Positions 1 to 64,000 of a stretch of DNA of 64,000 bases are shown piece after piece. The stretch covers positions 310,001 through 374,000 of the forward strand of contig NZ_JAUSUQ010000001.1 of NCBI RefSeq assembly GCF_030814135.1, given 5' to 3'. The position numbers and the translations under genes are program-made. Each line of letters opens with the position of its first letter. Position 1 is the stretch's first letter. Source of the DNA: Caldalkalibacillus uzonensis. GTDB taxonomy: Bacteria; Bacillota; Bacilli; Caldalkalibacillales; Caldalkalibacillaceae. The notes beneath the pieces are model-generated. The model saw nothing but the letters and a program-made list of their open reading frames with translations. It had not been told where the DNA came from and ran no database searches.

Positions 1-453
1 CCTGGCCTTGGCCACAACTCTTTCACCCACTTTCACAGGCCTGAGAAAGCGGATATTGGCCGAAGCAGTCAGCGCCAATTCGTCATCAATGACAGCCACA
101 GCCAGGGAGTTGGCCTGGGCGAATAGGTGATGCCCCCGAGCAATTTGATTGCGGGTAAAGGCATGCTCTTCCCGGATATCCAAAATAGAAATGGCGCTTT
201 TATCCAACTGCAAATCGATGATCTCTCCGATCACTTCATCCACTAAAAGGGAGCGGACCTCATCATAATTTTGTTCAGCCACGCTTTTAATTCGTTCCCG
301 CAGCTCGGGAATTGATTTTTCCAAGCGATCCAAACGGATGGTTTGAACACTGACCTGAAAATGTCGGGCCAATTCTTCATCAGTCATAAATGGATTCTTA
401 TGTAACAGCTCAACTAATTGGTTTTGTCGCTCTTTTTTCGATAGTTTGGGCAT
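1..453 (-). CDS. fapR: Transcriptional regulator FapR of fatty acid and phospholipid synthesis (3' end outside window)
   Basis: FapR is a repressor of fatty acid and membrane lipid genes that is released by malonyl-CoA. The 151 codons present start [12 protein letters not shown] and show an N-terminal DeoR-like HTH (residues about 5-60, including [20 protein letters not shown]), a linker helix, and the first part of a hot-dog ligand domain with the FapR-typical stretch [19 protein letters not shown]. The reading frame is open to base 1, so the C-terminal quarter is lost at the window edge. In B. subtilis plsX-fabD-fabG follow downstream. A sigma-A-like promoter and a candidate FapR operator lie just upstream, which suggests autoregulation. 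Identity is secure by residue-level resemblance to B. subtilis FapR; binding behaviour is inferred from the family. Confidence 0.96.
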
Positions 454-484
454 CCCCTATCACCACCACAACTCCACTCCTCAT

Positions 485-501
485 TTAGCACTTGGTCTTA
501 A
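485..501 (-). promoter_or_regulatory. Candidate FapR operator (fapO)
   Basis: The 17-bp partial palindrome TTAGCACTTGGTCTTAA matches the FapR consensus TTAGTACCTRDTACTAA at 13 of 17 positions, including both outer half-site ends. It lies 4 bp downstream of the -10 box of the fapR promoter, over the expected transcription start, where repressor would block transcription. Assignment rests on motif and location only. Confidence 0.6.
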
Positions 502-505
502 TAGT

Positions 506-534
506 AGTATATAGTAGTGAACTGAAAATCGCAA
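506..534 (-). promoter_or_regulatory. Sigma-A promoter of fapR
   Basis: On the minus strand, TTGCGA (529-534) and TATACT (506-511) are separated by exactly 17 bp. The promoter sits in the recG-fapR gap and reads toward fapR, so fapR can be expressed apart from recG. Confidence 0.65.
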
Positions 535-585
535 TCCTTAATTTTCCTTCTCTTTCCCTGTGCATATCTTGGAGCTTACCATTGC

Positions 586-2664
586 TTAGTCCAACAATTT
601 AGCCTCAGCCCTCAGCTGCTCTTCTAAATAGGCACGTAAAGGGGCATACTCCTCTTTCTCCCAAAAGGACGGGTGATTGATTAAAGCAGCGGCATCTTTA
701 CGGGCTACTTCCAAGGCTCGGTAATCGTGGATCATATCCGCCACCTTAAACTCGGGCAAGCCACTTTGTTTGGTGCCGAAAAAGTCACCTGGACCGCGTA
801 AGGCAAGATCCTTTTTAGCCACTTCAAAACCATCGTGGGTGGAACGCATGATTTGCATCCGCTGAATGCCGGTCTCTGTTTTGGGGTTAGCAATTAAGAT
901 GCAATACGATTGATGCTCCCCCCGGCCGACCCTGCCCCGCAGCTGGTGCAGCTGGGACAGGCCAAACCGTTCTGCATCGTAAATAATCATCAGCGTGGCA
1001 TTGGGCACATCAACCCCCACCTCAACAACCGTGGTGGTGACCAAAATATGAATCTCTCCTGCTGCAAAGCGGCGCATGGTTTCCTCTTTTTCACTGGAGC
1101 CCAGCCGTCCGTGCAACAAACCTACACGGTACTGGGGAAAGGCTTGGCTTAACTCGGCATGAAAGTCAAGCACGTTCTGTACATCCAGCTTGTCCGACTC
1201 CTCAATTAAGGGGCAGACAACATATGCTTGCCGCCCTTGGTCAATTTGGTTTTGCATAAAACGGAACACCCGATCCAGCATCTCTTCCCTGACCCAATAC
1301 GTTTCCACTTTTTTCCGCCCGGCCGGCAGTTCATCAATGACGGTGACGTCCAGATCGCCAAAGGCCGTGATGGCCAAGGTGCGAGGGATAGGTGTAGCCG
1401 TCATAAGCAAAACGTCGGGAGCGGCCCCTTTACGCCTTAACCGACGCCGTTGCTCTACACCAAAGCGGTGTTGTTCATCGGTAATAATGAGACCCAGGTT
1501 TTTAAAAAAGACATCTTCCTGAATCAGCGCATGGGTGCCGACCACAACATCAATGGTCCCCAGTTGCAGACCGGCCAGAATCTCCCTCCGTTCTGTGGAA
1601 GATGAACTTCCGGTCAATAAGGCCAGTTGGATGTTATCTTGGGCAAAAAATCGCTTTAAGGACAAATAATGTTGTTCAGCTAAAATTTCTGTGGGCACCA
1701 TAAACGCACCTTGATATCCCGCATTGACAGAGGCATACAGGGCAATAGCGGCAACGGCTGTCTTTCCTGAACCAACATCGCCCTGCAACAAGCGGTTCAT
1801 GGCATAGGGTGCTTGCAAATCGTCCAAGATTTGCTCCAGAGCCCTATGCTGGGCAGCGGTCAGCTTAAACGGCAGCGATTGGATAAACCGTTCCACTTTT
1901 TGGTGGTCATAATGTTGGGCCAAACCTTTGACCTGTTCACGATGACGTTTTCTCAGAGCTTGCAGCTTTAATTGGAACAAGAAAAATTCTTCGTACACGA
2001 AACGGCGCTTGGCTTGTTTGCCTTCCTGCCAATCCTTAGGAAAGTGCAATTGTTGCAAAGCAGCGGAGCGGGATAGCAATTTGTAGCGCTCAAGCAGAGA
2101 TTGGGGAAGGATTTCGGGGATGAAAGCCGCATAATCACGCAAAGCCGCTTTGATCCATTTGCGGAACTGAGCCACTTTAAGCTTGCCGGTCACGGAGTAG
2201 ACCGGCAGCAGCCCTTCATCCTCCTCGTTCTGGCCCGCCCTGTTGGTCCACTGGTAATGCTGGACTGTTAATTGCAGGCGATGCTTGTCCATTTTTCCAG
2301 ACAGGCGGATGGTCCGTCCCACTTTCACCTGCCGTTTAACGTAGGGTCTGTTGAAGATCACAGCCGTAATGAGATAACGGTCAACCAGCACCTTGAAGGA
2401 ACAGCGGGATTTGTTGCGGCCGTAAAAGCGAAGCAGTGGTTCACTGTGAACGGTCCCTTCCACTGTGACGGTTTCTTCATGGCCCACTTCAGCCAGATCC
2501 CTGAGGCGATAATCTTCATACCGATAGGGAAAATGAAACAAAAGATCTTCTATAGTTTCAATACCAAGAAGGGAGAGGTCTTCTGCCGTCGCCTCTCCCA
2601 CTCCTTTCAGCGTTGTCACTGGTTGTTTTAGAACCTGTTTCTCCGTCCAGTCTTGTTTGTTCAC
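586..2664 (-). CDS. recG: ATP-dependent DNA helicase RecG
   Basis: RecG reverses stalled replication forks and processes branched recombination intermediates. The 692-residue product has an N-terminal OB-fold wedge domain (about 60-145) and superfamily 2 helicase lobes. Visible motifs are Walker A GDVGSGKT (295-302), Walker B box DEQH (396-399), motif III MTATPIPRT and motif VI QLRGRVGRG. Length is close to the 682 residues of B. subtilis RecG. Translation starts at GTG (2662-2664), whose bases overlap the sdaAA stop in GTGA, so the two genes are translationally coupled. The order sdaAB-sdaAA-recG-fapR is as in B. subtilis. Confidence 0.97.
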   Translation of the reverse strand: MNKQDWTEKQVLKQPVTTLKGVGEATAEDLSLLGIETIEDLLFHFPYRYEDYRLRDLAEVGHEETVTVEGTVHSEPLLRFYGRNKSRCSFKVLVDRYLITAVIFNRPYVKRQVKVGRTIRLSGKMDKHRLQLTVQHYQWTNRAGQNEEDEGLLPVYSVTGKLKVAQFRKWIKAALRDYAAFIPEILPQSLLERYKLLSRSAALQQLHFPKDWQEGKQAKRRFVYEEFFLFQLKLQALRKRHREQVKGLAQHYDHQKVERFIQSLPFKLTAAQHRALEQILDDLQAPYAMNRLLQGDVGSGKTAVAAIALYASVNAGYQGAFMVPTEILAEQHYLSLKRFFAQDNIQLALLTGSSSSTERREILAGLQLGTIDVVVGTHALIQEDVFFKNLGLIITDEQHRFGVEQRRRLRRKGAAPDVLLMTATPIPRTLAITAFGDLDVTVIDELPAGRKKVETYWVREEMLDRVFRFMQNQIDQGRQAYVVCPLIEESDKLDVQNVLDFHAELSQAFPQYRVGLLHGRLGSSEKEETMRRFAAGEIHILVTTTVVEVGVDVPNATLMIIYDAERFGLSQLHQLRGRVGRGEHQSYCILIANPKTETGIQRMQIMRSTHDGFEVAKKDLALRGPGDFFGTKQSGLPEFKVADMIHDYRALEVARKDAAALINHPSFWEKEEYAPLRAYLEEQLRAEAKLLD

Positions 2665-3554
2665 TCTTTGACCAACTCCACACCAAAAATCTTTCTTTCC
2701 AGTGCTTTTCCTGTCGGGGTTGCCGCCAAACCGCCCAACGCCGTTTCTTTCAGCGCATGGGGCATGGATTTGCCAATTCTGTACATGGCTTCGATCACTT
2801 CGTCGGCCGGGATAATAAATTCAATGCCGGCCAAAGCCATATCTGCCGCCACCATGGCGATCGAAGCACCAATGGCATTGCGCTTCACGCAGGGGACTTC
2901 TACCAAGCCGGCCACAGGGTCACAGACCAGCCCCAACATATTTTGCAGGGCGATGGAAAGGGCATGGGCAGACTGCCTGGGAGTGCCTCCTGCCATTTCC
3001 ACAATGGCCGCTGCGGCCATGGCTGTGGCTGATCCTGTTTCTGCCTGACACCCCCCTGTTGCTCCGGCAATAAACGCATTGTTGGCAATAACATAACCAA
3101 TAGCCCCGGCTGTAAACAAAAAGTAAAGTTTATCTTCATAAGACGGCTGCAACTTTTCTGCCATAGCAAATAAACAACCTGGTACAATGCCGGCCGACCC
3201 GGCCGTCGGGGTGGCACAAATGGTTCCCATGGCGGCATTGACCTCGTTAGTGGCCATGGCTCCCATCACTGCCTCCAAGACATGAATGCCGGACAACACA
3301 TTCCCTTGCTGGATATAACGATGAAGCTTTTTAGCATCACCGCCTGTCAGGCTGCTGTGAGACTTGATGTTTTCATTAATCCCCCGTTGAACAGCCTTTT
3401 CCATCACCCTGTAAGCTTTGGCCATATTGTCCATAATGTCTTGTTTTGATTTGCCCGAAATCTGTACTTCCTGTTCAATCATGATTTGGGCCATCTTTTT
3501 GTTTTCCCGTTCAGCTAATTCAACAAGCTCAGCCACCGTTTTAAAGATAGCCAT
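2661..3554 (-). CDS. sdaAA: L-serine dehydratase, alpha subunit
   Basis: With SdaAB this subunit deaminates L-serine to pyruvate and ammonia using an oxygen-labile [4Fe-4S] cluster. The protein (297 residues from this start, MAIFKTVAELV) has the conserved glycine- and cysteine-rich segments of the alpha chain: CATPTAGSAG, GGCQAETGSATAM, CDPVAGLVEVPC. The ATG at 3552-3554 is preceded by GGGGGAGG at good spacing; a TTG ten codons upstream (3584) has no such site. It lies directly downstream of sdaAB and overlaps the recG start by 4 bp. Confidence 0.95.
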   Translation of the reverse strand: MAIFKTVAELVELAERENKKMAQIMIEQEVQISGKSKQDIMDNMAKAYRVMEKAVQRGINENIKSHSSLTGGDAKKLHRYIQQGNVLSGIHVLEAVMGAMATNEVNAAMGTICATPTAGSAGIVPGCLFAMAEKLQPSYEDKLYFLFTAGAIGYVIANNAFIAGATGGCQAETGSATAMAAAAIVEMAGGTPRQSAHALSIALQNMLGLVCDPVAGLVEVPCVKRNAIGASIAMVAADMALAGIEFIIPADEVIEAMYRIGKSMPHALKETALGGLAATPTGKALERKIFGVELVKE

Positions 3555-3638
3555 GTCTTCCTCCCCCTTTATCCTCACCTTCAATACCGTATGGAGGCTG
3601 CCCTTAAGCGTTCGGCCGTGGTTAACGGTACAATCAGA

Positions 3639-4304
3639 TCAGGGATCAAGCTTAGTGACCGCTAGGATTGACGGGATCGCTTTGATTTCGGCCAGCACAT
3701 CCTCACCCATAGACTGGTCAGTCTCAATGGCCATTAAGGCTTCAGATCCTTTGGCTTTTCTAGCCACTTCCATGTGGCCGATATTGAGTTTGTGCCGGCT
3801 TAATACATTGGCCACCTGGGCAATCATCCCATATTTGTCTTCATGAAGCACAAGTAAAGCAGGATGATGCCCTGACAAACGCAATTTAAAACCGTTCACG
3901 GAAGTAATCTCAACTGATCCGCCCCCAATGGAAATACCTACAATCTCCAGCCACTGTTCTCCATTACTTAGTTCAATTTTAGCCGTATTGGGGTGATCCG
4001 CATCCTCTTCGCTCGTCTGGATATGAACATCAATTCCTTGGGCTTTGGCCAGCTCCAATGAACGGACAATGCCCTCGTCATAGGTATCCAAATCTAACAG
4101 GCCTCCAACAATTGCAATATCCGTACCATGCCCTTTATATGTTTTGGCAAAAGAACCGTAAAATGTGATGTATGCTGAGTCAGGTTTAAGGCCAAAAATG
4201 CGCCGTGCCGCACGGCCGATACGGGCCGCACCAGCCGTGTGAGAGCTGGATGGCCCGATCATAATAGGACCGATAATGTCAAACACGGACCGGTAGTTCA
4301 TCAT
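3639..4304 (-). CDS. sdaAB: L-serine dehydratase, beta subunit
   Basis: This is the partner of SdaAA in serine catabolism. The 221-residue protein carries the beta-chain signature IGPSSSHTAGAARIG near residue 15 and a C-terminal ACT domain (about 147-220: LLVLHEDKYGMIAQVANVL), which in the family senses or binds serine. Two tandem ATG codons open the gene (4304 and 4301). The AGGGGGG ribosome-binding site is better spaced from the second, so the real product may be one residue shorter. An inverted repeat lies just upstream, between fakA and this gene. Confidence 0.95.
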   Translation of the reverse strand: MMNYRSVFDIIGPIMIGPSSSHTAGAARIGRAARRIFGLKPDSAYITFYGSFAKTYKGHGTDIAIVGGLLDLDTYDEGIVRSLELAKAQGIDVHIQTSEEDADHPNTAKIELSNGEQWLEIVGISIGGGSVEITSVNGFKLRLSGHHPALLVLHEDKYGMIAQVANVLSRHKLNIGHMEVARKAKGSEALMAIETDQSMGEDVLAEIKAIPSILAVTKLDP

Positions 4305-4320
4305 GATCCCCCCTACATGG

Positions 4321-4351
4321 AAACATTCCTACCACATTGATAGGAATGTTT
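4321..4351 (-). terminator. Inverted repeat between fakA and sdaAB, possible weak terminator or attenuator
   Basis: An 11-bp perfect stem (4321-4331 with 4341-4351, sequence AAACATTCCTA on the plus strand) encloses a 9-nt loop. On the transcribed strand only TTTCC follows, so the U-tract is poor. It ends about 15 nt before the sdaAB ribosome-binding site and could separate fakA from sdaAB expression. Confidence 0.4.
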
Positions 4352-4424
4352 ATCTCTAAGCTTTGGTCATCATCAAAGCCAATGTGTTGAGTCCCACGTG
4401 TCGAACGGTTGTCTGCCCAATACC

Positions 4425-6137
4425 CTATTCCACTGATACCAAATACGGATACAGCGGCTGTCCTCCGCCATGAATTTCAACCTCTATGTCAGGGTAATGC
4501 TCCTCGATAAAGGCCTCAATACTTTTAATCTCTGCTTCATTCACATCTTCGCCATAGATCAGCGTCACAATTTCATTTTCATCACTAACCATCTGCTCTA
4601 TCAATCGGCACAGGGCCTCGCTGGCTTCTTCCGCTGTAACGACAATGCGACCGTCCTTGATCCCCATAAAATGCCCTTTCTTGATTTTCAGACCATCGAT
4701 CTCTGTATCACGGACGGCATGGGTGACTTGACCGGAGACAACATGATCTATTGCTACGGTCATGCCCTGTTCATTCTCCTCCAGGGCAGCGGTCGGATTA
4801 AAAGCTAACAGGGCAGCAATCCCTTGCATCACATTTTTGCTTGGAACCACCACCACCTGCTTGTCCACCAACCGGGCAGCCTGCTGGGCGGTTAAAATAA
4901 TATTGCTGTTATTGGGCAGTAAAATCAGCTGTTTGGCTGGCAATCTTTCCATCACATCCACAAACGATTGCGTGCTGGGATTCATGGTTTGCCCGCCATA
5001 AATGACTTCATCAGCTCCCAGGCTCTTAAAGATCTCAGCAATTCCGTCCCCCATTGAAACAGCAATAATACCGTATGCCGGTTCAGTTTCAGAAGGGAGC
5101 TCTGCTGGGAAAGCGGCCTGTGGTTCAGCACGTCCACCGCTCTCCTGCATGGCCCGGAATTGTTCACGCATGTTTTCAATTTTAATGTTCAGCAGTTCAC
5201 CGAAGCATTGGGCATATCCCAAGACATGGCCCAACTCTTCAGCGTGAATATGTACTTTTACCAGTTCATCGTCAGCAATCACCAGGATTGAATCCCCATA
5301 TGTATTTAACTGGCTGCGAAATTGATTTTCTTTAAAGGTTAGCCCTTTTTTGTTGTCCAGGCGAATTATAAACTCTGTACAATAACCGAATTTAATGTCC
5401 TCTTCAGACAGGACACCTTGGGCTATCATTTCGGTCACTTCATTGTGCACATGAGCTTCCTTGTCCTCACTGAAAGCAGCGTCCGCTTCTTCTGCCTGAA
5501 CAGCTTCATCTGCAATTGTTTCTCCCTTCAGGGCACTGAAGAATCCTTCATAGACATAGACCAATCCTTGACCACCGGAGTCTACCACACCCACTTCCTT
5601 TAAAATGGGAAGTAAATCAGGGGTTCGCTTGAGGGAGGCTTTGGCTTCAGTCACAACAGCTTCCATCAGTTCCGTCAGATCTTCAGTTTGCTTCACTTTC
5701 TCCTCAGCTGCTCTGGCCGCATCTTTGGCCACAGTTAAGATGGTGCCTTCCACAGGTTTCATCACCGCTTTGTATGCGGTTTCAACTCCTTGCTTAAGCC
5801 CTGCCACAAAATCTTGGGCGGTCAGTTGCTCCAGCGCTTCCACACCTTTGGCAAATCCTCTGAACAATTGGGACAAGATGACACCGGAATTCCCCCTTGC
5901 TCCCATGAGCAACCCTTTGGACAGTGCTTTGGCTACCTGGGCCACACTCCCTGTGGAAACTTTGTTCATTTCATTGACACCTGCTGTAAAAGAAAGATTC
6001 ATATTGGTGCCTGTATCTCCGTCAGGGACCGGGAACACATTTAACGCATCCACTTGCTTGGCATGCTTTTCAAGATTTTTTGCCCCCTGGCGAATCATAT
6101 AAGCAAATAAATATCCGTCAATCTTGTACTGTTTCAC
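4425..6137 (-). CDS. fakA: Fatty acid kinase catalytic subunit FakA (DhaL/DAK2-type, YloV family)
   Basis: FakA phosphorylates fatty acids bound by a FakB carrier protein, producing acyl-phosphate for phospholipid synthesis. The 570-residue protein starts with a DhaL nucleotide-binding domain (about 1-205) containing the Mg-ATP motif PVPDGDTGTNM (36-46) and the glycine-rich GARGNSGVILSQL, followed by the FakA-type middle and C-terminal domains (end ...HGGGQPLYPYLVSVE). The start is GTG at 6137 behind a perfect AGGAGG. Asp23 lies immediately upstream, as in B. subtilis yloU-yloV. Naming follows characterised staphylococcal FakA; older annotation calls it a dihydroxyacetone kinase-like protein. 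Confidence 0.92.
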   Translation of the reverse strand: MKQYKIDGYLFAYMIRQGAKNLEKHAKQVDALNVFPVPDGDTGTNMNLSFTAGVNEMNKVSTGSVAQVAKALSKGLLMGARGNSGVILSQLFRGFAKGVEALEQLTAQDFVAGLKQGVETAYKAVMKPVEGTILTVAKDAARAAEEKVKQTEDLTELMEAVVTEAKASLKRTPDLLPILKEVGVVDSGGQGLVYVYEGFFSALKGETIADEAVQAEEADAAFSEDKEAHVHNEVTEMIAQGVLSEEDIKFGYCTEFIIRLDNKKGLTFKENQFRSQLNTYGDSILVIADDELVKVHIHAEELGHVLGYAQCFGELLNIKIENMREQFRAMQESGGRAEPQAAFPAELPSETEPAYGIIAVSMGDGIAEIFKSLGADEVIYGGQTMNPSTQSFVDVMERLPAKQLILLPNNSNIILTAQQAARLVDKQVVVVPSKNVMQGIAALLAFNPTAALEENEQGMTVAIDHVVSGQVTHAVRDTEIDGLKIKKGHFMGIKDGRIVVTAEEASEALCRLIEQMVSDENEIVTLIYGEDVNEAEIKSIEAFIEEHYPDIEVEIHGGGQPLYPYLVSVE

Positions 6138-6171
6138 TATGATCCTCCTAACTTCATCACTGCCTGTATCC

Positions 6172-6534
6172 TCAATCGTTAATCACGCGCACACCTTGCA
6201 CATAGATATTGACACTTTCAACCTTAAGCCCCAACATCTCTTCCAGAGTGTATTTGACTTTGGACTGCACATTGTGGGCCACTTCGGAAATTTTGGTGCC
6301 GTAACTGACAATGACGTACATATCAATATGGACGCCATCTTCCTCTTCTCGTACGACGACACCTTTTTTTAAGTTTTCACGCCGTAATAATTCGGCCAAA
6401 CCATCCTTAATATATTTTTGAGAAGCCATGCCGACCAGTCCATAGCACTCCATTGCCGCTCCACCGGCAATGGTCTCAATCACTTCGACAGCCACATCGA
6501 TCTGGCCTAATGGCGTGGAAATTTCAACAGTCAT
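6172..6534 (-). CDS. Asp23/Gls24 family envelope stress protein (YloU-like)
   Basis: The 120-residue protein is one Asp23 domain with no signal peptide. It has the same length as B. subtilis YloU and the family pattern of an N-terminal strand (STPLGQIDVAVEVIETIAGGAAMECYGLVGMA) followed by VSYGTKISEVAHNVQSKVKY. Asp23 proteins are membrane-associated scaffold or stress factors of unclear mechanism. The ATG has an AAGGAGG site 8 nt upstream. It is divergent from rpmB and cotranscribed with fakA (34-bp gap). Confidence 0.92.
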   Translation of the reverse strand: MTVEISTPLGQIDVAVEVIETIAGGAAMECYGLVGMASQKYIKDGLAELLRRENLKKGVVVREEEDGVHIDMYVIVSYGTKISEVAHNVQSKVKYTLEEMLGLKVESVNIYVQGVRVIND

Positions 6535-6667
6535 GAAGAATGCCTCCTTATTGATAAAGTGCCGGTCATGCAGTGCAAACGGCTATTCCAATTTTACTAT
6601 ATGTCCCTCCTTTTTAAAAGCTTCCCCACACAGAAATATCCCATTCTTGCCGGACCATGTCCACGAG

Positions 6668-6697
6668 TTGCCAAAGGCAGCATGGTTATGCTAAGAT
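6668..6697 (+). promoter_or_regulatory. Probable sigma-A promoter of rpmB
   Basis: TTGCCA (6668-6673), an 18-bp spacer and TAAGAT (6692-6697) lie about 54 bp upstream of the rpmB start. Each box has at least four consensus bases. Confidence 0.45.
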
Positions 6698-6750
6698 AAC
6701 CTAGTATGAAAATGCTGATTGATGATGCACAGCATGAGGAGGTGGCAAAT

Positions 6751-6939
6751 ATGGCTCGCAAATGTTATGTTACAGGGAAAAAACCTGGTTCTGGCAACCA
6801 ACGAAGCCATGCCGAAAACAAAACGAGACGCAAATGGGGCGTCAATGTTCAAAAAGTCAGAATCCTGGTTGATGGGAAACCCAAGCGTGTCTATGTCAGT
6901 GCCAGAGCCTTAAAATCAGGCAAAGTGCAGCGCGCTTAA
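6751..6939 (+). CDS. rpmB: 50S ribosomal protein L28
   Basis: The 62-residue protein [17 protein letters not shown] closely follows B. subtilis L28 in length and sequence, including [13 protein letters not shown] at the end. It has only one cysteine in the N-terminal knuckle, so it is the zinc-independent form. The ATG at 6751 follows GAGGAGG; an ATG 15 codons upstream in the same frame would add a tail no L28 has. The gene stands alone on the plus strand between Asp23 and spoVM, the same arrangement as in B. subtilis. Confidence 0.97.
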
Positions 6940-6970
6940 CAGATGTCCTTATTGATGATCAACCCATGAA

Positions 6971-6998
6971 AAAAAGCACCGTTCAGGTGCTTTTTTAC
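6971..6998. terminator. Bidirectional intrinsic terminator between rpmB and spoVM
   Basis: A 10-bp perfect stem AAAAAGCACC/GGTGCTTTTT (6971-6980 with 6986-6995) has a 5-nt loop. T-runs follow on the plus strand and A-runs precede, so it can serve both convergent genes. The spoVM stop codon TAA (6995-6997) lies at its edge. Confidence 0.85.
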
Positions 6999-7072
6999 CT
7001 TTTGAAAACACCAATCACCGCGCGAACAATCGAACCCAAAAACCGAGGCAATTTAATGGTATAGAACTTCAT
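6995..7072 (-). CDS. spoVM: Stage V sporulation protein M
   Basis: This is a 25-residue amphipathic peptide. SpoVM recognises the convex forespore membrane and anchors SpoIVA to start spore coat assembly. Translating the minus strand from 7072 gives MKFYTIKLPRFLG followed by 12 more residues (ending GVFKR). This matches B. subtilis SpoVM (26 residues) almost position for position, including the functionally important Pro9. Two tandem ATGs (7075, 7072) follow a strong AAGGAGGGGG; the second gives the canonical N-terminus and better spacing. Position next to rpmB, in convergent orientation, is as in B. subtilis. Confidence 0.95.
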   Translation of the reverse strand: MKFYTIKLPRFLGSIVRAVIGVFKR

Positions 7073-7160
7073 CATTCCCCCTCCTTACTCCATTCACCCA
7101 TAGTATATTCAATCCCCCTGCCTAAGTTGACAGCCGCTCTGTATTGCCCATCACCCCACT

Positions 7161-7199
7161 GAAAAAGCAACCTTTTACACGGTCACAGGTTGCCTTTTT
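7161..7199 (-). terminator. Intrinsic terminator downstream of rpe
   Basis: On the minus strand GCAACC (7188-7193) and GGTTGC (7167-7172) form a hairpin with a 15-nt loop followed by TTTTTC. It ends the long yloC-to-rpe transcript and insulates spoVM. Confidence 0.75.
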
Positions 7200-7250
7200 C
7201 TCTTATGATTATTTTTATGTATGCTTGCCAAAGTTAGAACAGGTTCTTTT

Positions 7251-7907
7251 TCAAAGAGATGATCCACGGATGCTGTCAATCGCTTCCCGCCGGTTGTCTG
7301 TACCAAAAACAGCAGAACCGGCCACAAGCACATTAGCACCGGCCTGACGGCACAAGGCAGCCGTCTTTCTGTTCACACCTCCATCTACTTCAATAAACAG
7401 GCTGTTGAGCCCCCGTTCTTCAGCCCACTTGGAACATGTTTTAATTTTGGATAAAACAGAAGAAATAAATGACTGGCCTCCAAAGCCTGGATTGACTGTC
7501 ATAAACAAGACCAGGTCAACATCAGCCAGGATTTCTTTTATCATTTCCACCGGTGTAGCAGGATTGATAGCTACCCCAGCCTTCACGCCCGCCTCCTTGA
7601 TTTGGTGAACGGTGCGGTGAAGGTGAGGACAAGCTTCTTGATGAACGGTAATCACATCCGCTCCGCTTTTAACAAAATCTTGGATATACTTCTCCGGCTG
7701 TTCAATCATGAGATGAACATCGAGAGGAAGCGCGGTTAAGGGTCGAACAGCCTCAACCACCAGCGGACCCATGGTAATATTGGGCACAAAGTGACCGTCC
7801 ATGACATCGATGTGGATCCAGTCTGCCCCCCCTTGAACCACATCGGCAATTTCGTGACCAAGCTTGGCGAAATCAGCAGATAAGATAGAAGGTGCCACCT
7901 TAATCAT
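7251..7907 (-). CDS. rpe: Ribulose-phosphate 3-epimerase
   Basis: The enzyme interconverts ribulose 5-phosphate and xylulose 5-phosphate in the pentose phosphate pathway. The 218-residue TIM barrel shows the conserved [12 protein letters not shown] start, the metal and catalytic segment [22 protein letters not shown] and VDGGVN. It follows rsgA with a 2-bp gap. In B. subtilis thiN lies directly downstream; here only the terminator and spoVM follow. Confidence 0.97.
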
Positions 7908-7909
7908 GG

Positions 7910-8797
7910 TTAATACCTCTTTCTGTATTGATTCGCTTCAATTTCCTTCAGAAACTGAACATAATGGGCATATCTTCGGGAATCGATCTCCCCTTGTTCT
8001 ACAGCACGTTTAACAGCACAGCCCGGTTCATTATGGTGTAAGCAGCCTCTGAATTTACAAGCGTCCATATGTGCCCTGATTTCTATAAAGTAAGTGCCCA
8101 GATCTTCTGGCTCGATTGCAGAGAAGTCCAGTTGGCTAAAACCAGGTGTATCGGCAACCAACCCCCCGCCAGGCAGCTCCAGAAGTTCTACATGGCGGGT
8201 GGTATGGCGTCCCCGCCCCAGTTTGTCCGAAATAGTTCCCGTTTCCAACTGGGCTTGGGGACATAACTGGTTTAGCAGGGTGGACTTGCCTACGCCAGAC
8301 TGGCCAGCCAAGACTGTTATCTTTCCCCGGAGAAGGGTTAACACCTCTTCCATCCCTTCACCGGTCTTACTACTCGTTTGACAGACCGGATAGCCCATTT
8401 TTTGATAAACACTGATCTCATCCACAATGTCGTCTTTATCCCCAGACAAGTCCAGTTTCGTAAAGCAGATCAGCGGCCTGATATGCTCTTTTTCCACACT
8501 GACCAGCATCCGGTCCAATAAATAGGGGCTGAATGAAGGTTCTTTCACTGAAAAAACAAGCAGGGCCTGGTCTACGTTGGCAATCGGTGGGCGGACGAGC
8601 TGATTTTTTCTATCAATAAGTTGGGTTACCCAGCCTTCGTGGTCTGAAACCGGTTCGAAGTGAACGACATCCCCCACCAATGGCTGCAGGCCTTTTTTCT
8701 TGAAAACGCCTCTGGCCCGGCATTGCCATACATTTCTATTTTGATCAAGAACATAATAATAGCCTGCCAGTGCCTTAATGATGCGACCTTCCAGCAT
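7910..8797 (-). CDS. rsgA: Small ribosomal subunit biogenesis GTPase RsgA
   Basis: RsgA is a circularly permuted GTPase that checks late 30S assembly; the B. subtilis orthologue CpgA is a PrkC substrate. The 295-residue protein has an N-terminal OB fold, G4 TKLD at 113-116, G1 GQSGVGKST at 165-173, G3 DTPG at 216-219 and a C-terminal zinc knuckle (C247, C252, H254, C260). The permuted order G4-G1-G3 is diagnostic. It lies downstream of prkC-prpC, which fits regulation by phosphorylation. Confidence 0.96.
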
Positions 8798-8848
8798 GCC
8801 AAGAACCTCCCTTCCCTTACTTGGCTCTTTACTGTGATTGACTTGGTG

Positions 8849-10831
8849 TTAATCGTCAAATCCCACCTGTTCCTCATGGTAAAGTTCGTCGTCAACATAG
8901 ACTTGAATTAAGGCTGATTGGCGGGGGGCAACAACAACATCAACGGTATATGTCTTGGTCTCTTTGATTTTTTCCTCGTAGGCCTTGCGTTCTCCCTCAT
9001 GATCACGAACCCGGATTTCCACTTTGACCTCATCTTTCTTTCTTCCCTTGCCACGTCCGGGTTTATCATCGTCCCCGGAGTCATCGAGAGCAACGGTAAT
9101 TTGACGGGATTTTTGCCTGACCTCTGGTCCCTGGCTAACCCAAACATCTATTTTAGCGCCTTCTTCCACTTCCATTCCTGGGTCGTAAGGATATTGTTGA
9201 TAGATTTGACCCTCCGCATAATCAGCTGAATAACCTTGACGCACCTCGTTAATGATCAGTTTATAGTCTTGCGCAATGGCCTTGGCCTCCTCCAAACTCT
9301 TACCTTTCAAGCTAGGCATTTCAATGGTACGTTTACCCTTACTGATCACGAGACGCACGTCTGTTTCGCCTTCCACCACCATTTCCCCTGGTTCAGGGTC
9401 CTGGGAAATGACGTGGCCCTGGGGAACCTCGTCATGGTGTTCCTGTTCTGTATAAACCGTAAAATTTCTTAATATGTTGCGGGCTTGCTGCTCATTCAGG
9501 TTAATGACTGAGGGCATTTCAATCTTGGGTTTGCCCTGGCTGATCGTTAAACGAACGGTTGACCCCTTTTTAACGACCGTCCCTACGACAGGATTTTGAC
9601 GTAACACATGCCCTTCTTCCACTTCATCATGGTAACGTTGCGCTGAAGCATCCACCACCAGACCCAATGCCTCCAGCTGTTCCGTTGCTTCTTCAACAGG
9701 GAGGTTGTAGACATCGGGCACCTCAACTTGCTGGGCAGCCAGATACATTTTCATCCCTTGATAAATTCCAAAAACAAGCAGTAAGATGATCAGTGTGGCC
9801 ATGGCCACCTTCAGCCATAAGCGCCGTTTCTTTTTGCGCTTTGGGGCCTCTTTTTCTTCTCCCCGCTTATCACCGTTTTCTCCGCCGGCCTCTTTTAGCG
9901 GTTTTTCCATGACCTTGGTCTCAAACAGATCATCATTAATAGCCGGTACAATTTTGGTCGCTTCATCCTCAACATCTATTTGTTCAGGGACCCATTTGGG
10001 TTCGTTCAGACGCTCCGGGTTCAGACATGTGTTCAGATCATGAATGAGTTCCGCTGCGGAATCATAGCGCTGACTGGGATCTTTGGCTAATGAGCGCAAA
10101 ATAATATTCTCCACACTCTGGGGAATATGAGGATTAAGCTGGCGAGGCTCGGTAAACGGCTCCTGCAAATGCTTCAGCGCCACGCTAATGGGTGAGTCAC
10201 CGGAAAAAGGCAACTCCCCCGTCACCATCTCATATAAAACAATCCCTAGGGAATAAATATCTGATTTTAGATCGGCCACCCCTCCGCGGGCTTGTTCAGG
10301 TGAAAAATAATGAACAGAGCCAATGACCGAACCGGTATGTGTAATGGTCGATGATGTGGCTGCCCTGGCAATGCCAAAATCGGTCACCTTCACCCGTTTG
10401 TACGGGCCGATTAAGATGTTGTGGGGTTTGATATCCCGATGAATAATATTGTTTTGATGGGCGTGCTCCAATGCTTCGGCGATCTGCTTGGTGATATGAA
10501 TCGCTTCCTCTACCGGCAGCGGACCCTTTTGGTCAATATACTCTTTCAGTGTCGGCCCATCAATATACTCCATGACGATAAAATGGACATCATCCTCGAT
10601 ACCCACATCATAGATATTGACAATATTGGCATGAGAAAGACTGGCAGCTGCTTGAGCTTCACGCCGGAATCGGTCAACGAAATCATCATCTCCTGAAAAT
10701 TGCGGCCGTAAGATTTTTACCGCTACAATCCGGTTGAGCAGGCTGTCCCGTGCTTTGTAAACAACTGCCATTCCTCCGCCGCCCACCCGCTCGATCAGCT
10801 CGTAACGGCCGACTAATTTTTTGCCAATCAC
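8849..10831 (-). CDS. prkC: PASTA-domain serine/threonine protein kinase PrkC
   Basis: PrkC is a membrane receptor kinase that senses muropeptides and promotes spore germination and cell-wall control. The 660-residue protein has a cytoplasmic Hanks kinase domain (about 10-270) with Gly loop VGGGGMAVVYKA, catalytic Lys39, HRD at 131-133 and DFG at 151-153. The activation loop is rich in Ser/Thr. A basic juxtamembrane stretch (KRKKKRR) precedes one TM helix (about 338-359). Three extracellular PASTA repeats (about 370-575) and an extra C-terminal domain follow. Its cognate phosphatase gene prpC is 11 bp upstream. Confidence 0.96.
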   Translation of the reverse strand: MIGKKLVGRYELIERVGGGGMAVVYKARDSLLNRIVAVKILRPQFSGDDDFVDRFRREAQAAASLSHANIVNIYDVGIEDDVHFIVMEYIDGPTLKEYIDQKGPLPVEEAIHITKQIAEALEHAHQNNIIHRDIKPHNILIGPYKRVKVTDFGIARAATSSTITHTGSVIGSVHYFSPEQARGGVADLKSDIYSLGIVLYEMVTGELPFSGDSPISVALKHLQEPFTEPRQLNPHIPQSVENIILRSLAKDPSQRYDSAAELIHDLNTCLNPERLNEPKWVPEQIDVEDEATKIVPAINDDLFETKVMEKPLKEAGGENGDKRGEEKEAPKRKKKRRLWLKVAMATLIILLLVFGIYQGMKMYLAAQQVEVPDVYNLPVEEATEQLEALGLVVDASAQRYHDEVEEGHVLRQNPVVGTVVKKGSTVRLTISQGKPKIEMPSVINLNEQQARNILRNFTVYTEQEHHDEVPQGHVISQDPEPGEMVVEGETDVRLVISKGKRTIEMPSLKGKSLEEAKAIAQDYKLIINEVRQGYSADYAEGQIYQQYPYDPGMEVEEGAKIDVWVSQGPEVRQKSRQITVALDDSGDDDKPGRGKGRKKDEVKVEIRVRDHEGERKAYEEKIKETKTYTVDVVVAPRQSALIQVYVDDELYHEEQVGFDD

Positions 10832-10842
10832 CTGCCTTCACC

Positions 10843-11595
10843 TCACTTTGCCCTGCCTGCTTCATCGTGATGACTGACTAATATCAAAGTGATATTATCA
10901 TCTCCCCCTGCATCAAGGGCCGCTTGTAACAACAGGGAGGCTTTCTCGTCGAGAGAGCGGGAACTGTCCAGGATCTCTTTCATCTCCTGCTCGGCAACCA
11001 TACCGGACAGCCCGTCAGAGCATAACATAATCTGTTCCTGCCCTACATAATCAAAACGCCCCAGATCAACACAAACATCTGATGCAGTACCCAGCGCCCT
11101 GGTAATCACATGTCGTTGGGGATGAAATTCTGCTTCTTCCGGTGCCAATTGACCGGAACGGACCAGCTCATTGACCAGAGAATGGTCCTCCGTTAACATC
11201 TCCAACTGTGTATTCACATAGCGATAGGCACGGCTGTCTCCCACATGGGCGATTAAAAAACAATCTTTGAGCAACAGTGCCGCCACGAGCGTTGTCCCCA
11301 TCCCCAAGTGAGTCGGGTTTTGCCGGGCATAGTTGAAAATGTGAGCGTTAGCCGCTTCAATGCTCTCCCTTAACCACTGTTTCCAAGCTTCCTCATCCTG
11401 ACCGTGTTCGGCACGGTGAAATAATTCTTGCAATTTATCTAAAGCCATTTTACTGGCTACATCTCCTGCCTGGTGCCCTCCCATGCCATCGGCCACAACA
11501 GCCAGCAGGACACCCTGATCATGCTTGAAAACACCCGCACTATCCTCATTCACTTCTCTCATGTTGCCAACATGTGTCTTGATTGCTACTTCCAC
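10843..11595 (-). CDS. prpC: PP2C-family protein phosphatase PrpC
   Basis: PrpC dephosphorylates PrkC and its substrates. The 250-residue PPM domain has the metal-binding acidic motifs VADGMGGHQAGD, AHVGDSRAYRY, CSDGLSGMV and GGDDNITLILV. I place the start at GTG 11595 because AGGTGA lies 5 nt before it; a GTG three codons upstream (11604) has no site at usable distance. It is coupled to prkC. In B. subtilis rlmN separates rsmB and prpC; here prpC follows rsmB directly after about 40 bp. Confidence 0.95.
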   Translation of the reverse strand: MEVAIKTHVGNMREVNEDSAGVFKHDQGVLLAVVADGMGGHQAGDVASKMALDKLQELFHRAEHGQDEEAWKQWLRESIEAANAHIFNYARQNPTHLGMGTTLVAALLLKDCFLIAHVGDSRAYRYVNTQLEMLTEDHSLVNELVRSGQLAPEEAEFHPQRHVITRALGTASDVCVDLGRFDYVGQEQIMLCSDGLSGMVAEQEMKEILDSSRSLDEKASLLLQAALDAGGDDNITLILVSHHDEAGRAK

Positions 11596-11637
11596 TGGGG
11601 TCACCTCAATTTTTCCTTCTGCTTTACCGTTACTCTA

Positions 11638-12930
11638 TCATGCTTTGCTCAATTTCACCATAAAAAATCCATCTGAACCAAAATCCTGGGGTAAAATCTG
11701 CCGCATGTCGCCAGCTAATTCAAAGTGAGGATGATACTCCAGAAAGCGTTCAATTACTCCTTCATTTTCCTCCTTGTCAATGGTGCACGTACTGTACACC
11801 AACTGGCCGCCAGACTTTAACAGTTTGGCCGCATTGGACAATAAATGCAACTGCAGTTCTTTAATTTGCTCAATATCTTCAAGCCGTTTATTCCATTTCA
11901 GGTCAGGTTTATGTTTGATGACACCAAAACCGCTGCACGGAGCGTCAACCAAAATGCAGTCAAACGTACCCCACTCTTCAGGTGATACAGCTGTTCCATC
12001 TCGGGCTGTCACCTCAATGATCGTGATACCCAGCCGCCGGGCCGCTGTTTCAATTAATCTCAGCTTGTGTTTATGCACATCATTGGCCACAATCCGTCCC
12101 TGGTTAGCCATCAGCTCGGCCAGATGGGTGGTTTTTCCACCCGGCGCAGCACACAAATCCAACACTTTCATGCCAGGTTGGGGACTAAGAAGGGGAGCAA
12201 CCAGCATGGAACTTTCTGACTGGATGGTAAAATAGCCTTCCTTAAACAGGGGAGAGTCCATTAACTTGGCCGGATTCTCCACTTTTAACCCCTGTTCAGC
12301 CTCAGATGTTTCGCTGACGCGGTAACCGGATGCCGTTAAGCGGCTTAGCACATCCTGCTTAGACGCTTTCAACAGGTTAACCCGGATAGTCATGGCGGGA
12401 CGCTCATTGTTCGCCCGGCATATGACTCGGGCTGTATCCAATCCGTATTGCCGGACCCAGCGCGCCACCAGCCAGGTAGGATGGGACGTTTCAATGGCGA
12501 TGCGTTCCACAGGTTCAACAATAGTATCAAGGGAACGCTTCGGCTGCCGCAGCATATTGCGTAATACGCCATTAACCAGTCCCTGGATGCCACGGTGCCC
12601 CCGTTTTTTGGCCAGCTTGACAGCTTCATTGACCACAGCATGGGAGGGGATACGGTTTAAAAAATAAAGTTGGTAAACGCTGAGCCTTAATAATTGTTTC
12701 ACCCATCCCTCCAGCTTGGCAATCCCTTGTTTCAAAAAAGGTTCTAAATAGAAATCTAAAAGCCGCTGATGTTGAATGGTGCCATAGACCAACTCCGTTA
12801 ACAGCTGGCGGTCACGAAGGTCAAGCTGGGGATGCCGGCTTAAAAGCTGATTTAACACCAAATGGCTGTATGCTTTTTGTTTTTCCACTTTGATTAAGGC
12901 CTCTAAAGCCAATGCTCTTGCATTTCCCAT
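11638..12930 (-). CDS. rsmB: 16S rRNA (cytosine-967-C5)-methyltransferase RsmB
   Basis: The enzyme methylates C967 of 16S rRNA using SAM. The 430-residue protein has an N-terminal NusB-like RNA-binding domain (about 1-130) and a Rossmann methyltransferase domain with SAM loop LDLCAAPGGKT (258-267). The two catalytic cysteines sit in DAPCSG (C332) and YSTCT (C382). The ATG at 12930 has a GGGGAG site; the longer frame from TTG 12993 runs inside fmt and adds 21 residues without homology sense. Confidence 0.95.
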   Translation of the reverse strand: MGNARALALEALIKVEKQKAYSHLVLNQLLSRHPQLDLRDRQLLTELVYGTIQHQRLLDFYLEPFLKQGIAKLEGWVKQLLRLSVYQLYFLNRIPSHAVVNEAVKLAKKRGHRGIQGLVNGVLRNMLRQPKRSLDTIVEPVERIAIETSHPTWLVARWVRQYGLDTARVICRANNERPAMTIRVNLLKASKQDVLSRLTASGYRVSETSEAEQGLKVENPAKLMDSPLFKEGYFTIQSESSMLVAPLLSPQPGMKVLDLCAAPGGKTTHLAELMANQGRIVANDVHKHKLRLIETAARRLGITIIEVTARDGTAVSPEEWGTFDCILVDAPCSGFGVIKHKPDLKWNKRLEDIEQIKELQLHLLSNAAKLLKSGGQLVYSTCTIDKEENEGVIERFLEYHPHFELAGDMRQILPQDFGSDGFFMVKLSKA

Positions 12931-12970
12931 GATTTTGGCTCCCCGTTCTATGTATCGGACTTTTCTGCGT

Positions 12971-13915
12971 CTAACTACCCAGTTGTTGGCCAATACGCCA
13001 TTCAGCCCCTGCTCCCCGCAAAAAGTCAGCGGCAGTCATTCTTTTTTTTCCAGAGGGCTGAATCTCAGTTAAGCACAGTCCACCGCCGTCTCCGCACACC
13101 ACACCAATGCCTTTTTCGGCCAAGCGGTAAATAGTGCCCGGTGCCATATCGGGTTTAACATCATTGGTTTTAACGGCTTTCCAAACTTTGAGAGGTTGTC
13201 CGTTCAACGTGGTGAAGGCCACCGGAAAGGGGCGTAAACCGCGAATATGATTATAAACCACTTGCTGGGGTCGGGACCAGTCGATCCGTTCATCTTCCCT
13301 TTTAATGACCGGTGCGAACGTGGCTTCAGCCTCATTTTGTGGAATGGGGATGAGCTCCCCTTTTTCCAGGCGGGGCAGGGTTTGCTCCAATAATTCAGCT
13401 CCTGCCACACTCAGCTTATCATGCAGAGTACCCACATCATCGTCATCCTGGATGGGAACGCGGACCTGGGTGAGGATATCTCCTGCATCCAGCTTTTCCA
13501 CCATGTACATAATCGTTACGCCGGTTTCCACTTCCCCGTTCATAATGGCGCGGTGAATAGGTGCGCCGCCCCTGTACTTGGGTAGCAGCGAGGCATGGAC
13601 ATTGATGCAGCCCATGGGGGGCAGCTGTAGAACCTCGGTGGGCAAGAGCTGGCCGAAAGCGGCAGTCACAATTAAATCAGGTGCCCACTCCCTCAATTGT
13701 TGCAGTACACCGCTTTCTTTCATTGTCTTCGGCTGCAGTACAGGCAAATGGTGACGGATAGTCACCTGTTTAACAGGAGGAGGGGTCAGCACGCGCTTCC
13801 GTCCTTTGGGACGGTCCGGCTGGGTCACCACACCCGCTACGTCATAACCTTCTTCAATTAACATGGAGAGAGAGGGCACAGCAAAATCAGGTGTGCCCAT
13901 AAACACAATTCTCAT
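12971..13915 (-). CDS. fmt: Methionyl-tRNA formyltransferase
   Basis: The enzyme formylates initiator Met-tRNA with 10-formyl-THF. The 314-residue protein starts MRIVFMGTPDFAVPSL and keeps the catalytic triad in INVHASLLPKYRGGAPI (N105, H107) and D143 (KLDAGDIL). A C-terminal OB domain follows. The ATG at 13915 has AAAGGAG 8 nt upstream, so the eight additional upstream residues in frame are rejected. It is paired with def, as usual, since formylation and deformylation are linked. Confidence 0.96.
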   Translation of the reverse strand: MRIVFMGTPDFAVPSLSMLIEEGYDVAGVVTQPDRPKGRKRVLTPPPVKQVTIRHHLPVLQPKTMKESGVLQQLREWAPDLIVTAAFGQLLPTEVLQLPPMGCINVHASLLPKYRGGAPIHRAIMNGEVETGVTIMYMVEKLDAGDILTQVRVPIQDDDDVGTLHDKLSVAGAELLEQTLPRLEKGELIPIPQNEAEATFAPVIKREDERIDWSRPQQVVYNHIRGLRPFPVAFTTLNGQPLKVWKAVKTNDVKPDMAPGTIYRLAEKGIGVVCGDGGGLCLTEIQPSGKKRMTAADFLRGAGAEWRIGQQLGS

Positions 13916-13953
13916 TACAGCTGCTCCTTTCATCACCACACTTGTGCAAAGGG

Positions 13954-14433
13954 TTATGAGGAAGATTGATCATCCTTTTTATCATAAATTTTTTCGGCAA
14001 TATCGATAAACAAGACTCCGTTTAAATGGTCCAATTCATGTTGGATGGCCCTGGCCAACAAACCTTCAGCTTCCAATTCAAAGCTCTCCCCATTCCGGTT
14101 TAAGGCGCGCACTTTGACCTTGTGGGCCCGGCGCACCTCACCGTTGACACCGGGGATGCTCAGGCAGCCTTCCGGGCCGAGCTGTTCCCCTTCCTTCACA
14201 ATAATTTCAGGATTGATAAATTCAAGCAGTCCATGTTCATCGCCTACGTCCACAACAAAAATCCGCTTGGAAATGCCCACTTGGGGGGCAGCTAAACCAA
14301 CGCCCTCCGCATCATACATCGTCTCGGCCATATCGTCCAGTAAACGATGCAGACGCTCATCAATTCGTTTCACAAGAGCCGCTTTCTCACGTAAAACGGG
14401 ATCAGGATATTTCACAATTGCACGTACCGCCAA
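13954..14433 (-). CDS. def: Peptide deformylase
   Basis: The enzyme removes the N-formyl group from nascent proteins. The 159-residue metalloprotease has all three family motifs: GVGLAAPQVG (44-53), EGCLS with metal ligand C90, and HELDH (132-136). The start is TTG at 14433, behind AAGGAGTG. It is located between priA and fmt. Confidence 0.96.
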   Translation of the reverse strand: MAVRAIVKYPDPVLREKAALVKRIDERLHRLLDDMAETMYDAEGVGLAAPQVGISKRIFVVDVGDEHGLLEFINPEIIVKEGEQLGPEGCLSIPGVNGEVRRAHKVKVRALNRNGESFELEAEGLLARAIQHELDHLNGVLFIDIAEKIYDKKDDQSSS

Positions 14434-14453
14434 GTTTTGTTCACTCCTTATGG

Positions 14454-16787
14454 TTACAGAATCGCCTGGGGCTCCATATCGATCTGAAGCTGCAAGTGAT
14501 TTTTAATAATTTGTGGTTGCATCTGATTCATCAGTTCCATTAACAGCTGACTTAGTTTTGGCTCGTTTCTATATTTTATCATGCACTGGTACCGATATCT
14601 ATCTTTAATCCTGGGAATTGGTGCAGCAACAGGGCCCAAAACAATACTTTCTTTAGACAACCTTGCTTTAAGCCAGCTGGCAGCTTCCTCAGCGCTTTTG
14701 ATGCAATAGGTTAAGTCCTCGTGGGTAAACAACAGTAAACTAAGATAATAAAAGGGAGGGTACCCCTTTTGATAGCGATAGCGCATCTCCTGTTCATAAA
14801 AAGTGTGGTAGTCGTGCTGGCTGGCACAGCGGATGCTGTAATGATCAGGTGTATAGGTCTGGACCACAACTTCTCCTGGTTTGTGGTACCGGCCGGCCCG
14901 TCCGCTCACTTGGGTCAGTAACTGAAACGTCCGTTCCGCTGCCCTGAAATCGGGCAAGTGCAGCAAAGAATCAGCAGCAATGACCCCCACCAAAGTCACA
15001 TTGTCAAAGTCCAAGCCCTTGGCAATCATTTGGGTGCCCAAGAGACAGTCTGCTTGGTGCTCGCGGAAGGCGTTCAACAGTTTTTCGTGCGCCCCTTTGC
15101 GCCTGGTTGTATCCACATCCATCCTGATCACGCGAATACCCGGAAATGCCTGGGACAATGCTTCCTCAACCTTCTGCGTGCCCGTACCAAAAAAACGAAT
15201 GTGTTTGCTCTGACAGTGGGGACAGTACGAAAGTGTTTGTTCCGTATAACCGCAATAATGACAACGGCAGGTATGATTTACTTTATGATAGGTCAGGGAG
15301 ATTTCACAGTGGGGACATTGCAGGACAAACCCACAATCCCGGCACATGACAAAAGTTGAAAATCCTCTGCGGTTGAGAAACAGGACAATCTGCTCGTTCC
15401 GTTGGAGACGCTCTTCAATCTTATGATACAGATAGCGGCTGAACAAGGTCCGGTTGCCAGACTCTAATTCCTGGCGCATATCCACTACTTCCACTGGCGG
15501 CAGCCCTTGGCCGTGCACCCGTTGTTTGAGCGGCAGCAAGGTATATATATTTTTCCGGGCCCGGGCGTAGCTTTCCAAACTGGGGGTGGCACTGCCCAAA
15601 ATAACAGGTGCCTGGTGATACTGGGCTCTGAAAATAGCCACGTCCCTGGCATGATATCTGGGACTTTCCTCTTGCTTGTAGGAGCTTTCATGCTCTTCGT
15701 CAATAATGATTAAGCCCAGTCTTTCCACAGGCGCAAACAGGGCGGAACGGGCACCTATCACCACCCGGGCCTTGCCGTCTCTGATCTTCCGCCAGGCATC
15801 GTACCGCTCCCCTGCAGACAGACGGCTGTGCACCACGACCACCTGCTCGCCAAAACGCCCTTTAAAACGCTCCACCATTTGAGGGGTCAGTGAAATCTCC
15901 GGAACAAGTACAATCACTTCTCTTCCTTTTTCTAGCACGCGGGCAATAGCCTGCAGATAAACCTCTGTTTTACCGCTTCCCGTCACGCCGTGTAATAAAA
16001 ATGTTTGGTGCTGTTCTTCCTCAATCGCTTGCACAATGCGGTGGTACACCTGTTCCTGGGCCGGAGTCAGGGGCAAAGGGGCGGTTTTGACAAACGCTCG
16101 CCCGCGGTACGGATCGCGTATCTCTTCTTCCTTGGTGATCTTGACAATCCCTTTGTCCTGTAATGATTGGACTGTGGCTCTGGTCGTTTGGCACGCCTTA
16201 AGGAGCTCATCCAATCTCATTTTATGCTTGTGCCCCACAAGATAATGAATCACAGCCCGTTGTTTGCTGGCCTGTTTGGGAAGCTCCTCCAACAACTGCA
16301 AGAGCTTCTCTTCTTGTTGTAAAAGGGTGACATAGGAGATATGTTTGGTCTTATTGTGGTCCTCCAAGCCGTATACCACCCGTTTTTCTCCGCTTGCAGT
16401 GTAAATCACCTGCTTGGTGGGCTTGGCTTTTAAAGCACCTGGCAGCATCGCCTGTATGGCTGTACTTCTGAAGCAGACATATCTCTTGCTCATCCACTCA
16501 GCAAGAGCCAACAATTCACTGGTTAAAGGGGGCTTCTCATCCAAAACTTCTTCAATCTCTTTTAAAGAATCCAGATCGGTTTCGGCCGTTTTTATCCCGA
16601 TCACGTAGCCCTGCACTTTCCGTGGGCCGAAAGAGATAACGACTCTTGACCCGGTCTGGACCCGGCCGGACAGAATAGGGGGAATGCGGTAATGATAAGG
16701 CTTGTCAGTAGCCAGAACAGGCACGTCCACAATCACCTCGGCCACAGCCCCGTTCGCAGCCGGCTTTTCATTCCCTTGGTGATCCAT
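14454..16787 (-). CDS. priA: Primosomal replication-restart helicase PriA
   Basis: PriA reloads the replisome at collapsed forks. The 777-residue protein has an N-terminal 3'-DNA-binding domain, Walker A GVTGSGKT (267-274), DEEH (363-366), a split zinc-binding insert with CxxC pairs (CRDCG, CPHC, CRCHYC, CPHC) and the helicase C lobe (SGRAGR). It overlaps the end of coaBC by 20 bp. The first ATG (16787) is only weakly supported by AGGTGG 12 nt upstream, so a start a few codons later is possible. Confidence 0.95.
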   Translation of the reverse strand: MDHQGNEKPAANGAVAEVIVDVPVLATDKPYHYRIPPILSGRVQTGSRVVISFGPRKVQGYVIGIKTAETDLDSLKEIEEVLDEKPPLTSELLALAEWMSKRYVCFRSTAIQAMLPGALKAKPTKQVIYTASGEKRVVYGLEDHNKTKHISYVTLLQQEEKLLQLLEELPKQASKQRAVIHYLVGHKHKMRLDELLKACQTTRATVQSLQDKGIVKITKEEEIRDPYRGRAFVKTAPLPLTPAQEQVYHRIVQAIEEEQHQTFLLHGVTGSGKTEVYLQAIARVLEKGREVIVLVPEISLTPQMVERFKGRFGEQVVVVHSRLSAGERYDAWRKIRDGKARVVIGARSALFAPVERLGLIIIDEEHESSYKQEESPRYHARDVAIFRAQYHQAPVILGSATPSLESYARARKNIYTLLPLKQRVHGQGLPPVEVVDMRQELESGNRTLFSRYLYHKIEERLQRNEQIVLFLNRRGFSTFVMCRDCGFVLQCPHCEISLTYHKVNHTCRCHYCGYTEQTLSYCPHCQSKHIRFFGTGTQKVEEALSQAFPGIRVIRMDVDTTRRKGAHEKLLNAFREHQADCLLGTQMIAKGLDFDNVTLVGVIAADSLLHLPDFRAAERTFQLLTQVSGRAGRYHKPGEVVVQTYTPDHYSIRCASQHDYHTFYEQEMRYRYQKGYPPFYYLSLLLFTHEDLTYCIKSAEEAASWLKARLSKESIVLGPVAAPIPRIKDRYRYQCMIKYRNEPKLSQLLMELMNQMQPQIIKNHLQLQIDMEPQAIL

Positions 16788-18015
16788 GCCGGTCGGCCAC
16801 CACCTTTAAAATCTGATAAGCCACCTCTTCTTTGGGCAGCAGGGGAACATCCACCTTGCCGCCCCAACGGTCATAGATGGTAACTGTATTGGTGTCTGAG
16901 CCAAAGCCTGCCCCTTCAGAAGACACATTGTTAGCGACGATGTAATCTAAATTCTTCTTTTCCAGTTTAGAACGGGCATAAACGTCCACATCATGGGTTT
17001 CAGCAGCAAAACCGATCAAGATTTGTCCGTCTTTTTTCTCTCCCAAGGTTTTCAGGATATCCTTCGTTTTCTTGAAGGTGATTGTCATCTCATCTGCATC
17101 TTTTTTTATCTTTTGATCGGCCCTGGTAAGGGGCTGGTAATCGGCCACGGCCGCCGCTTTAATCACCACATCTACTGACGGATAGTGGCGAAGCACTTGT
17201 TCATACATGTCCTGGGCTGTAACAACAGGGATGCAAGTGATACCAGGCGGGACCTCCAAGGCTGTCGGGCCGGAGACGAGAATCACATGAGCCCCCACTC
17301 TTCTTAGCACGTTGGCCAAAGCATAGCCCATTTTGCCAGAAGAATGGTTGGACACATAGCGCACCGGATCTAGCGGTTCCTGGGTTGGTCCCGCTGTGAC
17401 CAGTACCCGCTTGCCTTGCCACCAGCGTTTGACCGTCTCCTCATAAGGTTTTTTCCCCGGCGTCTCTCCACTTATAAAATACTGTTCCACGGCAGCAATG
17501 ATCTCCTCCGGCTCGGCCATGCGCCCCTGGCCCACATAGCCGCAGGCCAGCAATCCGGATCCAGGTTCTATTAATTGAACCCCCCTCTCCTTCAGTTTGT
17601 TCAAGTTGGCTTGAACTGCAGGATGTTGGTACATATGGCCATTCATGGCCGGGGCCAGCCACACAGGTGCCCGGGTCGCCAGCAGCGTGGTGGAGAGCAT
17701 ATCATCAGCCAAGCCATTGGCCAGCTTGCCAATCAAATTGGCCGTTGCCGGGGCAACCACAAACAGATCCGCCTCATCGGCTAGGTCAATATGGGCCACA
17801 CCGGACGGGTCATGCTCTTCAAATGTGTCAATATACACATGATGATGGGATAAAGTTTGAAAGGTTAAGGGTTGGACAAAGCGGGTGGCTGATTTGGTCA
17901 TAAGCACCCGCATGCGGGCCCCTTTCTGCTGTAATTGACTGCAGACGGTACATGCTTTATAAGCGGCTATACCGCCTGTCACCCCGAGAACGATGGTTTT
18001 ACCTGTGATTCCCAC
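16768..18015 (-). CDS. coaBC: Bifunctional phosphopantothenoylcysteine decarboxylase/phosphopantothenate-cysteine ligase
   Basis: The protein catalyses two consecutive steps of coenzyme A synthesis. The N-terminal CoaC flavoprotein domain (about 1-190) has GVTGGIAAYKA and the PAMNGHMY motif. The CoaB domain (about 195-415) has NHSSGKMGYALA and the lysine-rich KKDADEMTITFKKTKDIL. The 415-residue length is near the B. subtilis 406. The start is GTG at 18015, 6 nt behind GGGGG. An intrinsic terminator lies between rpoZ and this gene. Confidence 0.96.
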   Translation of the reverse strand: MGITGKTIVLGVTGGIAAYKACTVCSQLQQKGARMRVLMTKSATRFVQPLTFQTLSHHHVYIDTFEEHDPSGVAHIDLADEADLFVVAPATANLIGKLANGLADDMLSTTLLATRAPVWLAPAMNGHMYQHPAVQANLNKLKERGVQLIEPGSGLLACGYVGQGRMAEPEEIIAAVEQYFISGETPGKKPYEETVKRWWQGKRVLVTAGPTQEPLDPVRYVSNHSSGKMGYALANVLRRVGAHVILVSGPTALEVPPGITCIPVVTAQDMYEQVLRHYPSVDVVIKAAAVADYQPLTRADQKIKKDADEMTITFKKTKDILKTLGEKKDGQILIGFAAETHDVDVYARSKLEKKNLDYIVANNVSSEGAGFGSDTNTVTIYDRWGGKVDVPLLPKEEVAYQILKVVADRHGSPRE

Positions 18016-18036
18016 ACGAATCCCCCATTTCTTCTT

Positions 18037-18064
18037 AAAAAAATAACAACCTTAACGGTTGTTA
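18037..18064 (-). terminator. Intrinsic terminator between rpoZ and coaBC
   Basis: On the minus strand an 8-bp stem TAACAACC/GGTTGTTA (18057-18064 with 18044-18051) with a 5-nt loop is followed by seven T residues. It sits inside what is otherwise a continuous gene string, so it probably limits read-through from yloC-rpoZ into coaBC-priA. Confidence 0.8.
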
Positions 18065-18079
18065 CGGCTGTCGGCACAC

Positions 18080-18292
18080 TTATTTTTTACTTTCATTGTG
18101 ACTGTTTTCATAGGTAATGTAATCAGCCACAATTTCTTCCAGGGCGATTCCCACATATTTGTGAGACTTTGGATTTTTTATGTAAGCATTACCTTTGTCT
18201 CGCAGTTCTCTGGCTCTTTTGGCAGCCAGCGTGACCAGCGTGTATTTGGAGTCCAATTTTTTCATCAAATCATCAATGGACGGGTACAGCAT
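18080..18292 (-). CDS. rpoZ: DNA-directed RNA polymerase omega subunit
   Basis: The omega chain helps assemble RNA polymerase. The 70-residue protein [30 protein letters not shown] has the omega fold signature ([14 protein letters not shown]) and the usual length. It directly follows gmk, the conserved gmk-rpoZ pair. Confidence 0.95.
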
Positions 18293-18293
18293 C

Positions 18294-18932
<639 letters not shown>

Positions 18933-19196
18933 TTATTCTTCATCAATGTCTTCACGGGTAGTGTTGAGGCGCTGAGCCACAGTTTCCGGCTGCACGGCAG
19001 AGAGAATGACATGATCACTGTCCATAATAATCACCGCTCGTGTTCTCCTGCCGTAAGTGGCATCAATTAATGCCTGACGTTCCCTTGCTTGATTAATAAA
19101 ACGCTTGATTGGTTGTGACTCTGGGCTGACAATTGAGATAATGCGATTAGCATTAACAATGTTCCCGAAACCGATATTAATTAATTGGATGGACAT
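18933..19196 (-). CDS. remA: Extracellular matrix regulatory protein RemA
   Basis: RemA is a DNA-binding activator of biofilm matrix and osmoprotection genes in B. subtilis. The 87-residue protein [18 protein letters not shown] follows the B. subtilis protein through the core [27 protein letters not shown]. It lies in the conserved yloC-remA-gmk context. Targets in this organism are not visible in the window. Confidence 0.95.
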
Positions 19197-19230
19197 CCAC
19201 TAACCCCCTGCGGCTCACAGTCGAGCCTTT

Positions 19231-20106
19231 TTATTCGATGTTTTGAATTTGTTCCCGTATTTTTTCAAGTTCACTTTTCAGTTCGATTACCCATTGGCTA
19301 ATTTCAATGGCTTGTGCTTTGGAACCGATGGTATTCACTTCTCTGTTCATCTCTTGAACCAGAAACTCCAACTTTCTTCCTACAGGTCCCTCACTGGCAA
19401 GTAACTGCTTAAACTGCTGACAGTGACTTTTAAGTCGGGTACATTCTTCACTGATATCCGCTTTATCTGCAAATATGGCCACTTCCGTTAACAGACGGTT
19501 TTCATCCACTTCAGCTCTGTTATCAAGAAATTCCTTGACCCTTTGCTCTATGCGTTCTTGATAACGGGCTTTGACCTGCGGAGCGAACGCTTCTATTTTC
19601 TCGACCGTAACCAGGACGGTGTGATTTCTTTGCTCCAAATCTCTGGCCAGTGCTTCTCCCTCTTTTTCCCGCATGGCCACTAACTTGTCAACAGCCTGGC
19701 TGACACGGGCCAGAATCCCTTCCTTATAGGACTCCATATCGCCGCTCTCTTCCATCGTAATCAAATCAGGCAGCTGCAACATCTCATTCAGGGATAAAGA
19801 CCCGGCAAGTCCATAGCGTTCTTTCAAGCCACACAGGGCTTGGTAGTAGGCTTCCGCCAATCCCCAGTCCACATTCACCTGGCGCCCGGACCACTGCTCG
19901 GTGTGCAGGTGAATGTACACTTCAACCCGACCCCTTTGAATGTGACGGGTGACACACTTTTTAATGGCTTCTTCAAATTGGCTTAAGACTTTAGGTGTGC
20001 GGACGGAAACTTCACAGAAGCGGTGGTTGACAGACTTCACCTCGATCGTCAACCTGAGGTCCCCGATAACCGCTTCCTGCCTCCCGTATCCTGTCATGCT
20101 TCTCAT
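19231..20106 (-). CDS. yloC: YicC/YloC family endoribonuclease
   Basis: The 291-residue protein has the YicC signature MRSMTGYGRQEA at the N-terminus and the conserved C-terminal LEFLVQEMNREVNTIGSKA. Family members are endoribonucleases involved in RNA turnover and stress survival. The ATG at 20106 gives exactly the B. subtilis YloC length; 11 additional upstream residues are rejected. It is the first gene of the downstream housekeeping operon and has its own promoter. Confidence 0.92.
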   Translation of the reverse strand: MRSMTGYGRQEAVIGDLRLTIEVKSVNHRFCEVSVRTPKVLSQFEEAIKKCVTRHIQRGRVEVYIHLHTEQWSGRQVNVDWGLAEAYYQALCGLKERYGLAGSLSLNEMLQLPDLITMEESGDMESYKEGILARVSQAVDKLVAMREKEGEALARDLEQRNHTVLVTVEKIEAFAPQVKARYQERIEQRVKEFLDNRAEVDENRLLTEVAIFADKADISEECTRLKSHCQQFKQLLASEGPVGRKLEFLVQEMNREVNTIGSKAQAIEISQWVIELKSELEKIREQIQNIE

Positions 20107-20128
20107 ATTAACATCACTTCCAATCAAC

Positions 20129-20157
20129 ATTCTAATCAATTTTAGAAAAGGTTACAA
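20129..20157 (-). promoter_or_regulatory. Sigma-A promoter of the yloC-remA-gmk-rpoZ operon
   Basis: TTGTAA (20152-20157), a 17-bp spacer and TAGAAT (20129-20134) lie on the minus strand just after the terminator of the upstream ATPase gene. Confidence 0.65.
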
Positions 20158-20161
20158 GTGT

Positions 20162-20234
20162 GAAAAAAGGAACCTCCCCTTCCTGCCTGCTTGCCGTCCA
20201 GCAGCCTGTTAGTGTGAGAAAGGAGAGGTTCTGT
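20162..20234 (-). terminator. Intrinsic terminator downstream of the Ca2+ ATPase gene
   Basis: Long arms (about 14 bp with two mismatches, GAACCTCTCCTTTC on the minus strand pairing with GGAAGGGGAGGTTC) enclose about 36 nt and are followed by CCTTTTTT. It separates the ATPase gene from yloC. Confidence 0.7.
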
Positions 20235-20260
20235 AAAGTTAATGTTATCCTGACAAGAGA

Positions 20261-22978
20261 TTACCGTTTTCTAAACAAGTGTGAAAAGCCCAAGATAACT
20301 GAAGGAATAGCGGCCATAGCCAGTACGAATCCCCATTCCACGAAAGACAGTGCTGTCGTTTTAAAAATCGGTTGCATCACCTCAATATGAATCACGCCGA
20401 CTAGCATCAGGGTGGACATACCCACAGCCAAAAGCAGCCATTTATTTTCCAACGGATTGCGGCTGAAAATGGATTTTTCGCTGCGGCAGTCAAAAACATG
20501 GATCAGCTGGGCCATGACCAGCGTGGCAAAGGCAATAGTTTGGGCTTTGGTCAGATCATCAGGCTGCTGCTCGAGCGTGTACCAGAAGGCAACCAGGGTG
20601 GTCACCCCGATCAAAAAACCACGGGAAATAATTTTCCAGCCTAATCCCTTAGCAAAAATACTTTCCCGCCTGTCCCGGGGCGGGCGTTGCATCACATTGC
20701 CTTCCGCTCTGTCCACTCCAAGGGCCATGGCTGGCAGCCCGTCTGTGACCAGATTGACCCATAAAATCTGGATCGGTACCAGAGGCAAGGGCATCGCCAT
20801 CAGCATGGCAAAAAACATGACCAGAATCTCTCCTACATTGGAAGCTAACATATAGCGGATAAATTTGCGGATGTTTTCGTAAATGTTGCGTCCTTCCTCA
20901 ATGGCTGCTTTGATCGTGGCAAAATTATCATCACTTAAAATCAATGACGATGCTTCCTTGGCCACGTCCGTTCCCGTAATCCCCATAGCTATGCCAATGT
21001 CTGCCGCTTTAATGGCCGGTGCATCATTCACCCCGTCTCCTGTCATAGCCACCACATGACCTCTGTCCTGCAGCATTCTGACAATGCGCAGCTTATGTTC
21101 CGGAGACACACGGGCATAGACGGTGACCTCCTCGGCAATCTTACGGAACTGGTCATCATTCAATCTCTCCAGCTGACTGCCGGTTAAAGAGCGCTGCCCC
21201 CGGTTTAAAATGCCAAGTTGAAAAGCGATCGCTTCCGCTGTTTTTTGGTGGTCACCTGTAATCATTATCGTTTTGATGCCCGCCCGTTTGCATTCTTTAA
21301 TTGCCTCTTTCACTTCCTGCCTGGGCGGATCAATCATGCCAAACAAACCAACAAAGATCAGCTGCTGTTCAGCATCCTTCTCAGTTGAGACCGTTTCACC
21401 TGCTGACACCGTCCTGTAAGCAATGGCCAAATTGCGCAGCGCCATTTCAGCCAGCTTTTCGTTAGCTTGTAAAATCTCTTTTTTGAGCGTTGGCGTCAGA
21501 GCCGTGATTCGTCCGTTCCATAACACATGATTGCAGCGCTCGATCAGGACATCCGGCGCACCTTTGGTAATGACATAGCGTTCATCACCCTTATAGCGGA
21601 TGAGCACGGACATCATTTTCCGGGATGAGTCAAAAGGAAACTCTTCCAACCTGGGATAGACATGATCCAGCTCATCGCGCCACACATTGGCCTTCGCCCC
21701 AGCCACCACCAAAGCTCCTTCCGTCGGGTCACCGGTGATATCCCAGAAACTGTTCTTTTTCTTAAACACCCCTTCGGACTCTTCCATCTTTTCCAGCAAG
21801 GCGTTGTTGCATAACACACCCATCTCCAGCATCTGTTTCACATATGGTTTGCTGTCAAAGGATAATGGATTGCCGTTCAACTTAAACTCGCCATAGGGGT
21901 CAAAACCCGTTCCCGTGACTTCTATCAATTCATTGTTTGTCCACAGGTGAGTCACTGTCATTTTGTTCTGGGTCAACGTCCCTGTTTTATCCGAGCAAAT
22001 GACCGAGGCACAGCCAAGTGTTTCCACCGAGGGCAGCTTGCGCACAATGGCCTTGCGCCTGATCATACGTTGAACCCCAAGTGCCAAGGCGATGGTCACA
22101 ATGGCAGGCAATCCTTCCGGGATGGCAGCCACTGCCAGGCTGACCCCGGCCAGGAACATTTTGTAGGCATCATGTCCGTGCCAGATACCTGTAATCACGA
22201 CAACAGCAGTCAATAACAAGGCTACAGAGATGAGCACTTTACCCAGTTGTTCTAAGCGCAGCTGAAGGGGGGTTTGCACCGAATCGGTGGTTGAAATCAA
22301 GGAGGCAATTTGGCCCATTTGCGTGGCCATCCCCGTGGCCACCACAATGCCCTGACCTGAGCCGCGGGTGACCAGTGTACCCATAAAAGCCATATTATGC
22401 TGGTCCCCCAAGCTGACCTCCTCTTCTCCCTCAATCATATGTTCATCTTTGTGGACAGGAACCGATTCTCCCGTTAAGGCTGATTCTTCCACATAAACGC
22501 CCTTGGTCTCAAACAGCCTCAGGTCGGCGGGAATACGGTCTCCAGCTTCAAAATAGACAATATCACCTGGTACCAGCTCTCTGGCCGGGATCTCGGTCAG
22601 TTCCCCGTCACGGATCACGTGCGCCGATGGTGCTGTCAGCTCTTTCAATGCTTGTAATGACTTTTCTGCCCTAAATTCCTGAATGAAACCTAAAATGGCA
22701 TTGAGGATCACAATGGCGATGATCGTGATCGCATCTGTATACTCCCCCAACAATCCTGAAATAAGTGTAGCAATGAGTAACACCAGCACCATAAAGTCCT
22801 TAAATTGGCCAAGCAAAAGGGCGAAGGCGGAAATGCGCTGCCCATCTTCCAGTTGATTATAGCCCACTTTATGCAGCCTTTTTTCTGCTTCTTTCTGAGT
22901 CAGCCCCTCTTCCAAACTGGTTTGTAATGTCCGTTCCACCGCCCGTTCATCCTGATCATACCATTTCAAACGTTTCAC
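20261..22978 (-). CDS. yloB: P-type calcium-transporting ATPase (YloB-like)
   Basis: This is a SERCA-type calcium pump; B. subtilis YloB is linked to calcium handling in sporulation. The 905-residue protein has TGES (169-172), the calcium-pump TM4 motif PEGLPA (287-292), phosphorylation site SDKTGTLT (D330), [11 protein letters not shown] in the P domain, and C-terminal membrane helices. The start is GTG at 22978 without a convincing ribosome-binding site, so the exact N-terminus is uncertain. It is divergent from rqcH. Confidence 0.93.
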
Positions 22979-23146
22979 CCCACAGCTTGTTAAGTTTGTC
23001 CTAAGCTAACTTTATTCGGCTAAGAGGCGAAACATGATAAAAAGTTGGAACAAGCCGTCTGTAACCTTCATTGGTACCGGATTGCCCTCGACTCATGTCG
23101 CATGTTACCATAAAGAAATGGATTATTAACAGGGAGGAAAAAACAT

Positions 23147-24856
23147 ATGGCATTTGACGGAATGATGATTTACGCCCTGTTGCAAGAAATGAGATCATTG
23201 GAAAGTGGCCGGATTACCAAAATTTATCAACCTTTTGAGCGTGATATCGTGCTGTATATCCGTGCCCAAGGCACCAACCACCGCTTGTTGCTTTCGGCCA
23301 ATCCTACTTATCCTCGACTCCATTTAACAGCTGAACAACTGCCCAATCCGGAGCAGGCCCCTATGTTTTGCATGGTGTTGCGCAAGTATTTGGAAGGGGG
23401 CATCATTGAGCGCATCCATCAGCCGGAAGCAGAGCGGATCGTCTGGATCGATGTCCGTTCCAAGAACGAAATTGGGGATACCTATATGAAGCGGCTGATT
23501 ATTGAAGTGATGGGACGTCACAGCAATCTCATCCTGATGGACCCGGAAACCGGCAAAATCATTGACAGCATCAATCACCTGTCTCCCTCCGTGAACCAGT
23601 ACCGGGTCGTTTTGCCCGGCCGGCCCTATGTATCTCCGCCTGAGCAAGATAAAGAAAACCCTTTTAAGGTAACCAAAGAGCTATTTTTACGGAAGTTGGA
23701 TTTTAATCAAGGTAAGATAGACCGGCAGATTGTCCAGCACTTTAACGGCATCAGTCCCCTTTTAGCGAAAGAAATCGTATATCAGGCCGGATTGCCCAGA
23801 CAGGACCAACTGTGGGAAAGTTTCAACAGGCTGATCAAGCGAATTAAAACGGGACATTATGACCCCGTCATCGTGGATACCGACCAAAAAACCTTTTTTT
23901 ACCTGTTTCCTTTGACCCATGTTAAGGGCCAAGTGACCCATTACCAAACAATAAGCAGAATGCTGGATGCTTATTTTACAGAAAAAGCCAGGAAAGACCG
24001 CCTTAAACAGACAGCCAACGATCTGATCAAACGCCTTAAAACAGAAATCACCAAAAACCAAAAGAAGCAAGCCAAGTTGGAACAAACACTAGAGGAAAGT
24101 GAACAGGCCGACACATACCGATTGTTTGGCGAACTGCTGACCGCCTATATGCACCAGGTGGAACGGGGAACCACCGAAGTGGAAGTGGTCAATTATTACG
24201 ATGAACAGGGCAAAACCGTCACCATCCCTTTAGACCCTGAGCTTGCTCCCAATGAAAATGCCCAGCGCTACTTCAAAAAATATAACAAAGCCAAAGCAGC
24301 CAGAGAAATGGCAGCGGAACAGCTCACTAAAACCAAGGAAGAAATCGCTTATTTGGAAACGCTCCTTCACCAGTTGGAACAAGCATCCTGGTCTGATATC
24401 GAGGAAATCAGGGAAGAGATGGTTGAACAGGGGTATATCCGCGAACGGGGCAAACACCGCAAAAAACGCAAACAGGAGCTGCCCAAGCCGGAGACGTTTT
24501 ACTCCTCTGAGGGCATCCCCATTCTGGTGGGACGGAACAACAAACAGAATGATTATCTGACGACGCGCTTGGCTTCGTCCCATGACACCTGGCTGCATAC
24601 CAAAGATATTCCCGGTTCCCATGTGATCATCCGCCGCCAGCAGTTTAATGAAACAACGCTCTTAGAAGCTGCCAGCCTGGCCGCTTATTTTAGCAAAGCG
24701 CGTGATTCGAGCCAGGTTCCTGTGGACTACACCTTGGTTAAACATGTGCGCAAACCTAAAGGAGCCAAACCCGGTTTTGTCATCTATGACCAGCACAAAA
24801 CCATTTTTGTCACCCCGCAAGAGGAACTGGTCAGGAAATTGAAAACCAAAACCTGA
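23147..24856 (+). CDS. rqcH: Rqc2 homologue RqcH (NFACT protein, ribosome quality control)
   Basis: RqcH binds peptidyl-tRNA-blocked 50S subunits and recruits Ala-tRNA to add C-terminal alanine tails. The 569-residue protein has NFACT-N (about 1-250), a long coiled-coil region (about 285-440) and the NFACT-R domain (about 450-569: TWLHTKDIPGSHVII). Length matches B. subtilis YloA (572). The position equivalent to the essential Asp-Arg pair (D97-R98 in B. subtilis) reads E96-R97 here, a conservative change. The ATG follows AGGGAGG. It was formerly annotated as fibronectin-binding protein. Confidence 0.95.
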   Translation: MAFDGMMIYALLQEMRSLESGRITKIYQPFERDIVLYIRAQGTNHRLLLSANPTYPRLHLTAEQLPNPEQAPMFCMVLRKYLEGGIIERIHQPEAERIVWIDVRSKNEIGDTYMKRLIIEVMGRHSNLILMDPETGKIIDSINHLSPSVNQYRVVLPGRPYVSPPEQDKENPFKVTKELFLRKLDFNQGKIDRQIVQHFNGISPLLAKEIVYQAGLPRQDQLWESFNRLIKRIKTGHYDPVIVDTDQKTFFYLFPLTHVKGQVTHYQTISRMLDAYFTEKARKDRLKQTANDLIKRLKTEITKNQKKQAKLEQTLEESEQADTYRLFGELLTAYMHQVERGTTEVEVVNYYDEQGKTVTIPLDPELAPNENAQRYFKKYNKAKAAREMAAEQLTKTKEEIAYLETLLHQLEQASWSDIEEIREEMVEQGYIRERGKHRKKRKQELPKPETFYSSEGIPILVGRNNKQNDYLTTRLASSHDTWLHTKDIPGSHVIIRRQQFNETTLLEAASLAAYFSKARDSSQVPVDYTLVKHVRKPKGAKPGFVIYDQHKTIFVTPQEELVRKLKTKT

Positions 24857-24922
24857 CACTTATTGATCGGCACACCAAGTGGGACCCTAATGATAACCAC
24901 AACTGTTAAGGAGCGTTTGATC

Positions 24923-25735
24923 ATGCACACTATCTGGAAGGGGTCCATCAGTTTCGGCTTGGTGCATATTCCCATTAAACTTTATGCAGCCACGGATAAT
25001 AAACAAATCCAACTGCGCCAGTTGCATCAGGAATGCCATACACCCATCAAGTATGATAAAGTGTGTCCGGTTTGCGAAGAAAAAGTGAGCCAGGAAGAGA
25101 TTGTCAAAGGGTATGAATATGATAAAGGTCACTTTGTCGTCCTCGGTGACGAAGAACTGGAGGCCATAGCGGCCATCAAAAGCAAAACGATTGACATTAT
25201 TGATTTCATCCAGTTAAAAGAGATTGATCCCATTTACTTTAACCGTTCCTATTACCTGGGGCCCACCGAAAACGGAGAAAAAGCCTATGCCCTTTTAAAA
25301 CAGGCCATGGAGGACACAGAAAAGGTGGCTATCGCCAAATTTATTTTACGGGCCAAAGAACAATTGGCCGCCATCCGGGTCTACCAGCGGGCACTGGTGA
25401 TTGAAACCCTCCATTACCCTGATGAGATCCGCTCTGTGGAGCATATTCCGGGTCTAGCAGAAATGGAGCTTGAGGATAAAGAGTTAAACATGGCTAAACA
25501 ATTGATTGACCAGTTGACAACAGAGTTTGAACCTGAACAGTACACCGATGAATACCGGAGCAAACTAAAAGAGATCATTGAGAACAAGATTACCGGAGAT
25601 GAAATCAAAATTGCCAAAGAAGTGCCTGAAACGGATATTAAGAGCTTGATGGATGCCCTGCAGGAAAGCATTGAGCAGACCAAGAAAAAGACCAAACGCC
25701 GCCGCACCACCAAAAAGAAGGCTAAAACATCATGA
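24923..25735 (+). CDS. ku: Ku-type NHEJ DNA end-binding protein
   Basis: Ku binds double-strand DNA ends and recruits LigD. The 270-residue protein starts MHTIWKGSISFGLVHIPIKLY, the usual bacterial Ku opening, with the conserved CPVCEE and FNRSYYLGP segments and a lysine-rich C-tail (KKKTKRRRTTKKK) that in the family aids DNA binding. The ATG at 24923 has AAGGAG 8 nt upstream; 20 more residues in frame are rejected. Its stop overlaps the ligase start in ATGA. In B. subtilis the equivalent genes act mainly in spores and are sigma-G controlled; no such promoter was clear here. Confidence 0.95.
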   Translation: MHTIWKGSISFGLVHIPIKLYAATDNKQIQLRQLHQECHTPIKYDKVCPVCEEKVSQEEIVKGYEYDKGHFVVLGDEELEAIAAIKSKTIDIIDFIQLKEIDPIYFNRSYYLGPTENGEKAYALLKQAMEDTEKVAIAKFILRAKEQLAAIRVYQRALVIETLHYPDEIRSVEHIPGLAEMELEDKELNMAKQLIDQLTTEFEPEQYTDEYRSKLKEIIENKITGDEIKIAKEVPETDIKSLMDALQESIEQTKKKTKRRRTTKKKAKTS

Positions 25736-26718
25736 ACACCTCCACCCACACACTTCCCTCCCTCTCGCCCATGCTGCCCGCGTTATCCTCAACCATTCCC
25801 CGCGGGGAAGAGTGGCGGTACGAACTTAAATTTGACGGTTACCGGGCGCTGGTGTATTGGACGGTGGACAGCATCCATATTGTCAGCCGCAACGGCAAGC
25901 TGTACAATGAGCTTTTTCCCGAGGTTGTGGATGCTTGCTTACGCTTCACTCCGCAACTTAAAGATCAGCTTCCCCTCATTGTGGACGGTGAGTTGTGTAT
26001 TCTGGCCTCCCCAGCCAGAGCGGACTTCAGCTTAATCCAGCAGCGCGGCCGCTTCCGCTCTCTCCCAAAAATTGCCAGTGCAGCAAAAAAACACCCGGCC
26101 ACCTTGATCTGTTTTGATTTGCTGCATTACCAAGATCAAGATCTCCGCTTCCGCCCCTACCTTGAGAGAAAAGAACACCTGAAACAGGTGCTGGGTCCTC
26201 TGTTGCCGTCCCAGCCCGGTGCGAGAGATGCCTCTCTCCGTTTGATAGAGGTGTATGAACAGCCTGATCACTTGTGGGAACTGGTCCTGGCCGAAGATGC
26301 TGAAGGCATTGTGGCCAAGCTGGGCTGTAGCGTCTGGCAGAGCGGAAAGCGCACCACCGACTGGATCAAAGTAAAAAACTATAAACTGGCCACCTGCTTT
26401 ATCACCGCTTACGACAAACAGAATGCCTATTTTCATGTGGGCGTCTTACGGGATAAAGAGGTACAGCCGGTGGGCTTATTTTCCCATGGTTTAAGTGACA
26501 CTGAACGCCGGGCTTTGGTAGAGATCGTCAAACAGAACAAAGCAGGCGAATCCCGGTCCATGATCACAATGGAGCCCAGTCTATGCGTGGATATCAAGTT
26601 TTTACAGGTTTATAAACAGCAGCTGCGGGAACCCCGTTTTGCCGGTTTTCGTACGGATGTTCAGTGGGAGGAGTGCACATGGCTAAAGCTGATCAACAGC
26701 GCCAGACGGTCAACCTAG
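25732..26718 (+). CDS. ligD: ATP-dependent DNA ligase of LigD type (ligase domain only)
   Basis: The enzyme seals nicks in NHEJ. The 328-residue protein holds all nucleotidyltransferase motifs: motif I ELKFDGYR with adenylated K33, SRNGK, VDGELCI, ICFDLL, EGIVAK and WIKVKN, then an OB fold ending RFAGFRTDVQWEECTW. That is the normal end of a LigD ligase domain. B. subtilis LigD continues into a polymerase domain; here the frame stops and the polymerase is a separate gene overlapping by 40 bp in another frame. No phosphoesterase domain is present. Confidence 0.92.
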   Translation: MNTSTHTLPSLSPMLPALSSTIPRGEEWRYELKFDGYRALVYWTVDSIHIVSRNGKLYNELFPEVVDACLRFTPQLKDQLPLIVDGELCILASPARADFSLIQQRGRFRSLPKIASAAKKHPATLICFDLLHYQDQDLRFRPYLERKEHLKQVLGPLLPSQPGARDASLRLIEVYEQPDHLWELVLAEDAEGIVAKLGCSVWQSGKRTTDWIKVKNYKLATCFITAYDKQNAYFHVGVLRDKEVQPVGLFSHGLSDTERRALVEIVKQNKAGESRSMITMEPSLCVDIKFLQVYKQQLREPRFAGFRTDVQWEECTWLKLINSARRST

Positions 26719-27602
26719 ATGGTTATTTAGTTGATTTGACCAGCCTGGATAAATTGGTCTGGCCAGACAGAGACATAAACAAATCGGCGTACCTGTATTA
26801 TTTATCACATACAGCAGAGTATATGCTCCCCTGGCTGAGAGGCAGGCACCTGACCGTCATCCGTTATCCCCACGGGATTACAGGCGAATCCTTTTATCAA
26901 AAAAATTGCCCTGCTTATGCGCCTGAGTTCATCCAGACAGATACCCATGAAGGGATAAACTACATTGTTTGTTCTAATTTAGCCACCCTGATCTGGCTGG
27001 GCAATCAACTGGCCCTGGAGTTTCACATTCCTTTTCAACATGTGGAGACTGACAAGCCCTCGGAAATTGTGTTTGACTTGGATCCCCCTGACAGGGAGCA
27101 GTTTCATGTCGCTGTGAAGGCCGCATTGATCATGAAGAAGCTGTTTGATAAACTGGGTCTTACTTCTTTTATCAAAACGTCGGGCAACAAAGGATTGCAA
27201 GTGTACATTCCCATTCCAAAAAAAACCTACACCTATGGCCAAACGCGCTTGTTCACCTCGTTTGTGGCCCGTTATCTGGTCTCAGAGCAACCGGGACTGT
27301 TCACCATTGAACGCTTAAAGAAAAAACGGCGCGGCCGCCTGTATGTGGACTATGTTCAGCATGCGCCAGGCAAAACCATTATTGCCCCTTATTCCCCCCG
27401 CGCCAATCCGGAAGCGTTAGTCGCCACCCCTTTATACTGGGATGAAGTGGATAGCCGCTTAAGACCCGAACAATTTTCCCTGAAAAACATCCCCACCCGG
27501 CTTAAAAAACAAGGTTGCCCCTTTGAATCCTTTGACAAGGCCCGGGACAACCAACCGTTTGATGTCATTTTGGAGTGGATCAATACGCATCAAAAAGTGT
27601 AG
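26679..27602 (+). CDS. LigD-type NHEJ polymerase/primase domain protein
   Basis: The 307-residue protein is an archaeo-eukaryotic primase fold that fills gaps with ribonucleotides at DNA ends. The metal-binding aspartates are in FDLDPP (D133, D135) and YVDYVQ (D224), with SGNKGLQVYIPI between them. The ATG at 26679 has its own GGGAGGAG site inside the ligase gene, which argues for a real split rather than a sequencing frameshift. Together with ku and the ligase gene it forms a complete three-gene NHEJ operon. Confidence 0.92.
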   Translation: MAKADQQRQTVNLDGYLVDLTSLDKLVWPDRDINKSAYLYYLSHTAEYMLPWLRGRHLTVIRYPHGITGESFYQKNCPAYAPEFIQTDTHEGINYIVCSNLATLIWLGNQLALEFHIPFQHVETDKPSEIVFDLDPPDREQFHVAVKAALIMKKLFDKLGLTSFIKTSGNKGLQVYIPIPKKTYTYGQTRLFTSFVARYLVSEQPGLFTIERLKKKRRGRLYVDYVQHAPGKTIIAPYSPRANPEALVATPLYWDEVDSRLRPEQFSLKNIPTRLKKQGCPFESFDKARDNQPFDVILEWINTHQKV

Positions 27603-27648
27603 GAACGATTCATCCCTTGTATTTGGTCATTTTCACATATGACTCCGT

Positions 27649-27969
27649 TCACTTTAATAGGTTTTGCAGTTTAAGTGCTTTGGACATATCCCCCTTAATT
27701 TTTACTTTCCCCGTCATGACAGCCATGGCGGGGTTAAGCTTACCCTCCGCCAAACTGATAAAATGTTCGTCAGATAAGGCAAACACACAGGCCGCTTCAT
27801 ATGGTGTTCCTTCCACAACTTCCACTTTGTCATCATTAACTTTAACTTGGAAGGTGCCTACCTGTTGTCCATTAATTTCAAATTGAAATACTTCATTAAT
27901 GTTTTTAATCTTATCCGGACTGTCGTTTGCTTTGTCCACTAACCGAGTCAAGACCTCTTTGACGGACAT
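27649..27969 (-). CDS. SCP-2 sterol-binding domain protein
   Basis: The 106-residue protein has one SCP2 lipid-binding fold, with INGQQVGTFQVKVNDDKVEV and the helix motif LAEGKLNPAMAVMTGKVKIKGDM. No signal peptide or membrane segment is present. Members bind lipids or CoA esters; the ligand cannot be predicted. The ATG follows AGAGGAGGG. It converges on the ligD polymerase gene. Confidence 0.88.
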   Translation of the reverse strand: MSVKEVLTRLVDKANDSPDKIKNINEVFQFEINGQQVGTFQVKVNDDKVEVVEGTPYEAACVFALSDEHFISLAEGKLNPAMAVMTGKVKIKGDMSKALKLQNLLK

Positions 27970-28027
27970 CGCTTATCCCTCCTCTAGAATTGACCCTAGT
28001 AAGAACAGGGTGAAAAAGAGCTGCGGT

Positions 28028-29458
28028 TTATTTAGCCTCTGAAAGCAGACGATGCTTCAATTCCCACAATTTTTGAGAGAGGTCGACGTGGTAACCATGC
28101 GGATTGATCAAACGCCTGATTTCAGGAGCAAAGCGTTCTTTCTCTTGCTGGGCGTAACGTTGTATTTCGGTTAACTTAGGCAACTCATAAACAAGTTCAC
28201 CATTTTTGAAAATGGGGACAAGCAGTTCCCTAGTTTCAAAGTTTTCCACTTTTTTTCGTTTCCAAGTGTTAACAGGGTCAAAAGCGATAAATGCTTTCCT
28301 TGGGATCGGCTCTTCTTCCAGCATGATTAAATCCACCAGGGCCCGTTTGGAATCCCGGTCGTAAAAACGCACTACTTTTTTGTAGCCAGGATTGGTGATT
28401 TTTTGCGGGTTTTCACTTACCTTAATTTTAGGTACCAACCGGCCATCTTCTTCCTCAGCGACCAGCTTATACACTCCACCAAGGGCGGGGCAGTCCTTGG
28501 ATGTGATTAAATTGGTACCTACACCCCAGGCATCAATTTGAGCGCCTTGCGCTCTCAAATCCCTGATCAAATATTCATCAAGGTCGCTGGAAGCCACAAT
28601 CAGTGCTTCTTCAAAACCGGCCTCATCCAGCATTTTCCGGGCTGCTTTGGACAAATAGGCCAGGTCGCCGCTGTCCAATCGGATGCCGAACTGGACGAAC
28701 TGATCCCCCAGCTCGTCCTTCATTTTCTTAAAGACTTTAATAGCATTGGGCACCCCGCTGTTTAACGTATCATACGTATCCACCAGCAAAATGCAGTTAT
28801 GGGGAAAGGTTCGGGCAAAATCTAGAAATGCGTCATACTCGGACGGATAACTTTGTACATAAGCATGGGAATGAGTGCCTTTGATGGGAATGCCAAATTT
28901 TTTCCCCGCTAACACATTGGACGTGGCCTTGACCCCTCCCACAAATGCTGCCCTTGCACCGTACACCCCGGCATCAGGCCCTTGCGCCCGGCGCAAACCG
29001 AATTCCATCACCAGCCCCCCTCCGGCCGCCTCCACAATCCGGGAGGCTTTGGTGGCAATCAAGGTCTGGTGATTAATCATGTTCAGAATGGCAGTTTCAA
29101 TGAGCTGGGCTTCCCCTATAGGTGCCCTGACCCTTAACAGCGGCTCGTGGGGAAAGACAACCGTTCCTTCAGGCACCGCATAGAGATCTCCCGTAAACCT
29201 TAATTGCTTTAAATACTGTAGAAAATCCTCATCATAACGCTCCACTGACCTTAAATAGGCGATGTCCTCGTCAGTAAACCGCAGCTGGCAGATATATTCC
29301 ACAACCTGCTCCAATCCTGCCGCGATGGCATAGCCGCTTTGACTGGGGTTCTTGCGGAAATAAAGGTCAAAGACCGTTTGTTGATTCAACTTTCCATTTT
29401 TAAAGTGTGCATACATCATATTGATCTGGTAAAGATCAGTTAACAACGTTTTGTTCAT
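28028..29458 (-). CDS. pncB: Nicotinate phosphoribosyltransferase
   Basis: The enzyme makes nicotinate mononucleotide from nicotinate and PRPP in NAD salvage. The 476-residue protein starts MNKTLLTDLYQINMMYAHF and has the phosphohistidine segment KGTHSHAYVQSYPSEYDAF, LDSGDLAYLSKAAR and GVGTNLITSKD. The ATG at 29458 sits behind GGGGGAAG; nine extra residues in frame are rejected. The DUF3054 gene is 30 bp upstream, probably in the same transcript. Confidence 0.94.
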   Translation of the reverse strand: MNKTLLTDLYQINMMYAHFKNGKLNQQTVFDLYFRKNPSQSGYAIAAGLEQVVEYICQLRFTDEDIAYLRSVERYDEDFLQYLKQLRFTGDLYAVPEGTVVFPHEPLLRVRAPIGEAQLIETAILNMINHQTLIATKASRIVEAAGGGLVMEFGLRRAQGPDAGVYGARAAFVGGVKATSNVLAGKKFGIPIKGTHSHAYVQSYPSEYDAFLDFARTFPHNCILLVDTYDTLNSGVPNAIKVFKKMKDELGDQFVQFGIRLDSGDLAYLSKAARKMLDEAGFEEALIVASSDLDEYLIRDLRAQGAQIDAWGVGTNLITSKDCPALGGVYKLVAEEEDGRLVPKIKVSENPQKITNPGYKKVVRFYDRDSKRALVDLIMLEEEPIPRKAFIAFDPVNTWKRKKVENFETRELLVPIFKNGELVYELPKLTEIQRYAQQEKERFAPEIRRLINPHGYHVDLSQKLWELKHRLLSEAK

Positions 29459-29488
29459 CACTTCCCCCAAAGCTCCCTTGTACAAGAT

Positions 29489-29875
29489 TTAGTGGCTCCA
29501 TTTATGGCGGACAAAGGCCAGCGCCACCCTCCAACCAGTCAACAAAACATAATTAAAGCCAAGTGTGACCAGAATGAATGGCAAAGACGGCACAGCCTGT
29601 TCTAAGAAACCTCTGATGACCAAACCAAGTACACCAGCCAAGAGCCAGGCCAAGGACACTGTCTTAAACGCTTGTTTAGGCTGGTTTAATACAGTGGGGC
29701 CGAAAACCCCAAGAGCGCCACCAACCACAAACCAGGTGACGAGAAAAGGCCAGGCAGTGCTGAGTACATAACCGGTGGTCACGGTCATACCGTGCTCCAT
29801 GCCACCTAAAAACACAAACAACAACAATACTATGGCGTCTCCAATCCCTACTAGAGCAGCTGACAACATGTCCAC
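29489..29875 (-). CDS. DUF3054 family membrane protein
   Basis: The 128-residue protein has four predicted membrane helices (about 8-27, 40-60, 75-93, 100-120), GDAIVLLLFVFLGG at the N-terminus and a WxxxG-rich third segment as in DUF3054. The function is unknown. It is upstream of pncB and divergent from the carboxypeptidase gene. A role in nicotinate uptake would be a guess. Confidence 0.75.
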   Translation of the reverse strand: MDMLSAALVGIGDAIVLLLFVFLGGMEHGMTVTTGYVLSTAWPFLVTWFVVGGALGVFGPTVLNQPKQAFKTVSLAWLLAGVLGLVIRGFLEQAVPSLPFILVTLGFNYVLLTGWRVALAFVRHKWSH

Positions 29876-29914
29876 TCCCCCGAAAATATGATGACGTTTC
29901 TAATGTACAATAAA

Positions 29915-29944
29915 TTGAGAACAGATTCCACCTTTTGCTATACT
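29915..29944 (+). promoter_or_regulatory. Sigma-A promoter of the M32 carboxypeptidase gene
   Basis: TTGAGA (29915-29920), 18 bp, TATACT (29939-29944), about 60 bp upstream of the start codon. Confidence 0.65.
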
Positions 29945-30003
29945 AGAACAGGTGACCTTTTGACAACCGAAACTATATCCTGGAAGGAAAGGGGTAATTG
30001 GCC

Positions 30004-31524
30004 GTGAGTCAAGGCGATGTGCAAAAAGCGTTGGAAACATTTGGGCAACTGGATCAGAAAATTTCTCACTTTAAGGAACTGCTGTCGCTGGCCAACTGGG
30101 ATTTGCATACAGGCGCTCCCAAAAAAGGACGCTCATTACGGTCCAAAGCGATCGGCACCTTATCATCCGAAGTTTTCCAACTTTCGTTATCCACAGAGAT
30201 GGGAAAATGTTTAGACACATTAAGTGATCCTGACATCCAAGCTCAGTTGGATGAAGTAGTGCGGGCCAAGGTGAGGTTATATAAACGCCATTACAACAAG
30301 TCAAAGCAAATACCTCCAGAGGAGTATCAGGCATATGTGGTCTTAACCTCTCAAGCACAAGACGTCTGGATAGAGGCCAAGACAAAAAAAGATTTTTCTA
30401 TTTTCCGTGAGACCCTCAAAAAAATCGTTGACTTTAATAAGAAGTTTATTGATTATTACGGTTATAAAGATCATCCGTATGACGCGCTGCTTGATGAATA
30501 TGAGCCTGGTCTCACGGTTCAGACACTGGATCAACTGTTCGGTGATTTGCGGACAAAAACGATAGACTTATTGGAGCGCATTCAAAGTTCAGGCAATCAT
30601 CCGCGTACGGAGATCTTTCACCAACGGTTTGATATTAAACAACAAGAAGCATTCAGTTTATTTGTCCTGCCCAAACTGGGTTATGATTTAGAAGCCGGAC
30701 GGCTGGATGTGAGCGCCCATCCCTTTGCCACTGGTCTTAACACAGGCGATGTGCGCATTACCACCCGCTATATGGAAAACGATATGCGCAGTGCGATATT
30801 CGGCACCATCCACGAATGCGGACATGCCTTGTATGAACAGGGGGTTAACCCCGAGTTTGAAGGAACCATTTTGTGCGGCGGCACTTCGATGGGCATTCAT
30901 GAGTCTCAATCCCGCTTCCTGGAAAACATGGTGGGACGCAGCTTTGAATTCTGGACCTATTTCTTTGATGATTTAAAGCGCTTCTTCCCTGAGCAGTTCC
31001 AAGATGTTTCTGTGGAGGATTTTGGCCGGGCTGTCAACACAGTGGAACCATCCTTGATTCGCGTGGAAGCAGATGAGTTAACGTATAACTTACATATTAT
31101 GATCCGCTATGAAATCGAAAAGGAGCTGATGGCGGGTGAGCTTGAAGTGGATGACTTGCCCGCCGTCTGGAATCAAAAGATGGAAGAATATCTAGGCATC
31201 ACTCCTCCCGATGATGCCCAGGGCGTCCTCCAGGACGTGCACTGGTCTTTTGGCGGCTTTGGTTATTTTCCTTCCTATTCTCTTGGCAACCTGTATGCAG
31301 CCCAAATCCTGCACACCATCCGCCAAGACATGCCGGATTTTTATGAGAAGGTGCAGAACGGAGAGTTTCTCCCCATCAGGGAGTGGTTAAGGGAGAACAT
31401 TCATCAGTATGGCAAACTGTATACGCCCAATGAGCTGATTAAAAAAGTAACCGGAGAAGAGTTAAACGCCAAATACCTGATTGATTACTTTGAAGAAAAA
31501 TACAGCAAAGTCTATCAGTTGTAA
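30004..31524 (+). CDS. M32 family metallocarboxypeptidase (Taq-type)
   Basis: The cytoplasmic zinc carboxypeptidase releases C-terminal residues with broad specificity. The 506-residue protein has zinc motif HECGH at about 270-274, the following HESQSRFLEN with the third ligand glutamate, and the family block DVRITTRYMENDMRSAIFGTI (in two parts). No signal peptide is visible. I prefer GTG 30004 over TTG 29998 because AAAGGGG lies 9 nt rather than 3 nt away. It is equivalent to B. subtilis YpwA by length and motifs. Confidence 0.93.
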   Translation: MSQGDVQKALETFGQLDQKISHFKELLSLANWDLHTGAPKKGRSLRSKAIGTLSSEVFQLSLSTEMGKCLDTLSDPDIQAQLDEVVRAKVRLYKRHYNKSKQIPPEEYQAYVVLTSQAQDVWIEAKTKKDFSIFRETLKKIVDFNKKFIDYYGYKDHPYDALLDEYEPGLTVQTLDQLFGDLRTKTIDLLERIQSSGNHPRTEIFHQRFDIKQQEAFSLFVLPKLGYDLEAGRLDVSAHPFATGLNTGDVRITTRYMENDMRSAIFGTIHECGHALYEQGVNPEFEGTILCGGTSMGIHESQSRFLENMVGRSFEFWTYFFDDLKRFFPEQFQDVSVEDFGRAVNTVEPSLIRVEADELTYNLHIMIRYEIEKELMAGELEVDDLPAVWNQKMEEYLGITPPDDAQGVLQDVHWSFGGFGYFPSYSLGNLYAAQILHTIRQDMPDFYEKVQNGEFLPIREWLRENIHQYGKLYTPNELIKKVTGEELNAKYLIDYFEEKYSKVYQL

Positions 31525-31711
31525 CAAACAAGCAACGTGTGAAGTAACCGGTTATCCATGTCACTATTTATTGGTGCCAGTGGTTTTTTTCCACTGGCAG
31601 CGGTTATCCAGGCATTGGCTTACCTTTGCTCCTTCATCATGCCTGCCCTGGTGAGGTAGCCTGTTTAAGAGGGAGCCTGTTTAAAAAAGGGCTGTTGTCA
31701 CTCATTCCCTC
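31525..31711. repeat. Gene-free stretch with short repeats upstream of tRNA-Ser
   Basis: No coding region was seen. It holds a perfect hairpin TGCCAGTGG-T7-CCACTGGCA (31575-31599), flanked by the direct repeat CGGTTATCCA (31549-31558 and 31601-31610), and a second direct repeat AGCCTGTTTAA (31658-31668 and 31674-31684). The hairpin has no trailing T-run, so it is not a standard terminator. Confidence 0.6.
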
Positions 31712-31740
31712 TTGCCAGATGTGCCTTCATCCTCTATAAT
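31712..31740 (+). promoter_or_regulatory. Sigma-A promoter of tRNA-Ser
   Basis: TTGCCA (31712-31717), 17 bp and a perfect TATAAT (31735-31740) lie 33 bp before the mature tRNA 5' end. Confidence 0.8.
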
Positions 31741-31773
31741 AATAGATTGTCACAAGGCAAACTGATTGATAGT

Positions 31774-31866
31774 GGAGGAGTACCCAAGTGGCCGAAGGGG
31801 GCGGTCTCGAAAACCGCTAGGGCGCCGAATGGCGTCGCGGGGGTTCGAATCCCCCCTCCTCCGCCA
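31774..31866 (+). tRNA. tRNA-Ser(CGA)
   Basis: This is a 93-nt class II tRNA. The acceptor stem GGAGGAG/CTCCTCC is perfect, the D arm is present, and the anticodon stem GCGGT/ACCGC encloses loop CTCGAAA with anticodon CGA (31808-31810). A long variable arm (GGCGCC...GGCGTC) and T arm GGGGG-TTCGAAT-CCCCC follow. Discriminator G and encoded CCA (31864-31866) are present. It reads UCG codons. Confidence 0.95.
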
Positions 31867-31877
31867 TTAATCGTTTT

Positions 31878-32417
31878 TTATTTGTCAAAAAATTGACCAT
31901 AGTTTACATATTGGAGCAGGGCAGCCTCAATGGCTTGCTTAATAAACGGTCTACGGTCACGAATGATTGCGGCCATATACTGCTGCTGAGTGTGTGGCAT
32001 GCTCTGGCGCACATAGTCATCCACAAATTCCCCTAGGGGAAGCCCTTTAGTTAAGATCTGGTGGTGGTAACGAGGCAGCAGGAACGGCTGGGACTGGGCA
32101 GCAACTTGTCTATCCTTACGGTCAATTATAGTTGCCCATCCTAAAATATGGTAGCGCCCTTGCTCGTCTCGTTCATAGCCGATCTCAATGCCAATGGCAC
32201 AACTCGCCCTGTTCACAACTTGTAAGGCATGTCTGGCTCGCAGAAGGGAGCCTTTTTTTGTTTCTGCTGAGGAAAGGGGCTGTTCAGATACGCCGCTGTT
32301 CACATTGACCGGGTAAAGCTCAGCTTCCAAACCGAGGTGACCCAGGGTCAGGTTAAGATATTCAAGTTTTTTGGAGGATATGGTGCCTACAGCCATATGT
32401 AAAGGGTGCTCAATCAT
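31878..32417 (-). CDS. DUF84 family non-canonical purine NTPase (YjjX-like)
   Basis: The 179-residue protein fits the inosine/xanthosine triphosphatase family that cleanses the nucleotide pool. Recognisable parts are the N-terminal AVGTISSKKLEYL, VNVNSGVSEQPLSSAETKKGSLLRA and GIEIGYER. The gene ends only 11 bp after the oppositely oriented tRNA-Ser. Substrate is inferred from family only. Confidence 0.82.
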   Translation of the reverse strand: MIEHPLHMAVGTISSKKLEYLNLTLGHLGLEAELYPVNVNSGVSEQPLSSAETKKGSLLRARHALQVVNRASCAIGIEIGYERDEQGRYHILGWATIIDRKDRQVAAQSQPFLLPRYHHQILTKGLPLGEFVDDYVRQSMPHTQQQYMAAIIRDRRPFIKQAIEAALLQYVNYGQFFDK

Positions 32418-32443
32418 CGTTCTGCTCTCCCCAGCCTAGGACG

Positions 32444-33712
32444 TTAATGTTCTAAATACTCGGCAGGGCCACTTCTAATGATCTTTTCAGCAGGTGTGAC
32501 ATGTTCCAACGTTTGTTGGTAGCGGTTGTGCAGCTGGTTGTAATCCTCCTCACTTATTTGGGGATAGGCGCGTTCTTCCACCAAGGTCTTCATGGGCAGC
32601 ACCTGGTAAGCCCGCTGTCCGTCCTGCCAATAACGATGGACATAGGTGGGGATAAAATCAACATCCTCTATCCGTGCTTGATCCCCCACTTTAGTGAGAT
32701 TAACTGACAATATACCACCGATATCCCGCGGATGTTCCCTCTGATTGGAGATAAAGTTGCCTAAGGAGTAAATCACCACCCCTTGCCTGAACGTTCCGTC
32801 TTGAACCCACTCCCGAAATTCATAAGGTTGCAGAACATGGGGATGGCTGCCAAAAATCAAATCGGCTCCCCAATCAAACAGTTTGTCCACCCACTGTATT
32901 TGTTCTTCATTGGGATCAGACTGATATTCAGCTCCAAAATGAATACAGACAGCGACAAAATCTGCCTCCTGCTTAGCCCGCTTAATGTCTGTTTTCATTT
33001 CCTCCTCGTTCAGCAAATTAACCAGATACTCTTTCCCCTCGGGAAGAGGAATGCCGTTTGTACCGTAAGTGTAAGCCAAAACGGCCACAGAGATATTATT
33101 GTGCTCAACGACAAGGACATCTGCCCGTTCTTCTGTGGAGCGAAACGTCCCAGTAGCGTGCAATCCGGCAGCTTCCAATGTATCAATGGTGCGAATGAGA
33201 CCTTGTGGACCACTGTCCAGGGAATGATTGTTGGCCGTGGTGATCACATCAAAACCGGCCTGTTTCAGGGCTTCAGCCAACTCATCGGGGGCGCTGAATA
33301 AAGGATAACCACTGTAGCCCCGTTCAGGCCCCCCAAAGGTGGTTTCAAGATTGCCCAAAACAAGGTCAGCTTGCTCAAAAACGGGTTGAACCTTTTCAAA
33401 AAAAGGAGAAAAGTCGTATCCCTCCGCCGTTTTGCCCGCTTCGATTTGGGGCATATGCATCATAATATCCCCTACAACCATCAGCTGCAGTTCCTCTACT
33501 GATCGTGCTTCCCGCTCTCGAGGGACAGATGGGCTTTCATTAATCCCATCAGCACCATCTGCCTGTTGTTCAGCTGGGATTTGTCCGGTTTGCTCTGCTG
33601 TTTCCCCTTGAACATGCTGTTCGGCACCAGGAGTATTCTCTTGCTCAAACAAGGAACACCCCGTTGCCAAAACAACCATGCAGAAAGCAATAATAAACCA
33701 TTTCAAGCGCAT
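32444..33712 (-). CDS. CapA/PgsA-family lipoprotein (metallophosphatase-like fold)
   Basis: The 422-residue protein has a type II signal peptide with lipobox LATGC (C19), a low-complexity Gln/Glu linker (about 20-75) and a CapA domain with MVVGDIMMHMPQ, LGNLETTFGG, TANNHSLDSGPQGL, HFGAEYQ and GSHPHVLQPYE. Family members take part in poly-gamma-glutamate synthesis, but no other pgs/cap genes are nearby, so the role is open. The ATG at 33712 is behind GGGAG; 14 upstream residues are rejected because they would mask the signal peptide. Confidence 0.88.
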   Translation of the reverse strand: MRLKWFIIAFCMVVLATGCSLFEQENTPGAEQHVQGETAEQTGQIPAEQQADGADGINESPSVPREREARSVEELQLMVVGDIMMHMPQIEAGKTAEGYDFSPFFEKVQPVFEQADLVLGNLETTFGGPERGYSGYPLFSAPDELAEALKQAGFDVITTANNHSLDSGPQGLIRTIDTLEAAGLHATGTFRSTEERADVLVVEHNNISVAVLAYTYGTNGIPLPEGKEYLVNLLNEEEMKTDIKRAKQEADFVAVCIHFGAEYQSDPNEEQIQWVDKLFDWGADLIFGSHPHVLQPYEFREWVQDGTFRQGVVIYSLGNFISNQREHPRDIGGILSVNLTKVGDQARIEDVDFIPTYVHRYWQDGQRAYQVLPMKTLVEERAYPQISEEDYNQLHNRYQQTLEHVTPAEKIIRSGPAEYLEH

Positions 33713-33779
33713 AATATTTAACTCCCATAAGCAGATTGTTCTCTCTCTTATCATAGCAGAATCTGTCCATAATTTATAC

Positions 33780-33825
33780 AGAAACCCGTGTCAACGGGAT
33801 CTTAACATGATCCTTGTGACACGGG
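33780..33825 (-). terminator. Terminator of the pyr operon, overlapping the pyrE stop codon
   Basis: On the minus strand CCCGTGTCA and TGACACGGG (33817-33825 with 33785-33793) form a 9-bp stem with a nested GGATC/GATCC helix, followed by TTTCTGT. The 5' arm lies within the last codons of pyrE and the stop TAA is in the inner loop. Confidence 0.7.
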
Positions 33826-34431
33826 CAGCTGTGGATTCCATTCTTTAAGTTTACATAATTCATATTCTGTTAATAACCCTTCTTCGTTGGCCACCTTAAG
33901 CAAGGTTTGGTAATCACTTAAGCTGACATAGGGAATATTTGCTTGTTGGAAAGCTTGTTTGGCCTGTGTCAACTCATAGGAGAAAATGGCCACCACGCCC
34001 AGTACTTTCGCTCCAATCTGACTGATCGCTTCAGTCACCCGCAAGGCACTCCCGCCAGTGGAGATTAAGTCTTCCACCACAACCACTTTGTCCTGAGGGG
34101 AAATTACACCCTCAATTTGATTTTGTTTACCGTGGCTTTTAGCCTTGGAACGGACATATGCCATGGGTAAGTTCATTCGCTCAGCCACCCAGGCAGCATG
34201 GGGAATGCCTGCTGTGGCTGTTCCTACAATAGCAGTAGGCTGGCTGTAATGTTCATTGATCAGCGTAACCAGACCGTCAGCGATCTCTTGTCTTAAGTTA
34301 GGATAAGAAAGCGTCAACCGATTATCGCAATAGATGGGCGATTCAATGCCGGAGGACCAGATAAAGGGCTTGCGGGGACTCAGTTCGACAGCACCGATGG
34401 ATAGTAACTCTCTGGCGATTTTTTCTTTCAT
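33802..34431 (-). CDS. pyrE: Orotate phosphoribosyltransferase
   Basis: The enzyme converts orotate and PRPP to OMP. The 209-residue protein has the PRPP motif [14 protein letters not shown] and the orotate-binding region [13 protein letters not shown]. It is the last gene of the pyr operon, 1 bp after pyrF. Confidence 0.96.
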
Positions 34432-34432
34432 G

Positions 34433-36896
<2,464 letters not shown>

Positions 36897-36904
<8 letters not shown>

Positions 36905-39900
36905 GGATAACGCCCTCTTTCTCAGGCTGGGATAGATTGAGACCTGGCATGGGCAAGGTGGAAAAGGTGATCGATTCCAACACTTGCAGCATCGCTGTCG
37001 CCGTATCCAGGGAAGTAAACACCACCACGCCGTTTTCCACCGCTTCCCGTCTGATGCGGAAACCATCCCGTGCCGGCTGTTTGCCCTTGGTCAGGGTATT
37101 GATGATGAAGCTGGCTTCACCCTTGCGGATGCGGTCCAAGAGAGTAGGCCCTTCTTCATTCACTTTATTGACCATGGTCACAGGCAGCCCGTCTTGCAGC
37201 AGGCGTCGGGCCGTTCCTTCTGTGGCCAACAGGTCAAAGCCCAGGCGAGAGAAGCGGCGGGCCAGCGTCACGGCTTCATCTTTATCTTTATCAGCGACAG
37301 TGAACAGGACCGAACCTTGGGAGGGGATGGCCATCCCTGCGGCCAACAATCCTTTATACAAGGCTTTTTCCAGGTTAACATCCCGGCCCATTACTTCTCC
37401 TGTGGATTTCATTTCCGGACCAAGGTGAATATCTACCTGGCGCAACTTGGCAAAGGAGAAGACAGGCACTTTGACCGAGACCAGCTGATCCTCAGGCCAG
37501 TAACCTCCCTCATAGCCCAGCTCGGGTAAGGTGGCACCCAGAATCACCTTGGTAGCCAGGTTAGCCATGGGCACACCGGTGATTTTGCTCAGGAAGGGCA
37601 CGGTGCGGGATGCCCGGGGATTGACCTCCAGGACATAAACCTGCCCCTCATGCAAGACAAACTGGATGTTCAGCATCCCTTTGATCTTCAGCCCCCTGGC
37701 CAGCTGGGTGGTCATTTCTACAATCGTCTGTTTCGTTTCTTCAGACAGGGATTGGGGCGGGTAGACAGCAATGGAGTCCCCAGAATGGACACCAGCCCGT
37801 TCAATATGTTCCATGATACCGGGTATGAGCACATGCTGTCCGTCACTGACAGCATCCACCTCCACCTCTTTACCCAACAGGTAGCGGTCAATCAGGACAG
37901 GGTGATCGCGGGTCACTTTGACCGCTTCTTCCATATAGGTAAGCAGCTCTTCCTGATTATAGACAATTTCCATCGCCCGTCCGCCCAGTACATAGGAGGG
38001 GCGGACCAGCACCGGATAGCCCAGCTCCTCGGCTGCCGAAACGGCTGCCTCAACCGAGGTGACCGTTTTCCCTGGCGGTTGGGGGATATTGAGCCGTTCC
38101 AACAGCTGTTCAAACTTCTCCCGGTCTTCTGCCGTATCAATCTGTTCCATCTCCGTGCCCAAGATGCGCACCCCGGCTTCAACCAACGCTTCAGCTAAGT
38201 TGATGGCCGTCTGTCCCCCAAACTGGACAATGACACCTTCCGGTTGCTCCTGTTCAATGACATGCAGCACATCTTCCGCATACAGGGGTTCAAAATACAA
38301 TTTGTCTGAAGTATTAAAGTCCGTAGAGACCGTTTCCGGATTGTTATTAATAATGACCGCTTCATAGCCCGCTTCTTTAATGGCCCACACCGCATGAACA
38401 CTGGAGTAGTCAAATTCAATGCCTTGGCCGATGCAGATCGGGCCTGAACCAAGCACCACAATTTTCTTGCCTGTCGTCTTGGGCACTTCGTTCTCTTGCT
38501 CATAGGTGGAGTAGTAGTAAGGTGTAGCGGACTCGAACTCGGCCGCACAAGTATCCACCATTTTATAGACCGGCTTCAGGCCGGCTTGTTGTCTGAACAG
38601 GCGCACCTCTTGCTCCGTACTGCCCCACAATTCGGCAATTTTACGGTCTGTTACCCCTTTTTGCTTGGCTTCCTGCAACAGGGGAAGGTCAAAAGGCTGG
38701 TACTGCAAACGGTGTTCCAGCTCCACCAGCTGCTTGATTTTGGACAGGAAGAAGGGGTCAATCTGTGTCCATTCCCCCACCGTTTCCAACTCAATCTGGC
38801 GGCGGAAAGCTTCTGCTACGGCAAAAATCCGCTCATCATCCGCCCGGCGGCACTTTTCTTCCAGCTCGTCCACACTGGCTGTTTTCAGCGTGTCCAGTTC
38901 CAGATGATAAGCCCCGATTTCCAAGGAGCGCACGGCTTTTAACAGGGATTCTTCAAGGGTGCGGCCGATGGCCATCACTTCCCCAGTGGCTTTCATCTGG
39001 GTGCCCAGCTTGCGGTTGGCAGAAGCAAATTTGTCGAAAGGCCAGCGGGGAATCTTAGTGACCACATAGTCAAGAGCCGGTTCAAAACTGGCAAATGTTT
39101 GTCCTGTCACCGGATTTTTCAATTCATGCAGGCGGTATCCGACTGCAATTTTGGCCGCCAGTTTGGCAATGGGATAGCCGGTCGCTTTGGAAGCCAAGGC
39201 AGAGGAGCGGCTGACCCGGGGATTCACTTCAATCACGTAATATTGATCACTGTGCGGATCAAGGGCAAACTGAACGTTGCAGCCCCCTTCAATTTTTAAG
39301 GCGGAAATAATATTCAAGGCAGAGCTGCGTAGCATTTGGTAATCCCGGTCAGACAGCGTCTGGCTGGGCGCTACGACAATACTGTCTCCCGTATGAATCC
39401 CTACCGGATCAATGTTTTCCATGTTACAGACCGTAACGCAAGTGCCTGAAGCATCGCGCATCACTTCATATTCGATCTCCTTATAGCCGGCGATGCTCTT
39501 CTCAATCAGGCATTGGCCAACCGGCGAGTATTTCAGACCACTGGAAACAATCTCCATCAAACTGGCATCGTCTTGAGCAATGCCTCCTCCCGTTCCACCC
39601 AGGGTGTAAGCCGGCCGGATAATCACTGGATAGCCGATTTCTTGCACAAACGCTTCCGCTTCTTCCAGGGAGTGGATAATGGCACTTTCCGGGATGGGCT
39701 CACCAATTTTTTGCATCAGGGCTCTGAATTGTTCCCGGTCTTCGGCCTGCTGTATCGCTGCCAAATTGGTTCCCAGCAGCTTTACGTCTGCCTCTTCCAA
39801 CACGCCGGATTGGGCCAGTTCCACAGCCAGATTTAAACCTGTCTGTCCTCCCAGTGTGGGTAGCAAGCCATCCGGCTTCTCTTGGCGGATGATACGGGAG

Positions 39901-40121
39901 ACAAATTCCAGGGTGAGCGGTTCAATATAAACTTTGTCAACCATGTTGGTATCCGTCATAATCGTGGCCGGGTTACTGTTAACCAGAACCACCTCGTAAC
40001 CTTCTTCTTTTAACGCTTGACAGGCTTGGGTACCGGCGTAGTCAAATTCTGCGGCTTGGCCAATCACAATCGGCCCGGAACCGATCACCATGATTTTCTT
40101 GATATCTTCGCTACGTGGCAT
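36897..40121 (-). CDS. carB: Carbamoyl-phosphate synthase, large subunit
   Basis: The protein uses ammonia from CarA, bicarbonate and two ATP to make carbamoyl phosphate. The 1074-residue protein has two homologous ATP-grasp halves (starts near 7 and 552, each with GSGPIxIGQ), ATP-grasp repeats with RPAYTLGG and RPSYVLGG, and a C-terminal MGS-like allosteric domain. B. subtilis PyrAB has 1071 residues. Within a pyr operon this is the pyrimidine-regulated enzyme (PyrAB). Confidence 0.97.
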
Positions 40122-41235
40122 AACTGATTGCCCCCTTCTTGCTGTTCTTGCTGACCTTAAATGCCTCCATCATCTCCATAAACTGATCGAATAAATAGCG
40201 GGTGTCATAGGGCCCTGGCGACGCTTCGGGATGGAATTGGACCGAGAAAGCGGGCAGGGAGTCGTGGGCCAGTCCTTCAACGGTCCGGTCGTTCACATTG
40301 ATGAAAGTCACTTTTAATCCTGTCCCTGCTAACGATTCAGCTGCAACAGTATAGCCGTGATTTTGGGCGGATATGAAGGTTTGTTTGCTCTCGGCATGTT
40401 GGACAGGATGGTTGCTTCCCCGGTGCCCGAACACCATTTTTTCAGTGGTGGCACCGCAGGCCAAGGCTAACAGCTGATGACCGAGACAAATGCCGAAAAT
40501 GGGCACCTGGCCAAGAAGGGCCTTAATCGTGTGCGGAGCCTGACGGACATCCTGGGGATCTCCAGGCCCATTGGAGAGCAGAACCCCATCCGGTTTTAAA
40601 CGCAAGATGTCTTCAGCTGTGGCATCATACGGCACGACCCGGATGTCACACTGCCGCTTGGTCAACTCCCGCAGAATCCCCGCCTTGACACCAAAGTCAA
40701 GCACAACGACCCGCTTCCCGCTTCCCGGACAATGGTATGGGTTTGGCGTGGAGACACGGGCCACCTGGTCCCGGGGCAAGATCAGCTGCCCCAGACGGGT
40801 ATGATCTTCCGCTCTAGGCTCCCGGCCGATGATCAGCATCCCTTTCATGGTGCCAAACATGCGCAGGCGTCTGGTTAAAGCCCGGGTATCCACCCCGTAG
40901 ATCCCCGGAATATTTTTCTCCTTCAACAGTTCATCCAGGGTTAACGCTTGGCGCCAGTGACTGGGAGCGGTACAATGCTCTTTCACAATCAGAGCTTCCA
41001 GATGTGGATTGAGCGCCTCAAAATCATCCCGGTTAATGCCGTAATTACCGATTAAAGGGTAGGTAAAGGTGATCATCTGCCCACAATAGGAGGGATCAGA
41101 CAAAACTTCCTGGTAACCGGTCATTCCTGTATTAAATACAACCTCGCCAACCACTTCCTTTTCTGCGCCAAAACTTTGGCCTGCAAACTCCGTTCCATCT
41201 TCAAGCAGCAAATAAGCCGGTTTGTTTTGGGTCAT
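40111..41235 (-). CDS. carA: Carbamoyl-phosphate synthase, small (glutaminase) subunit
   Basis: The 374-residue protein hydrolyses glutamine and channels ammonia to CarB. It has the N-terminal CPSase domain ([30 protein letters not shown]) and a class I amidotransferase domain with nucleophile motif FGICLGHQL and the C-terminal His/Glu motif FHPEASPGP. The ATG at 41235 follows GGAGAGGAG; 21 upstream residues are rejected. It overlaps carB by 11 bp. Confidence 0.96.
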
Positions 41236-41270
41236 AAGCTGAACTCCTCTCCTCATCTCCTGAATCGCAG

Positions 41271-42557
41271 TTAAACCATGCTTGCCTGTGCTTGCCACAC
41301 CACTGTTCCGTTAACGATGGTGGCGATAGGCCATCCATGGCAGATCCAACCGGCAAAGGGTGTGTTGCGCCCTTTGGACAGAAAATGTTCCGGCCGGATC
41401 GGCTGCTCCAAGTCCAGGTCAACAACGGTCAAATCGGCATCAGCTCCAATCCCCAGCCTGCCTTTGTTCAACCCGAAGATTTCGGCGGGTTTAACCGTCA
41501 TTTTCTCAACCAGCTGGGCCAGGGACAATATGCCTGTTTTAACCAGATGGGTATACAAAAGGGGGAATGCCGTTTCCAAGCCAACAATGCCAAAGGGGGC
41601 TTTGAGCATCCCCTGGGCTTTTTCCTCCTCTGTATGCGGGGCGTGATCAGTAGCGATCACGTCAATGGTTCCGTCAACCAGTCCCTTCACTACAGCTTGC
41701 TGGTCCGTTTTGGAACGCAAGGGGGGATTCATTTTAAAGTTAGGATCCGGACCAGGGATATCCTCATCGCACAACAAGAGGTGGTGGGGGGCCACTTCAG
41801 CCGTTACTTTGACCCCTCGCTGCTTGCCTTCCCGAACCAGACGGACTGATTCTTTGGCGCTGATGTGACAGACATGGTACCGGGCTCCTGTTTCCTCAGC
41901 CAGCAAAATGTCGCGGCCGACATGAATGTATTCAGAGTCGGAGGGAATCCCTGGCAAACCGTGCCGCTGGCTGAAGGCGCCCTCATGAACAACGCCGCCT
42001 GCGGCCAGGGTGTCATCTTCACAATGGGCCACAATAGGCAAACCTAGCAATTTGGCTTTGATCATTGCCTGTTTCATCATATGGCTGGACTGAACGCCCA
42101 CCCCGTCGTCAGACAAGGCCGCCGCACCTGCTTCCTTCAAAGCAAAGAAGTCTGTCAGCTCCTCTCCCTGTTGGTGCTTGGTGATAGCGGCAATGGGATG
42201 GACATGGACTACACCCTCTCTGACGGCCGTGTTCAACACCTGTTTGATTAATTCAGGCTGGTCCAAAGGAGGGTTGGTATTGGGCATGCAAAAAATAGTG
42301 GTAAACCCCCCTCTGGCTGCCGCACGCGTGCCCGACTCGATTGTTTCCTTTGCTTCAAATCCCGGCTCCCTTAAGTGCACATGAACATCGATGAAACCGG
42401 GAAACACCCACTTGTTGCGGCAATTGATCTCCCGATGCCCCCGATCGGCAATCTGCTCCTCAAGGGCGGTTATTTTGCCGTTTTCAACGAGAATGTCACC
42501 AACAATCTGCTCTCCGCTGTGATTAAGCATATAAGCCTGCTTTAACAAAAGTCCCAT
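41271..42557 (-). CDS. pyrC: Dihydroorotase
   Basis: The zinc amidohydrolase cyclises carbamoyl aspartate. The 428-residue length is identical to B. subtilis PyrC. Metal ligands sit in DVHVHLREPG (H59, H61), with MPNTNPPLD, HVCHIS and ATDHAPHT further on. The ATG at 42557 follows GGAGGAG. The 52-residue in-frame extension upstream is out-of-frame pyrB sequence. Confidence 0.97.
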   Translation of the reverse strand: MGLLLKQAYMLNHSGEQIVGDILVENGKITALEEQIADRGHREINCRNKWVFPGFIDVHVHLREPGFEAKETIESGTRAAARGGFTTIFCMPNTNPPLDQPELIKQVLNTAVREGVVHVHPIAAITKHQQGEELTDFFALKEAGAAALSDDGVGVQSSHMMKQAMIKAKLLGLPIVAHCEDDTLAAGGVVHEGAFSQRHGLPGIPSDSEYIHVGRDILLAEETGARYHVCHISAKESVRLVREGKQRGVKVTAEVAPHHLLLCDEDIPGPDPNFKMNPPLRSKTDQQAVVKGLVDGTIDVIATDHAPHTEEEKAQGMLKAPFGIVGLETAFPLLYTHLVKTGILSLAQLVEKMTVKPAEIFGLNKGRLGIGADADLTVVDLDLEQPIRPEHFLSKGRNTPFAGWICHGWPIATIVNGTVVWQAQASMV

Positions 42558-43497
42558 GTCGCTCTCCTCCTTTATTGACCGGCTGTTCTTGACGCTGGGC
42601 TGCTGGACACAACAAGTGGTACAACACAGCCATGCGCACGTAGACGCCATTTTCCATCTGCTTAAAAATGCGGGATTGGGGTGCTTCCACCAGGGTTGAA
42701 GCCAGTTCCACATCCCGGTTGACAGGAGCAGGATGCATGATAATTGCCCCTCTTTTCATCCGCCGTGCTCTTTCTTCTGTCAGACCATATTGCTGGTGAT
42801 ATTCATCCTTGCTCATCGCCAAGGTTTGTTCATGACGCTCATGCTGGATTCTGAGCATCATGATCACATCCATCTCCTCCAGCAGCTCGTCGAAATCATA
42901 CCAGCATCCACGGGGCACCCAGCCCGCACCTGTCTGATTGAGACAAGCAGGGCCAGCAAAATACACTTTGGCACCCAGCTTGGTCAAGCCGTAATAATTG
43001 GAGCGGGCCACGCGGCTGTGGTGAATATCCCCCACGATGGCGACCTTCAAGCCCCGCAAGCAGCCAAACTCTTGTTTGATCGTCAACAGATCAAGCAAAC
43101 ACTGTGTCGGATGTTCCTCATTGCCTGTTCCGGCGTTGATCAGTGCCAAGCCGGTCCGTTCCTGCAAGTCATCCATCAGTCCGTTTTGGGAATGGCGGAT
43201 GACTGCTGCTTTTACACCGATGGCTGCCAATGTTTTCAACGTGTCATACATTGACTCTCCCTTTTGCCTGCTCGATGCCGATTCTTGAAAATTAAGCACA
43301 TGGGCCCCTAAACGTTTTTCGGCCACCTCGAATGAAAAACGGGTGCGGGTACTGGGTTCAAAAAACAGGTTAGCTACACATTGTCCTTCTAAGCTGCCTG
43401 CATAGTCCTCACCGCTTTCCTTCATCCGCTGTGCCGTGTCCAACAGCATATTCAGTTGGCTACTATCCAGGTGTTGAATCCCTGTTAAATGATTCAT
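42523..43497 (-). CDS. pyrB: Aspartate carbamoyltransferase catalytic subunit
   Basis: The enzyme joins carbamoyl phosphate and aspartate. The 324-residue protein has carbamoyl-phosphate motif STRTRF (49-54), HPTQ (129-132) and PVNRDVE near the end. It is about 20 residues longer than B. subtilis PyrB because of a C-terminal tail that overlaps the first 35 bp of pyrC. The ATG at 43497 has AGGGGG upstream; 23 upstream residues in frame are part of the leader. Confidence 0.96.
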   Translation of the reverse strand: MNHLTGIQHLDSSQLNMLLDTAQRMKESGEDYAGSLEGQCVANLFFEPSTRTRFSFEVAEKRLGAHVLNFQESASSRQKGESMYDTLKTLAAIGVKAAVIRHSQNGLMDDLQERTGLALINAGTGNEEHPTQCLLDLLTIKQEFGCLRGLKVAIVGDIHHSRVARSNYYGLTKLGAKVYFAGPACLNQTGAGWVPRGCWYDFDELLEEMDVIMMLRIQHERHEQTLAMSKDEYHQQYGLTEERARRMKRGAIIMHPAPVNRDVELASTLVEAPQSRIFKQMENGVYVRMAVLYHLLCPAAQRQEQPVNKGGERHGTFVKAGLYA

Positions 43498-43573
43498 TGT
43501 TGGCCCCCTCCCCCTGTTGAAGGCTAATTTTGAGAGTGTAATCGAAAACCCTTTAGTCACAAGCATCTATACT

Positions 43574-43607
43574 AAAAAAAGCATCTTACCCTTGAGGAGT
43601 AAGATGC
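43574..43607 (-). terminator. Attenuator terminator in the pyrP-pyrB gap
   Basis: On the minus strand GCATCTTAC/GTAAGATGC (43599-43607 with 43581-43589) with a 9-nt loop is followed by seven T residues. It lies about 80 nt before pyrB and downstream of a PyrR-binding loop, the usual PyrR attenuation layout. Confidence 0.88.
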
Positions 43608-43752
43608 TCATACAACCAGATTCAGCTACACCGCTCTTCAGTGGGCACGTGCAGACGTACCTTGGCTGCTCCCAGACATCCCTTGTTATGCCTGGATGCG
43701 GCCACACAGCACATGCTCCTGCGGCTCTCTGTCCAGCTGATATCAGAATCGC

Positions 43753-43783
43753 ACCTTAACAGCCTCACGGGACTGTTCTTAAA
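43753..43783 (-). promoter_or_regulatory. PyrR-binding anti-antiterminator loop in the pyrP-pyrB gap
   Basis: The minus strand reads AAGAACAGTCCCGTGAGGCT, matching the PyrR RNA-binding consensus (AGUCC-N-GNGAGGCU) as known from B. subtilis. PyrR plus UMP should stabilise this loop and favour the downstream terminator. The remaining 310-bp gap (43498-43807) is mRNA leader without other genes. Confidence 0.88.
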
Positions 43784-43807
43784 GGTACTGTCTCTATTCT
43801 TTTTCCC

Positions 43808-45079
43808 TTATGATTCGGGCAACAGGAGATTGAGAATAATACCCACGATGGCAGCCAGCGCCATGCCGGCCACTTGCACATTTGCGGTGATGTTGATAAA
43901 AGCACCGCCGACTCCTGTAATGAGAATCACAGAAGCAATGGCCAGGTTTCGTTTTTGGCCAAAATCAATGCGCTGGTCAACCAGCATGCGGATCCCTTGC
44001 AGGGCAATCACCCCAAACAGCAGGATGGCCACGCCTCCCATCACATTGGTGGGAATCGATTTGATCAGTTCACTCACTTTGGGACTGAAGCCGAACATGA
44101 TGGCCAGTACGGCCGCCCCGCCGATCACAAAAGAACTGAATACTCGGGTGATAGTCAGCACACCAATATTTTCTCCATAGGTGGTGTTCGGCGGTCCTCC
44201 AAGCAGAGACGCTATCATGGTGGCCACGCCGTCACCGAGAATCGAGCGGTGCAGACCGGGTTTCTTCAAAATATCCCGTTCCATCAATTTGCTTAACACC
44301 ATTTGGTCTCCTATATGTTCGGCCAAAGTGACAAAGGCAACCGGGACAATCACTACAACGGCCAGCCAGGAAATGACCGGATCATAGGTGACAAAGGGGA
44401 TCAAAAGACCATCCGGCACTCCCAGCCATTTAGCATCTCGAACGGACTGTAAATCGATCATGCCCAGGGCAAAAGCATAGACATAACCAACGATAATGCC
44501 GATCAAAATGGGAATCAGTCCAAAGAACCCTCTAAAGAAGATGGTGGCCAAGATAGTCGCAGCCAACGTGACCAAAGCAACACTGAAATGAACGGTGCTG
44601 TACTCTCCGTCTGTTCCGGGAATGGTCATGGCCATGTCAATGGCCACGCTGGCCAGCCCTAAACCGATTACAATAATGACCGGTCCCACGACAACCGGAG
44701 GCAGCATCCGCTTCAGCCAATCCACCCCCAGGTAGTGAATAAACAAGGCCACAAGCCCGTAGACCACCCCTGCCAGAAAGCTGCCAAACATGGCCGCTTC
44801 GGGCCCGTCAGCACCAATGACGGCAATAAGCGGGGCGATAAAGGCAAAGGAAGACCCTAAGTAAGCCGGTATTTGTCCACGGGTAATCAAGAGGTAAGCT
44901 AATGTTCCCAGCCCGCTGGTCATCAAAGCGACGGCAGGCTCTATCCCGTCGATTAAGTAAGGAACCAGAATCGTAGCGCCAAACATAGCAAATAAATGCT
45001 GTAAACTAAGCATCAGCCACCGGTGGCCCGGCGGTACATCATGCACATCCATGACCATTGTCTGTTTACTCTCTTCCAA
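43808..45079 (-). CDS. pyrP: Uracil permease (NCS2 family)
   Basis: The membrane transporter imports uracil. The 423-residue protein has about 12-14 hydrophobic segments and the NCS2 features QHLFAMFGATILVP and GGPPNTTYGENIGV. The start is probably TTG at 45079, 8 nt behind AAAGGAG; a GTG eight codons upstream (45103) has no ribosome-binding site. It is the second gene of the pyr operon. Confidence 0.93.
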   Translation of the reverse strand: MEESKQTMVMDVHDVPPGHRWLMLSLQHLFAMFGATILVPYLIDGIEPAVALMTSGLGTLAYLLITRGQIPAYLGSSFAFIAPLIAVIGADGPEAAMFGSFLAGVVYGLVALFIHYLGVDWLKRMLPPVVVGPVIIVIGLGLASVAIDMAMTIPGTDGEYSTVHFSVALVTLAATILATIFFRGFFGLIPILIGIIVGYVYAFALGMIDLQSVRDAKWLGVPDGLLIPFVTYDPVISWLAVVVIVPVAFVTLAEHIGDQMVLSKLMERDILKKPGLHRSILGDGVATMIASLLGGPPNTTYGENIGVLTITRVFSSFVIGGAAVLAIMFGFSPKVSELIKSIPTNVMGGVAILLFGVIALQGIRMLVDQRIDFGQKRNLAIASVILITGVGGAFINITANVQVAGMALAAIVGIILNLLLPES

Positions 45080-45151
45080 TGTGGTAACTCCTTTCCCTTT
45101 CACGCAGCGTTATGAACGGTATAAGTTGAAGTTCCGTCGCCTGTAGCTCCT

Positions 45152-45727
<576 letters not shown>

Positions 45728-45728
45728 T

Positions 45729-45760
45729 TAAAAAAGTCTCTTGTGCATCACAAGAGACTT
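45729..45760 (-). terminator. Attenuator terminator in the pyrR leader
   Basis: A 12-bp perfect stem AAGTCTCTTGTG/CACAAGAGACTT (45734-45745 with 45749-45760) with a 3-nt loop is followed on the minus strand by TTTTTT. It ends about 30 nt before pyrR. Confidence 0.9.
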
Positions 45761-45892
45761 AGAAAGGCATAGAAGCGGTATATTGACATCATATCCGGCC
45801 ACTTTGTATTCACGATCATCCATGATTAGGGGGGTTAAACAGCGGATATGATGACCACACCTTGGACAGTGAAACGGCACTGTCCCCTGTCA

Positions 45893-45921
45893 CCTTTCCA
45901 GCCTCTCGGGACTGAATTAAA
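45893..45921 (-). promoter_or_regulatory. PyrR-binding loop in the pyrR leader
   Basis: The minus strand reads ATTCAGTCCCGAGAGGCTGG, the PyrR recognition loop. It lies about 135 nt upstream of the leader terminator; together they form the first attenuator of the operon. Confidence 0.9.
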
Positions 45922-45954
45922 GGTCGAATAGATATGCGGCTTTATTATTAAGTT

Positions 45955-45983
45955 ATTATGGCACACTCCCTTGATTATGTCAA
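45955..45983 (-). promoter_or_regulatory. Sigma-A promoter of the pyr operon
   Basis: A perfect TTGACA (45978-45983), 17 bp and CATAAT (45955-45960) give a leader of about 250 nt before pyrR. The -35 region overlaps the last codons of the upstream DUF421 gene. Confidence 0.85.
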
Positions 45984-46709
45984 TGCGACTTGGCCCCTTT
46001 TGATGTGTTTGGGACTGATATAAATTTTTCCTCCTTCATCCATGGTCATCAGGAACACCTCTTCCGGATGCTGATAACCCCTTTGTCTTAGCTGATCCAC
46101 AAGCCAAGTTTCATTTCCCACCTTCTTCAGGTTGGGATGGACAATTTTCCCATCTAGAATTAACACTGTAGGATAGCCTTTAGGTGGCAGAGGGACTGGC
46201 TTCACATCGCTGACAGTCGCTGACTGGTATTCACTCTTTTTAATCACGCTGATCTCCCCGTTGGATTCCAGGATGGCGTAGTCCACCTCAGTCAGATCAA
46301 TCGCGTTCCGCAAGCGCAAGTCCATTAACAAAGATTCAACGGTGATTTTGGTTTTCTTTAGCTGTTCAGGCAAAATTTTGCCATGTTCAATTAAGATAAT
46401 CGGTTCATCCTCGACGACCCGGCGGAATTTAGGAGCATGAAGGGCAATATAAGACAAGAACAGATGGAGACCTGCAATCAGTGAGGCAGCCGCTAAAGGG
46501 CCTCCCAAGGGCACATTACCGGTAGACAACGGCTCACCAAGCACATCCCCGATAATCACGCCAAATAAAAAGTCAAGGGGATGGATGGTACCAATCGACC
46601 GTTGACCCAAGATTTTCAGGATAACAAACGTGTACACATAGACAATCAGGGCTCTGACCAGAAAGCCCCAAACAGGCAACTGTTCCGAGCCTGTCCAAAA
46701 CTCAAACAT
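45975..46709 (-). CDS. DUF421 (YetF-family) membrane protein
   Basis: The 244-residue protein has three N-terminal membrane helices (about 12-32, 43-60, 68-88) and a cytoplasmic DUF421 domain (VEDEPIILIEHGKILPEQLKKTKITVESL). The function is unknown; several paralogues exist in Bacillaceae and some belong to spore operons. It is divergent from a second DUF421 gene and has no terminator before the pyr promoter. It resembles the two other DUF421 proteins here but is less similar to them than they are to each other. Confidence 0.88.
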   Translation of the reverse strand: MFEFWTGSEQLPVWGFLVRALIVYVYTFVILKILGQRSIGTIHPLDFLFGVIIGDVLGEPLSTGNVPLGGPLAAASLIAGLHLFLSYIALHAPKFRRVVEDEPIILIEHGKILPEQLKKTKITVESLLMDLRLRNAIDLTEVDYAILESNGEISVIKKSEYQSATVSDVKPVPLPPKGYPTVLILDGKIVHPNLKKVGNETWLVDQLRQRGYQHPEEVFLMTMDEGGKIYISPKHIKRGQVALT

Positions 46710-46807
46710 GACAGCTAACCCCCATTAATCGTGATTTAAAGACCTGCTTGCTTTTTATCATGTGTTGAACATTGCTCAATATACATAGCCAAATTGCAAA
46801 TAGAGAC

Positions 46808-46837
46808 ACATAATTTTGCCTAAAAAATTAAATACTA
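46808..46837 (+). promoter_or_regulatory. Possible forespore (sigma-F/G-like) promoter of the DUF421-DUF4363 pair
   Basis: ACATA (46808-46812), 18 bp and AATACTA (46831-46837) resemble the GYATA and CATACTA elements of forespore promoters with one mismatch each. Spore context supports it; the motif alone is weak. Confidence 0.3.
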
Positions 46838-46895
46838 GCGATAGTTTAGCAAATATTACCTTTCCCATCTGTACTATCAGCAGGAGGAACTATCC

Positions 46896-47627
46896 ATGAT
46901 TGAAGAATCCCTTGTGGTGATTGTGCGGGCCCTGATCTCTTTTTTCACACTGCTCATTTATACCCGCTTGTTAGGTAAACAGCAAATGGGCAACCTGACC
47001 TATTTTGACTATATTAATGGGATTACCATTGGCTCCATGGCGGGAACCCTGGCCACAGATTTGTCCACAGAAGCATGGGTACATTGGCTGGGCTTAACCG
47101 TTTTTGTTTCGGTTGTTGGTCTTCTCCAATACACAGATCTCAAAAACCGCTATTTATCGAAAGTGGTCGATTCAGAACCGGTGGTGGTCATACAAAATGG
47201 AAAGATATTGGAGAACAACCTCAAAACTGCCCGTGTCACCCGGGATGAGTTATTCATGCAGCTGCGCCAGAAAAATATGTTTGATATCACGCAAGTCCAA
47301 TATGCCATCTTGGAACCTGACGGCAATTTTTCGGTTCTCCCCAAAGCAGCGCATCAACCGGTTACTCCCAAAGATCTCAATATACCGGTCCAACCGGCTG
47401 AAATGATGACAGAAGTGATCCATGACGGTGTTGTTTTAAAACAAAATCTGGAACAAAGAAGCAAGGATATGGCTTGGCTTAGACTTCAACTAAAAGCACA
47501 AGGGATCCAGGACCCCAAAGAAGTCTCTTTCGCTGCCATTCTTCCTAACGGGTTATTATATGTGGACAAGTTTGAGGACCGGGTCAGCAACAAGGCAGAT
47601 ATCAGCGATTACAAAGGACCCTTCTAA
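46896..47627 (+). CDS. DUF421 (YetF-family) membrane protein of the spore cluster
   Basis: The 243-residue protein has three N-terminal membrane segments and a DUF421 domain. Its core NLKTARVTRDELFMQLRQKN aligns closely with the 2Duf protein at 49914-50783 (LQSARLTGEELLSQLRRKN). It lacks the DUF1657-like tail. The ATG has GGAGGAAC upstream. It forms a two-gene unit with the DUF4363 gene and converges on the spoVA genes. A role in spore inner-membrane properties is inferred from the context only. Confidence 0.88.
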   Translation: MIEESLVVIVRALISFFTLLIYTRLLGKQQMGNLTYFDYINGITIGSMAGTLATDLSTEAWVHWLGLTVFVSVVGLLQYTDLKNRYLSKVVDSEPVVVIQNGKILENNLKTARVTRDELFMQLRQKNMFDITQVQYAILEPDGNFSVLPKAAHQPVTPKDLNIPVQPAEMMTEVIHDGVVLKQNLEQRSKDMAWLRLQLKAQGIQDPKEVSFAAILPNGLLYVDKFEDRVSNKADISDYKGPF

Positions 47628-47650
47628 AAATGTTGGTGAGGTGAAAGGTC

Positions 47651-48019
47651 ATGTGGCGCAAATGGCTGTTATACATCGTTCCCACCCTGTTTCTTGCACT
47701 CAGTATCTCCGTGATGGCTGGAGGCAAATATTTAAAGCAGCCCTTTGGTGAGGATGACAAAGTGTATGAAGCAATTCAACAGCTGGAAACCCTTGCCAAG
47801 AACAAGGACTGGGAACAAGCCCGGGAACGCATCGATTATGCCAGCAAAGCATGGCAAAAAGTGGTCAACCGGATTCAGTTCAGTGTTGAGCGGGAAACGG
47901 TGTTTGAAATAAGCGGAGCACTGGCCAGGATGAAAGGAAGTGTGGAAGCGGAAGATGACCAAGCACTTCTGGTGGACATTTATTATTTCTACGAGCTGTG
48001 GGACAGCCTTGGCTCTTGA
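47651..48019 (+). CDS. DUF4363 family protein
   Basis: The 122-residue protein has one N-terminal membrane helix (about 5-24) and an alpha-helical extracytoplasmic domain (VYEAIQQLETLAKNKDWEQA) as in DUF4363. Such genes commonly sit next to DUF421 genes in spore formers. It begins 23 bp after the DUF421 stop with a GGTGAGG site. The function is unknown. Confidence 0.8.
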   Translation: MWRKWLLYIVPTLFLALSISVMAGGKYLKQPFGEDDKVYEAIQQLETLAKNKDWEQARERIDYASKAWQKVVNRIQFSVERETVFEISGALARMKGSVEAEDDQALLVDIYYFYELWDSLGS

Positions 48020-48032
48020 TTCGCTTCCGTTC

Positions 48033-48389
48033 TTACCCCTTTGGTTTAAAAATCAGTGCGGCCAAAAATCCAAATATAATGGCTGAAGAGATACCGGCAC
48101 TAGTGACTTCAAAAATACCGGTCACGATGCCAACGAGACCGTTTTTTTCTGCTTCAGCCAAAGCCCCATGAACCAGTGCGTTACCGAAACTGGTAATCGG
48201 AACGGTGGCGCCCGCACCAGCAAAATCGATCAGTGGTTCATACAGTCCCAATCCATCCAGAACTGCCCCACTCACCACCAGTATGGTTAAAGTATGGGCG
48301 GGGGTCAGCTTAAAGAAATCCAGCATGATCTGTCCAATCACGCAAATAAGCCCTCCTACAACAAACGCCCAAAAGAAGCTGGCAATCAT
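48033..48389 (-). CDS. spoVAE: Stage V sporulation protein AE (SpoVAEb type)
   Basis: The 118-residue integral membrane protein has about four helices ([52 protein letters not shown]) and the SpoVAC/AE-type motif [16 protein letters not shown]. SpoVA proteins form the channel that moves Ca-dipicolinate into the forespore. ATG 48389 has AGGAGG 9 nt upstream; ATG 48398 overlaps that site. Its frame overlaps the end of spoVAD. Confidence 0.93.
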
Positions 48390-48394
48390 CTGCC

Positions 48395-49420
48395 TCATCC
48401 TCCTCTGCTTTCAATGACGACAGCATGGCAAATGCAAGGAATGCTTTCCTTTTGCTGAACCGTAATGGGAGATAACAAGGCCCCAGTAGCTGCCACCATA
48501 ATTTTGCGCCATCTCCCCTCCATCATGCCTTTAAACAGATGACCATAGGTGACCGCAGCTGAACAAGCCGCTCCGCTACCCCCGGCCAAAACTTCAGGAT
48601 GGTCGCCATACATTAAGATGCCGCAATCTTGAAACTTGTCCTCTGAGACATCAAGACCGTGTTTTTTCATGAGGTCATAAGCGATGCGATACCCGACACG
48701 TCCCAAGTCCCCAGTCACAATCAAATCGTAATCGGCAAAAGAGACCCTCAAGTCCCTGAAATGGGCTTCAATGGTATCAACTGCCGCAGGGGCCATAGCT
48801 CCCCCCATATTGAACGGGTCGGTGATGCCCATATCTACAACTCTTCCTATCGTACAAGATGTAATATGGAGCCCTGTGTTGGAGACCGCTTTTTGGCCGG
48901 ACTGAATAATGGCTGCTCCCGCTCCAGTGACCGTCCATTGGGCCGTAGGGGGTTTTTGTCCCCCGTATTCCGTCGGATAGCGGAACGTTTTTTCAGCTGA
49001 GGAATTATGGCTGCTTGTGCCGCATAAAACGGTATGGGCATTACCACTGTCCACCAATTGGGCCGCTAAAGCCAGCCCTTCCATCGAAGTGGAGCAAGCA
49101 CCAAAGACGCCTAAAAAAGGAACTGCAAGTGTCCGTGCCGCAAAATTGCTGGAAATCAGCTGAGACATGAGATCCCCGCCGATAAAAAATTGGATCTGTT
49201 CTTTTTCCAGCCCTGCTTTTTCGATCGCTTTTTCACAAGCATCTTCCAGCAGTCGCTTTTCTGCCTTTTCCCAACTGTCCTGTCCTATCCAGGTATCACC
49301 ATGGATCAAATCAAAATCACGGGCTAACGGCCCTTTTCCTTCAAAAGGACCAACCACGCTCGCAGCCGAAGCAATAACAGGCTGACTGGGAAAAATCCAT
49401 GTCTGATGACCTTGCAGCAT
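48395..49420 (-). CDS. spoVAD: Stage V sporulation protein AD
   Basis: SpoVAD has a thiolase-like fold and binds dipicolinic acid in B. subtilis. The 341-residue protein has the family segments [55 protein letters not shown] and [15 protein letters not shown]. The ATG follows TTAGGAGG. It lies between spoVAC and spoVAEb, the standard order. Confidence 0.96.
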
Positions 49421-49423
49421 TGA

Positions 49424-49900
49424 TTATCCTCCTAAATTCGTGATGAGATAGTGGATAATGCCAATAAAGAAAGCGGCTACCACACCAAAGACAATGACGG
49501 GACCGGCCAGTTTGAACATGTTGCTCCCGACACCTAAGACAAAACCCTCGCTGCGATGCTCAATAGCCGCTGAAGCAATCGCATTGGCAAAGCCAGTCAC
49601 AGGTACCGCTGTCCCTGCACCGGCCCACTGGGCGATACGGTCATACACCCCAAATCCCGTCAACAATGCTGCAATGAGAATAAGGGTCGCCACTGTCGGA
49701 TCCCCTGCCTTCCGCTCGGTAAAGTCAAAAAAGGTCGTATAGAACAAGGTGATGGCCTGTCCCAGCGCACAAATAGCACCCCCTGCTAAAAACGCGCGCA
49801 AACAATTCATCAAGAGAGGGCGTTTGGGCTCCCGTACCTTGGCAAAAAGCTGGTATTCCTTCTGAGTAGGGGTCAATGTTTTTTTCTTTTTATCTGACAT
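49424..49900 (-). CDS. spoVAC: Stage V sporulation protein AC
   Basis: The 158-residue membrane protein is the proposed mechanosensitive part of the SpoVA DPA channel. A charged N-terminal cytoplasmic segment (MSDKKKKTLTPTQKEYQ) precedes four to five hydrophobic segments and the shared motif GAGTAVPVTGFANAI. It is 3 bp from spoVAD. Confidence 0.95.
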   Translation of the reverse strand: MSDKKKKTLTPTQKEYQLFAKVREPKRPLLMNCLRAFLAGGAICALGQAITLFYTTFFDFTERKAGDPTVATLILIAALLTGFGVYDRIAQWAGAGTAVPVTGFANAIASAAIEHRSEGFVLGVGSNMFKLAGPVIVFGVVAAFFIGIIHYLITNLGG

Positions 49901-49913
49901 GATTACTTCACTC

Positions 49914-50783
49914 CTAGGTTGTAAGATGAGGCTCCAATTGTTCCGTTAGCTCTTTAAGCTCCTTGGCAAACTGGTGGTATTTCCGTTTCCATTCCTGATT
50001 TTGGGTCTCCAATGCATGGCTTAGCAGATCAGCTTCCACTTTTTTCAATGTAGCCAGTAACAAAGCTTTGGCCTTGGGTTGCGGAAGCTGAATGGCATCA
50101 TCAAACAGATCGAGATACAGTTCCCCCATTGAATCCACCTGGCCAATAAACACATTTTCGGGATTTACTCCTATTTTTTTCAACTCGGTAAATAACCATT
50201 CACGATTTAAACCCAGGCTGGTCAGGGGCTCATCCATTATTTTTCCATCTAAAATCACGGTTTGCGGCTCCCGGGCCTGACTGACGTTTAAGCGCATGTC
50301 TTGCGGAGTAAGCGGCTGTTTTTCCCGTTTAGGCAAGGCTGTGATATCTCCGTTGGCCTCCATCACGGCAAATTCTACATCGGCCACCTGGAAAATGTTT
50401 TTGCGTCTGAGCTGGGATAACAGCTCTTCACCCGTCAATCTGGCCGATTGCAGATTTTCTTCCAACACTTTACCGTTTTTAATGACCACAATTTCCTTGC
50501 CATAGAAATGGTCATGGGCCCATTTGGACTTTTGCACCAAATACTGAACGAGCAGCACAGCGAGAAACCAAATGAACAGCCCAATCAGGCCATAAGCCAG
50601 ATTTTGAACGACATTCAAGGCGATCAAGGCGATCATGACCGCTGTAACCAAACCCACGATATAGTCAAACCAAGTCATGCCCGAGACAGGTTTGCGTCCT
50701 AAGAGCGGCACGGCAAGCAGAAGGAGTGCGAACAGCCCCGCCGTCCGCAAAACAATGATTAACCATTCCTGCATATTCCACAT
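49914..50783 (-). CDS. 2Duf-type spore protein: DUF421 with C-terminal DUF1657-like domain
   Basis: The 289-residue protein has three N-terminal membrane helices (about 7-28, 40-58, 64-84), a DUF421 domain (about 90-215) and a helical tail (about 240-289). The tail VEADLLSHALETQNQ aligns directly with VEASLAQFALETQNQ of the stand-alone DUF1657 protein at 53159-53368. This DUF421-DUF1657 arrangement is the 2Duf protein known from spoVA-2mob operons that raise spore heat resistance. Two ATGs are possible (50783 or 50774); the second is better spaced from AAAGGGTGA. Confidence 0.88.
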   Translation of the reverse strand: MWNMQEWLIIVLRTAGLFALLLLAVPLLGRKPVSGMTWFDYIVGLVTAVMIALIALNVVQNLAYGLIGLFIWFLAVLLVQYLVQKSKWAHDHFYGKEIVVIKNGKVLEENLQSARLTGEELLSQLRRKNIFQVADVEFAVMEANGDITALPKREKQPLTPQDMRLNVSQAREPQTVILDGKIMDEPLTSLGLNREWLFTELKKIGVNPENVFIGQVDSMGELYLDLFDDAIQLPQPKAKALLLATLKKVEADLLSHALETQNQEWKRKYHQFAKELKELTEQLEPHLTT

Positions 50784-50817
50784 TCACCCTTTCTTTCATT
50801 TGCCTGCACTCACGATG

Positions 50818-51024
50818 TTAAAAGCCTTTGTATTGCGGCTCTTCAAATTCCATTTCCTGCAAACGCTGATCCAGCTCGGCTATGATCTGTTCCGCTTGCT
50901 GCCTGCATGTTTTAAATGTTTCTTTAACCTGTTGGTCAGGATGGTGGGCGGCATATGTCTCCATGGTCGCTGCCGCCCCTTTTAAAGAAGCTATGGTTTG
51001 TTTTAACTTTGAAGCGACGGTCAT
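50818..51024 (-). CDS. DUF1657 family spore protein
   Basis: The 68-residue, entirely helical, soluble protein starts MTVASKLKQTIASLKGAAA and ends EEPQYKGF. It shares the MTVxxxLxQxIxSxK start and EEPQ(Y/F)K end with the protein at 53159. ATG 51024 is chosen over 51033 and 51030 because AGGAGG is 10 nt away and the start matches the paralogue. The function is unknown; the family is typical of spoVA-2mob operons. Confidence 0.88.
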   Translation of the reverse strand: MTVASKLKQTIASLKGAAATMETYAAHHPDQQVKETFKTCRQQAEQIIAELDQRLQEMEFEEPQYKGF

Positions 51025-51029
51025 GAACA

Positions 51030-53054
51030 TCATTCCTCCTCTAGAGGCCTAGCGTTTTCAGTGGCTGACAGTTGGGCTTCCGGTTCATTTAAAGAAATTA
51101 AATATTGGATCAAGGCTTCTTGCTCTTCGGGTGTAAAGCCCGCCTCCTCATCCACCCAATAGTGATGGCCGCTCCCTGTGACACGGGCCTGTTGCAATTG
51201 AGGTGAACGGCGGTTCGCCTCAATAACTTTTGCTCTCAGGGACCGGTTCACCAAGGCACGTAAACTGTTTTCAGGGTCCGGTTTAATTCCTTTCAGCAAG
51301 GTTCCGGTCAAACCCACTTGTTGGTCCGGATCAGGCCCGACGGCCACACCCCCGTCGTGCAGGTAAGGAGCCGACCAATACAAGCCCACTAAGCCCTTAA
51401 CCTTGTATCCCCCATCTGTGCCATAGGCATAGGCCAGTTTAATTTGCTCGGGATCAACATGGTCAATAGGCACTTCCAACACCGAGGCATTTTCAGGCAC
51501 GGGGACCGGGGTATTCGGCGGATAGATCACCGGGTTTTTCATGATTTTTTGTGTCCCTTTAAAAGCTTTTGCCCTCGTCGGTTCCGTCTGGATCTCGCCT
51601 GCGGAAATGACACGGTTATTGGTATAAGCAGGACCGGCATGACAGCTGATACACCCTGCCCGCCGGAACACTTCCCGCCCTTTCTGAACCGTATCTCGAT
51701 CCAACTTAATCTTAGGTTCAGGTGCCCTCAACCCATTCTGATAGGCAGACAGGGCATTGATTTGTTCACCTACGTGGTAACCGGGAGAACTAACGATAGT
51801 GCCATTGGGAGTAAAGAAAGAGACATTAGGAAAAGTAGGCGGCTTTATATTTTCGTTGATCCCCACAAAACCAGGTGTTGGATCTATCTCCTTGAAAAAC
51901 TCCGACGGTTTTTGTCCGGATTCAGGGCGGTAACGAAATTTGGGATTGGCTGCATTTTGCAAAATGGTGCCGATATAAACCTCTTTATCTATGCCAAATA
52001 AGCTTTCACTTTGCTCGTACTGTGCCAAAAGATCAGAGTTCTGGGCATGAACATTATTATTTAAACTGCTCAAACCGTTAAACGGGCCAGCAAAGGCAAA
52101 ACCACTCCAACCATAAGGATGATCTCCCCAAGTGAATGAGTCGGGAATTTGGGCAGGATTGGCTGTCAGGTCCATTGTCGAATCAAAGTTGCCTGGCGGC
52201 CAGCTGGCCAGGACCTCATCAACAGCCTTTTCCAGTTCATAAGGATCAGGGAGAGGCACCTTCTTTCCAGCACTTGTTTCAACCGTCCGTCCCTCATCTC
52301 TTATGTAGTTTTGCAACGCTTCAATCTCCGTATTGGTCAGATAGGCAGCTGAATTGGACGCTAAAGCCAAAAGAAGCCCTGCATTTAAATTGCTGTTCGG
52401 GGCCCCTTCCACCACCATTCCTGTTTCACGGTCAACCGTAGCATGGCACGCGGCACAACTGATGCCGACTCGGACGCGCCCTTCAGATAATGTAATCGGC
52501 ATGCCTAAAGGGGTATAAGACCCTTTGGGGACATCGAGCCCTGTATCGATTTTGGTTCCTTTACGATAAATCTTGTCTCCAATCTTGACCGTTTCGGCCA
52601 GCTCAACCTGCAAATTATCCGTTCCTTCACCCTTTAACTCCATGATTGCTCTCATGATATTTTGCAGGGTTAAGGGGCCATCAAGAAGCCCTAAAATATC
52701 AGTTAAAAAAACCTCATTGCCAAACGTTTCTTTATAAAACATTTCCCGGCCTAAGCGGACTAGTTGATCATCCACTCTAACCGCGCCGTTCTCCGGAGCC
52801 AATAACGCTTGTCCTTCCTCTGTTTGTAATAATTGCTGTGACTCTTCCCGGGTGATAAATTGTCCCCACAAATCATAACCATAATCCACACCCCGATCTT
52901 CGTTTGCCAAACTGGCATATTGACCGGGTGCAGCTATGATGTTGTTTTCAGGAGGCATATAGGCATAGCGGGGTTCTACAACATAGAGGGTAACAATCAC
53001 AATCAGTCCGAGAAGAAAAACAACAAACACAGCTCCCCTTAACAACCACTTCAT
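51030..53054 (-). CDS. Membrane-anchored di-heme c-type cytochrome (cytochrome c peroxidase/MauG-like)
   Basis: The 674-residue protein has one N-terminal membrane anchor (about 5-26) without cleavage site or lipobox, and a large outside domain with two heme attachment sites, CAACH (200-204) and CISCH (468-472). The sequence around the second site (GREVFRRAGCISCHAGPAYTNN) and the end (PYLHDGGVAVGPDP) fit di-heme peroxidase-like cytochromes, but the protein is about twice the size of classical CcpA. The ATG at 53054 follows AAAGGAG. It sits between two DUF1657 genes in the spore operon, 5 bp before the second. Electron donor and substrate are unknown. Confidence 0.85.
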   Translation of the reverse strand: MKWLLRGAVFVVFLLGLIVIVTLYVVEPRYAYMPPENNIIAAPGQYASLANEDRGVDYGYDLWGQFITREESQQLLQTEEGQALLAPENGAVRVDDQLVRLGREMFYKETFGNEVFLTDILGLLDGPLTLQNIMRAIMELKGEGTDNLQVELAETVKIGDKIYRKGTKIDTGLDVPKGSYTPLGMPITLSEGRVRVGISCAACHATVDRETGMVVEGAPNSNLNAGLLLALASNSAAYLTNTEIEALQNYIRDEGRTVETSAGKKVPLPDPYELEKAVDEVLASWPPGNFDSTMDLTANPAQIPDSFTWGDHPYGWSGFAFAGPFNGLSSLNNNVHAQNSDLLAQYEQSESLFGIDKEVYIGTILQNAANPKFRYRPESGQKPSEFFKEIDPTPGFVGINENIKPPTFPNVSFFTPNGTIVSSPGYHVGEQINALSAYQNGLRAPEPKIKLDRDTVQKGREVFRRAGCISCHAGPAYTNNRVISAGEIQTEPTRAKAFKGTQKIMKNPVIYPPNTPVPVPENASVLEVPIDHVDPEQIKLAYAYGTDGGYKVKGLVGLYWSAPYLHDGGVAVGPDPDQQVGLTGTLLKGIKPDPENSLRALVNRSLRAKVIEANRRSPQLQQARVTGSGHHYWVDEEAGFTPEEQEALIQYLISLNEPEAQLSATENARPLEEE

Positions 53055-53113
53055 TGGCAAAGCTCCTTTTATCCTGATAAAACTCTTGTAAAAACATTAA
53101 AACGATAGGCTGT

Positions 53114-53143
53114 GGAAACCCAAGATGAACATCTTGGGTTTCC
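53114..53143. repeat. Perfect inverted repeat between DUF1657 and cytochrome genes
   Basis: A 13-bp stem GGAAACCCAAGAT/ATCTTGGGTTTCC has a 4-nt loop. There is no U-tract on the minus strand, so it may be an RNA-processing or partial termination site rather than a full terminator. Confidence 0.7.
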
Positions 53144-53158
53144 CGCTTTTGTAGTCCT

Positions 53159-53368
53159 TTATTGTTGTTGCTTAAATTGGGGCTCTTCATCCAACACTTG
53201 CTGATAACGCCCTTCCAGTTGGGTGACGATGTTTTTTTGTTGCTGAGCCAATTGTTGAAACAATTGCTTAGCCTGTTGGTTTTGTGTTTCCAAAGCAAAC
53301 TGGGCTAAGCTGGCTTCAACACTTTTGGCTGAAGAGATGGCTTGTTGTAATTGGGTTTGTACTGTCAT
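53159..53368 (-). CDS. DUF1657 family spore protein
   Basis: The 69-residue helical, glutamine-rich protein starts MTVQTQLQQAISSAKSVEAS and ends EEPQFKQQQ. It is a paralogue of the protein at 50818 and of the tail of the 2Duf protein. ATG 53368 has GGGAGTGAG upstream; 17 additional residues in frame are rejected. It is the first gene of the spore cluster, just after the terminator of the ABC transporter gene. Confidence 0.88.
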   Translation of the reverse strand: MTVQTQLQQAISSAKSVEASLAQFALETQNQQAKQLFQQLAQQQKNIVTQLEGRYQQVLDEEPQFKQQQ

Positions 53369-53425
53369 GTGTCTCACTCCCTTCCCTTCATTAACGTGTC
53401 CCCTCCTCACTATTTTCATGAATGG

Positions 53426-53455
53426 AAAAAAAAGAGATTGCTCTTCAGAGCAACC
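53426..53455 (-). terminator. Intrinsic terminator of the ABC exporter operon
   Basis: On the minus strand TTGCTC-TGAA-GAGCAA (53453 to 53438) is followed by TCTC and eight T residues. Confidence 0.75.
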
Positions 53456-53496
53456 TCCTCACAACTTGATACATCCAAGTATATAGATAGTCAACA

Positions 53497-55314
53497 TTAC
53501 CCCTGTACGGATAGCTTCTCATTTATACCGTGTTGCAGCAAGTACATCTTATAATAGAGTCCTTTTTTGGCCAATAGTTCTTGATGGGTTCCCCTTTCGA
53601 TGATTTCACCTTTGTGCAAGACCAGGATCAGGTCTGCCTCCTGAATGGTAGATAACCGGTGGGCAATGGCAATCGTTGTCCGGCCTTGGCGCATGTTGGC
53701 CAATGCTTCCTGAATTGCTTCCTCTGTTTCTGTATCCACACTGGCTGTGGCTTCGTCCAAAACCAATATCTTTGGATTTCTGACCATTGTCCTGGCGTAG
53801 GAAATTAATTGGCGCTGACCGCTGGAATATGTGGCTCCCCGCTCTCCCACCGGTTCCTGATAGGTGCGAGGCAGTTTTTCGATAAACGAATCTGCTTGCA
53901 CAAACCTGGCCGCTGCCTGAACATCCTGCTCAGAAAACGATGGATCGTTTAAGGTAATATTAGAGCGGATATCACCCACAAACAAAAAGGGATCTTGTAA
54001 CACCAAGCCCACTTTCTTTCTCAATTCCTCATCCTTGTAATGTTCAAGAGGCACGCCATCGATTAAGATTTGTCCTTGTTTAAGGGGATAAAAGCGAAGC
54101 AGCAGGTTAACAATGGAACTTTTGCCGCTTCCGGTATGGCCGACCAGAGCCACTGTTTGTCCCGGCTTGGCTTCAAAGGAGATATTTTTGAGCACATTTA
54201 CTTTGCCGTCATAACTGAACGTCACGTCTCTGAACTCAATATGGCCTGAAGTGATAACAGGATTCCCGGTGCCTTGCTGACCGGGAGCCAACTCAGTCTC
54301 GTCCAAAAGCCCAAAAACCCGTTCTCCGGCAACCAAAGCTTGCTGCAATTGGGACAGACGCATCATCATCATATTGACAGGTTCAAAGAAGCGATCCAGG
54401 TAAGTAACAAAAGCCCATACCACCCCTATTTCCACGCCGCTTAAAAAGGATTGGTGCCCAAAATAACCTAACACAAGTACGATGGCCACAAGATAAATCA
54501 AGTCAGTGGCTGGCCGCAGCAATAAGCCATTAAAACGAACGGTTTTTAGGTGGGCTTTATAATGCTCATCGGTAATGCGGTAGTACTCATCCCGCAAACG
54601 CTGCTGCTGACGGAAAGCTTGGATGACGCCCATTCCTTGCAAGGATTCGTTTAATTTGGCATTAAGCAAGCTCAGCTTTTGACGGGTGATGTGATAGGCC
54701 TGGGAACTTAAGCGGCGGTAGAGACTCATCACCGCGATAATCAAAGGGAGCAGGGCCAGGCAAAACAAGGCTAAGCGGGTGTCCAGATAAAACATAGCCA
54801 CAAAAATGCCCAATAGAAAGACTGTGCTTTGAAGGAAAATGGCTAGAACACTGATATACAATTCTTTAATGGCTTCCGTATCGTTGGTGATCCGGGAGAC
54901 AAGACTTCCCCCCGGAGTACGGTCAAAGAAGCTCAAACCTAAATGCTGGACTTTGCTGAACACATCCATCCTTAACTGCTGGATGATGTATTGGGCAATT
55001 TTTTGAAAAGAGAACGACTGATAATAGGTTAGGGCCACCGATGTTAAATGCAAACAGATATATAATGCGGCCAAAAAAACAATAGCCTGCCAGTCAAACA
55101 AGCCCGGGGTAAGATAGTCATCAATAAAGGTTTGTACCAGTATCGGCCCGACCAGATCGGCTCCCGTGGCCAAAAGCAGAACCAGAAAAGCACTACTCAG
55201 CCCTCTCCAATGGGGGCGCGTATAGCCCAGCAAGCGCTTAAATACATGTTTCCTGCTTAGTTTTTCTTCTGCAACGCGCTGTTCCGAGTGGCTAGAAGCA
55301 AGTGACTGACTCAC
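53497..55314 (-). CDS. ABC exporter half-transporter, catalytic partner (YheH/BmrD-like)
   Basis: The 605-residue protein fuses a six-helix exporter domain (about 25-330) to an ATPase domain with Walker A GHTGSGKSS, Q loop LQDPFLFVGDI, signature SSGQRQL and canonical Walker B LVLDEATASVD with the catalytic Glu. It lies 3 bp after its partner and resembles B. subtilis YheH/E. coli MdlB. Such pairs export drugs or lipids; B. subtilis BmrCD also affects sporulation. The substrate is unknown. Confidence 0.9.
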   Translation of the reverse strand: MSQSLASSHSEQRVAEEKLSRKHVFKRLLGYTRPHWRGLSSAFLVLLLATGADLVGPILVQTFIDDYLTPGLFDWQAIVFLAALYICLHLTSVALTYYQSFSFQKIAQYIIQQLRMDVFSKVQHLGLSFFDRTPGGSLVSRITNDTEAIKELYISVLAIFLQSTVFLLGIFVAMFYLDTRLALFCLALLPLIIAVMSLYRRLSSQAYHITRQKLSLLNAKLNESLQGMGVIQAFRQQQRLRDEYYRITDEHYKAHLKTVRFNGLLLRPATDLIYLVAIVLVLGYFGHQSFLSGVEIGVVWAFVTYLDRFFEPVNMMMMRLSQLQQALVAGERVFGLLDETELAPGQQGTGNPVITSGHIEFRDVTFSYDGKVNVLKNISFEAKPGQTVALVGHTGSGKSSIVNLLLRFYPLKQGQILIDGVPLEHYKDEELRKKVGLVLQDPFLFVGDIRSNITLNDPSFSEQDVQAAARFVQADSFIEKLPRTYQEPVGERGATYSSGQRQLISYARTMVRNPKILVLDEATASVDTETEEAIQEALANMRQGRTTIAIAHRLSTIQEADLILVLHKGEIIERGTHQELLAKKGLYYKMYLLQHGINEKLSVQG

Positions 55315-55317
55315 CGT

Positions 55318-57069
55318 TTATCCCCCTTTCTCCACGAGCGATTCCAGTTGTTGATGCTCATACATGAGCCGGTACCAGCCACCAAGGGCTATCAACTCCC
55401 GATGGGTCCCCCGCTCCACAATTTGGCCTTCGCTAAGCACAATAATTTCCTCGGCATGCTCCACACTGCTTAAGCGGTGTGAAGTGATCAACGTTGTCTT
55501 GTCGCGCCGGAAAGCCTTAAGTGCTTGTAGGATCGATTCTTCCGTTTTGGCATCTACGGCCGACAGTGCATCATCCAAAATGAGAATTTCAGGATCCATC
55601 AGCAGGGCCCTGGCAATGGAAATACGCTGCTTCTGCCCTCCGGATAAGGTGACCCCTCTTTCACCCACAACCGTCTCATAACCTTGGTCAAAATGCAGAA
55701 TATCGTCATGAATACAGGCGATCCGGGCTGCCTCTTCAATCTCTTCCATCGTCGCTTGTGGATTTCCAAAGGCAATGTTTTCCCTTATCGTTGCTGAAAA
55801 CAGGAAATGATCTTGCGGCACATAGGCAATACTCTCCCGCAAAGCATCCAGCCTATAGCGGTAGATGGAGACGCCGCCAATTTGAATATCTCCCTGGGTA
55901 CAATCAAATTCCCGCAGCACTAACCGAACTAAGGTGGTTTTCCCTGCTCCCGTTTTGCCGATCACGCCCAAAGTATGGCCTTTAGCCAGCCGGATGCAGA
56001 TATGTTGCAAAGCGGGGTGATGTTGTCCCGGGGGGTAGACGAAAGTGTGAATATCAAACTCAATATCACCCTGGGGTTTGTTAACAAGGGCCCCTTTTTC
56101 CTCCTTGATAGCAGGCTCTAAACTTAACAGACGATTGACGCGGTCGTAAGAGGCACGCCCTCTTTCCACAATATTGAACAGCCAGCCAAAAGCCAACATA
56201 GGCCAAATCAACAGGCCCAAATACATGGTAAAGGTGGTCAGCTGCCCCACTGTCATCTCTCCGCGGACGATAAACCAGGAGCCAAAGCCAATCGCCAGGA
56301 AAAATGAAATACCCACAATGAGAGAGATGGTGGGATCAAACAGGGAATCGATGCGGGCCACGGCAATGTTTTTACGCACAACATCATCGGTTTGTCGCCG
56401 AAAAGCGGCTTTTTCCGCTTCTTCCCGTCCAAAAGCTTTAATCACCCGCATGCCGGAGATATTCTCCTGTACTTTATCATTTAAATCTGAAAAAGCCGCT
56501 TGAGCCAGATGAAAGCGCTGATGCAGCAGTTTGCCATAGTAGCTGGTGGCCCAGGCCATAAATGGCATGGGAATCAAGACAATCAAGGTTAACGGAGCAT
56601 GAATCGCGGTAAACATGATGATAATCACCAAACCTCCCAGCGTCAGGGAATCAACAAAGGTTAACACCCCTTCCCCCGCGGTGGCTTCAATGGCTTGCAC
56701 ATCATTGGTGGAATGAGCCATCAAATCTCCGATGCGCCGCTGCTCAAAAAATTCAGGGCTCATCCGGGTAAAATGATGATACAGGCGGTTGCGCAACAAG
56801 CGCCCCAACCGTAAGGCAGCCCCAAAAATCAATATCCGCCAGGCAAAACGAAACACGTACACCAACACACCAGAGCCAAGTAATATGCCCAGCCAGCGCC
56901 ACAATTCAGCCGGGGTTAATGATCCCTCGGCGATGCCGTCCACAATAAGCCCTACCACATAGGGCGGCAGCAAAGTGAGCAATGAGACAAGCATTAATAA
57001 CATAACACCTGACAGGTAACTTGTTTTTTCCCGTTTAAAAAACCACAATAAATCTTTAAAAATGCTCAT
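55318..57069 (-). CDS. ABC exporter half-transporter, degenerate-site partner (YheI/BmrC-like)
   Basis: The 583-residue protein is close to B. subtilis YheI (585). It has a six-helix domain (about 15-310), Walker A GKTGAGKTT, signature LSGGQKQR, and a Walker B ending LILDDALSAVD. Asp replaces the catalytic Glu, the mark of the degenerate half of a heterodimeric exporter. ATG 57069 has GGAG 8 nt upstream; 25 upstream residues are rejected. Confidence 0.9.
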   Translation of the reverse strand: MSIFKDLLWFFKREKTSYLSGVMLLMLVSLLTLLPPYVVGLIVDGIAEGSLTPAELWRWLGILLGSGVLVYVFRFAWRILIFGAALRLGRLLRNRLYHHFTRMSPEFFEQRRIGDLMAHSTNDVQAIEATAGEGVLTFVDSLTLGGLVIIIMFTAIHAPLTLIVLIPMPFMAWATSYYGKLLHQRFHLAQAAFSDLNDKVQENISGMRVIKAFGREEAEKAAFRRQTDDVVRKNIAVARIDSLFDPTISLIVGISFFLAIGFGSWFIVRGEMTVGQLTTFTMYLGLLIWPMLAFGWLFNIVERGRASYDRVNRLLSLEPAIKEEKGALVNKPQGDIEFDIHTFVYPPGQHHPALQHICIRLAKGHTLGVIGKTGAGKTTLVRLVLREFDCTQGDIQIGGVSIYRYRLDALRESIAYVPQDHFLFSATIRENIAFGNPQATMEEIEEAARIACIHDDILHFDQGYETVVGERGVTLSGGQKQRISIARALLMDPEILILDDALSAVDAKTEESILQALKAFRRDKTTLITSHRLSSVEHAEEIIVLSEGQIVERGTHRELIALGGWYRLMYEHQQLESLVEKGG

Positions 57070-57106
57070 CGTCTTATCTCCAGTCCTTAAATAAACTAAG
57101 CTGATC

Positions 57107-57135
57107 AGTATACGATGAAAACGTTTAATCCTGAA
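57107..57135 (-). promoter_or_regulatory. Possible promoter of the ABC exporter genes
   Basis: On the minus strand TTCAGG, 17 bp, TATACT. The -10 is good, the -35 weak. Confidence 0.35.
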
Positions 57136-57245
57136 CCGAATCAAAATTTTGAAGAGCAGAAAAATTATATCGTTATCCGCCTGAATTGTAAAGGTGCTTA
57201 AGGACTGTCAAATGCGATTGACTGTCTATCTGGCAAAAACCAAAC

Positions 57246-57278
57246 AAAAAAAAAGCCCTACCTGCAGACAGGGCCTTT
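57246..57278 (-). terminator. Intrinsic terminator of the glycolate/lactate operon
   Basis: On the minus strand GCCCT-GTCTGCAGGT-AGGGC is followed by nine T residues. It lies about 50 bp after the permease stop codon. Confidence 0.85.
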
Positions 57279-57326
57279 AATAAAAGGAGAGATGCTTGCA
57301 ATAAAAAGAGAGATAACAAAAGCCGC

Positions 57327-59135
57327 TTAAGACGTAAAGTGCTTGTCGGACCCAAGATGATTGAGGCGATTTTGATTGGTGCTGATAATATAAATGGCGG
57401 CAGCAATGATGCCCAGTAATATCAGGGTGCCCACATTGAACCATCCTTTTTCACCATACCAAACAATAGCGTAAACAGTGGCACCTGCCGTCAAAGCATA
57501 ATAGAGAAAGGGCAACATCGTTTTACGAATCACTGTCCCTTCCCGCCCGATCAAACCAGCCACAGCCGAAGCAGCCACAACGTTATGCACACAGATCATG
57601 TTTCCGGCTGCACCGCCCACGGCCTGAAGGGCCACAATCCAAACGGGGTCAACACCAATCCGGTCCCCCACTCCGAACTGGAACAAGGAGAACATCATAT
57701 TACTTACTGTATTGCTCCCCGCTACAAAAGCACCCAAGCCGCCGATGAAAGCCCCAAACAAGGGCCAGGCCGATCCCGCTAGTGCTGCCACGCCATCGGC
57801 CAGGGCAATGGGCATCCGTTCAAACCCGGCTGCCCCTCCCTGAGTGTTAATAAACACCTGCACCATGGGCACGGTAAAAATAAGTGCCGTTGAAGCCGCA
57901 ATCATCGTTTTGCCAGAACCGGCCCAGGCACGCCTGTAAGAAGCTGCATCCATCTGGTGAATGAAGAATGTGATTAAGGAGACAAGAATAAAGATTGTTC
58001 CAGGTAAAAACAGGGGCTGAAAACTAGCAGTGATTTCTGTTCCAAAAATATTGGGAAACGTCACGGTCCATGCTTTCAACCAGTCTTCAAACGGAAGGCT
58101 TTTCAACCGTGTCAATACAAGAAACAAGCCGACCAGAATATAAGGGGCCCAAGCCTTAAACATACTCATCCTGCCGTTTTTGTGTTCCATGTCTTCCAAT
58201 GTAATGCGGCCAATCCATTCCGGATCCCAGTTCTCCTTTTCGTCAAAATCCCAGTATTCCTCTTTTGGAGGCATGAGAAAGCCTTTTTTGGCAGCGGTTA
58301 CAACAATGGCCAAACCAATCAGCCCACCAAGCATGGACGGGAATTCAGGTCCTAATATATTGGCTACAATCAGGTACGGAATAGTCATGGCAAAGGCGGC
58401 GAACAAGGCAAACTTCCATACTTTAAGCCCCTCGCTAAATGATTTGTTTTTGCCAAAGAATCCGGTCATAAAGGCAACCAGAATTAAGGGAACAAGCGTT
58501 CCTGCCAAAGCGTGCAACAAAGCTACCTTAGCGCCAATCATATTTAAAAACAGGTTCCAGTCTGCATAGCCAAGCTGGGTGATATAAGAGGTGACTCCTT
58601 CATCTGTGCCACTGCCCAGCCCGCTATTCACACCAACCAAGATGGGAGTTCCCACTGCCCCAAACGAGACAGGGGTTGACTGAATAATCATGCCTGACAC
58701 CACTGCAGCCATAGCCGGAAAGCCTAAGCCCACCATCAAGGGGACGGCAACAGCAGCTGGTGTACCAAATCCCGCAGCCCCTTCTATGAAGGAACCGAAT
58801 AACCAGGCGATAATGATCACTTGTATGCGGCGATCTGGGGTAATGTCTGTAAAACCTTGGCGAATGGTTCTAAGCCCACCACTTTCCTTCAGTGTGTTTA
58901 ACAACAAAATCGCACCAAAAATAATGTACAAAAGGGTTCCTGTCACGACGAGCCCGTTAACAGTAGCGGCGGCAATCTGTGCTCCCGGCACTTTCCAGAC
59001 AAACAGCGCCAGCAAAACCACCACTACATAGGAGATCGGCATAGCCCTGCTGGCCGGCCACTTCAAAATGACAAGAAAGACCAGGACGGTGGCAATGGGC
59101 AATAATGACAAAAAAGCTAGCATTCCCGTACTCAT
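57327..59135 (-). CDS. L-lactate/glycolate permease (LctP family)
   Basis: The 602-residue membrane protein has about 12-14 hydrophobic segments and the LctP-family motif [16 protein letters not shown] (about 114-129), plus [15 protein letters not shown] near the C-terminus. The family imports lactate, glycolate and related 2-hydroxyacids by proton symport. It is the last gene of the operon with glcE, glcF and glcD homologues, so glycolate or lactate is the likely substrate. A 165-bp gap separates it from glcD. Confidence 0.92.
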
Positions 59136-59197
59136 GTAATCCTCTCCATTCTTAAAAAATGATAATAATCACATAACACTTAACATTCAGATAAAAA

Positions 59198-59224
59198 TCA
59201 GCCGAAAGGAAACAAAAGGATCAA
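59198..59224 (-). other. Possible 8-codon leader ORF upstream of the permease gene
   Basis: TTG at 59224 follows GGGAGGTGATC, a near-perfect ribosome-binding site, and reads MILLFPFG then TGA. It may be a leader peptide or a chance match; no hairpin was found with it. Confidence 0.25.
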
Positions 59225-59300
59225 CTGATCACCTCCCGCCTATGAAAAAGAATTGGCCATCAAAAAGCATGGTAATACAGCTGACACCTACTGTTGATCG

Positions 59301-60746
59301 CTACTTGTTGGCTGCCTGTTTCACTTCTGCACATTTGCCGGGTGTGGGAAACAATTTGTCCGGATTAAGCAATTGCTGGGGGTTAAACACATCCCTGATC
59401 TGTAATTGGGCTTCTATCTCTTCATCAGTAAAGACGAAGCGCATCTCTTCTTTTTTCTCAATGCCCACACCATGTTCACCTGTAATCGACCCGCCCACAT
59501 CAGCGCATACTTTTAATACTTCAGAACCTACCTTGACAGCCAAGTCCGTCTCACCCGGTTTGCGGGAATCAAACAAAATCAGCGGATGCAAGTTGCCATC
59601 TCCGGCATGAAATACATTGGCAATGCGCAATCCGGAACGTTCACTGATTTCTCTAATACGGGCCAAGACTTCGGGCAGACGGCTACGGGGAATCACCCCA
59701 TCCTGCACCAGATAATCTGGGGAAATTGCCCCCATGGCACCAAAGGCTGTTTTCCGATTGGCCCACCATCTTGCAGCCTCTTCAGGCGTTTGGGCCACTT
59801 TCACCTCCCTGACATGATGCTTTCTGCATACTTCCACCACTTCAGCAATCTGATCATCAATTCCCGCAGAAATGCCATCCACAGCCAAGAGCAAAACGGC
59901 TTCAATGTCCCGTGGATGTCCCACTGGAAAATTGGCTGCTTCTACTGCTTCAATAGCCACTTTGTCCATCATTTCCAGTGCAGCAGGCACAATCCCTGCT
60001 GCAATAATATCAGAAACGGCATGGGAAGCATCTTGCACTTTATCAAAATAAGCCATGACGGTTTTCTTTTGCTCTGGTGTTTTGAGGATACGCACCTTTA
60101 TTTTGGTCACAATAGCAAGGGTCCCCTCCGAACCGGTCAACAAGCCCATTAAATCGTAGCCTGGCATGTCAGGAACACCGCCTACTTCGATGATGTCTCC
60201 ATTGGACAAGACCAGTTCCATCCCCAGCACATGATTGGTGGTCACTCCGTATTTCAGGCAGTGGGCCCCCCCTGCATTTTCGGCCACGTTTCCCCCAATG
60301 GTGCACGCATATTGACTGGAGGGGTCAGGGGCATAATAATAACCTTTATCCGCAATGGCGTTGGTCAGTTTCAAATTGACGAATCCCGGTTCAACCACAG
60401 CGTAGCGGTTATGAAGATCTACTTCCAGCAGCTTTTTCATACGTACCAGGCTAATTATGACCTCGTTGTTTTGGGGAATGGCCCCTCCACTCAGTCCCGT
60501 TCCCGCTCCCCTAGGGATAAACGGAATCTGTTGCTGATGAAGATATTTCACGACAGCAGAGACTTCTGCGGTTGAATCAGGGAAGACAACTGCCCGTGGG
60601 ATTCCTCTATGGATGGTATACCCATCACATTCATAAGCAACAAGATCTTCATAGCGGTACAAGACGTCCTCTTCACCTACAATTGACTGTAACTGGACAA
60701 CAACAGGATCCTGTGCTGATTGGAGCCGCTGCTTCTTTTTAAACAC
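59301..60746 (-). CDS. glcD: FAD-linked oxidase, glycolate oxidase subunit GlcD-like
   Basis: The 481-residue protein has a PCMH-type FAD domain (about 40-215: PRGAGTGLSGGAIP, GGNVAENAGGAHCLKYGVT) and an FAD-oxidase C domain ending with FHAGDGNLHP and GSITGEHGVGIEKK. It oxidises glycolate (or D-lactate) to the 2-oxoacid. The start is GTG at 60746, behind AAGGAGG that overlaps the end of glcF. It is similar in length and context to B. subtilis YsfC. D-lactate dehydrogenase activity cannot be excluded. Confidence 0.92.
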   Translation of the reverse strand: MFKKKQRLQSAQDPVVVQLQSIVGEEDVLYRYEDLVAYECDGYTIHRGIPRAVVFPDSTAEVSAVVKYLHQQQIPFIPRGAGTGLSGGAIPQNNEVIISLVRMKKLLEVDLHNRYAVVEPGFVNLKLTNAIADKGYYYAPDPSSQYACTIGGNVAENAGGAHCLKYGVTTNHVLGMELVLSNGDIIEVGGVPDMPGYDLMGLLTGSEGTLAIVTKIKVRILKTPEQKKTVMAYFDKVQDASHAVSDIIAAGIVPAALEMMDKVAIEAVEAANFPVGHPRDIEAVLLLAVDGISAGIDDQIAEVVEVCRKHHVREVKVAQTPEEAARWWANRKTAFGAMGAISPDYLVQDGVIPRSRLPEVLARIREISERSGLRIANVFHAGDGNLHPLILFDSRKPGETDLAVKVGSEVLKVCADVGGSITGEHGVGIEKKEEMRFVFTDEEIEAQLQIRDVFNPQQLLNPDKLFPTPGKCAEVKQAANK

Positions 60747-60748
60747 CG

Positions 60749-62158
60749 CTAGTGCACCTCCTTGGTGGGGGCTACTTGTTTGAAAGTGTCTTGATCAAGC
60801 TCATCATTCTGCTCACTGCTTTGCTGGTAAGCCCAGTCCAGTACCTGTACCGTATGAACCACACGCTGGTTACGTCCGTCGCACAAAACACCCATGGCCA
60901 TTTGCAGCATACAGCCCGGGTTGCCCATAGAAATCAATTCTACATCTTGAGGAACATGCTGCATCTTTTCCGTTAAAATTTTGCCGGCCATCTCGGGATT
61001 GGTCAAATTATAAATTCCTGCACTGCCGCAACATGTATCCGCATGGGACATTTCCACAAGTTCAACACCGGGGATCTCCTTCAACAATTGGCGTGGTTCA
61101 AAGCGAACGCCTTGCCCGTGAGCCAGATGGCATGCATCATGATACGTCATGCGCATCTGAAGGGTGCCTTTGGGTTTCTCATAGCCATTTTCATATAAAA
61201 ATTTAGATACATCTTCAACCTTTGCAGCAAATGTGTAAGCTTTGTCTTTGTAGCGCTCATCATGGTGCAATAATTCGGCATACTCCTTTAATGCACAACC
61301 GCATCCGGCAGCATTTACGATAATTTTATCGACGCCAACCGACAAAAATGCATCAATATTCTGACGAGCCAGCTCCTTGCCCTTCTCCCGATCCCCGGCA
61401 TGAACATGAAGTGCCCCACAGCATGTTTGATTTTTGGGTAACACCACTTCATAACCGTTGCGCGACAGGACACGAATGGTAGCCTCGTTGATGTCACTAA
61501 ACATCACATCCATGACACAGCCTGTCAAGAGTCCGACACGCAGTTTGGTTTCCCCCTGGGCAGGTACCACAGTTGGATAACGTTTAAGAACAGGAGTTGC
61601 AACAGGAGGCATAATATTTTCCATATCCCGCATATGGGCTGGTAAAATGTTGAGCAAGCCCAATTTGCGAGTGAGCCACTGTAAACCGCTTTTTTGATAA
61701 AATTTTAACAGCTGCCCCAGCAATTGCAGTCTGGACGGGTAGGGAAATATGCCCCTGAGAAAAAAGTTGTGCAGCCATCCTTTCCAGCCCTTTAAAGGCA
61801 TCGCTTGGCGGATCTGTCCTCTCGCTTCCTCAATAAGTGCCCCGACTTGGACTCCGGCTGGACAAGCCGTCTCACAGGCCCGGCAATCTAAACAGGTGAA
61901 GACAGGATCTTCAAAGGCCTCGTTCACCTCCATCTTGCCTTGGGCAACCGCTTTGATCAAATGAACCCGTCCCCGTGGTGATTGATGTTCATGCCCTGTC
62001 TGCAAATAGGTGGGGCAGGCTTCCAAGCACATCCCGCAGTGCACACAAACTGAAAACTTATCTTCGTCCGGTGGATCCTCCCACAAGTAATTGCTTGGCG
62101 ATTGACACGTAGGTGCTGCTCGACCGCTTATCTTTAGATGCTGTCCGGGAACACTCAT
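60749..62158 (-). CDS. glcF: Glycolate oxidase iron-sulfur subunit GlcF-like
   Basis: The 469-residue protein has two [4Fe-4S] motifs, CVHCGMCLEACP (C38, C41, C44, C48) and CLDCRACETACP (C89, C92, C95, C99), and two CCG domains (CCGALHVHAGD, CCGSAGIYNL). It conducts electrons from GlcD/GlcE to the respiratory chain. It sits between glcE and glcD with gaps of 0 and 2 bp. Confidence 0.94.
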   Translation of the reverse strand: MSVPGQHLKISGRAAPTCQSPSNYLWEDPPDEDKFSVCVHCGMCLEACPTYLQTGHEHQSPRGRVHLIKAVAQGKMEVNEAFEDPVFTCLDCRACETACPAGVQVGALIEEARGQIRQAMPLKGWKGWLHNFFLRGIFPYPSRLQLLGQLLKFYQKSGLQWLTRKLGLLNILPAHMRDMENIMPPVATPVLKRYPTVVPAQGETKLRVGLLTGCVMDVMFSDINEATIRVLSRNGYEVVLPKNQTCCGALHVHAGDREKGKELARQNIDAFLSVGVDKIIVNAAGCGCALKEYAELLHHDERYKDKAYTFAAKVEDVSKFLYENGYEKPKGTLQMRMTYHDACHLAHGQGVRFEPRQLLKEIPGVELVEMSHADTCCGSAGIYNLTNPEMAGKILTEKMQHVPQDVELISMGNPGCMLQMAMGVLCDGRNQRVVHTVQVLDWAYQQSSEQNDELDQDTFKQVAPTKEVH

Positions 62159-63466
62159 TTATAACCCCCCTACAAATCGTTTGTGGTTTAAGGTGAGCTG
62201 AGGATCGATTGTTTTGCGGATGCCTTCCAAGATGGAAAAATAAGCTGGCTTGTTCCCCCAGACACTCACTTTTTGCCTGAACGAGAGCGGTGCATGCCGT
62301 ATGACGACGTAGCCGTTTTTTTGCTCTACAAAAGAACGAATCTTATTGACAACTGTCTCAGTTTGCGGACTATTCTCCCTGATATAAACCGTTGACAAGC
62401 CATGGCCCACTCCACCATGGGCTTCCAGAGCCACCCCGTGCTGGCCAGCCAAGCGCTGACACGCTTCAACAATGGGCAACACATCCAGGTTTTTGCTCCC
62501 GATTTTTAATGCAACTTCGCGCTGAGCTTGCTCATATTGTTCGCTGGGATTGGGGGGAAGTATGGCAAAACGGTGCCACCATTCTCTTGCCTTGTCCTGC
62601 TTTAAGATATTCACATAGGTTCCCTGTGGAACGTTGTTTTTGATCCATTGCACCTGGTAATCGACTGCCTTTTCCCGGTCTTCAAAGGCGATGGCCAGCC
62701 CATACCCCTCCTGTTCTGCCAGTCGTTTGTTCAGCAAGGGATTGAGCAGTTCCAAGGTGACCGGTTCCAGTACCGAATCTAAAAGCTGGATAACAAACTG
62801 GCGAATTTCATCTGTTTTGTCCTCCTTAAATGTAAGCAACACGAGCCGTTCATCTTTAGGGAGAGGGCGCAATTTCATGGTGATTTCAGTCAACACGCCC
62901 AATGTCCCCATGGAACCGATAAATAACTTATTCATATCATAACCGGCTACATTTTTGACCACTTTACCGCCGCTTCTGATAATTCGGCCGTCGGGATAAA
63001 CAGTGCAGAGCCCAATGACATGGTCCCGCGCAGAACCGTATTTCAAACGCTTTGGCCCACTGTCATTGGCCGCAACAACGCCGCCAATCGTAGCCGTTTG
63101 GGGCCAATACGGGTCAAGAGGCAGCATCTGTCCACGCTCCGCCAAAGCTGCTCTGATTTCGGCAATCGTTGTTCCAGGCTTGACGGTGATGGTCAAATCC
63201 CCCGGAGAATGCTCCACAATCCCTCTTAAGCGTGATAAACTAAGCAACAAATCTGCTTTGGCAGAAGTTCCGCCAAATCCCCGCTTAGTGCCTCCTCCCA
63301 TGGGGATGACTTTTAACCCTTTACGGCTGGCAAAGCTTAAAATGCGGGCCACCTCATCTTCACTTTGCGGATAAACCGTATAGGGTGCCCAGTTGCCAAA
63401 TGGATCAATATCATGCGCATTCTCCTCAATGTGCTCTGTATGCTGTTGCAATTCAGTTATTAGCAT
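62159..63466 (-). CDS. glcE: FAD-binding oxidase, glycolate oxidase subunit GlcE-like
   Basis: The 435-residue protein has a PCMH FAD domain (about 25-200: IPMGGGTKRGFGG, GGVVAANDSGPKRLKYGSARD, GGKVVKNVAGYDMNKL) typical of GlcE, and a C-terminal half with HGGVGHGLSTVYI. The ATG follows GGGGAAAGG. With GlcD and GlcF it completes the three-subunit glycolate oxidase. Confidence 0.92.
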   Translation of the reverse strand: MLITELQQHTEHIEENAHDIDPFGNWAPYTVYPQSEDEVARILSFASRKGLKVIPMGGGTKRGFGGTSAKADLLLSLSRLRGIVEHSPGDLTITVKPGTTIAEIRAALAERGQMLPLDPYWPQTATIGGVVAANDSGPKRLKYGSARDHVIGLCTVYPDGRIIRSGGKVVKNVAGYDMNKLFIGSMGTLGVLTEITMKLRPLPKDERLVLLTFKEDKTDEIRQFVIQLLDSVLEPVTLELLNPLLNKRLAEQEGYGLAIAFEDREKAVDYQVQWIKNNVPQGTYVNILKQDKAREWWHRFAILPPNPSEQYEQAQREVALKIGSKNLDVLPIVEACQRLAGQHGVALEAHGGVGHGLSTVYIRENSPQTETVVNKIRSFVEQKNGYVVIRHAPLSFRQKVSVWGNKPAYFSILEGIRKTIDPQLTLNHKRFVGGL

Positions 63467-63502
63467 ACCTTTCCCCTGCCTTTATCTCTCTTTTGTAACG
63501 CT

Positions 63503-64000
63503 TTATTTCTTGTTCAGCAGTGCTTCTACGTAACATAAATGTTCAAACATGGCCTCCCTGGCCTGTTCTGCTTTTTGCTCTTTAATCGCCAAATAGATGG
63601 CCACATGCTGCTTCCGGATGGATGAGGAAACTGCTTCTGAATGGAGTGCCATATTGTGACAGTTGATAATCGCCTTTTTTAACAAAACCGACACTGTCTC
63701 CATCAAACGGATAATCACCTTATTGCGCGTCGCCTCAGCAATGGCCATATGGAAGGCATAATCTGCCTCCCAATCTTCGAGGGAATCAGAGTTTTCTAAC
63801 ATCTGTAAAGCTTTTTCCATCTGCTGTACATGGGCTGCAGTACGGCTTGTGGACGCCAGCTCAGCACTGCCCACTTCTAAAATTTTGCGCACGTTAAACA
63901 CATCAGTCAGATCCTGTTTATCTAGAAGCAACAGTTGTTCAAACAACTGTGCCGAATCAAACGAACGGATGAACGCCCCTTCCCCTTGCTTCACTTCCAA
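63503..64000 (-). CDS. GntR/FadR-family regulator, FCD domain (5' end outside window)
   Basis: The 165 residues present begin LEVKQGEGAFI, the wing of a GntR winged helix, followed by a helical FCD ligand domain with metal-type residues (DYAFHMAIAEAT, RKQHVAIYLAIKEQKAEQAREAMFEHL). The N-terminal HTH lies beyond base 64000. It is the first visible gene of the operon, 36 bp before glcE, and likely controls it, as LutR or PdhR-type regulators do. The effector, glycolate or lactate, is inferred. Confidence 0.88.
   Translation of the reverse strand: MEVKQGEGAFIRSFDSAQLFEQLLLLDKQDLTDVFNVRKILEVGSAELASTSRTAAHVQQMEKALQMLENSDSLEDWEADYAFHMAIAEATRNKVIIRLMETVSVLLKKAIINCHNMALHSEAVSSSIRKQHVAIYLAIKEQKAEQAREAMFEHLCYVEALLNKK

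Follow-up and report, generated by a model that had tools for sequence, protein, structure and literature searches.

A split, overlapping ligase-polymerase gene pair in a predicted three-protein end-joining operon of Caldalkalibacillus uzonensis

When a DNA ligase gene ends in one reading frame just as a repair polymerase gene begins in another, has a fused gene been broken, has a base been misread, or have the two genes never been one? The question is posed by a locus in a 64,000-nucleotide stretch of the Caldalkalibacillus uzonensis genome (hereafter the window). The two-protein nonhomologous end-joining (NHEJ) system described for Bacillus subtilis, Ku plus a fused LIG-POL LigD, has the same domains in the same order as the window (PMC1378119). 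The B. subtilis LigD is one polypeptide, however, whereas the window has two genes in two frames, each with its own start site. A first-pass annotation, made from the sequence alone, had read this as a stable fission of LigD that yields a three-protein system. The stable split and the three proteins are borne out by what follows, but the fission is not, as in our best-sampled tree the fused genes make up a derived clade that excludes the split loci. We think it probable that the ku-lig-pol operon encodes a three-protein NHEJ system and that its split, overlapping form is the older state, the fused Bacillus-type LigD having come from a joining of the two frames.

The operon and its predicted products

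By open reading frame, ku, the ligase gene and the polymerase gene form a tight, overlapping operon with all genes on the forward strand (Table 1). Possible alternative polymerase starts are in-frame GTG codons at 26664 and 26673. Two genes converge on the operon from downstream: one for a 106-residue protein that matches no NCBIfam model at 1e-10 (27649–27969, reverse strand) and one for nicotinate phosphoribosyltransferase (28028–29485, reverse strand).

Table 1. Features of the ku-lig-pol operon, in window coordinates
Feature	Position	Strand	Basis
ku, NHEJ Ku protein, 270 aa	24923..25735	+	Pfam Ku 4e-57; NCBIfam Ku_bact
Overlap of ku stop and ligase start, 4 nt, ATGA	25732..25735	+	Read from sequence
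Stand-alone NHEJ ATP-dependent DNA ligase, LigD-type, 328 aa	25732..26718	+	TIGR02779, PF01068, PF04679, catalytic motifs
Shine-Dalgarno-like GGGAGGAG of the polymerase gene, within ligase codons for W-E-E	26666..26673	+	Sequence; kept in split relatives
Overlap of ligase and polymerase genes, 40 nt, polymerase in -1 frame	26679..26718	+	Sequence; equal length in G001
Stand-alone NHEJ primase-polymerase (LigD POL), 307 aa	26679..27602	+	PF21686, TIGR02778, solved relative 5dmu

Profile searches identify all three products. The first scores 329.3 bits against Ku_bact (cut-off 150), so that a Ku gene is present. The ligase carries the Pfam domains DNA_ligase_A_M and DNA_ligase_A_C and lies above the cut-off for TIGR02779, the LigD-type NHEJ ligase domain (235 bits; cut-off 227.75), and the polymerase lies above those for LigD_Prim-Pol (1.4e-83, 280.8 bits; cut-off 27.4) and for TIGR02778, the LigD polymerase domain (298.5 bits; cut-off 214.7). 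Its best solved relative is 5dmu, an "NHEJ Polymerase" (4.9e-52) that we take to be a Methanocella protein. Neither product reaches the cut-off of a fused-LigD model, be it PRK09633 (ligase 321.7 and polymerase 468.6 bits; cut-off 774) or TIGR02776 (234.5 and 358 bits; cut-off 373.2). On the 610 positions of PRK09633 the ligase covers 3–315 and the polymerase 322–608, and the break therefore sits at the domain border. That both proteins have their catalytic residues, as the first-pass annotation held, is correct: the ligase has KxDG, GE, EG..AK and WIKVK (presumably its nucleotidyltransferase motifs), the polymerase has DxD and a third D (presumably its catalytic aspartates), and all of these are invariant across the 15 split and 33 fused LigD-type loci compared below.

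One match for the window's polymerase and one close ligase were found in the genome. Two further, remote stand-alone ATP-dependent ligases, similar to each other, are encoded on small contigs (L160, 6610–7455, 281 aa; L161, 4002–4838, 278 aa); their nearest NCBIfam model is PRK07636, for which they fall just below the cut-off of 337 (330.5 and 321.8), and reading frames that we read as transposase-like lie nearby.

The only other genome of the genus that we found, that of another species (G001), has the same gene order and an identical 40-nucleotide overlap, although the proteins have diverged to 69% (ligase) and 79% (polymerase) identity. By the Nei-Gojobori method, dN and dS between the two species are 0.065 and 1.38 for ku (dN/dS ~0.05), 0.208 and 1.01 for the ligase (~0.21), and 0.127 and 1.40 for the polymerase (~0.09). 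Purifying selection acts on all three genes, and a pseudogene reading is rejected by these ratios. Comparison of the junction with relatives was a check that the first-pass annotation had proposed. A single-base error is excluded, since the junction is common to both species and dN/dS is well below 1. We give almost no credence to the wider reading in which a sequencing error or recent frameshift broke a fused gene; beyond the frame change itself nothing speaks for it, although recent breakage is known in relatives (G768), and the polymerase comes with a start and a Shine-Dalgarno sequence of its own. Both reading frames are complete, and the proteins are separate and conserved. No fused LigD was found at the polymerase match in any of the four other genomes examined from the window's order.

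Ligase codons at the polymerase start

The polymerase start site that had been noted inside the ligase gene is confirmed, with the ATG 5 nucleotides after GGGAGGAG, and it recurs well beyond the genus. Across 15 split LigD-type loci the polymerase is always in the -1 frame relative to the ligase, and the overlap, counted from the first ATG, is 28–49 nucleotides in 14 loci and 4 nucleotides in the other (G766). A ligase ending in W-E-[E/D/V]-C is found in 13/15 split loci, 0/33 fused loci and 1/36 other loci, and TGGGAGGA in 12/15, 0/33 and 1/36, respectively. The sole "other" locus that has both, G739, is itself of the split LigD type with a broken polymerase gene; one split locus (G761) is without the embedded-site motif. 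In the split lineages, then, the codons for W-E-[E/D]-C-T-W double as the Shine-Dalgarno sequence and start of the polymerase gene (TGGGAGGA). All 14 motif-bearing loci use GAG for the glutamate of the site, whereas the share of GAG among glutamate codons in those reading frames is 18–56%; multiplied together, these fractions give 10^-6.97, a figure that is too strong because the loci are related. Fused LigD proteins retain a looser stretch at the junction position. Most simply, the junction codons serve two readings in split lineages. We also searched 33 fused LigD loci for a fossil of fusion in the form of a vestigial Shine-Dalgarno sequence and ATG; the pair occurs in two loci, once outside the main frame, which is no clear fossil.

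A constant -1 frame in all 15 loci, together with frames that are both open over 100 nucleotides in the window and G001, might point instead to programmed -1 ribosomal frameshifting within the overlap that yields some fused ligase-polymerase from split genes. In a search of the doubly open stretches, however, a slippery heptamer in the right frame turned up in only one of the 15 loci (G716), and neither the window nor G001 had any of the tested kind. With the polymerase also having its own start and Shine-Dalgarno sequence, we regard such frameshifting as very improbable.

We propose instead that translation of the polymerase probably relies on a Shine-Dalgarno sequence of its own inside the last ligase codons and is coupled to that of the ligase. 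Judging by the families to which the proteins belong, Ku would hold the broken ends, the stand-alone primase-polymerase would fill gaps and the stand-alone ligase would seal, the three presumably assembling in trans at DNA ends. The fused Bacillus-type LigD would have arisen from such a split operon by joining of the two frames.

Distribution of the two forms and the direction of change

Relatives of the polymerase (E <= 1e-5) were found in 39 of 61 related genomes, 218 of 398 genomes of the class and 169 of 299 of the phylum. Among the matches listed in Bacillota the stand-alone form is the usual one, with frames of ~300–340 residues for most and longer ones for some. The window's type of ligase (E <= 1e-35) occurs in 43 of the 398 class genomes, fused in 40 (frames of 584–682 residues) and split in three (the window, G001 and G388). 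Among 120 genomes from the order of G388, a ligase match (E <= 1e-20) is present in 87, comprising 15 split LigD-type loci in eight families, 70 in frames of 509–712 residues and two remote short ligases (G763, G693). Dropping two split loci with broken polymerase genes (G739, G768) leaves 13 in seven families, which with the window and G001 make up the 15 split rows used here, in eight families. The split is therefore not unique to the window. A search of genome contigs for related loci gave a single match, a remote Variovorax locus.

For the polymerase, a tree of 81 rows (53 split, 27 fused, one partial) was built with 19 wider-phylum rows as outgroup, of which the best branch left four on the other side. 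The window groups with G001 (100/99), and the two lie outside a 35-row group (94/82) that contains four split loci (G388, G002, G003, G004) and all fused loci. Two split polymerases (G012, G128) and the partial one (G290) lie inside the fused polymerases, in a 7-row group (99/99), so the fusion has also been lost secondarily.

A first concatenated ligase and polymerase tree (63 rows) took in loci whose two genes differ in history. The window, G001 and G388 came out together with fused rows in a fork that it did not resolve, the fused clade having support of 33/17. When the fused rows were tested as one clade that also holds G012, G128 and G290, the clade was rejected (p-AU 1.1e-05), which we take to be due to the foreign ligases of those three loci. 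The tree that followed has 61 rows (33 fused, 15 split LigD-type, 13 outgroup), with 20 loci added after the first tree. Left out of it were loci with a foreign ligase (G012, G128, G290, G002), with a ligase not found in the locus or a broken polymerase (G003, G004, G117), with other broken polymerases (G739, G768) or a broken ligase (G051, G509), nine distant loci (G669, G522, G463, G529, G534, G676, G413, G525, G407), and stand-alone loci beyond the 13 chosen as outgroup. In this tree the fused rows form one clade, with support of 93/98 that falls short of the tool's starred threshold; outside this clade lie the split loci and the split outgroup. The clade is recovered in 92.5% of 1,000 bootstrap trees, from a bootstrap that had not fully settled. 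Quick ligase-only and polymerase-only trees, each needing two changes, did not sharpen the result; in the polymerase-only tree the family of G388 falls on the fused side and the window does not. As the fused rows are one clade and the outgroups are split, an ancestral split operon and a single derived fusion appear the most likely history, one that these trees favor without proof.

In the opposite history LigD was fused to begin with, and one or more fissions gave rise to the window's gene pair and to the other split loci. In its favor, the nearest relatives of the window's ligase and of its polymerase alike are fused LigD and further split loci of the LigD type, and one clade for all 15 split LigD-type rows is not rejected (p-AU 0.145). 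Fusion was lost in other lineages, those whose polymerases sit inside the fused group, and G290 even retains a remnant of a LigD-type ligase fused to its polymerase. Set against this, the window falls on the fused side in just 7.4% of bootstraps of the 61-row tree, stand-alone genes prevail in the outgroups, and several independent breaks would need to have hit on an identical -1 frame, place and embedded Shine-Dalgarno sequence. We therefore consider fission unlikely, and prefer fusion of an older split pair. We lean, by a little, toward a fuller version of that history, in which ancestral Bacillales would have carried an overlapping ku-lig-pol operon whose last ligase codons (W-E-[E/D]-C-T-W) were kept by selection because they are at once the ribosome-binding site and start of the polymerase gene. 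LigD would then have fused once, releasing the double constraint, and the living split lineages would preserve the fusion intermediate.

Relation to described systems and variant loci

The window operon belongs to a class already named, nonconventional NHEJ, because LIG and POL in different proteins is part of the definition of that class, which is over-represented in Firmicutes (Sharda et al. 2020, PMC7719229); its end-joining activity is predicted. Like the systems described there, it has Ku and separate LIG and POL proteins, its genome belongs to that phylum (Bacillota), and we see no difference in kind, although the overlapping, conserved junction is a detail that we did not meet in that paper's account. 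Ligase, polymerase and nuclease genes that stand alone were mentioned as early as 2006, in a review that called the evolution of these genes not yet clear and trans interaction of the stand-alone proteins still to be discovered (PMC1378119). The stand-alone NHEJ genes of Streptomyces coelicolor (PMC1378119) and those of Methanocella paludicola include a separate polymerase, as in the window; these organisms also have a phosphoesterase/nuclease protein, but none is seen adjoining the window operon in its immediate neighborhood. A literature search by titles and the opening parts of abstracts, which makes for a weak negative, returned no paper on an overlapping ligase-polymerase junction or on which way fusion went in Bacillales. 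Both that direction and the conserved dual role of the ligase codons may thus be unreported.

The arrangement in the window is the common one in the phylum, and these loci are natural three-protein relatives of the minimal two-protein NHEJ of B. subtilis. They let one ask what fusion of polymerase to ligase adds, be it recruitment, stoichiometry or hand-off at the break, and with split and fused junctions in series, one can test which way a domain architecture changed.

In G290 (L078, 4369–6535), a 425-residue reading frame runs from the C-terminal third of a LigD-type ligase into the polymerase and adjoins a complete 320-residue ligase of the other, stand-alone class; this has the look of a fused LigD from which the ligase catalytic domain was lost, with a second ligase as its replacement. 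In G002 (L061), G128 (L080) and G012 (L081) a polymerase of the LigD-type group neighbors a ligase from the other, stand-alone class, which suggests that the ligase and polymerase of one operon can differ in origin. Polymerase genes are broken by stops or frameshifts, or truncated, in G004 (L063), G117 (L079), G739 (L147) and G768 (L153), and the NHEJ polymerase is therefore lost now and then in Bacilli.
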